NCBI RefSeq assembly: GCF_003313395.1
Contig: NZ_QNFZ01001064.1
Coordinates: forward strand, 1-36,311
From: Nonomuraea lactucae
Lineage (GTDB): Bacteria; Actinomycetota; Actinomycetes; Streptosporangiales; Streptosporangiaceae
Direction: 5' to 3'
DNA length: 36,311 bases
A model generated the notes under the pieces. It saw only the letters and a list, made by a program, of their open reading frames with translations. It searched no databases and had not been told where the DNA came from. Shown here piece by piece: positions 1 through 36,311 of this stretch. Made by a program: the position numbers and the translations under genes. The first letter of the stretch is position 1; each line of letters opens with the position of its first letter.

Positions 1-1597
1 CGCCCGGCAGGGCGACCACCCGGTCCGCGCGCTCGTCGCCCGTGCGCCGCTCGCGCCAGACCAGCCGGCGGATGGCCGAGGCCGCCGGGGCCTGTCCGCC
101 GACGGAGACCTCACCGTCGATGACCAGGCGCTGCCCGAGCGCCCACCTGGTGCGGATGATGCGCACGGTCCCGGGCACCGGGAGCAGGTGACCGCCGACG
201 TCGATGCTGAGGTTGCCGTTGTCCTTGGTGAAGTACGGGATGGCGACCACGTCGCGGATGAGGCGGGGAGCCGGCCGGGCGACGTCGTCATCGCGGTCCG
301 CGCCCAGCCTGCCGGTCCTGACCACGCCCTCCACCTCGATCGCGATCCGCAGGTCCCAGAGGCCGGAGCCGAGGGCGCCCACGTCCACGCGCGCGGCGAA
401 CCCGGCCCCGTCGCGCCCGGCGGGCACCACCACCTCCCGCGCCGGGTCCTGGCGCGACCGCAGCACGACGGAGATCCCGTCGGCCTTCTGGATGCCTTCG
501 AGCGCGGCCGTGCCGGTGACCAGCAGGCGGTCGGCATCCCAGCGCAGCCCGGTCAGCCGCCGGCGTACGGCGGCGATCTGGATGGCGGCCAGCCGCGCCA
601 GGCGGTCGACGTCGTCCAGCGCCGCGAGCCGCTGCCTGTCGATGCCGCTCAGCCTCGCGTGCACGCCGGGGGTCAGCCACTCGTCGCACAGCGCGGCCAC
701 CTCCTGCGCGATGTCCTTGCGCCGCACCTCCCCCGCCTCCAGGAACGGCACGGCGAGCTGCGCTAAGACGTCGAGCCTGAAGTGCCGCAGCAGCAGGTGG
801 TCGCGGAGGGCCCCCGGGGCGACGTGCTCGGCCATGAGCTGGATCGGTCCCCTGATCATGGTGAGCCAGGCGAGCGGATCGCGGCTGCCGGCCTGCTGCA
901 TGATGCTGCTGCCGTCGGATCTGGCCACGAGGTGATAGCAGTCGTGGTCGGCCACCACGGAGATCGCGCCGGCGTGGCAGAAGGCGTGCACCGTGAAGTA
1001 GATGTCCTCGCCGACCATCACCCGCTCGGCGAACCTGATGCGGTGCCGTACGAGCATCTCCCTGCGGAACAGCTTGAAGCACGACAGGCTGTTGTAGACG
1101 GCGCTGTCGCCGAGGTCGGCGCGGTCGGCGTCGCGGTGGAACATCGAGGCCGGGGCGCGGCGGCCGTGCCCGACGATCTTGCCGAGCACGATGTCGGAGC
1201 CGTTGCGGTCGGCCATGGCGACCATCCGCTCGAGCGCCTCGGGACCGAGGTAGTCGTCGGCGTCGCAGAAGAAGACGTAGCGGCCGGTGGCGTGTTCGAG
1301 GCCGATGTTGCGCGGGCGTCCGGCGCCACCGGAGGAGCCCTCGAGGCGGACCACCTTGACGCTCCCCGGGTGATAGGCCGCGTAGAGGTCGAGGAGCTCG
1401 GCGCTGCCGTCGGTGGACCCGTCGTCGACGACGACGATCTCCTTCTTGACCCGCTGGACCAGGGCCGAGGTGAGGCAGCGGTCGAGATAGGGCCGGCAGT
1501 CGCGGGCCGGGATGACGACGCTGACGTCGGCCGCGTCCGCCGCGCTCTCCCCCGTACTGTCTTCCGTGCCGTCCCCGCCACTACCCGATGTCGTCAT
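1..1597 (-). CDS. Family 2 glycosyltransferase, 3' end outside the window
   Basis: This reading frame starts at an ATG at 1597 and stays open to the window edge, giving at least 532 residues. The N-terminal third is a GT-A fold of family GT2: VSVVIPARD at about residues 25-33, VDDGSTDGS at 57-65, the metal-binding DADD at 112-115 and the catalytic-type GED at 196-198. It should transfer a sugar from a nucleotide donor onto a cell-surface acceptor such as teichoic acid or a polysaccharide; the substrate cannot be read from the sequence. The remaining 300 or more residues are a helical and then beta-rich extension, as in larger actinobacterial surface-polymer GT2 enzymes. No transmembrane segment is visible in the part present. 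The product is sure at family level only. Confidence 0.85.
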   Translation of the reverse strand, partial: MTTSGSGGDGTEDSTGESAADAADVSVVIPARDCRPYLDRCLTSALVQRVKKEIVVVDDGSTDGSAELLDLYAAYHPGSVKVVRLEGSSGGAGRPRNIGLEHATGRYVFFCDADDYLGPEALERMVAMADRNGSDIVLGKIVGHGRRAPASMFHRDADRADLGDSAVYNSLSCFKLFRREMLVRHRIRFAERVMVGEDIYFTVHAFCHAGAISVVADHDCYHLVARSDGSSIMQQAGSRDPLAWLTMIRGPIQLMAEHVAPGALRDHLLLRHFRLDVLAQLAVPFLEAGEVRRKDIAQEVAALCDEWLTPGVHARLSGIDRQRLAALDDVDRLARLAAIQIAAVRRRLTGLRWDADRLLVTGTAALEGIQKADGISVVLRSRQDPAREVVVPAGRDGAGFAARVDVGALGSGLWDLRIAIEVEGVVRTGRLGADRDDDVARPAPRLIRDVVAIPYFTKDNGNLSIDVGGHLLPVPGTVRIIRTRWALGQRLVIDGEVSVGGQAPAASAIRRLVWRERRTGDERADRVVALPG

Positions 1598-1861
1598 GGC
1601 CACCGCCGCGCCCCTCAGTCGCTACAGTCCGCGTCCATCTCGTTTCAGTATGTGACGGCGAGTGGCGGGCGTGAAGCGCTAACGCGGGAATCGGTCACTA
1701 TCCGTAAGCACCGAACTACATTCAGGGATGGTGTTTTCCTCCTCGGAGTAGAGAAGTTCTACACCGGTAGGAGTGACTTACCCCCACAGTCCGGCGGTGA
1801 TCCACGGGCGGCCATCGCGCGTCTACGCTTAGGCAACCTTGACCGGGGAGGTGGGGGGGAA
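1598..1861. promoter_or_regulatory. Divergent intergenic region between GT2 and the 119-aa gene
   Basis: This 264-bp gap separates two divergently transcribed genes and must hold promoters for both. It is clearly more AT-rich than the flanking coding DNA, especially at about 1685-1765. I cannot assign a convincing -35/-10 pair. A strong purine-rich ribosome binding site (GGGGAGGTGGGGGG) directly precedes the ATG at 1862. No ORF with coding character is present. Confidence 0.4.
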
Positions 1862-2221
1862 ATGGCATCTGATCTCCACAGGGAGAGGGCGCCCGGCTCG
1901 GTCGTCCACGCCGCCGAGCACATCGTCTCCACAGCGCGGCTGGCCGAGCTCCACGAGTGCTCCGCACTGCTCCGCCGTACGCGAATGCGGGCCGAGGAGA
2001 TCGTGGACGAGGCGCACGCGAGATACGCCGAGGCCCGGCTGCAGGGTGATCCGGTGCGGACCCTCGCCCTCGGCGCCCAGCTCGACGAGGCACGCCAGGC
2101 GTACCTCAAGGTGCTGAACGCCTACGTGGTCATCTGCGACAAGATCAGCAAGGAACGGCAGGAGATCGTGTACGCCCAGATGGAGTTCCATCGCCCCACG
2201 GGCCTGTCGGGCGTGGCCTGA
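1862..2221 (+). CDS. Small helical protein of unknown function (119 aa)
   Basis: The ATG at 1862 follows a purine-rich Shine-Dalgarno stretch, so I prefer it over the much longer upstream extension of the same frame, which only shadows the glycosyltransferase on the other strand. The protein is rich in Ala, Glu, Arg and Leu and looks like two or three long amphipathic helices with coiled-coil potential (for example RTRMRAEEIVDEAHARYAEA near residue 45). It has no signal peptide, membrane segment, cysteine motif or catalytic signature. I do not recognise the family. It is followed at 2335 by a 35-codon ORF on the same strand and may be cotranscribed with it. Confidence 0.7.
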   Translation: MASDLHRERAPGSVVHAAEHIVSTARLAELHECSALLRRTRMRAEEIVDEAHARYAEARLQGDPVRTLALGAQLDEARQAYLKVLNAYVVICDKISKERQEIVYAQMEFHRPTGLSGVA

Positions 2222-2334
2222 CGATGGACCGGTTTCGGGATGGGGGCCCGAGCCGATAGCAGCCGGGCCGATATTCGCGCGACAGGTGAACCGATGCGAG
2301 CCGTGAGGCGTCCTTTCTACAGGGAGGCCCAACC

Positions 2335-2442
2335 ATGCGCGTCCTTGACGGTCTCGCGGCACCTGATTTCGAGGAGCTCCGCATGGAGCTCCTCCTGACC
2401 CTCGTGCTGCACGAAGAGGCAGAACGGCTAGCCGCCGAATGA
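2335..2442 (+). CDS. Candidate 35-aa small protein
   Basis: The ATG at 2335 is preceded by an AGGGAGG ribosome binding site at ideal distance, and the 35-codon frame ends with TGA at 2440-2442. The peptide is acidic and leucine-rich, with an amphipathic helical middle (EELRMELLLTLVLHEEAERL) and no cysteine or signal sequence. The coding DNA contains a perfect 10-bp inverted repeat (GAGGAGCTCC, 4-nt loop, at 2371-2394), and a very stable terminator-like hairpin begins 5 bp after the stop. The good ribosome binding site and terminator make it a plausible real gene. Size and the lack of known relatives keep confidence moderate. Confidence 0.5.
   Translation: MRVLDGLAAPDFEELRMELLLTLVLHEEAERLAAE
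2371..2394. repeat. Perfect 10-bp inverted repeat inside the small ORF
   Basis: GAGGAGCTCC and GGAGCTCCTC are separated by GCAT. As RNA this would fold into a stable hairpin within the 35-codon frame and could affect its translation or mRNA stability. Confidence 0.6.
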
Positions 2443-2446
2443 ACGG

Positions 2447-2482
2447 GCTCCAGCTCCCCGGGCCGCCCCGGGGAGCTGGAGC
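2447..2482 (+). terminator. Strong hairpin terminator after the 35-aa ORF
   Basis: A perfect 16-bp stem (GCTCCAGCTCCCCGGG, loop CCGC, then its complement) begins 5 bp after the small ORF stop. There is no T tract, which is common in high-GC actinomycetes. Its position between genes on opposite strands suggests bidirectional termination, because the CGNR gene on the other strand ends at 2542. Confidence 0.75.
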
Positions 2483-2493
2483 AGGGGGCCGAG

Positions 2494-2552
2494 CCGTCAC
2501 CACCCCTGCCGTCACCACCCCTTCCGTCACCACCCCTTCCGTCACCGCCCCT
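2494..2552. repeat. Short tandem repeat downstream of the CGNR gene
   Basis: About four imperfect copies of a 15-bp unit (CCGTCACCACCCCTT and variants) run from about 2494 to 2552. The last copy overlaps the stop codon of the CGNR gene on the minus strand. The unit is a multiple of three, and in the minus direction it reads as a repeated Val-Thr-Glu/Ala-Gly-Val pattern beyond the stop. It may have arisen by slippage. Confidence 0.6.
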
Positions 2553-3111
2553 TGCCTCTGGCGCGGAACGCCGCCGTCTTCACCCGGTTCTGGCAGGCGG
2601 TGGAGCAGAAGCGGCGGGTGCCGTTCCTGGAGACGTCCACGTAGACCCGGTCGCAGTGCGGCGCGGTGCACACGCCGAGACGGTCGCCGAACTCGCTCCC
2701 CAGCACGATCGCGAGCGCGGTGGCGCAGCTGGCCGCCCAGTCGCCCGCCATGGTGCCGCCAGGCCCGTGGAAGTGCAGGTGCCACGGCTCGCCGTCGTGC
2801 CGTTCGAGCATGGGCCGGGCGCGGGTCTCCTCCAGGAGCGCGTTGACCTGCCGGGCCGCCGCGTCGATGTCCTGCCGGGCCACCGCGCCGAACACGGCGC
2901 GCAGCCGCGCCGCGACCTCGGCGAGCTCGGTGCCCTCCGCCTCGGTGACGTCGCGGTGGTTCGGATAGGCCGACCGCAGGGCCGCGGCGGCTTCGGCGGC
3001 GAGATCGTCCGGCGGCGGGGCGGGGCGCCCACGCCTCTCCCCGGGGGTCAGCGCGTTCACCAGCGCCACCGCCACCCTGACGACCGAGTCCGCGTGACTG
3101 TTGAAATTCAA
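2542..3111 (-). CDS. CGNR zinc-finger transcriptional regulator (CQNR variant)
   Basis: The 189-residue protein starts like family members, with NFNSHADSVVRVAVALVNALTPG right at the N-terminus. This supports a TTG start at 3111, since no ATG or GTG lies upstream in a suitable place. Residues 30-140 correspond to the ABATE/stress-induced ligand-sensing domain. The C-terminal zinc finger has C148, C153, C169 and C173, followed by basic residues for DNA contact. The family-naming CGNR tetrapeptide reads CQNR here. The gene diverges from a methyltransferase across a 72-bp region that holds a palindrome, so it probably controls itself and that neighbour. The start codon is the least certain point. 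Confidence 0.85.
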   Translation of the reverse strand: MNFNSHADSVVRVAVALVNALTPGERRGRPAPPPDDLAAEAAAALRSAYPNHRDVTEAEGTELAEVAARLRAVFGAVARQDIDAAARQVNALLEETRARPMLERHDGEPWHLHFHGPGGTMAGDWAASCATALAIVLGSEFGDRLGVCTAPHCDRVYVDVSRNGTRRFCSTACQNRVKTAAFRARGKGR

Positions 3112-3144
3112 TTGACCAGTTACGCCCTTGTCCTCTAGCTTGTA

Positions 3145-3168
3145 ACTGTCGAAATTGTAGACGACAGT
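3145..3168. promoter_or_regulatory. Palindromic operator between the CGNR regulator and the methyltransferase
   Basis: ACTGTCG (3145-3151) and CGACAGT (3162-3168) form a perfect 7-bp inverted repeat with a 10-bp spacer. A further pair, GTGACTGT at about 3094 and ACAGTCAC at about 3165-3172, and a TTGAAATTCAA palindrome at 3101-3111 lie nearby. The sequence sits between divergent genes, just before the ribosome binding site of the methyltransferase, so a regulator bound here could block both promoters. Assignment to the CGNR protein is inference. Confidence 0.5.
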
Positions 3169-3183
3169 CACAAGGAGTCGATT

Positions 3184-3939
3184 GTGCTCACCCACGATGC
3201 CGCACTGGAGTGGATCGCGCGCTGGGATCGCCAGCAGGAGGGCTACCTGCCCGACCGCGAGGAGCGCTTCACCGTGCTGATCGACGCCGTCGAGGCCCTC
3301 GGCCGTCCCGACCCCCTCGTCATCGACCTCGGCTGCGGCCCCGGCTCGCTGTCCGCCCGGCTGCTGGAGCGGCTGCCCAAGGCGACGGTGGTCTCGGTCG
3401 ACGCCGACCCGCTCCTGCTCGGCCTCGGCCGGGCCGCGTATCCGCAGCTGACGTTCGTCGCCCTCGACCTGCGCGAGCCCGGCTGGGCGGCGTCCCTCGG
3501 CCTGGACCGGCCGGCTGACGCCGCGGTGAGCACCACCGCCCTGCACTGGATCTCCGAGCCGGACCTGCGGCGCGTGTACGCCGAACTGGCCACCGTGCTG
3601 CGTCCCGGCGGGCTCCTGCTGAACGGCGACCACTCCGACTCCGACGACGACACCCCGGCCATCGCCCGCCTGGAGCGGGCCGTACACGATCGGCAGACCG
3701 AGCGGGCCTTCGGCGGCGAGCCCCACGAGGACTGGCGCGACTGGTGGGACGCCATCTCGGCCGACCCCGCCTTCACGGAGCTCAACACGGCCCGCACCAC
3801 CGCCGGGGCGAGCCACCACGGCTCGGAGTCGCACCTGCTCTCCCAGCACGTCGGCGCCCTGCGCGGGGCCGGCTTCACGGAGACCGGCACGATCTGGCAG
3901 CGCGGGAACAACCGCCTCCTCTGCGCGGTCCGCGGCTAG
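3184..3939 (+). CDS. SAM-dependent class I methyltransferase
   Basis: The GTG at 3184 lies 6 nt after AAGGAG at 3172-3177, a near-ideal spacing. The 251-residue protein has the class I Rossmann methyltransferase signature: motif I VIDLGCGPGS at residues 46-55, an acidic residue closing strand 2 (VVSVDAD) and the later LRPGGLLLNGDH motif. No accessory domain or signal peptide is seen, so it acts in the cytoplasm on an unknown, probably small, substrate. Divergent pairing with a CGNR regulator suggests it is induced by a compound that the regulator senses. The substrate is not inferable. Confidence 0.85.
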   Translation: MLTHDAALEWIARWDRQQEGYLPDREERFTVLIDAVEALGRPDPLVIDLGCGPGSLSARLLERLPKATVVSVDADPLLLGLGRAAYPQLTFVALDLREPGWAASLGLDRPADAAVSTTALHWISEPDLRRVYAELATVLRPGGLLLNGDHSDSDDDTPAIARLERAVHDRQTERAFGGEPHEDWRDWWDAISADPAFTELNTARTTAGASHHGSESHLLSQHVGALRGAGFTETGTIWQRGNNRLLCAVRG

Positions 3940-4086
3940 CCCGGCCCTGGAGGTCCCTTCCCCCTCCCCCCGAGCCCCTGACCAGGTCAGTCGTACCCTT
4001 AGGGGATGGGCGCCGGCCGCCGCCCACGACGGGAGTCCCGAGCCCGCCGCGGACCCGGCGTCCCGGGGGACTTCGGAAGGATCAAG

Positions 4087-5685
4087 GTGAGACGCCGGGT
4101 GCTCGCCTCGGCTCTGACCGGGCTCGCACTGGTGACCCAGCTCACCGGGGTGGCATCGGCCCGACCGGGCGTGCGGGACGACCGACGCCCGCAAACGGGT
4201 ACGCCGGCCGGGATCGGCTGGTCCGCGTGCGGGGCGGCCGCTCGCAGGGCGGAGTGCGCGGGCCTCAAGGTGCCGGTGGACTGGGCCCACCCCGGCGGGC
4301 AGACGCTCTCCCTCGCCATCGGCCGGCTGAAGGCACGCGATCCGGCCAAGCGGCTGGGGGTCCTGGTGGTGCACCCGAACGGGCCCGGCGCCTCCGGGCT
4401 CGACGCCTACATCCACGGCCGCACGATCCCCGACGGCAGCCCGCTGCGCCGGTACTTCGACGTCGTCAGCATGGATCCGCGCGGGGTCGGCCGCAGCAGC
4501 CCCGTCCTTTGCAGCGCGGACCTGGTCGAACGCTCGCCACAGACCTATCCCGCCACCGAGGCCGAATACCGCGGGTGGCTGGCGTACAACGCGAGACTGT
4601 CCACGAACTGCCGGGAACGCACCGGTGACCTCTTCGACCACGTCGACACCACCAGCGCGGCCCGCGACGTGGACGCGATCCGGGCGGCGCTCGGCGAACG
4701 CGAGATCAGCTTCTACGCGTCCTCGTACGGCACGCAGGTAGGGCAGCAGTACGCCGAGCTCTTCCCCGGGCACGTCCGCGCCATGGCGCTCGAATCGATC
4801 ATGGACCACAGCATCATCTCGCCCTACGACTACCTGAAGACCATGACCGAGGACTTCGAGAGCTCCCTCCGGGCGTTCTCCGCGTGGTGCCACGACACCG
4901 CCACGTGCGCGTTGCACGGCCGGGACGCCACGGCGCTCTGGGACCACCTGTACCGGAGGGCAAAGGCGGGCACCCTGGCCGACCCGCAGACCGGCGTCCC
5001 CATGTCGGACGAGGAGCTGCGGGTGGAGGTGCTGCAGAACATGTACCTGCCGTCGGTCGGCTGGTTCCGGCTCGCCTCACGGCTGGACTCCCTGGTGGAC
5101 GGCCGGGTGTCGAGACGGGCGACCGACCCGCCGCCGGAGCCGGGCACGGTCAACTACGCCTACCCGGCCATCTGGTGTTCCGACTGGAAGTGGAACGTCA
5201 GGAGCTTCGCCCAGCTCGACGGCTACCGGCGCCGGCTCAAGGCGCTCGCCCCGCACACGGAGCTCTCGCCGTTCTGGAGCGACGTGGTCAACTGCCTCAA
5301 CTGGCGGGGCAGGGTCTCCAACCCGCAACACCGCCTCAGGATCACCGGCACGCCGCCGATCCTGCTGGTCAAGGCACGTCACGACGTGGCGACGCCCGCC
5401 GTGTGGACCTACGCCGCGGCCCGGCAGATGCCCAGTTCGGTCATCCTCGAGTACGACGGGATCGGACACGGCCAGTCCGACAACAGCGCCTGCGCACGCG
5501 CCCACATCGCGGCGTACCTGATCAACCGCACGATCCCCCCGCCGGGAACCCGGTGCGCGCCCGAATACTCGACCCGCCCGCCCACAAGGCCGATGTCAGT
5601 CCCGGACCCGCCGCCGACTCCGCTTCGCAACACTCACGACACTCACGGCGAAAACCCTCCCATCACCCCGCTGTTCGGAAGATAG
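4087..5685 (+). CDS. Secreted TAP-like alpha/beta hydrolase (peptidase family S33 type)
   Basis: The GTG at 4087 follows GGAAGG by 6 nt and begins a good signal peptide (RRR, then a hydrophobic stretch, ASA cleavage site at about residues 23-25). I therefore reject the longer frame start at 4006. The 532-residue protein resembles Streptomyces tripeptidyl aminopeptidases and SlpD/SlpE-type proteases. The nucleophile is probably S213 in ASSYGT, the acid D433 in KARHDVATP and the base H461 in GIGHGQ, the last two lying in a C-terminal TAP-like region. Several cysteines fit an extracellular protein. It likely trims peptides or esters outside the cell. The exact substrate is unknown. Confidence 0.85.
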   Translation: MRRRVLASALTGLALVTQLTGVASARPGVRDDRRPQTGTPAGIGWSACGAAARRAECAGLKVPVDWAHPGGQTLSLAIGRLKARDPAKRLGVLVVHPNGPGASGLDAYIHGRTIPDGSPLRRYFDVVSMDPRGVGRSSPVLCSADLVERSPQTYPATEAEYRGWLAYNARLSTNCRERTGDLFDHVDTTSAARDVDAIRAALGEREISFYASSYGTQVGQQYAELFPGHVRAMALESIMDHSIISPYDYLKTMTEDFESSLRAFSAWCHDTATCALHGRDATALWDHLYRRAKAGTLADPQTGVPMSDEELRVEVLQNMYLPSVGWFRLASRLDSLVDGRVSRRATDPPPEPGTVNYAYPAIWCSDWKWNVRSFAQLDGYRRRLKALAPHTELSPFWSDVVNCLNWRGRVSNPQHRLRITGTPPILLVKARHDVATPAVWTYAAARQMPSSVILEYDGIGHGQSDNSACARAHIAAYLINRTIPPPGTRCAPEYSTRPPTRPMSVPDPPPTPLRNTHDTHGENPPITPLFGR

Positions 5686-5729
5686 TGTCTTGCGTGCGGA
5701 TCCGGACGGTGGGCGGCGAGGGAGACTGC

Positions 5730-6239
5730 GTGCTGGACCAGCGGAACCATCAAGGCAAGTTCGCCGAAGACTACGTCCGGGCGCTCGCCTCGGCCGCGGG
5801 GCTCCTCGTCTACACCTACGACCTCGACCATGACGGGATCGATCTCGGCTTCCGTTATCCGGGAAGGGCCGGACACATCTCCTCGCCCGCGATCGAGGTA
5901 CAGGTCAAGTCGTGGTCGGTGCCGTCATGCAAGGGGCCGGACCTGCAATTCCACGGTCTGAACGAGGTGCAGTACAACAAGCTCGCCGCGGGCCCGTTCC
6001 TCGTTCCGCGCTACCTGTTCGTCGTCGTGGTTCCACAGGAGAGCGACCGTTACGCGCGGGTGGAGACCGAGGGGCTGACGCTCAGCCGGCTCTGCTACTA
6101 CCGGGAGTTCGAGGGAGAGCAGCCCATCGCGTCCCCGAGCACGAAGCGCCACCCGTCCATCCGGGTGCCGCTGGGCAACGTCCTCACGGTTCGCGCCTTA
6201 CGCGAGCTCGTCGGCGCGCCCAGCGAGTCGGTCGTTTGA
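5730..6239 (+). CDS. DUF4365 protein, PD-(D/E)XK nuclease-like
   Basis: The chosen GTG at 5730 follows AGGGAG by 5 nt. In-frame GTG codons at 5694 and 5715 are alternatives; the first lies 5 nt after a TAGTGT -10-like hexamer. The 169-residue protein has the DUF4365 pattern: NHQGKFAEDYV at 6-16, the acidic DHDGID at 33-38 and EVQVK at 56-60. G-x3-E, D-G-x-D and E-x-Q-x-K fit the catalytic core of a PD-(D/E)XK nuclease fold. DUF4365 proteins are often found beside ATPases in defence-like loci. Its stop overlaps the start of the next gene (TTGA), the first link of a four-gene coupled unit. Nuclease activity is inferred from the motif. Confidence 0.8.
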   Translation: MLDQRNHQGKFAEDYVRALASAAGLLVYTYDLDHDGIDLGFRYPGRAGHISSPAIEVQVKSWSVPSCKGPDLQFHGLNEVQYNKLAAGPFLVPRYLFVVVVPQESDRYARVETEGLTLSRLCYYREFEGEQPIASPSTKRHPSIRVPLGNVLTVRALRELVGAPSESVV

Positions 6240-7336
6240 CGGCGAACCTGTCGGTCGCCGACATCAACAGCTATCTCGCCGTGACCGGCTGGACCCGTCA
6301 GCCGGAGCAGTGGCGCGGCGCGGCCGTCTGGGTGCACGAAGGCGATCACGAGATCCTGGTGCCCGGCGCGGACGGCCTCGGCGACGGGCCGCGGCGGGTC
6401 AGGGAGATCCTCGCGCTGCTCGCGAAGGTGGAAGGCCGCTCCCGTGAGGACATCGCCTCCGACATCGGCGCGCCCATGGCCGACGTCCAGTGGTACCGCG
6501 CTCCCATCGTCCCGCTGGACGGGCAGTTCGGGCTCCTGGACGCGGTCACGGCGCTCACCAGCGCCCAAGCCGCCCTGAGCGCGGCGGCCCGTGCCGCCCT
6601 GTCCGGATCCCGGCCGGTGTTCGACGGCGTGGCGCCCAGGCAAGTTCGTGAACTGCTCGCTCGCGTCCGGATCGGACCCATCGTGCCATCCGGCGACCTT
6701 CTCACCGTCCGCGTTCCCCTGGATGGCGACGAGTCCGGCGACCCGCCGCTGGCCCGCCGGACCCTGATCCTGCTCCGGCGCGCGACGGTGCTCCTGCGCG
6801 AGGCCGGCGCCGAGGCGCGCAGGACCGGAGACATCAGCGCCTTCGACGGCATCGTGCGGGACGGCGCGTCGGCCGATCTCTGCCTCGCGCTCGCGCGATT
6901 CGCCGGCCGCGATCCCGGCTCCCGTTTCGAGGTCGGCTTCCGCTGGGCGCGGGGGCTGCCCTCCGACGTGCCCGCGGGCAAGGTGGTCTTCGAGGCCGAG
7001 ACGGGAACGCTGCTCCGCCGCGTCGCGCACCGGCTTCGGCGCCTCCACCGTGAGAGCGCTTCGGTCACCGGTCTCATCGGCACGCTCTTCGACAACGGCG
7101 GCGAGGACCGGTTCCGGGTCCACGTCCGCGGCGTCGTGTCGATCGGGGACGGTGAGGCCCGCGGTTCGACCTGGGTGCGGTTGCCCGACGAGACGGCGTA
7201 CGACCTGGCCGTCGAGGCGCACCGGAACGGGAACCCCGTACGCGCTCGCGGCACGCTCATGGAAGTCCACGGCCGTCGCGAACTGGCGGCGACCAGTTTC
7301 GGCAGAGTGACAGACGATCGATCCGAGGAGACCTGA
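6236..7336 (+). CDS. Unknown protein of the DUF4365/HerA module (366 aa)
   Basis: I choose the TTG at 6236 because it overlaps the upstream stop as TTGA and the homologous-looking N-terminus (ADINSYLAVTGW) begins right after it. The upstream part of the frame only shadows the DUF4365 gene. The protein is soluble and mixed alpha/beta. The N-terminal 70 residues read like a small domain (YLxxTGW, then HEILVPG and a helix with EILALLAKVEGR). The middle is helical and Ala-rich. The C-terminus looks beta-rich (FRVHVRGVVSIGDGEARG, later ARGTLMEVHGRREL), perhaps an OB-like fold. I do not recognise a named family. Tight coupling suggests a structural or adaptor subunit working with the nuclease-like protein and the ATPase. 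Confidence 0.8.
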   Translation: MTANLSVADINSYLAVTGWTRQPEQWRGAAVWVHEGDHEILVPGADGLGDGPRRVREILALLAKVEGRSREDIASDIGAPMADVQWYRAPIVPLDGQFGLLDAVTALTSAQAALSAAARAALSGSRPVFDGVAPRQVRELLARVRIGPIVPSGDLLTVRVPLDGDESGDPPLARRTLILLRRATVLLREAGAEARRTGDISAFDGIVRDGASADLCLALARFAGRDPGSRFEVGFRWARGLPSDVPAGKVVFEAETGTLLRRVAHRLRRLHRESASVTGLIGTLFDNGGEDRFRVHVRGVVSIGDGEARGSTWVRLPDETAYDLAVEAHRNGNPVRARGTLMEVHGRRELAATSFGRVTDDRSEET

Positions 7337-7338
7337 CC

Positions 7339-7977
7339 ATGGAGAACACCGCCTTGAGGCCCCGCGAACGGGCTCTGCTTCTCGGCCTGATGACGCTCGG
7401 CGGATCGGCGTCCAACCTCGAACTCCGAGACCACGTCGGCGACGCGCTCGACGGCGAGCCCCGGCGCCGTCTGAACAGGCTCGGTCTCGTCGAAAGCGAC
7501 AAGCCGGGCAGGACGTACCATCACACGCTCACCGAAGGCGGCTGGACCTGGTGCGTGGCCGAACTCGCGGGCACCGCCCCGGCAGCACGCAGTGGACCGC
7601 TCGCCCGCACCCTCTACGGCGTTCTCGGCCTGCTCAAGGGCTACCTCGACGCGACGGACCTGAGCCTGGCGGAGTTCGTCGTCACGGCCCGGACGGACGG
7701 CACCGCGAAGGCCGTTCCCCTGACACAGGCGATCCGGGACGCCTACTGGCGGCTGGCACGCGAACCACAGGACTGGGTGCTCCTGACCCGGCTCCGCCCG
7801 CTCCTCGGGAACGTTCCCCCCGACGAGGTGGACGAGGCGCTGCGGCGGCTGGAACTGCTCCCGGACGTCCACTTGGCGCCGGAGGCGGACCAGAAGACCC
7901 TGACCGACGATGACAGGGAAGCGGCCGTGCTCGTGAGCGGAGTGAGCAAGCACCTGCTGGCGATCGAGGCACGATGA
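7339..7977 (+). CDS. Winged-helix-like protein of the DUF4365/HerA module (212 aa)
   Basis: The ATG at 7339 lies 2 bp after the previous stop and is preceded by GAGGAG. Residues 5-70 resemble a winged helix-turn-helix: a first helix RERALLLGLMTLGG, a recognition-type segment ASNLELRDHVGDALDGEPRR and a wing with LGLVESD and YHHTLTEGG. The C-terminal 130 residues are helical and unassigned. It may be a DNA-binding specificity subunit or a regulator of the module; the coupling on both sides argues for a subunit. Its stop overlaps the next start as ATGA. The fold call is by eye and needs structure prediction. Confidence 0.75.
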   Translation: MENTALRPRERALLLGLMTLGGSASNLELRDHVGDALDGEPRRRLNRLGLVESDKPGRTYHHTLTEGGWTWCVAELAGTAPAARSGPLARTLYGVLGLLKGYLDATDLSLAEFVVTARTDGTAKAVPLTQAIRDAYWRLAREPQDWVLLTRLRPLLGNVPPDEVDEALRRLELLPDVHLAPEADQKTLTDDDREAAVLVSGVSKHLLAIEAR

Positions 7978-10900
7978 ACGAATCCGAGGAACGGGCGCTG
8001 CGCGCCGTCTCCAGGGTCCTCGACTGGGCGACAACCGCCGAGCATGCCTGGAACCCACCTCCCTTCCACGTCGACGGGATGCACCCGAGGGCGGAGCGGC
8101 TGATCCTCGACGGCATCGACGAGGCGTCCCTCGCCTCCCGGACGAGCCCGCTCGGGGTCGTGATCCAGGGGGAGGGCGGCGCGGGCAAGACCCACCTCCT
8201 CGGCTGGGTCAGGGGCAGGATCGCGCAGGCGGGCGGCTACTTCTTCCTGGTCGACTTCAGCGCGGGAGAGGATTTCTGGCGTCAGACCACGGGCGCGATG
8301 GTCGAGGACCTGGGCCGCTCGGCCGCGGGCCCGCAGGCTCCGATCCAGGCGATGGTGGCGCTGCGCGCCCTGGCCGCGCTCGCGGGAGCCGGTGACCGGA
8401 TCGGGGCGGCGATCGAGCGGGACACGGGCATCACCCGAGACGATCTCGACGCTCTGGTGGACGGCCTGCTGGCCAGGGATCGACGGCTCCTGCGGTGCCG
8501 GGACACCATCCGTGCCCTCGCCCTCTACGCCGCCGCCTCCGGCCCGGCACTCGACGTCGCCCACGATCACCTGATGTCGACTGAAGAGGCCGAGGCAGGC
8601 GATCGTCGGGCCTGGGGCATGGGCAGGGGACTCAGGTACCCCCACGACATCGCGGTCGAGCTGTCGATGATTCTCGCGCTGACCGGCCCCAGCGTCATCG
8701 CGGTGGATCAGATCGACGCGATCCTCGGGCACTCCCGGCCGGTCGAGGGAACGGTGGCCGCCACCGCGCCACCCGGCACGGAGCCCCGCAAGGACATGGT
8801 CGACGAGATCGCGGGCGGCCTCATGGCGCTGCGGCACGCCACCCAGCGAGCACTCTGCCTGGTGGCCTGCCTCCCCTCCTCGTGGAATCTGATCAAGGAG
8901 CGTGCCATCGGGACCGCGCAGGACAGGTTCCGTCCGTCGCTGATCCTTGACACGATCGCGAGCGCGGAGATCGCCCGGACCATGGTCGAGCGGCGGTTCG
9001 CCGTGGCTTTCGCGAACGCGGGTTTCACCCCGCCCAGCCCGGTCTGGCCGATCGCCCCCGCCGCGTTCGAGACAGCGCCGGGCCACACTCCGAGGACACT
9101 GCTCCGGCGCATCAGCGCGCACATCGAGGCATGCCGCGCGGAGGGCACGGTGAGCCCGCTGGAGCGCTTCGACCGTGACGGCCCGGGCCACGCGACTTCG
9201 CTCCGCGCCGAGCACGCCCCCGCCGTACCCGAGACGGACCTCGCCCGGCTCGACGCCCGCTTCGCCGCGCTACGCGCGCAGGCCGAGATCGCGAACGCGT
9301 ACGACCCCGAACACGAGGACGAACTCGCTCCCCCGCTGCTCGCCGCGGGCCTCACCGCCTGGATCACGGAGCAGGGCGAGGCCGGCCGCGCCTTCTCCGT
9401 CGACCCGCCGCCTGGCCGCAGGCCCGGTCTCCACGCGAGGCTGCGCCAGGCGCTGGACCCCGACTCGGAGGAACAGCGGCACTGGACGTTCCGGATGATC
9501 GGCGCTCGGCATCCGATCGCGGCGCTCAAACGGCTGACCGACGGCATCGAGGCGTCGGGGCTCGGGCCCGAGATCCCCGACCGGTGTTTCGTCGTCCTGC
9601 GGAACCACGCGTGGTCCGACGGGCCGGCGACCCAGGCCCGTGTCGCTCAGCTCAAGGACTGCGGCGGGCAGGCTCTCACGCTCCGCGGTGACGACCTGCG
9701 CGTGTTCGAGGCGCTGCGCCGGATGGCGGCCGACCAGGATCCAGAGTTCGACACCTGGCTGCGGGCCCGCCGCCCCGCGAGCGGCACCGAACTTCTCAGC
9801 AGCCTGCTGGGAGCGCCGACACCCCCCGATCCAGGCCCGCCACGGCAGGGAGCGGAACCGGCGTCTCCCGAGCCAGGCCCACCGCGGCACGGAGCCGAAC
9901 CGGCGTCCCGCGAGCCAGGCCCACCGCGGCAGGCAGCCGAGCGGGCCTCTCCCGAGCCCTCGGACGGTCACGTGGCCGTCATCCCGGTGGGTAGACGGCT
10001 GGACACCGGCGCCGACCTCTCGCTGAAGCTGGCCATGCTGGCTCGCCACACGGCCGTCTTCGCCGGATCCGGCTCCGGCAAGACCGTGTTCCTGCGACGG
10101 CTCGTGGAGGAGTGCGCGCTGCACGGGGTGTCCTCGATCGTGCTCGACCCCAACAACGACCTCGCCCGGCTGGGCGACGCCTGGCCCGCCCCGCCCCCCG
10201 GGTGGAGCGCCGACGACCCGGACAAGGCGGCCCGCTACTTCGCCGGAACCGAGGTCGTGGTCTGGACCCCCGGCCGCTCCCGCGGGCGCCCGCTCAGCTT
10301 CCAGCCGCTCCCGGACTTCGCGGCCGTCCTGGACGACCGTGACGAGCTGGACTCCGCGCTCAGCCTGGCCGTCTCGGCGCTCGCCCCCCGGGCGAACGTC
10401 GACGGAGCGAGCGCCAAGGCCCGCAAGGGCAAAGCCGTGCTCCGCCAGGCACTGGACCACTTCGCGCGCTCGTGCGGCGGCGACTTCACCGCGTTCCTCG
10501 GCATGCTCGCCGCTCTGCCGTTCGAGGTCAGCCAGATCGACCGGGCGGACCAGATCGCCGCCGAGCTGGGGCAGCTCCTGACCGCCGCCACGATCAACGA
10601 CCCGCTCTTCGCGGGCGACGGCGAGCCGGCGGACCCCGTCCAGCTCCTCACCCCGTCGTCGGGCAAACGGGCGCGCGTATCGGTGATCAGCTTCATCGGC
10701 CTCACGGACGACGCGAAGCCGGGCTTCGTCAGCCAGCTCCAGATGACCCTGTTCTCCTGGATCAAGCAGAACCCGGCGCGTGGCCGCCCCCTGAACGGCC
10801 TGTACGTGATGGACGAGGCGCAGGCCCTCGTGCCGGCCATGCCCAGGACCGAGGCGCTGGCCAGCACGCTGACGCTCGCGTCGCAGGCGCGCAAGTACGG

Positions 10901-11195
10901 CCTCGGCCTCGTCTTCGCCACCCAGGCACCGCGCGGCCTCCACAACCAGATCGCCGGCAACGCCACGACCCAGTTCATCGGCAGGATGAACCGCCCCACG
11001 CAGATCTCCGTCGTCCAAGCGCTGGCCCGAGCCCGCGGCGGCCGGGCCGACCGGGTCGGACGCCTGGACACCGGACAGTTCTATACGGCGAGCGAGAGCA
11101 TCCCCGAAGTGCTGATCCGCACGCCGCAGTGCCTGAGCCACCATCCCACCGGCCCGCTCACCGAACAGGAGATCATGCGGCGCGCGTCCGCATGA
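7974..11195 (+). CDS. Fused AAA-type ATPase and HerA-like DNA translocase (1073 aa)
   Basis: The ATG at 7974 overlaps the upstream stop (ATGA). The protein has two P-loop modules. The first has Walker A GEGGAGKT at residues 66-73 and Walker B VIAVDQID at 241-248, with a following LVACLPSSW strand that resembles sensor 1 of AAA/STAND-type ATPases such as the large BREX ATPases. A linker at 620-661 holds three 14-residue Pro-rich repeats. The second module has Walker A GSGSGKT at 698-704, Walker B YVMDEAQ at 944-950 and an ATQAPRGL segment, then a GNATTQFIGR segment typical of HerA/FtsK/VirB4 (DUF87) motor proteins. It should pump or remodel DNA, with the N-terminal ATPase in sensing or loading. 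I know of no characterised protein with exactly this architecture. Confidence 0.85.
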   Translation: MNESEERALRAVSRVLDWATTAEHAWNPPPFHVDGMHPRAERLILDGIDEASLASRTSPLGVVIQGEGGAGKTHLLGWVRGRIAQAGGYFFLVDFSAGEDFWRQTTGAMVEDLGRSAAGPQAPIQAMVALRALAALAGAGDRIGAAIERDTGITRDDLDALVDGLLARDRRLLRCRDTIRALALYAAASGPALDVAHDHLMSTEEAEAGDRRAWGMGRGLRYPHDIAVELSMILALTGPSVIAVDQIDAILGHSRPVEGTVAATAPPGTEPRKDMVDEIAGGLMALRHATQRALCLVACLPSSWNLIKERAIGTAQDRFRPSLILDTIASAEIARTMVERRFAVAFANAGFTPPSPVWPIAPAAFETAPGHTPRTLLRRISAHIEACRAEGTVSPLERFDRDGPGHATSLRAEHAPAVPETDLARLDARFAALRAQAEIANAYDPEHEDELAPPLLAAGLTAWITEQGEAGRAFSVDPPPGRRPGLHARLRQALDPDSEEQRHWTFRMIGARHPIAALKRLTDGIEASGLGPEIPDRCFVVLRNHAWSDGPATQARVAQLKDCGGQALTLRGDDLRVFEALRRMAADQDPEFDTWLRARRPASGTELLSSLLGAPTPPDPGPPRQGAEPASPEPGPPRHGAEPASREPGPPRQAAERASPEPSDGHVAVIPVGRRLDTGADLSLKLAMLARHTAVFAGSGSGKTVFLRRLVEECALHGVSSIVLDPNNDLARLGDAWPAPPPGWSADDPDKAARYFAGTEVVVWTPGRSRGRPLSFQPLPDFAAVLDDRDELDSALSLAVSALAPRANVDGASAKARKGKAVLRQALDHFARSCGGDFTAFLGMLAALPFEVSQIDRADQIAAELGQLLTAATINDPLFAGDGEPADPVQLLTPSSGKRARVSVISFIGLTDDAKPGFVSQLQMTLFSWIKQNPARGRPLNGLYVMDEAQALVPAMPRTEALASTLTLASQARKYGLGLVFATQAPRGLHNQIAGNATTQFIGRMNRPTQISVVQALARARGGRADRVGRLDTGQFYTASESIPEVLIRTPQCLSHHPTGPLTEQEIMRRASA
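9831..9956 (+). repeat. Three 42-bp tandem repeats coding a Pro-rich linker
   Basis: Three imperfect 42-bp copies encode PGPPRQGAEPASPE-type units (residues 620-661) between the two ATPase modules of the fused translocase. The unit keeps the reading frame and reads as a flexible linker, so copy number could vary without breaking the protein. Confidence 0.85.
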
Positions 11196-11215
11196 GGGAC
11201 GCCGTCCGTGGCACG

Positions 11216-12751
11216 TCAGATCCGGTACGGGTTCACCCCCAGCGCCGCCATGACGTACCAGCTGGTCGCGCCGACATGCTGACGCTGGAAGTAACCGAAG
11301 CCGAACCCGGTGTCGAACGCGCTCGACGCCGCCACGACGCCCGACCGGGCGGGCAGCGGACTGCCGGTCCAGGTGCCGCCCTCGCCGGGGTTGGAGAGCC
11401 GGCCCCCGTCGGGGTCGCTGGTCAGCCCGACCGTCTGGCCGGCGCCGAGGGCGCCCTGCGCGGAGGCGATCTCGGCGAGGTACCGGCGTGCCCGGGAACG
11501 GTCGCCGCTGCTGTCACGGGCCACGAGCGCGGCGGCCAGGTGCGCCGTGCCCTCGAACCATACGGCGTCCCGGTTGTTGTCACCGGTGCCGTTCGGCACC
11601 GGCCCGGTGGCCGTCTTGGAGACGTCGCTGAAGGTCACCCCGGAGACCTGGTAACCCGCGGGGAGCTCCGAGTTCTCCGACACGCCGCCACGATCCGTGG
11701 TGGCGAGCTCCCTGGCGGTCCAGTCGATCGCCCGGGCGAAGGTCCGGTCGCGGAGGGACAGGAAGGACCAGGTGTTGACGTCCTCGGGGCGCGGGCTCTT
11801 ATTGATCTCGTTCGGATCGTCGGCGGCCCCGGCGCCCTGCGTGCCGGTCCAGAAGAACCCGGCCCTGGGCTCCCACATCGCCCGTACGAAGTCCCTGGCC
11901 ACGTTCGCGCGGCCGTACCAGGCCCGGTCCCGGGTGAGCCCGCCGAGGGCCCGGAACAGCGCGTAGACGTCGATGTTGTGCTCGGTGGAGGCCCACCTCT
12001 GCCTGGTCACGCCGTCCGCCTGCACGCCGCCCAGATAGCCCCCGTACCGGTACGGCGAGACGCTGTTCGTCACGATCCACTCTCCGAGCGCGACCGCGCC
12101 GTCGAGGTAGGTCCGCTGCCCGGTGCGCGCGGCGAGATGGGCCAGCGATAGCCCCACCCATGCGATGTCGCCCACGGCCGACCCGCCGAACCCGAACGGC
12201 CACAGAAAGGCGGCCTTGCCGTCGTCGCGGCGGACGCCGGGGAAGCGGGGACCGCCGCCGTAGAAGGTCATCGGCCCGGCGGCGTAGGCCTGGCGGACGC
12301 GGCCGTCGGTGAATGTCTCGTCGTTCTCCTGGATCCATCGGAAGGTATCCCCGATGATCTTCGCTCGCCGTACGTTGTCCCTGGTCGGGCGGGACAGGTA
12401 GGCGATGAGCGCGAGCGCGTTGTCGTAGACGAAGGCGGTGGTCAGCAGCCCCGACTCGTTGTTGTAGCTCTGCGCGAGTCGGGGCGCGCCGCCCTGCCCG
12501 TAGGCGTCGAGGACCACGTCGAGATATCGATAGGCACGATCGACCGATCCGGCCAGACGCGGGTCCACGAGGCCGCCATGGGTCGTGCTCCCTCGGGTGG
12601 TGCCCGCCCGGGTGGTGCCCGCCCGGGTGGTACCGGTGCTCGCCGCGGCCGTACCGGTCAGCCCGGCGGAGGCCGCGGCGGTCGCCAGCGCCGAGATCGC
12701 GACGAATCCGCGACGGGACAGGGGGAGCGAGGGGATGTGATCGGCTGACAC
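11216..12751 (-). CDS. Tat-exported putative six-hairpin glycosidase-fold protein
   Basis: The GTG at 12751 is preceded by GGAGG about 6 nt away. The 511-residue product carries a Tat signal (SRRGF at residues 12-16, then a hydrophobic stretch and AAAST). After it comes a low-complexity Thr-Arg-Ala-Gly repeat at about 39-60, coded by 15-bp DNA repeats. The body has regularly spaced aromatic and Gly-rich helix-hairpin motifs (AFVYDNALALIAYL, TFRWIQ, GDIAWVGLSLAHLA, STEHNIDVYALFRAL, AVWFEGTAHLAAAL) that fit an (alpha/alpha)6 barrel of glycosidases or related lyases and epimerases. The enzyme family and substrate are not fixed. Two LacI-type operators upstream support a carbohydrate role. It converges with the ATPase gene, 20 bp apart. 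Confidence 0.75.
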   Translation of the reverse strand: MSADHIPSLPLSRRGFVAISALATAAASAGLTGTAAASTGTTRAGTTRAGTTRGSTTHGGLVDPRLAGSVDRAYRYLDVVLDAYGQGGAPRLAQSYNNESGLLTTAFVYDNALALIAYLSRPTRDNVRRAKIIGDTFRWIQENDETFTDGRVRQAYAAGPMTFYGGGPRFPGVRRDDGKAAFLWPFGFGGSAVGDIAWVGLSLAHLAARTGQRTYLDGAVALGEWIVTNSVSPYRYGGYLGGVQADGVTRQRWASTEHNIDVYALFRALGGLTRDRAWYGRANVARDFVRAMWEPRAGFFWTGTQGAGAADDPNEINKSPRPEDVNTWSFLSLRDRTFARAIDWTARELATTDRGGVSENSELPAGYQVSGVTFSDVSKTATGPVPNGTGDNNRDAVWFEGTAHLAAALVARDSSGDRSRARRYLAEIASAQGALGAGQTVGLTSDPDGGRLSNPGEGGTWTGSPLPARSGVVAASSAFDTGFGFGYFQRQHVGATSWYVMAALGVNPYRI

Positions 12752-12785
12752 GGGGGGCCTCCAGCAGAGGAATCGGACGATCTTC

Positions 12786-12801
12786 GAGAGAGCGCTCTCT
12801 C
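12786..12801. promoter_or_regulatory. LacI-type operator, proximal, perfect 16-bp palindrome
   Basis: GAGAGAGCGCTCTCTC is a perfect palindrome with the central CG and AGCGCT core typical of LacI-family operators, such as the TGGGAGCGCTCCCA boxes of actinomycete cellulase genes. It lies 34 bp upstream of the GTG of the glycosidase-like gene, where bound repressor would block transcription. No LacI gene is in the window. Confidence 0.7.
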
Positions 12802-12923
12802 AATCGGGTATTGAAGCCTCCCTGCGGTCGGTAACGCAATGGCTGCGGCGACGTGACATCAAGTAGTGCACACCTGTCAAGCGTCCGATGTGAGGTCGGA
12901 CCGCGGCGGCATGGACGCCCAGC

Positions 12924-12939
12924 GAGGGAGCGCTCTCAC
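12924..12939. promoter_or_regulatory. LacI-type operator, distal, imperfect copy
   Basis: GAGGGAGCGCTCTCAC matches the proximal operator in its core (GGGAGCGCTCTC). Its centre is 138 bp from the proximal one, close to 13 turns of B-DNA, so one tetrameric repressor could bridge both. A TTGACA -35-like box on the minus strand lies between them at 12875-12880. Confidence 0.55.
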
Positions 12940-13049
12940 AGATGTCGGGCCCGCACCACCCCTCCGCGAGGCGCGGCCGCGGAAGGCCGTCTTCAACACC
13001 ACCCGCTCGATGGCACGGGTCCGCAACGTCGAGCGCGAGATCAGCCCGT

Positions 13050-13676
13050 CTACCCGTTCTTGGTCACGGTGCCGTCCTCGGCGTTGACCCTGACCCCGTG
13101 CCACGTCCCGTCCTCGGTGACGACATCGGCATCCCAGACGAGGAGGTTGTCGTTGTACCTGTCCAGGCTCATGTGGGTGATCTTGCCTTGCGGCACCGAG
13201 GAGGACACCTTCTCCGCGGCTTCCTTGAAGGTGACCTCGGAGCCCTTGACCATGCCCATGACCCTGGCCTTCTCCCCTTCGCCGGTGTCTTTGACCCTGG
13301 GTCCCGAGACCACCTTTCCCGACGCGTCCACTTCCAGCAGCCGTTCCGTGCCGTCGGATCCGGCCACTTGGATCCCCCAGATCTGGCCGTCGTTCTCCGA
13401 CTGGACCGAGAGGAGCGTGGAGCCCTTGACGGCGTCCATGGCCGCGGCGCCCGCCTCGTCGAGGCTCGCCGTGCCGCCGGGTCCCCGGCTGGGGTTACCG
13501 CTGGGGTCACTCGGTGCCCCCGATGGCGACACGAGGCCGGCGACGGCGGCCCCCGCGGGCGCTGCCTTGACGCCACCGGGCTGAGTGTGGGCGCTTCCGC
13601 AGGCGGCGGCCGTGAGCAAGACCGAGCCGGCAAAGATGGTGCCAATAATGGCCTTTGTCCGTCTTCCACCATTCAT
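13050..13676 (-). CDS. PepSY-domain lipoprotein
   Basis: The 208-residue product from the ATG at 13676 has a lipoprotein signal: positively charged start, hydrophobic segment and a Cys at position 26 in LLTAAACG, slightly off the classical lipobox. A Gly/Pro/Ser-rich linker follows. Two PepSY-like units then span about 72-135 (with the WGIQVAGSDGTERLLEVDASGKVV strand pair) and 148-208 (ending HGVRVNAEDGTVTKNG). PepSY lipoproteins are thought to inhibit proteases or sense signals at the cell surface; the partner is unknown. The upstream ribosome binding site is poor. A longer start at 13727 is open but adds non-signal-like residues. Confidence 0.8.
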   Translation of the reverse strand: MNGGRRTKAIIGTIFAGSVLLTAAACGSAHTQPGGVKAAPAGAAVAGLVSPSGAPSDPSGNPSRGPGGTASLDEAGAAAMDAVKGSTLLSVQSENDGQIWGIQVAGSDGTERLLEVDASGKVVSGPRVKDTGEGEKARVMGMVKGSEVTFKEAAEKVSSSVPQGKITHMSLDRYNDNLLVWDADVVTEDGTWHGVRVNAEDGTVTKNG

Positions 13677-14146
13677 GCTGATTACGCTGCCCGGAACTCC
13701 ATAAAGGCACGCCCGAAAGTCGGGCAATATGGACTACGCCCGCTACCCGATCACGCCCTGGCCGACCGTCCACTTTTATGCGGGAAGCTGCGAGAACGTG
13801 CTCAAGACCATCCCGCATCCGTCCCACGGCAACTGTTTTCCCGCGGCAGTTCAGATGGCGAAATGCATATGTGCCCCGGACCTGATTCCTCGCCGAGGCC
13901 AGGCACTCATGGAGAGCACGCCACGATCGTCGAGGACGAGGCATACCAGCGGTACGGCCACCCGCTCGACAGCGGCGAGTCGCCGACGTACTGCGCCGAC
14001 TGGCGCGCCACACCGCAAGGCCCCGCGCGCCGCCGCCATAGGCAACCATGGTTGACTAGCACGAGAATGGTCTATGGTTGACGATGCGTCAGGTACCGGC
14101 TGCACCAGTCGCCGTCGCCCAAAGACTTCTCGACAAAGAAGGACCA
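13677..14146. other. 470-bp gap with no convincing gene
   Basis: Open frames here (for example 13729-14055 plus) lack a ribosome binding site and have poor composition. A segment at about 13900-14040 reads as DEAYQRYGHPLDSGESPTYC in one frame and could be a gene scrap, but I cannot assign it. The DNA is less GC-rich near 13730-13870. A repeated ATGGTTGAC lies at 14048-14056 and 14074-14082, and the first copy overlaps the palindrome AACCATGGTT (14044-14053). This may be an operator for the DUF998 gene downstream. Confidence 0.4.
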
Positions 14147-14848
14147 ATGCGCCTGCGCATCATGCCGGCAGTTCGGCCCTCCTCCCTCCTGTCATGCGGT
14201 GCGATCGGGGGACCTCTGTTCGTCATCGCCTTCCTCATCGAAGGCGCAACCCGCACCGACTACAGCGCCCTTCGCCATCCGGTGAGTTCACTGGCGTTGG
14301 GCCCCTCCGGGTGGATGCAGATAGCCAACTTTGTCATCACCGGCCTGCTGATGCTCCTTTTCGCCATCGGTCTCCGCCGAGCGCTTCACGCCGCCGGGCG
14401 AGATTCGACCTGGGGACCACTGCTGGTCGGGACATACGCGATCGGCCTGATCGGCGCCGGTGTCTTCGTGACCGATCCCGTGAGCGGCTATCCCCTCGGC
14501 ACGCCCGTCCAAGGCGTGCACACCTGGCACGGCACGCTCCACGACTTCCCCTTCTCGCTGCTTGTCTTCGCCGCGCTGACGGCCACGTGCCTGGTTTTCG
14601 CGCGGCGCTTCGCCGGGTGGGGCGAACGCGGATGGGCCATCTACTCGGCCGTCACAGCCGCGCTGTTCGTCATCGGCTTCTTCCTGTCCGGGCAGGCCTT
14701 TGCGCAAGCGGAGGGCCTCGTCCAAATCGGTGGGCTACTGCAGCGGCTGACCATCGCCGTTGGCTGGGGGTGGCTGACCCTGCTGGCCCTCCACCTGCGC
14801 AGCCTCGAGAACCCGGCTCCTGTCCACGCCGGGAGGCACGGCCCGTGA
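14147..14848 (+). CDS. DUF998 family membrane protein
   Basis: I choose the ATG at 14147, which follows AGAAGGA, although the gap of 3-4 nt is short; the frame is open to 14078. The 233-residue protein has about six hydrophobic segments, beginning LLSCGAIGGPLFVIAFLIEG, and the DUF998 signature DYSALRHPVSSLALGPSGWMQIANFVITGLLML near residues 34-70. Members are integral membrane proteins with no settled function. Its stop overlaps a GTG that starts a truncated metallo-hydrolase fragment (GTGA), so the two were once coupled. Confidence 0.85.
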   Translation: MRLRIMPAVRPSSLLSCGAIGGPLFVIAFLIEGATRTDYSALRHPVSSLALGPSGWMQIANFVITGLLMLLFAIGLRRALHAAGRDSTWGPLLVGTYAIGLIGAGVFVTDPVSGYPLGTPVQGVHTWHGTLHDFPFSLLVFAALTATCLVFARRFAGWGERGWAIYSAVTAALFVIGFFLSGQAFAQAEGLVQIGGLLQRLTIAVGWGWLTLLALHLRSLENPAPVHAGRHGP

Positions 14849-14893
14849 AGATCACGAAATACACGCATGTACGTGTACGGCTGGAGGACACGG
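14845..14893 (+). pseudogene. N-terminal scrap of a metallo-beta-lactamase-fold hydrolase
   Basis: The GTG at 14845 overlaps the DUF998 stop. The first 16 codons read VKITKYTHVRVRLEDT, matching the usual start of actinobacterial MBL-fold hydrolases (KxTKYTHACVRLE). The metal-binding HxHxDH motif and everything after the first strand pair are absent; the downstream 270 bp carry no recognisable continuation. I infer a deletion that removed most of the gene. The match is short, so the call is tentative. Confidence 0.4.
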
Positions 14894-15169
14894 GCATCGG
14901 GACCCGGGGCCGCACCTGCCTGGACACGCGGCGATCATCTCGAAGCCTGAGGCCCCGGGCTTGCTGGGCACGGCGCGCACGGCGGTCGGTGTGGTGTCCC
15001 GTGCTGCCGCCGCCAGGGACCGCCCCCAGGCCCCACGCCCGCGACTCCGACTGCTCGGGGGATGCCGATCGCGTTACGAGATTAGGCTCCGATGTGTCGG
15101 AATGCCGCCACGAAGGGATCCATCATCAGCAGCGACTCTTTCTCTCCAGGGGAGGATCGGTCCAGGCCG

Positions 15170-15571
15170 GTGCGCCGCCGCGTCACCGAAGAGGCGGTCC
15201 TGAACACCCATGACCAAAGCTGGGCCGACGTCGCCCAGTGGACGTGCCCGCATGGTCAGCACGCGGGACACGGCTGCGTCACGTGCTACCAAGCCTCTGT
15301 CGACGTCGATCCGTCGCTGCCGCTGTGGGCGGTGGCGGCGTGGTTCACCACCGAGCGACCGATCCCGATCAAGGCGCTGCAGGACGTGCACCGCCACGAC
15401 CGCGACCTGGCGCTCACCCAGCCGTCGACCCCTTTCGTCTACCTCCTGAGCGCACAGGTGAGAGCCGCCCTGGGCGCGGAGGCGGTGGCGGGCGTGGTGG
15501 GGTTCCTGGTGCAGAACCGGCACATCGTTGACGAGTTCACCGTGACGGAGATCCGCGCCGCCCACTCCTGA
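15170..15571 (+). CDS. Hypothetical protein with a Cys/His cluster (133 aa)
   Basis: The frame is open from 15092. I pick the GTG at 15170, which has GGGGAGG about 13 nt upstream, a longer spacing than ideal. The N-terminal half holds a CPHGQHAGHGCVTC cluster (C and H residues spaced like a small zinc site) followed by a Tyr. The rest is an alpha-helical region (LPLWAVAAWF, IPIKALQDVHRHDRDLAL, VYLLSAQVRAALGAEAVAGVVGFLV). No signal peptide is seen. I do not recognise the family. It could be a metal-binding accessory protein. The coding call is supported by composition rather than homology. Confidence 0.5.
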   Translation: MRRRVTEEAVLNTHDQSWADVAQWTCPHGQHAGHGCVTCYQASVDVDPSLPLWAVAAWFTTERPIPIKALQDVHRHDRDLALTQPSTPFVYLLSAQVRAALGAEAVAGVVGFLVQNRHIVDEFTVTEIRAAHS

Positions 15572-15639
15572 ACGTCCCTAGGGCCAGGGTATGGGTGATC
15601 TCCGTGTGGTGTTCGGGCGCAGGCCGAGGCTGGCGAACA

Positions 15640-15818
15640 GGCGCAGCTCCCTCGCACCGGCCATCACCGCACCGAGCATCTTCTGGTAGCCGCCTTTGGC
15701 CCCGGACTCGGTCTGGGTGAACTTCACCGTGATGTTGGGCTGCGCGGCGTTCCACGCTTCGGCGACCTTGTCGTAACCGGGCGCCCAGCCCCACCACTCG
15801 ATGGTCACCGGAGCCGCG
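15640..15818 (-). pseudogene. Fragment of an ABC-transporter sugar-binding protein
   Basis: About 55 codons read as the mature N-terminus of a family 1 extracellular solute-binding protein (VTIEWWGWAPGYDKVAEAWNAA, then VKFTQTESGAKGGYQKMLGAVMAGA). Intact members continue for another 350 residues. Here the frame passes into unrelated sequence after GARELR and stops at 15578. No signal peptide or lipobox precedes the fragment. It is a truncated relic, formerly part of sugar uptake. Confidence 0.7.
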
Positions 15819-15944
15819 GCCTGTCGCCTCGGGGCAAGGAATGCCTCCATGGACATCTCGCGGCGACGCTTGCACTCGAGTGAGTCGGCAGTCCGATCGC
15901 CCCACCCCCACGGAAGATCAGCCGCCCGGTCGACTCCGACAGTG

Positions 15945-16120
15945 GCCGTCTCCTCGATCCGTCGACGAGGAAGAACGAAGGCCGTCCGCCGAGCCAACCC
16001 CCGTCACCCCGCGTCGTACATGTACGACATGTGGAGACCGGCCTTGGCGGGCAGCGCCTTGTCGAGCAGCAAGGCACCGGCGTCCCGATGCGAATCGGTG
16101 ATCTGGGAGTCACCGCTTCC
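15945..16120 (-). pseudogene. Frameshifted fragment of an L-type-lectin-like secreted protein
   Basis: Codons from 16120 read GSGDSQITDSHRDAGALLLD, then KALPAKAGLHMSYMYDAG and a stop at 16004. About 20 bp on, another frame reads PSFFLVDGS after an ADGL in the first frame. Together they give the beta-sandwich pattern of L-type lectin-like domains (LT..nqAGallL..pL....gl..sf, then aDGlsFFLvDGS). A missing base between GGCCTT and CGTTC explains the shift. Possible signal-peptide remains (AVPLIGGGTARA) occur near 16440-16480 on the same strand. Function is lost. Confidence 0.55.
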
Positions 16121-16946
16121 GACCGGTCCGGATCGCCGCCTCATCCAACCGCGCGAGCCACCCACCGCATCTCCTGGCGCCCGGCGGATTGTCACTACCA
16201 TCCGGGTATGACCGAGTCCGAGTCCTTGGGCACCCCGGTGCCGGAGGCCGAGCCCGTGATCCGGGTGTCGACCCTTGAGTTGTTAGCTACCTGCGGGAGT
16301 GCTCGCGCCAGCGGGAGGCACTCCCCGAAGGACACCCGGCCTCACGAGTCCTTGCAGGTGACCAGGCCCGCAGCGGAAGTCTCTCGGCGTCGTCGGCACC
16401 GATCCCCCGGTGGGTGATCGTGGTCCATGGCTGCTGAGCCGTGGCGGCCCTTGCTGTACCGCCGCCGATCAGGGGAACGGCTGCCAGGCCCGGCCCGGGG
16501 CGAGAGTCGGCCTGCGGTCCTTTGTCACCGCGCACCGAGACCGCAGCGCCCCGTCGTGCCGCCGCGCCTCGCGTCCAGCGATTGGTCAGCCTCCCAGGCC
16601 GACCGCTGCGCCGACTCCCACGCCCGAGGAATCCGCTGGTCCCCCGCCACATGGACATAGACGATCTCAACCCGCTTCGTACCCGGCCCTTCCCGGTCCC
16701 GCGCAACGAACGCACCCCCAGCACCAGCGCCCCGATCCCAAAGTCAATCCGGTAGAGCCCGCATCGGGGTGGAGGGATTCGATGTCCTGCGGATCAGCAT
16801 AAGCGGGTCACCTGGAGGAGGTGGTCGCGGATGAGGGCGACGTGGGGCCGTGGCCGGGCGCAAGCAGAAGAGCCCGCCGCAGTTCCGCGACGGACGGCGT
16901 ACGACGAACCTGGCGGCCCGCCCATGCATCGGCGATGCTGTGACGC
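16121..16946. other. Decayed DNA upstream of the AraC gene, no intact gene seen
   Basis: The open frames on both strands here (for example 16208-16417 plus and 16287-16724 minus) lack ribosome binding sites and have repetitive Arg/Pro/Ser composition. Apart from a possible signal-peptide scrap of the lectin-like pseudogene near 16440-16480 (minus), I find nothing recognisable. The AraC promoter should lie in the last 100 bp, but I see no clear hexamers. Confidence 0.45.
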
Positions 16947-17786
16947 GTGGAGTACGTGTCCAGAGTGCCGCGACCACCGTTGGACGGGCTGATCGACGAC
17001 CTCTACTACCTGGAGGGCGCACCACCGTACCCCCGGCTGACGCTGCCGCCGATGCCGTCGGCGGTGCTCATCCTCAACCTCGGGGCGCCGTTCCGCATCC
17101 GCGCCGGCAACGACATCGAGACGGCCGAGTACGCCGATGGCTGCGTGGTCACCACACCCACCCGCGCCTTCGAGTTCGGCTACCCACCGGGGACCCGCTC
17201 AGTCGGCGTGCACTTGAAGCCGTGGGGGCTGGCGCCGTTCCTGCCGATGCCTGCGGCCGAACTGTGCGACCGGCCGGTGACGGTGGAGCAGATCTGGGGC
17301 CGCCCCATCATTGCTGAGCTGCGCGACCGGCTGGCCACGGCGGCCGGGGCGCACGAGAGGCTGACGCTGCTCGAGGACGAGCTGATGCGACGGCTCTGCG
17401 AGTCCGCCGGCCTGGGGCTGGTCCGCCACACGAGCAGCGTCATCGCAGCGGCCAACGGAGCGGTGGCGATAGGCGACCTGAGCGTGGCGGCCGGCGTCAG
17501 CAGCACCCATCTTGCACAGCGGTTCAAGGAGCTCATCGGCATCACGCCGAAGCGGCTCGCCCGCACCTATCGCTTCGCCGCCACCGTGCTCGCGATCGAC
17601 CCCGCCGGACCGGTCGACTGGGTCGACCTCGCCGGTCGCGCCGGCTACTTCGACCAGGCCCACTTCGGCCACGAGTTCCGGCGGTTCACGGGGCTTACGC
17701 CGACCCGGTACGTCGACGTCCGGCGGCGGTTCCTGCGCGAACATCCCGGCCATGCGCTCGACGTCGGGCCGCTGCCGGCCGATTGA
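16947..17786 (+). CDS. AraC-family transcriptional regulator
   Basis: The 279-residue protein begins at a GTG at 16947 with a weak ribosome binding site. The N-terminal 150 residues match the sensing domain common in this subgroup (PRPPLDGLIDDLYYLEG, LILNLGAPFRI, RSVGVHLKPWGLAPFL). The C-terminal 110 residues form the double helix-turn-helix of AraC proteins: SVAAGVSSTHLAQRFKELIG for the first, and WVDLAGRAGYFDQAHFGHEF with RRFTGLTPTRY for the second, which includes the GYFDQAHF signature. It lies 68 bp upstream of a same-strand RibD/DHFR-like gene, which is its likely target. Confidence 0.9.
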   Translation: MEYVSRVPRPPLDGLIDDLYYLEGAPPYPRLTLPPMPSAVLILNLGAPFRIRAGNDIETAEYADGCVVTTPTRAFEFGYPPGTRSVGVHLKPWGLAPFLPMPAAELCDRPVTVEQIWGRPIIAELRDRLATAAGAHERLTLLEDELMRRLCESAGLGLVRHTSSVIAAANGAVAIGDLSVAAGVSSTHLAQRFKELIGITPKRLARTYRFAATVLAIDPAGPVDWVDLAGRAGYFDQAHFGHEFRRFTGLTPTRYVDVRRRFLREHPGHALDVGPLPAD

Positions 17787-17854
17787 TTTCTTACAAGAAC
17801 CGGCGACTCCCGACACGCCAGTATTGGCACTGCCCGAGCAGAGGAGAGAGCCCC

Positions 17855-18435
17855 ATGGGCAAGGTGGTCATGTACAGCACGGTGTCGGTGGACGGCTTTA
17901 TCGCGGACGAGAACGACCAGGTCGGACCGTTGTTCGACTGGATGTCCAGCGGTGATGTCCCGTTGGACGAGAGCGGGGAGGTGAAGGTGTCGCAGGCGTC
18001 CTACGACTACACCCGGCCGTACTGGGACCAGATCGGGGTGACGATCGTCGGCCGCCACGTCTTCGACGTGACGGACGGCTGGGGCGGCACGCCACCGGGC
18101 GGGATCGACCACGTGGTCGTCGTGTCGCACCGGCCGATGCCCGAGGGCTGGGACCCCGAGGCGCCGTTCCACTTCGTCGACGGCGTCGAGGCCGCCATGG
18201 CCAAGGCGCAGGAGTTTGCGGGCGACCGCACGGTCGAGGTCGCCGCCGGCGACGTCGGCGGCCAGGTGCTGGCCGCCGGGCTCGTCGACGAGGTCGCCAT
18301 GGACGTCGCGCCCGTGGTGTTCGGGTCCGGCAAGCGCTACTCGGGTCGGTCGACGCACAGCACCTGTTGGAGGATGCTGACGTGGTGATCCAGGGCAACC
18401 GGGTGCTCCACCTGCGCTATCGGATGCGCCGATGA
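17855..18435 (+). pseudogene. RibD C-terminal/DHFR-like reductase, frameshifted near the C-terminus
   Basis: The ATG at 17855 has a strong AGAGGAGAG site. The first 162 codons match the dihydrofolate-reductase-like RibD_C family: MYSTVSVDGFIADENDQ at the start, VGRHVFD in the middle and VDEVAMDVAPVVFGSGKRY near the end. After the TAC at 18338-18340 the frame goes wrong (SGRSTHSTCW). Adding one base at 18341 restores FGSVDAQHLLEDADVVIQGN, then RVLHLRYRMRR and a TGA at 18433-18435, the normal family ending. A one-base loss has therefore replaced the last 31 residues with 16 unrelated ones. The truncated protein to 18388 may still fold partly. A sequencing error is the alternative. Confidence 0.8.
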
Positions 18436-18463
18436 TCGATCTGTGTATCTCGATCTTGATTGG

Positions 18464-18604
18464 TTATCGGTTGGTCGGGGCCAGGCGGCCTTCGAAGGTG
18501 ATGGCGAAGGCGTTCAAGGCGGCTTTCCAGCGGCTGATCCAGCGTTTGCGGTCCTTGCCGGTCGGATCCAGGCTCATGATCCCCACGTAGACGCACTTGC
18601 GGCA
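18464..18604 (-). mobile_element. 3' remnant of an IS256-family (mutator-type) transposase
   Basis: About 45 codons end at TAA 18464-18466 and read KCVYVGIMSLDPTGKDRKRW, then ISRWKAALNAFAITFEGRLAPTNR, the conserved C-terminus of IS256-type transposases. The catalytic DDE residues and the rest of the gene are gone, and the upstream sequence in the same frame is unrelated. No inverted repeat was identified. Confidence 0.8.
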
Positions 18605-18670
18605 CACCTGTCCACGTCGTCGCGGCCCACCTGAGCCCCAACGACCCCGCCCACATTGTCCTGACAAGAG

Positions 18671-18708
18671 AAAGCCCCTGATCGGCGTAATGCCTGCTCG
18701 GGGGCTTT
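18671..18708 (-). terminator. Terminator hairpin beside the left attachment copy
   Basis: AAAGCCCC (18671-18678) pairs with GGGGCTTT (18701-18708). It is about 80 percent identical to the hairpin after the intact tRNA-Thr at 20492-20528. I infer that this is the original chromosomal terminator of the tRNA, displaced when the element integrated. Confidence 0.6.
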
Positions 18709-18714
18709 CCGCTA

Positions 18715-18759
18715 CAGAGCCGACGAGGGGAATCGAACCCCTGACCTTCTGTTCACAAG
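18715..18759 (-). repeat. Left attachment copy: 3' part of tRNA-Thr
   Basis: These 45 bp match 20535-20579 with one mismatch (39 bp identical, then C for T at 18754). They cover the T arm, variable loop, acceptor 3' strand and anticodon 3' stem of tRNA-Thr. No 5' half follows, so this is not a tRNA gene. It marks the far end of an element integrated in the tRNA. Confidence 0.85.
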
Positions 18760-18816
18760 GTCCCCAAACGATCTTCAGAGCCGTCCGGACGCGTTCGCCG
18801 GGTTGGTCGCTGGATG

Positions 18817-19173
18817 TCACACCGTCCGCAGCAGTTCGCCAGAGTTCACGATCGTTCGGCTCGGTGGCTCCCAAGGTGGCTCCCAACAATGCTGGATCGC
18901 CAGTACCGAAATCCGATCGCTCAACCACTCGGTCACCTTGTCGGGATGGAGTTCGGCAACGAAGAGCCAGTGCCGACCGATGAGAAAGGGGCGGTGTCTA
19001 AGTTGCTCCGTGAGGGCCGACGGGGTGCAGACGGTGAGTTGGAAGCGTTCCTCGCCTAGCTCACCCTGGGGACGGATATGCATTTCCAAGAGTTCGCAGG
19101 CATTGGCCGGATCGTCGATTCTCCGTCCCGCCTCAAGATCGACCCAACGGAACTCTCCTACTCGCACTCTCAT
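18817..19173 (-). CDS. Imm8-like immunity protein (118 aa)
   Basis: From the ATG at 19173 (a GTG at 19191 is also possible; neither has a good ribosome binding site) the protein reads MRVRVGEFRWVDLEAG, then ACELLEMHIRPQGELGEERF followed by QLTVCTPSALTEQL. The igpkGexgxExFxlxVCTPxxL pattern is that of Imm8 immunity proteins, which neutralise polymorphic toxins. The later FLIGRHWLFVAELHPDKVTEWL helix fits as well. The last residues (WEPPWEPPSRTI) are coded by the putative integrase arm repeats and may be an added tail. No toxin gene is present, so it is an orphan. Family identity is by eye. Confidence 0.55.
   Translation of the reverse strand: MRVRVGEFRWVDLEAGRRIDDPANACELLEMHIRPQGELGEERFQLTVCTPSALTEQLRHRPFLIGRHWLFVAELHPDKVTEWLSDRISVLAIQHCWEPPWEPPSRTIVNSGELLRTV
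18863..18886. repeat. Putative left arm site, GGTGGCTCCCAA twice
   Basis: Two head-to-tail copies of GGTGGCTCCCAA lie 104 bp inside the left attachment repeat. The same 24 bp occur at 20430-20453, inside the right attachment repeat and in the same direction. In the excised circle they would flank the core on both sides, as integrase arm-type sites do. Confidence 0.6.
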
Positions 19174-19298
19174 CGTCCCATGATCGCGCACAAGTGGGCT
19201 GTCAGCTTGGGAACTGCACCGATCATGGCTTGTGGCGGCTCCGAGCTGGGCAAGAGGTCGGTCCTGAGTGACCGTGGTTGACCCCTCGCCACCCCGTC

Positions 19299-19319
19299 TA
19301 ATTGCACGCTAATTGCACG
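19299..19319. repeat. Tandem TAATTGCACG repeat
   Basis: Two copies of TAATTGCACG with an 11-bp period lie inside the relic element in AT-richer DNA. They may be a protein-binding site of the element; the function is unknown. Confidence 0.45.
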
Positions 19320-19341
19320 ACGATCATGGTGTGCCCGCTGG

Positions 19342-19539
19342 TTAGGACTCGTCGGCGACGTAGTCGAAGTACACGGTGAGGCGGGGCTAGTCGCCGTCCA
19401 CCGTGATCTCGTTGTGCATGATCAGGTCGGAACCTGGACGTTTCCCAAGCTCTCGATACTGTCGGCGACTCGGCGTAAGAAGCGCGGACACGTCACCTTG
19501 GCCGGAGCCTTCCGGGTTGGACCACGTGAAGTGGTGCAT
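19342..19539 (-). pseudogene. Small protein gene with two frameshifts and a nonsense codon
   Basis: The ATG at 19539 starts MHHFTWSNPEGSGQGDVSA. The next stretch makes sense only in the +1 frame (LLRRVADSIESLGNVQV, a clear amphipathic helix). The original frame resumes with DLIMHNEITVDGD and then hits TAG at 19387-19389, where TGG would give Trp. Beyond it the frame continues PRLTVYFDYVADES to TAA at 19342-19344. The parts join into a plausible 65-residue alpha/beta protein. I recall similar small unnamed actinomycete proteins but cannot name a family. The element is evidently decaying here. Confidence 0.55.
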
Positions 19540-19640
19540 CGTGTAGGTGATCTTCTCGGAACTGCGGGACGTACGTGCCAGGTCGGCGGTACGGCACCCG
19601 CCCCCGCTGACCGGCCGTCAGCGGGAACGGGCGCTCGTCG

Positions 19641-19904
19641 TCAGCGGCGGTACTCGCGGAAGAACGTGAAGTTGCGATACTCCCGGACCCGCCCGCTGTC
19701 GTAGACGTAGTCGTAGTTGCCGAAACCGGGGCGTTCGACGACCACGAAGCCTTCTTCGTCGGGGTGTCGGCCCTCGAAGCAGCAGGCGCTGGCCGGTGTC
19801 GCCGGGCCGATGGCACCGGTGACGGTGAGGCCGGCGGTCGCGACGGCCAGGGATGCCAGCAGTCGGACCCAGCGGCGGGTGGGGCGGGAGATGTCAGCTT
19901 GCAT
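19641..19904 (-). CDS. Small secreted protein of unknown function (87 aa)
   Basis: The ATG at 19904 is preceded by AGGAG with 5-nt spacing. The N-terminus is a signal peptide with twin arginines (PTRRWVRLLASLAVATAGL) and a likely cut after ASA at residue 40, leaving a 47-residue mature peptide that begins CC. The mature part is aromatic and charged (FVVVERPGFGNYDYVYDSGR, then VREYRNFTFFREYRR). Codon use and signals look intact, unlike the neighbouring pseudogenes. I do not recognise a family. Confidence 0.65.
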   Translation of the reverse strand: MQADISRPTRRWVRLLASLAVATAGLTVTGAIGPATPASACCFEGRHPDEEGFVVVERPGFGNYDYVYDSGRVREYRNFTFFREYRR

Positions 19905-19984
19905 GTCTGCTCCTGTGTTGGTCGGGACACCGGAAAACCCCGGCCAGCTCTATTCGAAACCGAGCACCCGCGCGGATGTCTCGC

Positions 19985-20477
19985 GGCCATGAAATCGTCG
20001 TCCGCCCCCTTGATCGCATTGCTGAGCTCAAGACCAGGCGTTCACGCCGTGTCATCTGCCTCACCTCCGAACTGGTCGAGGCCATCAAGCGACACAAGGC
20101 CGTGTACAACATGGAACGCCTCAAGGCCAGCGAGCACTGGACAGGGCACGGCCTGATATTCCCCACTGCTTTCGGCGATCCATCCGACCCGGACACCTTC
20201 TCGCATCTCTTCTCCCGGCTGGCCAAGAAAGCCGGGCTCGGCCATTGGCACCCGCACGAGTTGCGGGGCGTCGCTCATGCTGGCCCAGGGCTTACCACTG
20301 CACGTCGTGTCCGAAGTCCTCGGCCATGCCAGCATCGCAATCACCAAGGACGTCTACGGGCATCTACTGGAGGCTGACCGGGGGGCGGCCGCGGAGGCCA
20401 TCTCCCGCGTGCTCCTGGGCGCACAGACCCCGGTGGCTCCCAAGGTGGCTCCCAAAGGCGCTCAAGACACCGGTTGA
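19985..20477 (+). pseudogene. Truncated, frameshifted tyrosine recombinase (integrase)
   Basis: The frame from about 19985 reads PLDRIAELKTRRSRRVICLT through FSHLFSRLAKKAGLGHWHPHELR, the catalytic domain of actinomycete phage-type integrases. The normal HSGAS continuation is lost. About 8 nt are missing after CGG at about 20265, and the frame shifts to ASLMLAQGLPLHVVSEVLGH followed by ASIAITKDVYGHLLEADRG, which holds the GH and the nucleophile Tyr motif (TKDVYGH). The N-terminal SAM-like and arm-binding domains and the first catalytic Arg are absent. It ends VAPKVAPKGAQDTG, coded across the right arm repeat. It once integrated the element into tRNA-Thr. Confidence 0.85.
20430..20453. repeat. 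Putative right arm site, GGTGGCTCCCAA twice
   Basis: The same 24 bp as at 18863-18886, here inside the integrase 3' end (coding VAPKVAPK) and 81 bp from the right attachment repeat. The coding role and the binding role would overlap. Confidence 0.6.
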
Positions 20478-20491
20478 AGATCGGAAAACGC

Positions 20492-20528
20492 AAGGCCCCT
20501 GACGGCGTATTGCCTGTTCAGGGGCCTT
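20492..20528 (-). terminator. tRNA-Thr terminator carried by the element
   Basis: AAGGCCCCTGA (20492-20502) pairs with TCAGGGGCCTT (20518-20528), and on the minus strand the stem is followed by GCGTTTTCC. It lies just after the intact tRNA and on the element side of the attachment core. Confidence 0.75.
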
Positions 20529-20537
20529 CGGTTGCAG

Positions 20538-20610
20538 AGCCGACGAGGGGAATCGAACCCCTGACCTTCTGTTTACAAGACAGATGCTCTGCCGATTGAG
20601 CTACGTCGGC
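20538..20610 (-). tRNA. tRNA-Thr (anticodon TGT)
   Basis: The 73-nt gene folds as a standard cloverleaf. The acceptor GCCGACG pairs with CGTCGGC, the D arm starts GCTC, the anticodon stem TCTGT/ACAGA closes the loop CTTGTAA with anticodon TGT, and the T arm is AGGGG-TTCGATT-CCCCT. CCA is not encoded. It follows rlmB by 20 bp on the same strand. Its 3' 45 bp are the right attachment core of the relic element, so the 3' end was supplied by the element. Confidence 0.97.
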
Positions 20611-20630
20611 GCGGCCTATCAGTGTAGACG

Positions 20631-21593
20631 CTAGCGACTCCTGTGACGAGCGACCTCGTACAGTGCCACGCCCGCCGCCACCCCGGCGTTGAGTGACTCC
20701 GCCGCGGCGTGCATCGGGATTCGGGCCACCACGTCGCACTGCTCGCGTACCAGGCGGGACAGGCCCTTGCCTTCGGAGCCGATGACGAGCACCAGGGGCT
20801 CGGTGAGGAGGTCGACGTCGCCGATGTCGGTGCGGCCTTCGCCGTCGAGGCCGATGACGAACAGGCCGGCGTCGCGGTATTCGCGGAGGGCGGCTGTGAG
20901 GTTGGCGGCGCGGGCCACGCGCAGGTTGGCGAGGGTGCCGGCGGAGGTCTTCCAGGCGCCGCCCGTGACTCCGGCCGAGCGGCGGGAGGGGATCAGCAGG
21001 CCGTGGGCTCCGAAGGCGGCGGCGGAGCGGGCGATGGCGCCGAGGTTGCGCGGGTCGGTGACGCCGTCGAGCGCCACGACCAGGGGCACCTCGGCGGCGT
21101 CGTGGGCGAGGTCGACGAGCTCCGACGGGTGCGCGTAGTCGTAGGCCGGGATCTGGAGTGCGATCCCCTGGTGGACGGCGCCGTCGGTGAGGCGGTCGAG
21201 CTTGTCGCGGGTGGTCTCCAGCAGGGCGATGCCGCGTTCGGCCGCGATCTTGATGGAGTCGCGCACCCGGTCGTCGTTGTCGATGCGCTGGGCGACGTAG
21301 AGGGCGCTTGCGGGGACACCGGCGAGCAGCGCCTCCAGCACGGGGTTGCGGCCGCTGATGTGCTCGGGCGCGTCTTCGGAACGCCGCTGGCGGGCGGCCG
21401 GCGCCGGGCGGCGTCCGCCTCGCTCCTCGCGGGCGACGCGCTCGGCCCGCGCCTTGTCCTTGTACCAGTGGCGCATCTCGGCGGGCGGGGTCGCGCCCTT
21501 GCCTTCGAGGCTCCGGCGCCCCTGCCCCCCGGCGCCCTTGGACGGGCCCTTCTTCTTCGCGGGCCTGCCAGACGCCCTGCCACCAGCTGCCAT
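20631..21593 (-). CDS. rlmB: 23S rRNA 2'-O-ribose methyltransferase RlmB/TrmH family
   Basis: The 320-residue protein from the ATG at 21593 has a long basic, disordered N-terminal extension (about 75 residues, AAGGRASGRPAKKKGPSKG), then the SpoU substrate-binding domain (ISGRNPVLEALLAG) and the SPOUT knot. The three SPOUT motifs are visible: VALDGVTDPRNLGAIARSAAAFG, LVLVIGSEGKGLSRLVREQCD and IPMHAAAESLNAGVAAGVALYE. It should methylate a guanosine ribose in 23S rRNA. A TACCCT hexamer lies 7 nt before the ATG with no Shine-Dalgarno, hinting at a leaderless transcript. Linkage to cysS is conserved in actinobacteria. The frame is open to 21659 but the extension is not needed. Confidence 0.92.
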   Translation of the reverse strand: MAAGGRASGRPAKKKGPSKGAGGQGRRSLEGKGATPPAEMRHWYKDKARAERVAREERGGRRPAPAARQRRSEDAPEHISGRNPVLEALLAGVPASALYVAQRIDNDDRVRDSIKIAAERGIALLETTRDKLDRLTDGAVHQGIALQIPAYDYAHPSELVDLAHDAAEVPLVVALDGVTDPRNLGAIARSAAAFGAHGLLIPSRRSAGVTGGAWKTSAGTLANLRVARAANLTAALREYRDAGLFVIGLDGEGRTDIGDVDLLTEPLVLVIGSEGKGLSRLVREQCDVVARIPMHAAAESLNAGVAAGVALYEVARHRSR

Positions 21594-21746
21594 GGCAACA
21601 AGGGTACTCGGGCCGTCACCCACCTCATGCCTGATCAAAGTCCGGGCCAACGCAGGCACTCGTACCGCCCGCTTCGAGTCACCAGGGCCTACGACACCGG
21701 CTTGATCGGTGTTTTCGCAGGTCAGTGGTGGTGGTGGGGTTGCGAT

Positions 21747-21768
21747 CTGTACATACTAGTAGGTACAG
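21747..21768. promoter_or_regulatory. Palindromic operator of the TetR gene
   Basis: CTGTACATACTAGTAGGTACAG is palindromic at 20 of 22 positions with an ACTAGT centre, a typical TetR-family site. It ends 8 bp before the GTG of the TetR-type gene, so the regulator very likely represses itself. Confidence 0.7.
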
Positions 21769-21776
21769 TAGCTCAG

Positions 21777-22343
21777 GTGAGCACCGCAGAGCGACTCATC
21801 GAGAGCGCGCAGCAACTGCTCTGGGAACGCGGGTACGTGGGCACCAGCCCCAAGGCCATCCAGCAGCGAGCGGGGGCCGGCCAGGGAAGCATGTACCACC
21901 ACTTCTCCGGCAAGCAGGACCTGGCGCTTCAGGCGATCCGGCGCAGTGCCGAGCAGTTGTGCGCGGAGTCCGAGGCACGGTTCAGCCGGCCGGGCACCGC
22001 GTACGAGCGGATCGCGGCCTACCTGTGCCGCGAGCGCGAGGTGCTGCGCGGCTGCCGCGTCGGGCGGCTCGCCCACGATCCGGACGTGGCGGCCAGCGCG
22101 CTGCTGCGCGAACCGCTGAACGACACGTTCGAGTGGCTGCGCGGTCGTATCGAGCAGTTGCTGGTGGAGGGGCAGGAGCGAGGCGAGTTCGGTGCCGGGC
22201 TGGTGCCCGTGGACGCAGCCGCCGCGCTTGTCGCGGTGGTGCAGGGCGGGTACGTGCTCGCCCAGGCGGCGGACTCGACGGAGCCGTTCGACCAGGCGGT
22301 ACGCGGGGCGCTGAACCTGCTCGCCGCCTACACGACCGCCTGA
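21777..22343 (+). CDS. TetR-family transcriptional regulator
   Basis: The GTG at 21777 gives 188 residues starting STAERLIESAQQLLWERGYVGTSPKAIQQRAGAGQGSMYHHFSGKQ. This is the TetR helix-turn-helix at about residues 4-50, with the YHHF signature. The C-terminal domain is helical, with GRLAHDP and Ala-rich helices for ligand binding and dimerisation. The longer frame upstream is only the shadow of rlmB. The palindrome at 21747-21768 supports autorepression. The next gene on the strand is a hemerythrin-like protein 159 bp away; a shared role is possible but unproven. Confidence 0.92.
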   Translation: MSTAERLIESAQQLLWERGYVGTSPKAIQQRAGAGQGSMYHHFSGKQDLALQAIRRSAEQLCAESEARFSRPGTAYERIAAYLCREREVLRGCRVGRLAHDPDVAASALLREPLNDTFEWLRGRIEQLLVEGQERGEFGAGLVPVDAAAALVAVVQGGYVLAQAADSTEPFDQAVRGALNLLAAYTTA

Positions 22344-22502
22344 GGCCATATCCATGGCTCCGGGCCGCCGTCCCCTGATCGGGGCGGGGCCGCCCGGATC
22401 GAGGGGCGTCCCTAATGTCGAGGGCGTTCCTGGAGGAGGGCCGATCTTGGTCGAGGCAGGGTGTGCCCGGCTGTACTGCGAAGAGAGGATGGAAGCGCAG
22501 TC

Positions 22503-23211
22503 ATGACATATGCGGACGAGACCCATGGCCTGAGCGTCGCCCGACGCCGGGCCGGAGAGCCGTACCCCGATCTCACGAGCGTGCGGATCGTCCACAGGGC
22601 ATGGCGCGACGATCTTCGCAGGCTGGCCGACCTGGCCGCGGTGCTGAGGGACGACACGACGGCGGTCCCCAGCGACCGGGCCGAGGCCATCCGTGACTAC
22701 ATCACGATGCTCTGCGACGAGCTGGCCCTGCAGGGCAGGCGCGAGGTGGGCATCGTCTGGCCCGTCGTCGACGAGGCCGCCGGCGGAGCGATCGACATGG
22801 ACGCCTACGTCGACGAGCGCAGGGCCCTGGTCCCGCTGGTGGCCGGGATGCGTACGGCCGCCGAGGAGTTCGCCCGCGCCTCAGTCTGCGGCGTGGCGAG
22901 GCTGGCCGCGGCCCTGGCGGCGGCCAGTGACGCGATGGACCTGCACTTCTGCCACCTGGAGCAGGACGTCCTGCCCGTGATCTCCACCTACGTCTCCGTG
23001 GCCGACTACGGGTCCGCGGAGAGGCGGATGTGGCGGACGCTGGGGCTGGGCCGGCTCGCCAAGGTGCTGCCGTGGCTGGCCCGCGTGGCCTTGCCCGCGG
23101 AGGAGCGCCACCTGAAGCGCCGGACCGGCCTGGCGGGCAGGTTCGTCCTCGCGGTCTTCGGGCGGTCCTACGAGAACCTGGAGCGCCGCGTGTTCGGGGC
23201 AGTCGAGCCCG

Positions 23212-23222
<11 letters not shown>
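22503..23222 (+). CDS. Hemerythrin-like HHE domain protein with degenerate ligands
   Basis: The ATG at 22503 follows GGAAG. The 239-residue protein has the four-helix layout of HHE cation-binding domains: [16 protein letters not shown] (H31), [21 protein letters not shown] and [14 protein letters not shown] (H148, H151, D155). In canonical proteins the second helix carries HxxxE, but here that His is replaced (QGRRE), so the di-iron site is probably incomplete. A basic, hydrophobic tail ([39 protein letters not shown]) follows. It may sense oxygen or NO or may have lost metal binding. It overlaps cysS tail to tail by 11 bp. Confidence 0.8.
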
Positions 23223-24603
<1,381 letters not shown>

Positions 24604-24639
24604 GAACGCAAGGCTAACGCCTCAGCCGCGCTCACATGC

Positions 24640-24681
24640 CGAATAATCATCCTCGCAGGTGCGAATAATCAGCCTCGCAGG
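24640..24681. repeat. 22-bp tandem duplication at the PPOX gene end
   Basis: CGAATAATCATCCTCGCAGG and CGAATAATCAGCCTCGCAGG (one mismatch) are repeated with a 22-bp period between cysS and the PPOX gene. The second copy contains the PPOX stop codon. It looks like a local duplication of the gene's 3' end. Confidence 0.7.
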
Positions 24682-25055
24682 ATGACCCTTTCCGGAGTGA
24701 CCCTCACGATCAGCCGCCGGTTCCCCGGGTGGTCCTCCCACGGCTTTCCCCTGTACTTGTGGGAGAGCTCCTGGATCAGGTCGCCGGCCGGGTCGTCCTC
24801 CACGGTCACGCGGCCGCGCACTTCGGCGTAGCGGTAGGGGTTCGCGGGGTCGATGACGAGAAGGCTGGTGCGGGGGTCGCGCTCGAAGTTGCGCGGTTTG
24901 CGCCGCCCGGCGACAGTCGAGAAGATCACGTCGTCACCGTCCGTGCGCACCCACACCACGGTGTTGTGCGGCGAGCCGTCCGGGTTGAGGCTCGTCACCG
25001 TCGCGTAGTTGGGTCCGTCGAACAGCTCGCGCACGCCTTCGGACAGCTCCGCCAT
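24669..25055 (-). CDS. PPOX-class F420-dependent oxidoreductase-like protein
   Basis: The 128-residue protein has the split beta-barrel pattern of pyridoxamine-phosphate-oxidase-like flavin/F420 proteins: YATVTSLNPDGSPHNTVVWVRTDG, VIFSTVAGRRKPRNFERDPR, LLVIDPANPYRYAEVRGRVTV and the LSHKYRGKPW helix near the end. Such enzymes use F420 or FMN to reduce small molecules. The substrate is unknown. The ATG at 25055 has GGAGA upstream (TCAAGGAGACACACATG on the minus strand). It diverges from the DUF2637 gene. Confidence 0.88.
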   Translation of the reverse strand: MAELSEGVRELFDGPNYATVTSLNPDGSPHNTVVWVRTDGDDVIFSTVAGRRKPRNFERDPRTSLLVIDPANPYRYAEVRGRVTVEDDPAGDLIQELSHKYRGKPWEDHPGNRRLIVRVTPERVILRG

Positions 25056-25108
25056 GTGTGTCTCCTTGATCGGTCCTGGACACCATTGTTCTGTAGGCTC
25101 GAAACGCC

Positions 25109-26422
25109 ATGGACGTGACTCCCCCCTTCACCCTCCGCCGCGTGGGCATCGCCCTCGCCGGCGTCGCGGTCGCCGCACTGACCGGCGCCGCGTGCGCGCT
25201 CTCCTTCGACGACCTGCGGGCGCTGGCCATCCGCGGCGAGGCCCGGCCCGGGCTGGCCTACCTCTATCCGGCGGGCTTCGACGCGCTGCTGGCCGTCGCG
25301 CTGATCAGCGTGCTGCTGCTGCGCTCGGCCCGGCTGCTGGTGCGGGTGCAGGCGGCGACCGTGCTGGTCCTGCTCATCGTGGCCGCCGCGGCGGCGAACG
25401 TCACGACGGCCCTGCGGCTCGACTTAGAGGTACGGCCCGCGGTGGTGGGCGTCGCGCTGGCGCCCTGGGTCATGCTGGCCCTGGGGCTGTGGCTGTGGCT
25501 GCTGCTCATCAAGCACGTCCAGGATCGCCGCGCCTCGGCCGGTGACGACAGCGCCGAGGAGACGGTGGAGGAGGACCTGGTCCCGTTCCGGCGCGGCCGT
25601 GCGGGGGACGCGGCGCCTCCGCCGGCACCGCCTGCCGCACCATCTGCCACACCCCCGACCACACCCCCGACCACACCGCCGACCGCACCGCCGCTGGTCC
25701 CGCCCGCGCAGCCGGTGCTGGAGCCCGCACCCGTGGTCGGCCCCACCCCTGCTCCGGGGACGCCGCCCGTCTCGGAGCGGGTGACGAGCTGGGCGACATC
25801 GGAGTCCGGGCGTGTCGCCGACCCGTCCGCCTCCGAGCACGCAGCCCCACTGCCCAAGCACGCAGCCCCTCTGCCCGACCCCGACCCCGACCCCGAGCCC
25901 GAGCCTGTACGTGAGCCTGAGCCCATGCCGGACCCCGTGCCGGAGCCCGACCCCGAGCCCGACCCCCAGCCGGAGTCCGAGCCGGATGCCGAGCCGGACG
26001 CCGAGCCTGAGCCTGAGCCGGTTCGGGACTTACGGGCTGACCAGGAGCCCGCGGCCGGTCAGGAGGTGGCCGATGAGGAGCCTGAGCCCGTTCCCGATGT
26101 CGAACCCGAGCGCCGTCCCGTTCGCTGGGGTGACCGGGTGAAGCCGACGGACGTCCTGGTGCACCCGCGTCCGGTCACCGAGAAGGACGTCGACACCCAG
26201 CCCGTACGCGCGTTCACCGGCGCACCGGCCGGCAACCCCGACCCTCACCACGGCCCGGACGCCGCCGACCCGTCCGAGTCCGCGCCCGGCCGGTCCGGGC
26301 ACGAGGACACCGCCCCGCACCCTGTCACGGCCATGGAGGACACCGCACCGCACCCCGTGCTCCACGACCACGACGCCCCCTCCGGGCGTCTCCGCAGCAC
26401 GCCCCTGCCGCCGGAGGAGTGA
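25109..26422 (+). CDS. DUF2637-like membrane protein with a long Pro/Asp/Glu tail
   Basis: The 437-residue product starts at the ATG at 25109. The first 140 residues hold four hydrophobic segments ([67 protein letters not shown]), as in DUF2637/SpdB-like proteins. The following 300 residues are low complexity: PTTPP/PTAPP repeats, then a run of PDPDPEPEP-type repeats at about 252-310, then acidic and polar sequence. The tail is probably extended and intracellular. Function is unknown; related proteins occur in actinomycete plasmid spread loci and chromosomes. There is no obvious ribosome binding site. Confidence 0.75.
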
Positions 26423-26453
26423 CGCCGGGCGACGGCTCACCGGCAACACGGAG

Positions 26454-26478
26454 ACCCGCTCGGACGGACCGAGCGGGT
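26454..26478 (+). terminator. Intrinsic terminator after the DUF2637-like gene
   Basis: ACCCGCTCGG, loop ACGGA, CCGAGCGGGT, then GTTTCC: a perfect 10-bp GC-rich stem followed by a short T run. It lies 31 bp after the stop and also separates the convergent GlsB-type gene. Confidence 0.85.
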
Positions 26479-26544
26479 GTTTCCGTATGACCGTGATAGC
26501 CCGTACGCCGTCGCCGGCGCCGGCCCTCGCCGGCTGGAGGACGG

Positions 26545-26823
26545 CTAGAGGGTGGTCTTGCCGCTGCCGCGTCGGAGCCCTGCCACCAGGCCTACGCCCA
26601 CGATCGCCAGGACGACCTGCATGACCAGCTCGATCCAGTCGATGCCCGAGGTCGTCGCGACGCCGAGAACCTGTGCGATGAGCGTACCGATCAGCGCGGC
26701 GACGATGCCGACGACGACGGTGAGGATCCACCCGATGGCCTGCTTGCCGGGAAGCAGCAGACGGCCGAGTGCGCCGATCACAGCGCCAATGACGATCGCG
26801 CCAAGGATGGACTGGATTGTCAT
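26545..26823 (-). CDS. GlsB/YeaQ/YmgE family small membrane protein (copy 1)
   Basis: The 92-residue protein has three hydrophobic stretches: ILGAIVIGAVIGALGRLLLPG, GWILTVVVGIVAALIGTLIA and LVMQVVLAIVGVGLVAGL. The GR/LLLPGKQ motif after the first is the family hallmark (transglycosylase-associated, stress-induced membrane proteins). The start is the ATG at 26823 with GGGAGG upstream. It is a paralogue of the gene at 26921-27208. Function is ill-defined; envelope stress is the usual inference. Confidence 0.9.
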   Translation of the reverse strand: MTIQSILGAIVIGAVIGALGRLLLPGKQAIGWILTVVVGIVAALIGTLIAQVLGVATTSGIDWIELVMQVVLAIVGVGLVAGLRRGSGKTTL

Positions 26824-26920
26824 GGTACGAAACCTCCCGATGAGGGTGAGCCATTCACTCTCACGGTGGGATCAGTACCCCTTCCCGGACGAATATTCGT
26901 GGCTGCGTCGAATGCCCAGG

Positions 26921-27208
26921 TCAGGTGGGTGTTGTCCCGGATCCGCCCGCCTTTCCGGTGGTCATCCGGGTCACCAGCAGCACCCCGGCCACGGCGAGGA
27001 CGAGCTGGAGGAGGTGTTCGAGCCAGTCGATGCCCCTGGTGTCGGCCAGGCCGACTATGTGAGCGATGAGCGTGCCGAGCAAGGCGGCCACGATGCCGAC
27101 GACCAGGGTCAGCCCGATGGACATGTTCTGCTTGCCCGGGACGATCAGCCGGGCCAGCGCGCCGACGATGGCGCCGATGACGATCGCGGACACAATCGCG
27201 CCGATCAT
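26921..27208 (-). CDS. GlsB/YeaQ/YmgE family small membrane protein (copy 2)
   Basis: The ATG at 27208 follows GGGGGGA with 6-nt spacing, so I reject the longer start at 27238. The 95-residue protein repeats the layout of its neighbour (IVIGAIVGALARLIVPGKQ, LTLVVGIVAALLGTLIA, LLQLVLAVAGVLLV) and shares the GTLIAxxxGxAxTxGIDWxE segment. The two arose by tandem duplication and are co-directional, 97 bp apart. Confidence 0.9.
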   Translation of the reverse strand: MIGAIVSAIVIGAIVGALARLIVPGKQNMSIGLTLVVGIVAALLGTLIAHIVGLADTRGIDWLEHLLQLVLAVAGVLLVTRMTTGKAGGSGTTPT

Positions 27209-27384
27209 ACGAATTCCCCCCGAAGTGCTCGTATGCACAAGGGACGTACCCGGCGAAGCGCCACACTACCCATAAAGGCGACGGTCCGTACCGCGCCAGT
27301 GACGGACCGTCGCCTCGGTGGCTCGGCGGGCCGGAGACGCCGCCCGCCCGGGATGCCCTCAACCGCATCCCGGTAGATGACGCC

Positions 27385-27852
27385 CTAGGCTCCGGAAAGG
27401 TTGACCACGAGCGCGGTCGCGATGGCCGCGACGCCTTCGCCGCGCCCGGTGAGCCCGAGGCCGTCGGTGGTGGTCGCGCTGATGGTCACGGGCGCGCCGA
27501 TGGCGGCGCTGAGCGCCTTCTCGGCCTCGGCCCGGCGCGGCGCCAGCCTGGGCCGGTTGCCGATCACCTGGAGCGCCACGTTGCCGATCTCGTAGCCCGC
27601 GGCGCGGACCTGGCGCGCGGTCTCCTCGAGCAGAGCGACCCCCGAAGCGCCCGCCCAACGCGGGTCGGCGGTCCCGAACAGGCCGCCCAGATCCCCGAGA
27701 CCGGCGGCCGACAGCAGGGCGTCGCAGGCCGCGTGGGCGGCGGCGTCGCCGTCGGAGTGGCCCGCGAGGCCCGTCTCACCCGGCCAGTGCAGGCCCGCGA
27801 GGTTGAGCTCGCGCCCGGAAGCGAACGGGTGAACGTCGACTCCGACGCCCAC
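27385..27852 (-). CDS. ispF: 2-C-methyl-D-erythritol 2,4-cyclodiphosphate synthase
   Basis: The protein has the IspF metal site DVHPF near the N-terminus, the [26 protein letters not shown] core and the C-terminal [19 protein letters not shown] that binds the CDP moiety. It catalyses the cyclisation step of the MEP isoprenoid pathway. The GTG at 27852 is the first standard start but has no ribosome binding site and gives a very short N-terminus. A CTG at 27873 overlapping the carD stop (CTGA), with GAGG 10 nt upstream, would add STSFPR and match the usual family start. No ispD lies between carD and ispF, where many actinobacteria have it. Confidence 0.95.
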
Positions 27853-27869
27853 CCGCGGGAAGCTGGTGC

Positions 27870-28352
27870 TCAGGAGTTGAGGACCTCGTCGAGCAGGGCC
27901 TCAGCCTTGTCCTCGTTGGTCTTCTCGGCGAGGGCGAGCTCGCTCACCAGGATCTGCCGAGCCTTGGCGAGCATGCGCTTCTCACCGGCGGACAGGCCGC
28001 GCTCACGGTCCCTCCGCCACAGGTCGCGAACCACCTCGGCGACCTTGTTCACGTCCCCCGACGCGAGCTTCTCCAGATTGGCCTTGTAACGACGAGACCA
28101 ATTGGTCGGCTCCTCCGTGTGCGGCATCCGGAGGACATCGAATACGCGCTCAAGGCCTTCCTGGCCGACAACATCGCGCACGCCGACAAGCTCTGCGTTT
28201 TCAGCTGGCACCTGGACGGTAAGGTCGCCCTTGTCGACCTTGAGCACCAGGTAGGTCTTTTCCTCACCCTTGATGGATCGCGTCGTGATTGCCTCGATCC
28301 GAGCAGCCCCATGGTGGGGGTAGACGACAGTGTCGCCGACCTGGAAAGTCAT
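27870..28352 (-). CDS. carD: CarD-family RNA polymerase-binding regulator
   Basis: The ATG at 28352 is preceded by GGAAGGGG with a 10-nt spacing. The 160-residue protein starts [20 protein letters not shown], the Tudor-like RNA-polymerase-interacting domain (RID), followed by a helical DNA-binding domain containing [19 protein letters not shown] and [19 protein letters not shown]. This is full length for CarD. It stabilises open complexes at stable-RNA promoters and is often essential in actinobacteria. It diverges from the LpqE-like gene and lies directly upstream of ispF. Confidence 0.97.
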
Positions 28353-28394
28353 GTGACAAGTACCCCTTCCGCTGTACTCCAGGGTACCACGCAT

Positions 28395-28592
28395 CCACAG
28401 CCTCCCGGAACAGTGAAATCACCATAACTGCAGGTCAAAGCCGCATATTAGGGGTTGACAAGCGGTCAACTCTATGAATCGCATATGCGGACATGGCTAA
28501 TGACCTGCGGGGGTGTGTAAATGACCATGGAATCAGGTCGATAAGGTAGGCGCTGCCCATCATGCCCGCGCGATAGCAAGGAGAACCCGCCC
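28395..28592. promoter_or_regulatory. Divergent promoter region of carD and the lipoprotein gene
   Basis: This AT-richer gap holds an inverted repeat TTGAC-AAGCG-GTCAA and GCATAT-type motifs near 28440-28490. On the minus strand a TTGACC and a TAATAT are 13 bp apart, short for sigma-70 spacing. On the plus strand TAAGGT lies about 40 bp before the GTG at 28593. Exact promoters are not resolved. Confidence 0.4.
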
Positions 28593-29180
28593 GTGACCAG
28601 CCGTCGCTGGATTGTCGCCGCCGCCATGCTCCTGGCCGCTCCCGTCCTCGCCGGCTGTGCGGCTGGATTCGACGCGAACACCAACAAGCCGTACGCCCCC
28701 GCCGAGGGAGCCGCCCTCATCCAGAACGGCGCCTACGGCTCGCGCGGCATCCAGATCCCGCAGGCGTTCATCCTCGGCCCCGACCCGGGCGCGCAGCTGG
28801 CGTGGCGCGGCTCCGCCCCGATCTACCTCGCCATCATCAACACGGCGGGCACCCCCGACACGCTGCGGCAGGTCTCCGCCGGTTCGCTGGGCACGGTGAA
28901 GGTCGCGGCGCCGATCCAGCTGCCGAGCAACGAGCTCGTCAACACCGGCAAGCCGACGCCTCAGCTCATGCTGGAAGGGCTCTCCAAGGCCCTCAGGGGC
29001 GGCGAGAGCGTCAGGCTGGATCTCACCTTCGCCAACGCGGGAGTCGTGTCCCTGGAGGTGCCTGTGGTCACGCGCAGCCGCGAGTACAAGGCCTACCCGC
29101 CCGCCCCGGGCGCGACCGCGGCCCCGACGCCCACCCCCACGCCCTCGGCCACCGCGGAGACCCACGAATCCGGCCACTGA
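28593..29180 (+). CDS. LpqE-like lipoprotein
   Basis: The GTG at 28593 follows AAGGAG. The 195-residue product has a lipoprotein signal with lipobox LAGC (Cys 22), then a beta-rich domain of about 130 residues (YGSRGIQIPQAFILGP, PIYLAIINTAGTPDTLRQVSA, VRLDLTFANAGVVSLEVPVV) that resembles the PCuAC/DUF461-like fold, and a Pro/Thr-rich tail. Canonical copper-binding Met/His spacing is not evident. The position divergent from carD is that of lpqE in mycobacteria as I recall it. Its role is unknown. Confidence 0.8.
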   Translation: MTSRRWIVAAAMLLAAPVLAGCAAGFDANTNKPYAPAEGAALIQNGAYGSRGIQIPQAFILGPDPGAQLAWRGSAPIYLAIINTAGTPDTLRQVSAGSLGTVKVAAPIQLPSNELVNTGKPTPQLMLEGLSKALRGGESVRLDLTFANAGVVSLEVPVVTRSREYKAYPPAPGATAAPTPTPTPSATAETHESGH

Positions 29181-29215
29181 CATCACCTCCGGTCCTGTCC
29201 CCACAGTGAGGGAAC

Positions 29216-29243
29216 CGTCGCCTGTCCCGGGACACCGGCGACG
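29216..29243. terminator. Hairpin between the lipoprotein and phoP genes
   Basis: CGTCGCC-TGTCCC and GGGACA-CC-GGCGACG pair with only a 2-nt bulge. It lies 36 bp after the lipoprotein stop, between convergent genes, and may terminate both. The remaining 178 bp up to the phoP end show no gene. Confidence 0.6.
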
Positions 29244-29421
29244 CGCCCGGGTAACGCCGCGACGTGGTGGCGCCTCACCGAGGGGCGGTCGCGGCACGCC
29301 GAGGTGGTGACCCGTCATGTCAGACGCGGGCGACGGCCGGGCGGGGGGCGCGCTCCACGAGGGAGTCGGCAGCGCGTGAGGAGCCGTCCCGGAGGCCGGG
29401 GCGGTGGTGCCGTGGAGGGGG

Positions 29422-30114
29422 TCAGTCCTCCGAGGCGTCGAACTTGTAGCCGAGCCCCCGCACCGTCAGGATGCAGCGCGGGTTGGACGGGTCGGCCTCG
29501 ATCTTGGCGCGCAGCCGCTTGACGTGCACGTCGAGGGTCTTGGTGTCGCCCACGTAGTCGGCGCCCCAGACGCGGTCGATGAGCTGCCCGCGGGTGAGGA
29601 CGCGCCCGGCGTTGCGCAGGAGCACCTCGAGGAGTTCGAACTCCTTCAGCGGGAGCTGCACCTGCTCGCCCCGCACCGCCACGACGTGCCGGTCGACGTC
29701 CATGCGCACCGGCCCCACCGCCAGCACGGCGGCCTCCAGCTCCTCCACGACGTCGCCCTGGCGGCGCAGCACGGCGCGGATGCGGGCGACCAGCTCGCGG
29801 GAGGAGAACGGCTTGGTGACGTAGTCGTCGGCGCCCAGCTCCAGGCCGACGACCTTGTCGATCTCGCTGTCCTTGGCAGTCAGCATGATCACCGGCACCT
29901 TGGACTTCTGCCGCAGCGACCGGCACACTTCCGTGCCGGGCAGGCCGGGCAGCATCAGGTCCAGCAGCACCAGGTCGGCGCCGTTGCGGTCGAACGTGTC
30001 GAGCGCCTCGGGGCCGGTCGCCGCTACCGAGACCTCGAAGCCCTCCTTGCGCAGCATGTAGGACAGGGCGTCGGAGAAGGACTCCTCGTCCTCCACCACG
30101 AGAACTCGTGTCAT
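29422..30114 (-). CDS. phoP: OmpR-family response regulator PhoP/RegX3
   Basis: The 230-residue protein has a receiver domain with the acidic pocket VVEDEE, phosphoacceptor D52 in LVLLDLMLPG, T in VIMLTAKD and K in DDYVTKPFS. A winged-helix output domain follows (LPLKEFELLEVLLRNAGRVLTRGQLIDRVWG, then TKTLDVHVKRLRAKIE, GLGYKFD). Its ATG overlaps the stop of the sensor kinase gene (ATGA). Pairing with phoU and a PHO-box-like repeat identifies it as the phosphate-response regulator (PhoP in Streptomyces, RegX3 in mycobacteria). Confidence 0.92.
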   Translation of the reverse strand: MTRVLVVEDEESFSDALSYMLRKEGFEVSVAATGPEALDTFDRNGADLVLLDLMLPGLPGTEVCRSLRQKSKVPVIMLTAKDSEIDKVVGLELGADDYVTKPFSSRELVARIRAVLRRQGDVVEELEAAVLAVGPVRMDVDRHVVAVRGEQVQLPLKEFELLEVLLRNAGRVLTRGQLIDRVWGADYVGDTKTLDVHVKRLRAKIEADPSNPRCILTVRGLGYKFDASED

Positions 30115-31289
30115 TTGGCGGCCTCCAGGGGGCTCGAGGGTGGTACGGCTACCGCGGTGCCGCCGAAGGCGGGCAGCCGCAGCGTGAACGTGGACCCGGA
30201 GCCTTCCTTGCTCCAGACGGAGACCTCGCCCGCGTGCGCCGCGGCGACGTGCTTGACGATCGCGAGGCCGAGACCGGTGCCGCCGGTGGCGCGTGACCTC
30301 GCGGCGTCGACCCGGAAGAAGCGCTCGAAGATGCGTTCCAGCGACTCCTCGGGGATGCCGATGCCCTGGTCGCTGACGCTGATCTCGACGGAGTCGCCCG
30401 CCGGCCTGACGCTGACCACGACCCTGGTGTGCTCGGGGCTGTAGGCGATCGCGTTGTCGATCAGGTTGCGGAGGGCGGTGACGAGCAGCTCGCCGTCGCC
30501 CCAGATGCGCAGCCCTTCGGTGCCGCCGGAGACCAGGGTGATGTCCTTGGCCACGGCGCGGGTGTTGCAGTGGTCGATGGCGTCGTGGACGGCGTCGTCG
30601 ATGGTCACCTGGCCGGGCGTGGGGATGGGCTCGGCGCCCTGGATGCGGCTCAGCGTGATCAGGTCCTGCACGAGGTAGGTGAGCCTGGCCGCCTCGTGCT
30701 GCATGCGCCCGGCGAAGCGGGTGACCGCCTGGGGGTCGTCGGCGGCGTCCTGGATGGTCTCGGCGAGCAGGCTCAGCGCGCCGACCGGGGTCTTGAGCTC
30801 GTGGCTGACGTTCGCCACGAAGTCGCGGCGCACCGCCTCGACCCTGCGCCGCTCGGTCTGGTCCTCGGCGAGCACCAGCACCTGCCCGTGGGAGCCCAGG
30901 GGGGCCACCCGGACCGCGAAGTTGGTGATCTCCTGGCCGAACTTGTGGCCGGCGACGTCGATCTCGCTCTCGCGGATCTCGCCGTCCCGGCGTACCTGCC
31001 TGGCGAGGGCGAGCAACTCGGCCGCCATCAGCCTGTCGCCCTTGACCAGCCCGAACGCGCGGGCGGCCGAGCTGGCCCGCAGTACGCGGTCGTGCGCGTC
31101 GAGCACGACGGCCGAGGAGGGCAGGACCGCGAGCACCGAGGCGACCCCCTGCGGCAGGGAGCCGGTGTCGGTGTCACCGGCTGCTTCGGTCCTGCTCGGA
31201 GCCTCGATCTGGTTTCGGTAGAACAGAATCGCCAGAGCCCCCACGACGAAGCCGGCCAGGGCGGCGAAGCTCATGGCCATCTCACTCAT
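30111..31289 (-). CDS. phoR: Sensor histidine kinase PhoR/SenX3
   Basis: I choose the ATG at 31289, where a single N-terminal membrane segment (SFAALAGFVVGALAILFY) directly follows; the frame is open to 31367. A PAS-like domain spans about residues 50-145. The H box is RRDFVANVSHELKTP with phospho-acceptor H163. The ATPase domain shows NLIDNAIAYS, DQGIGIP and GTGLGLAIVKH. The protein has 392 residues. TACCAT lies 7 nt before the ATG and there is no Shine-Dalgarno, so a leaderless mRNA is likely. It phosphorylates the adjacent regulator when phosphate is low, with PhoU as the probable brake. Confidence 0.92.
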   Translation of the reverse strand: MSEMAMSFAALAGFVVGALAILFYRNQIEAPSRTEAAGDTDTGSLPQGVASVLAVLPSSAVVLDAHDRVLRASSAARAFGLVKGDRLMAAELLALARQVRRDGEIRESEIDVAGHKFGQEITNFAVRVAPLGSHGQVLVLAEDQTERRRVEAVRRDFVANVSHELKTPVGALSLLAETIQDAADDPQAVTRFAGRMQHEAARLTYLVQDLITLSRIQGAEPIPTPGQVTIDDAVHDAIDHCNTRAVAKDITLVSGGTEGLRIWGDGELLVTALRNLIDNAIAYSPEHTRVVVSVRPAGDSVEISVSDQGIGIPEESLERIFERFFRVDAARSRATGGTGLGLAIVKHVAAAHAGEVSVWSKEGSGSTFTLRLPAFGGTAVAVPPSSPLEAAK

Positions 31290-31361
31290 GACTTCGATGG
31301 TAGGCGGCGAACCCGTGGCGGCAGACCTCTCACCTGGGGATGAACGTCTCTTTCCCGGAAA

Positions 31362-31394
31362 GTTCATCTTCCTGTCGGGGATCGTTCATCGACG
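31362..31394 (+). promoter_or_regulatory. PHO-box-like direct repeats before phoU
   Basis: GTTCATCTTCC, TGTCGGGGATC and GTTCATCGACG are three consecutive 11-bp units. The first and third carry the GTTCATC core close to the GTTCACC of Streptomyces PhoP boxes. A reversed copy (GATGAAC) lies at 31339-31345. The block ends 6 bp before the -10-like TACGGT of phoU, in the -35 position of an activator-dependent promoter. Confidence 0.65.
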
Positions 31395-31400
31395 CGCGCA

Positions 31401-31406
31401 TACGGT
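31401..31406 (+). promoter_or_regulatory. Likely -10 box of phoU (leaderless)
   Basis: TACGGT lies 6 nt before the phoU ATG at 31413 and no Shine-Dalgarno sequence is present. Transcription should begin at or next to the start codon. Confidence 0.55.
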
Positions 31407-31412
31407 GGCTGC

Positions 31413-32057
31413 ATGCGCGACGCCTACCACGAGGAACTCGACTCGCTGACGGACAAGCTGGTCGAGATGACGAGGCTCGTCCGTTCGGCGATCTCCCGCG
31501 CCACGACGGCCCTGCTGGACTCCGACCTCCAGCTCTCGGAGAGCGTGATCTCCCGGGACGAGGCGGTGAACGCTCTCTTCAGCGACATCGAGACGACGAT
31601 CATGGAGCTGATGGCCAGGCAGCAGCCGGTGGCCGTGGACCTGCGGATGGTCATCACGGCGCTGCGCATGGGCACGGACCTGGAGCGCATGGGCGACCTG
31701 GCGGTGCACGTCGCCAAGGTCGCGCGGCTGCGCCACCCCGACTCGGCGATCCCGCCCGAGATGCGCTCCACGATCGTCGAGATGGGCCAGATCGCCGAGA
31801 ACCTGGTCACCAAGGCGGGCAGCTGCGTGACCACCCGCGATGTCGACTCGGCCCTGGAGCTGCAGCAGGACGACGACGCGATGGACAAGCTGCACCGCAG
31901 GCTGTTCAGGAACATCCTGTCCAAGGACTGGCCGCACGGCGTTGAGCCGGCGATCGACATCACGCTGATCGGGCGCTACTACGAGAGGTACGCCGACCAC
32001 GCCGTGCGCGTCGCCGAGGCCGTCGTCTACCTGGTGACAGGGTCCCGGCCCGGCTGA
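31413..32057 (+). CDS. phoU: Phosphate signalling regulator PhoU
   Basis: The 214-residue protein has two PhoU three-helix repeats (about 10-95 and 115-205). The metal-binding-type motifs are DLERMGDLAVHVAKVA and YYERYADHAVRVAEAV, the E/DxxR..D signatures. It links phosphate transport to the PhoR kinase. Divergent orientation from phoR-phoP over a shared PHO-box-like region matches the Streptomyces arrangement. Confidence 0.95.
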   Translation: MRDAYHEELDSLTDKLVEMTRLVRSAISRATTALLDSDLQLSESVISRDEAVNALFSDIETTIMELMARQQPVAVDLRMVITALRMGTDLERMGDLAVHVAKVARLRHPDSAIPPEMRSTIVEMGQIAENLVTKAGSCVTTRDVDSALELQQDDDAMDKLHRRLFRNILSKDWPHGVEPAIDITLIGRYYERYADHAVRVAEAVVYLVTGSRPG

Positions 32058-32078
32058 GCCGGGACCCTCGGCCGGGGC

Positions 32079-32822
32079 TCAGCGGCCCTGGTTGGCCACC
32101 GCTTCGATGGCCGCCTCGGCGGCGGCCGGGTCGAGGTATTCGCCGCCGCGCCGCAGCGGCCTGAACTCGGCGTCGAGCTCGTAGCGGAGCGGGATGCCGG
32201 TGGGGATGTTCAGCCCGGCGATCTCGTCGTCGCCGATGCCGTCGAGGTGCTTGACCAGGGCGCGCAGGGAGTTGCCGTGCGCGGCCACGAGGACGGTGCG
32301 GCCCGCCGCGAGGTCGGGGACGATCTCGTCGTACCAGTAGGGCAGCATGCGGTCGACGACGTCCTTGAGGCACTCGGTGCGGGGCATGAGCTCGGGCGGC
32401 AGGAGGGCGTAGCGGGGGTCGCCCACCTGGGAGTATTCGTCGCCGTCCGCGATCGGGGGCGGTGGCACGTCGTAGGAGCGCCGCCAGAGCATGAACTGCT
32501 CGTCGCCGAACTCCTCGCGCGTCTGCGCCTTGTTCTTGCCCTGCAGCGCGCCGTAGTGGCGCTCGTTGAGCCGCCAGGAGCGGCGTACGGGCAGCCAGAG
32601 CAGGTCGGCCTCGCCGAGCGCGAGCTGGGCCGTCTGGATGGCCCGGGTCAGCAGGCTCGTGTGCACCACGTCGGGCCGCACACCGGCGTCGAGGAGGAGC
32701 TTGCCTCCCCTGCGGGCCTCGTCCTCGCCCTTGGCCGACAGGCTCACGTCCACCCAGCCGGTGAACAGCCCCTTCGCGTTCCAGTCACTCTCGCCGTGCC
32801 GCAGCAGCACCAAAGTCGCCAT
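32079..32822 (-). CDS. gpmA: 2,3-bisphosphoglycerate-dependent phosphoglycerate mutase
   Basis: The 247-residue protein has the family signature [10 protein letters not shown] with the phospho-histidine, the [11 protein letters not shown] segment and the second catalytic His in [18 protein letters not shown]. It interconverts 3- and 2-phosphoglycerate in glycolysis. Length and motifs are complete. A TAGGAT hexamer lies exactly 7 nt before the ATG and no Shine-Dalgarno is seen, so the transcript is probably leaderless. Confidence 0.96.
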
Positions 32823-32858
32823 GCGGCCAATCCTATGGTTCGCCCCGGAGTGAGACAG

Positions 32859-32900
32859 GCCAGTGCAGGCAGGCCAGTGCAGGCAGGCAAGTGCGGGCAG
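32859..32900. repeat. Three 14-bp tandem repeats
   Basis: GCCAGTGCAGGCAG occurs twice exactly and once with two changes (GCAAGTGCGGGCAG) between gpmA and the YbjN gene, upstream of the gpmA promoter. Confidence 0.8.
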
Positions 32901-32926
32901 GACCGGGGCGAGGCGGGGCGGGGCGG

Positions 32927-33415
32927 TCAGGCCTCGGAGCGGGCGGGATCGGCGAAGCGCGCGAACGCCTGGAGGTTGGCCAGCGACTCGCCGCGCTTGG
33001 CCCGCCACTGCCACTCGCGCCTGATCGAGGAGGCGAAGCCCAGCTCCAGCGCCCTGTCGAACCAGTCGTCGGAGTAGGTGAGCACGCAGCCGAGGATGCG
33101 GTCGACCTCGTCCTCGGTGACCGCCGCGAGGGGGACGCGGCCGACGAGGTAGACGTCGCCGGCGGGGTCGACGGAGAAGTGCACGCCGTACATGGAGCCG
33201 TTCTTGCCGAGCAGCCACTTGTAGAACTCGGCGTGGTTCTCGTCGGGCTGGCGGCAGAAGAAGGCCTCGACGTGCAGCACCTGCTCGCCGACGATCAGCC
33301 ACGTCATGGTGGCGAGCTTGTGCTGGCCCGGGAGCCGCACCAGGAACGCCCCGGGCCGCGGCTCGTCGTGGGTGACGCCCGCGGCTTCGAGCGCGGCTTC
33401 GACGACATCGCGCAT
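32927..33415 (-). CDS. YbjN-domain protein
   Basis: I choose the ATG at 33415, which lies 7 nt after TAGTGT and has no Shine-Dalgarno (leaderless type); the frame is open to 33448. The 162-residue protein has the YbjN layout of a small alpha/beta sensor-like fold ([55 protein letters not shown]). Homologues flank mshA in mycobacteria, as here. Function is unknown; type III secretion-chaperone-like folds have been noted for the family. Confidence 0.88.
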
Positions 33416-33466
33416 GCCGTACACACTACGAGACACCGTGCGGGACACCCTTCGAGACGGCCGGAC

Positions 33467-34747
33467 CTACGAGCTGACCGCGACGGGCAGGCTGTGGAGG
33501 TTGGCGACGGCGCCCGCGTATACCTCCATGAGGCGCGAGGCGGTGGCCTGCCAGCCGAACCCGGCGGCGTGCCGGCGGGCTCCGGTGGAGAGGTGCTCGC
33601 ACCAGCGCGGTGAGGTGACGAACCTGCGCAGCGTGCGCGCCCACTCGTGCGCGTCGTGGCCGTCCACGAGGACGCCGGACACCCCGTCGCGTACGGCGGT
33701 GCGCAGCCCGCCGACGGCGGCCGCGGCGACGGGCGTGCCGCATGCCTGCGACTCCAGGGCGACGAGGCCGAACGACTCGCTGTAGGAGGGCACGACGGTC
33801 ACGTCGGCGGCGCGGTACCAGTCGGCCAGCTCGTGCTGCGGCGCGGGCGGCACGAGGCGCACGACGTCGGAGAGGCCCAGCTCGGCGGCCAGGTCGGTGA
33901 GGAGGGAGGGCCTGGCGAGGCCGTTGCCCGAGGGGCCGCCCACGCACGCCACGACCAGGCGCTCGCGCAGCGAGGGGTCCTCGATGAGCATGCGGGAGGC
34001 GGCGCGCAGCAGCACGTCGGGGGCCTTGAGCGGCTGGATCCTGCCCACGAACAGCAGCACGTGGGCCTCCTGCGGCAGGCCCAGCCGGTGCCTGGCCGCG
34101 CCCTTGGAGGCGGGCTGGAAGACGCTGAGGTTGACGCCGGGGTTCACCACCGCGACGCGCCCATCGTGCGCGCCGTACAGCTCGATGAGCTCGCGGGCCT
34201 CGTCGTCGGTGTTGGCCACGAGGCGGTCGGCGATCTCCACGACCTGCTGCTCGCCGAGCACGCGGGCCTGCGGCTCGGGCTTGTCGTCGCGGGCCAGGAG
34301 CTGGTTCTTGACCTTGGCCATGGTGTGCATGGTGTGCACGAGCGGCACGCCCCAGCGTTCCTTGGCCAGCCAGCCGACCTGGCCGGACAGCCAGTAGTGG
34401 GAGTGGATGACGTCGTAGCGGCCGGGATCGTACATGGCCTCGGTGCGCAGCACGCCCGACAGGAACGCGCAGAGCTGGCCGGGCATGTCGGCGCGGTCCA
34501 GCTCCTCGTACGGGCCGGCGGTGAGGTGGCGGACCATGACGCCGGGGGCGAGCTCGGCCACCGGCGGGAGGTCCCTGGCGGTGGCCCGGGTGAAGATCTC
34601 CACCTCCACACCGGCCTGGGCGAGCCGCTTGGCCGATTCGACGATGTACACGTTCATCCCGCCGGCGTCGCCTGTGCCAGGCTGCTCCAGCGGCGATGTG
34701 TGCATGCTGATCGTCGCGACCCGGTTGACCCGTCGTCGCCTCACCAC
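33467..34747 (-). CDS. mshA: D-inositol-3-phosphate glycosyltransferase MshA
   Basis: The GTG at 34747 follows a near-perfect GGAGGTGAT site. The 426-residue GT4 protein begins [29 protein letters not shown], typical of MshA, and has the [14 protein letters not shown] acceptor region, the [17 protein letters not shown] donor-binding lysine region and the EX7E motif in [13 protein letters not shown]. It makes the first intermediate of mycothiol from UDP-GlcNAc and inositol-3-phosphate. The neighbours (YbjN, gpmA, SDR) match the mycobacterial mshA locus. Confidence 0.96.
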
Positions 34748-34850
34748 AACATCACCTCCAAACGGTTGACAACTTCCCCGATCTTCCCGGCATTCCCGGC
34801 AAACGGTGACGGCAGGGTACCCTCAGGGCGCGCCCTGGCAGGATGTGCGC

Positions 34851-35594
34851 ATGAAGAAGACGGCTGTGGTGACAGGCGCGAGCAGCGGCATCGGCGAGGC
34901 GACGGCCCGGCGGCTGGCCGCCGAGGGCTACGACGTGGTCGCGGGCGCGAGGCGGCGCGAGCGGCTGGACGAGCTGTCCGCCAAGGTGCCCTCGATCAGG
35001 CCGGTCACGCTCGACGTGACCTCGCAGGAGTCCGTGGACGAGCTGGCGGCCGAGCTGGAGCGCTGCGACGTGCTGGTCAACAACGCCGGCGGCGCGTTCG
35101 GGATGGAGAGCGTGGCCGAGGGGCGGCTGGACGACTGGCAGCGGATGTACGACACGAACGTGCTGGGCACGCTCCGCATGACCCAGGCGCTGCTCCCCAG
35201 GCTGATCGAGTCGGGTGACGGGGTGCTGGTCCTGCTGACCTCGACGGCGGGGCTCGTGGCGTACGAGGGCGGCGGCGGCTACGTGGCGGCCAAGCACGCC
35301 CAGTCGTCCATGGCCGGGACCCTCCGGCTGGAGCTGGTCGGGCAGCCCGTGAGAGTGGTGGAGATCGCGCCGGGCATGGTGCGCAGCGAGGGGTTCGCGG
35401 TGACCCGGTTCCGTGGCGACGAGGCGGCCGCCTCCCGCGTCTACGAGGGCGTGCCCGACCCGCTGACCTCCGATGATGTGGCCGACGCGATCGCCTGGTG
35501 CGTCACCCGCCCCTCCCACGTGAACATCGACCGCCTCGTCATGCGTCCCCGCGCCCAGGCCGCCCAGCACAAGGTGCACCGCGTCAGTGGCTAG
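34851..35594 (+). CDS. Short-chain dehydrogenase/reductase (SDR)
   Basis: The ATG at 34851 has AGGA upstream. The 247-residue protein has the classical SDR motifs: VTGASSGIGEA for cofactor binding, NNAGG, the catalytic Ser region (LLTSTAGLVAYEGGGGYVAAKHA, with YxxxK written as Y-V-A-A-K) and IAPGMVRSEGF. The basic residues at GARRRERLD suggest NADP preference. The substrate is unknown. It diverges from mshA, as in mycobacteria. Its last 8 bp overlap the next gene. Confidence 0.92.
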   Translation: MKKTAVVTGASSGIGEATARRLAAEGYDVVAGARRRERLDELSAKVPSIRPVTLDVTSQESVDELAAELERCDVLVNNAGGAFGMESVAEGRLDDWQRMYDTNVLGTLRMTQALLPRLIESGDGVLVLLTSTAGLVAYEGGGGYVAAKHAQSSMAGTLRLELVGQPVRVVEIAPGMVRSEGFAVTRFRGDEAAASRVYEGVPDPLTSDDVADAIAWCVTRPSHVNIDRLVMRPRAQAAQHKVHRVSG

Positions 35595-36311
35595 ACCGGT
35601 CGGCTCGATCACCCGCGGCACGACGGCGCACAACCGGCTGCGGCGCTGCGACCGCTGGATCGCCGCCGCGCACGGCCACGTGCTGCGCGCCGCCGACCGG
35701 CCGCTGGTGGTCGACCTCGGTTACGGCGCCTCCCACGCCACCACGCTGGAGCTCTTCACCCGGCTGCGCAGGATCAGGCCCGACGTCGAGGTGACGGGCA
35801 TCGAGATCGACCCGGCCCGGGTGGCGCTCGCCAAGCCGTACGAGCGGCCCGGGCTGAGCTTCGCTCTGGGCGGGTTCGAGCTGCCGGTGTCGCGCCCGCC
35901 GGTGCTGGTGCGGGCGTTCAACGTGCTGCGGCAGTACGGCGAGGCGGAGGCGTGGCACTACTGGGACGTGCTGCGCGGCGCGCTCGCACCGGGCGGGATC
36001 GTGGTCGAGGGCACGTGCTCGGAGGTGGGCCACCGGGCCGTCTGGGCCGGCCTGTCGCGCGAGGGGCCGCGGACGCTGACGTTCTCGGCGCGGTTCGACG
36101 CCTTCCAGCGCCCCTCCGACCTGGCGGACCGGCTGCCCAAGACGCTCATCCACCGCAACGTGCCCGGGGAGCGCGTCCATGCCTTCCTCAGGGACTTCGA
36201 CCACGCCTGGGCGGTCAGCGCGCCCCACGGCGCCCACGGGGTGCGCCAGCGCTGGCTGGCGGCGGTCCGGGCGCTGAGCCTGACCTGGCCCGTCGCGCGC
36301 CACCCGCCGCT
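35587..36311 (+). CDS. Class I SAM-dependent methyltransferase-like protein, 3' end outside the window
   Basis: The GTG at 35587 overlaps the SDR stop by 8 bp and is translationally coupled to it. At least 241 residues are present. The N-terminal part reads PLVVDLGYGASHATTLELF (motif I with a DLGYG variant), VEVTGIEIDPARVALAKPY and LAPGGIVVEGTCSEVG, a Rossmann methyltransferase fold with the final Gly of motif I changed. The substrate is unknown. The frame remains open at the window edge. Confidence 0.85.
   Translation, partial: MARPVGSITRGTTAHNRLRRCDRWIAAAHGHVLRAADRPLVVDLGYGASHATTLELFTRLRRIRPDVEVTGIEIDPARVALAKPYERPGLSFALGGFELPVSRPPVLVRAFNVLRQYGEAEAWHYWDVLRGALAPGGIVVEGTCSEVGHRAVWAGLSREGPRTLTFSARFDAFQRPSDLADRLPKTLIHRNVPGERVHAFLRDFDHAWAVSAPHGAHGVRQRWLAAVRALSLTWPVARHPP

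Follow-up and report, generated by a model that had tools for sequence, protein, structure and literature searches.

Gene organization of the locus

The window, by which we mean the whole analyzed stretch of 36,311 nucleotides from Nonomuraea lactucae, contains four tightly linked genes at positions 5730-11195. All four are intact and lie on the plus strand. We call them A, B, C, and D, and together the quartet. Their features are as follows.

5730..6239, plus strand: gene A, 169 aa, GTG start, DUF4365 protein of the PD-(D/E)XK nuclease type, PADLOC PDC-M02A
5826..5843, plus strand: conserved acidic pair D33-D38 of A, invariant in 51 aligned A proteins
5901..5909, plus strand: Q58-x-K60 of A, presumed catalytic (Q58 in 52/55 and K60 in 50/55 quartet loci)
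6236..7336, plus strand: gene B, 366 aa, TTG start, PADLOC PDC-M02B (PDLC04335, E 2e-140)
7055..7306, plus strand: C-terminal OB fold of B, residues 274-357
7339..7977, plus strand: gene C, 212 aa, winged helix-turn-helix (wHTH)-like, Pfam HTH_27 at E 0.0071, under the cut-off
7974..11195, plus strand: gene D, 1073 aa, ORC/Cdc6-type AAA+ fused to a HerA/FtsK ATPase
8169..8192, plus strand: first Walker A of D, residues 66-73, GEGGAGKT, key residues invariant
8694..8717, plus strand: first Walker B of D, residues 241-248, ending in DQID, key residues invariant
9219..9809, plus strand: conserved alpha/beta domain of D, residues 416-612, between the AAA+ and HerA parts (from DSSP of the model and the alignment)
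10065..10085, plus strand: HerA Walker A of D, residues 698-704, GSGSGKT, key residues invariant
10803..10823, plus strand: HerA Walker B of D, residues 944-950, YVMDEAQ, key residues invariant

The three junctions are as an earlier, sequence-only reading of this DNA had described them: A and B share a TTGA overlap (6236-6239), B and C are separated by a 2-nt gap (7337-7338), and C and D share an ATGA overlap (7974-7977). Of 35 non-redundant quartets, 32 retain the overlap between A and B and 34 that between C and D, which measures 4 nt in 33 of them; the script behind these counts picked, among several possible starts, the one closest to the preceding stop codon and is thus biased towards tight junctions. 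All four genes are under purifying selection: over five pairs, dN/dS ranges are 0.10-0.20 (A), 0.28-0.38 (B), 0.16-0.57 (C), and 0.23-0.28 (D). The arrangement of the quartet is not due to chance.

A hydrolase gene lies 44 nt upstream on the same strand. We rejected it as a member of the module because quartet loci differ in their upstream genes. An empty-site test from the flanks of the window was uninformative: at E 1e-60, none of 44 further genomes of the genus has a match to the downstream gene, and the upstream TAP-like hydrolase comes from a large family with matches in 41 of 45. Some closely related quartet loci have flanks in common (L014 with L015, and L017 with L018).

The putative nuclease A and its partner B

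The match of A to Pfam PF14280 (DUF4365) at E 8.4e-11 and 42.5 bits exceeds the cut-off of 24.3 and bears out the earlier suggestion of a nuclease-like protein, since DUF4365 is a nuclease family. A also matches the PADLOC model PDLC04277 at E 2e-70. The motifs that had been read from the translation are all present, as G9-x3-E13, D35-G-x-D38, and E56-x-Q58-x-K60. D38 is kept in 53/55 quartet loci and in 75 of the 82 A-B-only loci that have an A, and Q-x-K is altered in 5/55 quartet loci, some genomes being counted twice. The loci with active-site changes are L016/L188, L023/L184, and L233.

For the DUF4365 nuclease of the SPARDA system, Q62 and K64 were proposed as the active site from an alignment, the Q62A/K64A double mutant is called inactive, and the protein is described as a non-specific DNase that acts after the partner Argonaute has located a target (PMC10810196). 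Q58-x-K60 of A is the same motif as this Q62/K64 (PMC10810196), a correspondence by motif between two unaligned proteins. A profile of A identified no convincing relative in the PDB.

The AlphaFold2 model of B has a mean pLDDT of 89.5. An N-terminal portion of about 270 residues precedes the OB fold. The fold searches covered mainly residues 268-361 of B and 4-408 of D, and the profile of B also found no convincing relative in the PDB.

The wHTH-like protein C and the AAA+-HerA fusion D

C might be a wHTH-like protein. The winged-helix character previously proposed for it has a counterpart in the HTH_27 match, its sole basis, which lies below the Pfam cut-off. PADLOC models gave no match to C at E 1 or better. 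C is present in 103/298 genomes of the order, 100 of which also have D.

The larger protein D had been described as carrying two P-loops, the second of them HerA-like, and it is indeed a HerA ATPase fused to an AAA+ domain. Its HerA half exceeds the Pfam cut-off for DUF87/HerA (E 2.8e-10), and the profile of D matches HerA structures at E 3.2e-12. NACHT and AAA_16 models match the N-terminal P-loop, both under their cut-offs, and the AAA+ half falls within the ORC/Cdc6 clade. Both ATP sites are intact: G66, G69, G71, K72, T73, D245, Q246, and D248 at the first, and G698, G700-T704, D947, and E948 at the HerA site, are invariant among 33 aligned D proteins, the window included. Between the two halves, residues 416-612 follow the order strand-strand-helix-strand-helix-strand with no visible catalytic motif. 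A profile of this region has no meaningful match in the PDB; from the topology of the model, it is possibly an inactive REase-like domain. D had no match at E 1e-10 among 50,697 phage records.

Two modules and an exchangeable nuclease slot

Of 298 genomes sampled from the order, 20 have all four genes together, as do 35/80 named B loci (80 being the loci returned from 141 named B relatives), from Nonomuraea, Actinomadura, Frankia, Streptomyces, and others. They are thus conserved together, which supports the earlier reading, but they do not form an indivisible unit: in the loci read, A-B is found more often without C-D (86 loci) than with it (55 loci), and C-D is found more often with another nuclease gene, E. 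Among the 146 C-D loci, the slot directly upstream is filled by A-B in 55 and by E in 81; it contains neither of them in 10, and no locus has both, so that C-D lacks A-B in 91/146. The counts 146, 55, and 86 include some genomes twice, as named and G-handle loci overlap, and 5 of the 86 A-B-only loci end within 700 nt past B, where C-D is possible. The non-redundant D set comprises 35 proteins with A-B, 77 with E, and 9 with neither. Four of 65 B places (fragments or second copies) and the genomes G033 and G045, with weak C, were left out.

E encodes a DUF559 nuclease, matched by Pfam in three of the proteins at E 6e-11 to 8e-13, and its profile matches the endonuclease-like structure 3hrl at E 8.6e-9. 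Profile comparisons rejected E as a relative of B (probability 0.7%) or of A (0.2%), and gave nothing between E and residues 416-612 of D. With A-B in 55 loci, E in 81, and both in none, A-B and E are alternative occupants of a single slot upstream of C-D.

A-B without C-D occurs in several phyla. The N-terminal half of D was found in 101/298 genomes of the order, and C and D together in 100. Among 24 genomes of the genus of the window whose loci were read, 11 have E-C-D, 9 have A-B-C-D, 4 have A-B without C-D, and 3 have C-D with neither partner; D is missing from at least 20 of the genomes sampled in the genus. E-C-D was also found on one Methylobacterium and one Tsukamurella record of a plasmid collection.

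In a D tree built without 4 long E rows and without the 9 rows that have neither A-B nor E, and with E thinned to every second row, one branch (SH-aLRT 99.6) separates 35 A-B rows from 37 E rows. One branch of the B tree (98.8) likewise separates 38 C-D-linked rows from 84 others. Both trees are quick searches under a simple model, with long-branch warnings. The union of A-B and C-D thus corresponds to one branch, and so to a single origin, on the B tree and on the D tree without long rows. When the long rows are kept, in the complete D tree of 121 rows, the label A-B requires 3 changes instead of 1. A-B-C-D is a composite of two separable modules, A-B and C-D, and the alternation in the slot together with the single-branch union suggests that C-D is a motor whose nuclease can be exchanged.

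Genomic neighbourhood

In the order, A-B without C-D often adjoins DISARM-, Dpd-, or Gabija-type genes. Locus L041 has a drmA-drmB-drmC set beside A-B, and other A-B-only loci have DpdE/DrmD-like, DrmMI-like, or GajB-like genes nearby. We scanned neighbouring proteins with PADLOC models, counting matched families (at most 25 of them listed) without per-protein counts. A-B-only neighbours (136/289 proteins scanned) matched 138 families versus 2 for control proteins (140/160), and the model mad3 matched 6 proteins in each of these two sets. Quartet neighbours (140/218) matched 41 families. Among the 25 listed, 22 were matched by two proteins each, mainly PD-T4-6 models, which we take to be kinases; the others, PDC-S01, a type IV restriction enzyme, and PDC-S11, were matched by one protein each. 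E-C-D neighbours (140/431) matched 29 families, the 25 listed being the same kinase-type set, and in some genera E-C-D lies between conserved neighbours like a stable chromosomal locus. The proximity to defence genes that the earlier reading had suggested checking in homologous loci is therefore found for A-B without C-D; the flanks of the quartet and of E-C-D are not clear defence islands in these scans. The evidence for defence is good for the neighbourhood of A-B without C-D and weak for the quartet.

Relation to known systems

The sequence-only reading knew of no described system with this composition. However, A and B, with their 4-nt overlap, correspond to the adjacent M02A and M02B genes of the PADLOC candidate PDC-M02, and the combination of ORC/Cdc6 AAA+, HerA/FtsK, nuclease, and wHTH has been published as HerA/FtsK capture systems, whose domains lie in one or several polypeptides and whose nuclease comes from either of two families (PMC10853773). 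The quartet shares the ORC/Cdc6-type AAA+ and HerA/FtsK domains with the ORC/CDC6 branch of these systems, as described by Rakesh, Aravind and Krishnan, who place the HerA domains of that branch in their clades 2, 4, or 5 (PMC10853773). Their active REase-fold nuclease might correspond to A, by its DUF4365 match above the cut-off and by D33, D38, Q58, and K60, and their wHTH to C, with its HTH_27 match (E 0.0071) below the cut-off. Their inactive REase domain, between the AAA+ core and a C-terminal wHTH, might correspond to residues 416-612 of D, judging from their order of strands and helices and without a meaningful PDB profile match. The main text of PMC10853773, figures and supplementary data aside, contains no mention of DUF4365, DUF559, Vsr, or OB-fold.

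PDC-M02 differs from the quartet in that the listed matches comprise only the M02A and M02B models, whereas in the window A-B is linked with C-D. We found no paper on PDC-M02 in a search that left most subscription papers aside. SIR2-HerA consists of two genes. DUF4297-HerA is also described as two genes, with a nuclease that has to assemble on HerA and a defence by abortive infection (PMC11291478). Like the quartet, both combine an effector with a HerA-type ATPase; unlike them, the quartet has DUF4365 as the partner, and against the HerA_antiphage models, whose cut-offs are 800 and 850, D scores 23.6 and 9.6 bits. In PADLOC, matches to D came from mad8 and HerA models. The mad8 profile covers its HerA half (E 1.2e-20) and not the AAA+ half, and, among the matches listed, A, B, and C matched no model of the MADS set mad1-mad8. 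The PADLOC matches listed for A-D include no BREX model, and to our knowledge BrxC is without HerA. The locus does not fit a HerA-NurA repair pair: with 37.9 and 22.8 bits, D falls below the cut-offs of the NCBIfam HerA repair helicases (800 and 970), and NurA is absent from the matches listed for A, B, and C. Neither Dnd nor Dpt models, as for DndFGH/DptFGH, are among the listed Pfam, NCBIfam, and PADLOC matches.

In the literature searched, which included few subscription papers, defence-related work on DUF4365 concerns short Argonaute systems, and we found neither the quartet operon nor a DUF559-wHTH-AAA-HerA or DUF4365-HerA operon. PMC12839542 mentions neither DUF4365 nor DUF559, and PMC12458937 contains no DUF4365, PDC, OB-fold, Mrr, or HerA. 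The PDC-M02 pair and the capture-type composition were thus known already; the nuclease swap on C-D, for which we found no earlier description in literature largely without subscription papers and the older HerA-FtsK survey, and the union of PDC-M02 with C-D are apparently new.

Discussion

We infer a defence role for the quartet and favour, with modest confidence and judging from sequence, the reading of A-B-C-D as a machine of the capture kind that intercepts and cuts DNA and is composed of two separable modules. D might assemble as a ring on DNA, where its ORC/Cdc6-clade AAA+ half would aid loading on, or staying at, chosen DNA while the HerA half would pump duplex DNA. C might serve as a DNA-binding adaptor, and A as a nuclease with the Q-x-K active site. 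B might use its OB fold to control A and to tether it to DNA that is probably single-stranded or unwound. Foreign DNA met at entry, replication, or transfer would be fed by the motor to A and cut, by products acting presumably as a physical complex against invaders. The C-D motor would not be tied to one nuclease, as E fills the A-B slot in most relatives read. The alternation of A-B and E in one slot, the joint occurrence of C and D, the single branches in the two trees, the Q-x-K motif shared with the SPARDA nuclease, the defence genes beside A-B without C-D, the published capture model, and the precedent of DUF4297-HerA for a nuclease assembled on HerA (PMC11291478) speak for the interception model. 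The flanks of the quartet and of E-C-D, the conserved neighbours of E-C-D in some genera, the lack of phage-record matches for D, the altered Q-x-K in 5/55 loci, and the three label changes in the full D tree weigh against it.

A rather unlikely alternative is an abortive-infection device, in which C-D would recognize the invader and A would then act as an indiscriminate DNase that also destroys the host DNA. The activated SPARDA nuclease reportedly degrades DNA non-specifically (PMC10810196), DUF4297-HerA offers a precedent (PMC11291478), and the altered active sites of A in L016/L188, L023/L184, and L233 might suit a costly gene; however, collateral killing needs no pumping motor, and sequence cannot tell collateral from targeted cutting.

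C-D with a nuclease might instead perform housekeeping DNA-end processing or chromosome maintenance like HerA-NurA, which reportedly carries out end resection in archaea (PMC12977600), with A-B taken up as another nuclease serving repair and not defence. The occurrence of the N-terminal half of D in about a third of the order (101/298), the conserved neighbours of E-C-D in some genera, and flanks without clear defence enrichment agree with such a role. Yet we regard it as distinctly unlikely, given the patchy distribution within the genus (11, 9, 4, and 3 genomes with the four kinds of locus, and at least 20 genomes without D), the plasmid-collection records of E-C-D, the defence-island character of A-B without C-D in the order, and scores of D below the repair-helicase cut-offs. 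That A-B and C-D are two independent systems sharing one transcript is very improbable: each does occur without the other (86 loci, and 91/146), but the order and tight junctions of A-B-C-D are kept from Nonomuraea to Streptomyces and Frankia, and A-B sits in exactly the slot of E, together with it in none of the C-D loci read.

Extending the interception model, we propose tentatively that C-D could be a general interception engine with a plug-in slot, which once in actinobacterial history took in PDC-M02 whole, OB-fold guard included, in place of a DUF559 nuclease. The result would be a composite immune machine with a single-strand sensor and a double-strand pump in series. The PDC-M02 catalogue entry gains presumed catalytic residues and a setting in which it probably works, and is joined to a motor family whose defence role has so far been a prediction in the literature on capture systems. 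One AAA+-HerA motor with either of two nuclease modules amounts to a natural swap experiment. It makes the capture-system idea testable, because a nuclease-agnostic motor should remain active when E takes the place of A-B on a given C-D.

Gene organization and distribution of the quartet

The window is an entire contig of 36,311 bases from an 8.67-Mb actinobacterial genome and carries the four genes of the quartet.

5730-6239, +, gene A, DUF4365 nuclease family
6236-7336, +, gene B, partner ending in an OB fold
7339-7977, +, gene C, wHTH-like protein
7974-11195, +, gene D, ORC/Cdc6-type AAA+ fused to a HerA ATPase

The junctions described by the sequence-only reading (TTGA overlap for A/B, 2-nt gap for B/C, ATGA overlap for C/D) are all present, and the overlaps are retained in 32 (A/B) and 34 (C/D) of 35 non-redundant quartets. 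Purifying selection acts on all four genes, on the whole most strongly on A. Fifteen of 20 other ORFs scanned on the contig belong to Pfam families, all of ordinary chromosomal types; no family was found for the remaining five at E 0.001. The closest relatives of the window's quartet are from Nonomuraea species, and in most loci the neighbours are unlike from one quartet to the next.

Among 298 sampled Streptosporangiales genomes, 56 contain B. At the 61 B loci examined (the window's own and 60 of the 65 places listed) A always accompanied B, and 20 also had C and D, arranged A-B-C-D; neither C nor D was found at the other 41. A second sample with named organisms, partly overlapping the first, retained 80 loci out of 141 B relatives. 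The quartet occurred in 35 (Nonomuraea, Sphaerisporangium, Spongiactinospora, Actinomadura, Actinocorallia, Frankia, Streptomyces, Phytohabitans, Paractinoplanes, Lentzea and one Streptosporangiales MAG), and B without C-D in 45 from several phyla, with A detected in 41. At five of the 86 loci where A-B or only B was found, the sequence stops less than 700 nt past B, where C-D might follow. The four genes are conserved together, but not as one inseparable unit: among the loci examined, A-B has C-D beside it at 55, and no C-D was seen at 86.

An exchangeable nuclease slot upstream of C-D

C (103 of 298 genomes, E 1e-3) and the N-terminal half of D (101 of 298, E 1e-30) are far commoner in the order than the quartet and co-occur in 100 genomes. 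Immediately upstream of C, most C-D loci examined carry E, a protein of ~340 aa with a C-terminal DUF559 nuclease domain (three proteins scanned, and a profile search); three E proteins scanned gave no PADLOC match. Across 146 D loci, the upstream slot holds A-B in 55, E in 81 and neither in 10, and in none both. Within the 123 order genomes whose loci were examined, 75 have E-C-D, 20 A-B-C-D and 7 C-D with neither. One genome (G120) carries one locus of each nuclease type, and another (G295) a quartet and a second C-D with neither partner. E-C-D is also found in plasmid-collection records of Tsukamurella and Methylobacterium. In a Tsukamurella tyrosinosolvens record (L251 5684-10652), E-C-D lies between rplN and rpsQ, inside the ribosomal protein gene cluster, with a DEAD-box helicase and a VapBC pair alongside.

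At two loci from the window's genus that have C-D but lack both E and A-B (L127, C 6264-6899; L129, C 6161-6811), a common protein of 620-720 aa abuts C on the upstream side and is possibly a third partner type; a relative also lies upstream of E in L089. The C-terminal portion of C is also matched inside other proteins (L111 6085-7308, 407 aa as called; L153 1-7095, >2300 aa as called), so it may form a domain of its own.

In a D tree of 72 rows, which left out four long E rows and nine rows with neither partner and kept every second E row, a single branch divides 35 A-B rows from 37 E rows (SH-aLRT 99.6). With all 121 rows, the A-B label requires three changes; an E row (L252) is placed beside Streptomyces A-B rows, and an A-B row (L197) is sister to a row with neither partner (L100). 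In the B tree, a single branch (98.8) divides 38 C-D-linked rows from 84 others. All of these trees are unrooted quick searches under a simple model with long-branch warnings, and their simplest reading is that A-B joined C-D once.

Defence context and possible function

The sequence-only reading proposed a candidate defence system; a setting among defence genes is well supported for A-B without C-D and weakly for the quartet. Among nine neighbour proteins scanned, picked for recurring near A-B, L041 has DrmA, DrmB and DrmC together; the nine also include two helicases, one resembling DpdE/DrmD and the other GajB, and a protein resembling DrmMI. The drmC-drmB-drmA set (L041 9924-16083) directly adjoins an A-B pair without C-D, and the same gene clusters adjoin A-B in L040 and L043. 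In a wider scan, 136 neighbours of A-B without C-D matched 138 PADLOC families, many of the families counted being parallel models of one kind; 140 control proteins, drawn from ten stretches chosen arbitrarily in seven genomes that carry the quartet, matched 2. A-B without C-D is likely a defence module. Six viral-collection contigs carry A-B relatives, with A detected on four; C, D and E were absent from the stretches examined. In L069 (5623-9344), and likewise in L060 and L065, a pair of 577-aa and 636-aa proteins adjoins A-B, with partial matches to mad3 and, in one protein, also to mad8.

Quartet neighbours match 41 PADLOC families, and 22 of the 25 listed, with two matching proteins each, are presumably kinase-type; the other three listed, PDC-S01, PDC-S11 and a type IV restriction enzyme, have one strong match each. 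E-C-D neighbours match 29, and we take all 25 listed to belong to the kinase-type set. The defence signal around the quartet is weak, and its patchy occurrence within the genus is compatible with defence or any other accessory function. A role in cell suicide, and with somewhat lower probability one in repair, are less likely alternatives to the interception-and-cutting reading below.

We lean slightly towards a reading in which the quartet would intercept DNA and cut it. The published proposal of HerA/FtsK capture systems has an ORC/Cdc6 ATPase localising the apparatus and HerA pumping invader DNA to a nuclease (PMC10853773), and the quartet's parts agree with it. A 2026 BREX survey (PMC12839542) argues along the same lines about systems akin to these, and a DUF4297-HerA study reports that a nuclease can become active through assembly on a HerA hexamer (PMC11291478). 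We found no description in the literature searched, the figures and supplements of PMC10853773 aside, of nuclease modules exchanging on one AAA+-HerA motor or of such a motor capturing PDC-M02, the PADLOC candidate corresponding to A-B. We therefore class the quartet as a probable variant within this capture-system type, with nuclease exchange and PDC-M02 capture as the parts not found described.

Some quartet copies appear to be decaying, because the Q-x-K motif of A is altered (L016, L188, L023, L184 and L233), the B match is shortened in L184 and the A match is split in L233. Elsewhere in the window's genome, a different contig carries a second match to DUF4365 (G000:C998 41103-41489; L001, L161; E 3.9e-17).
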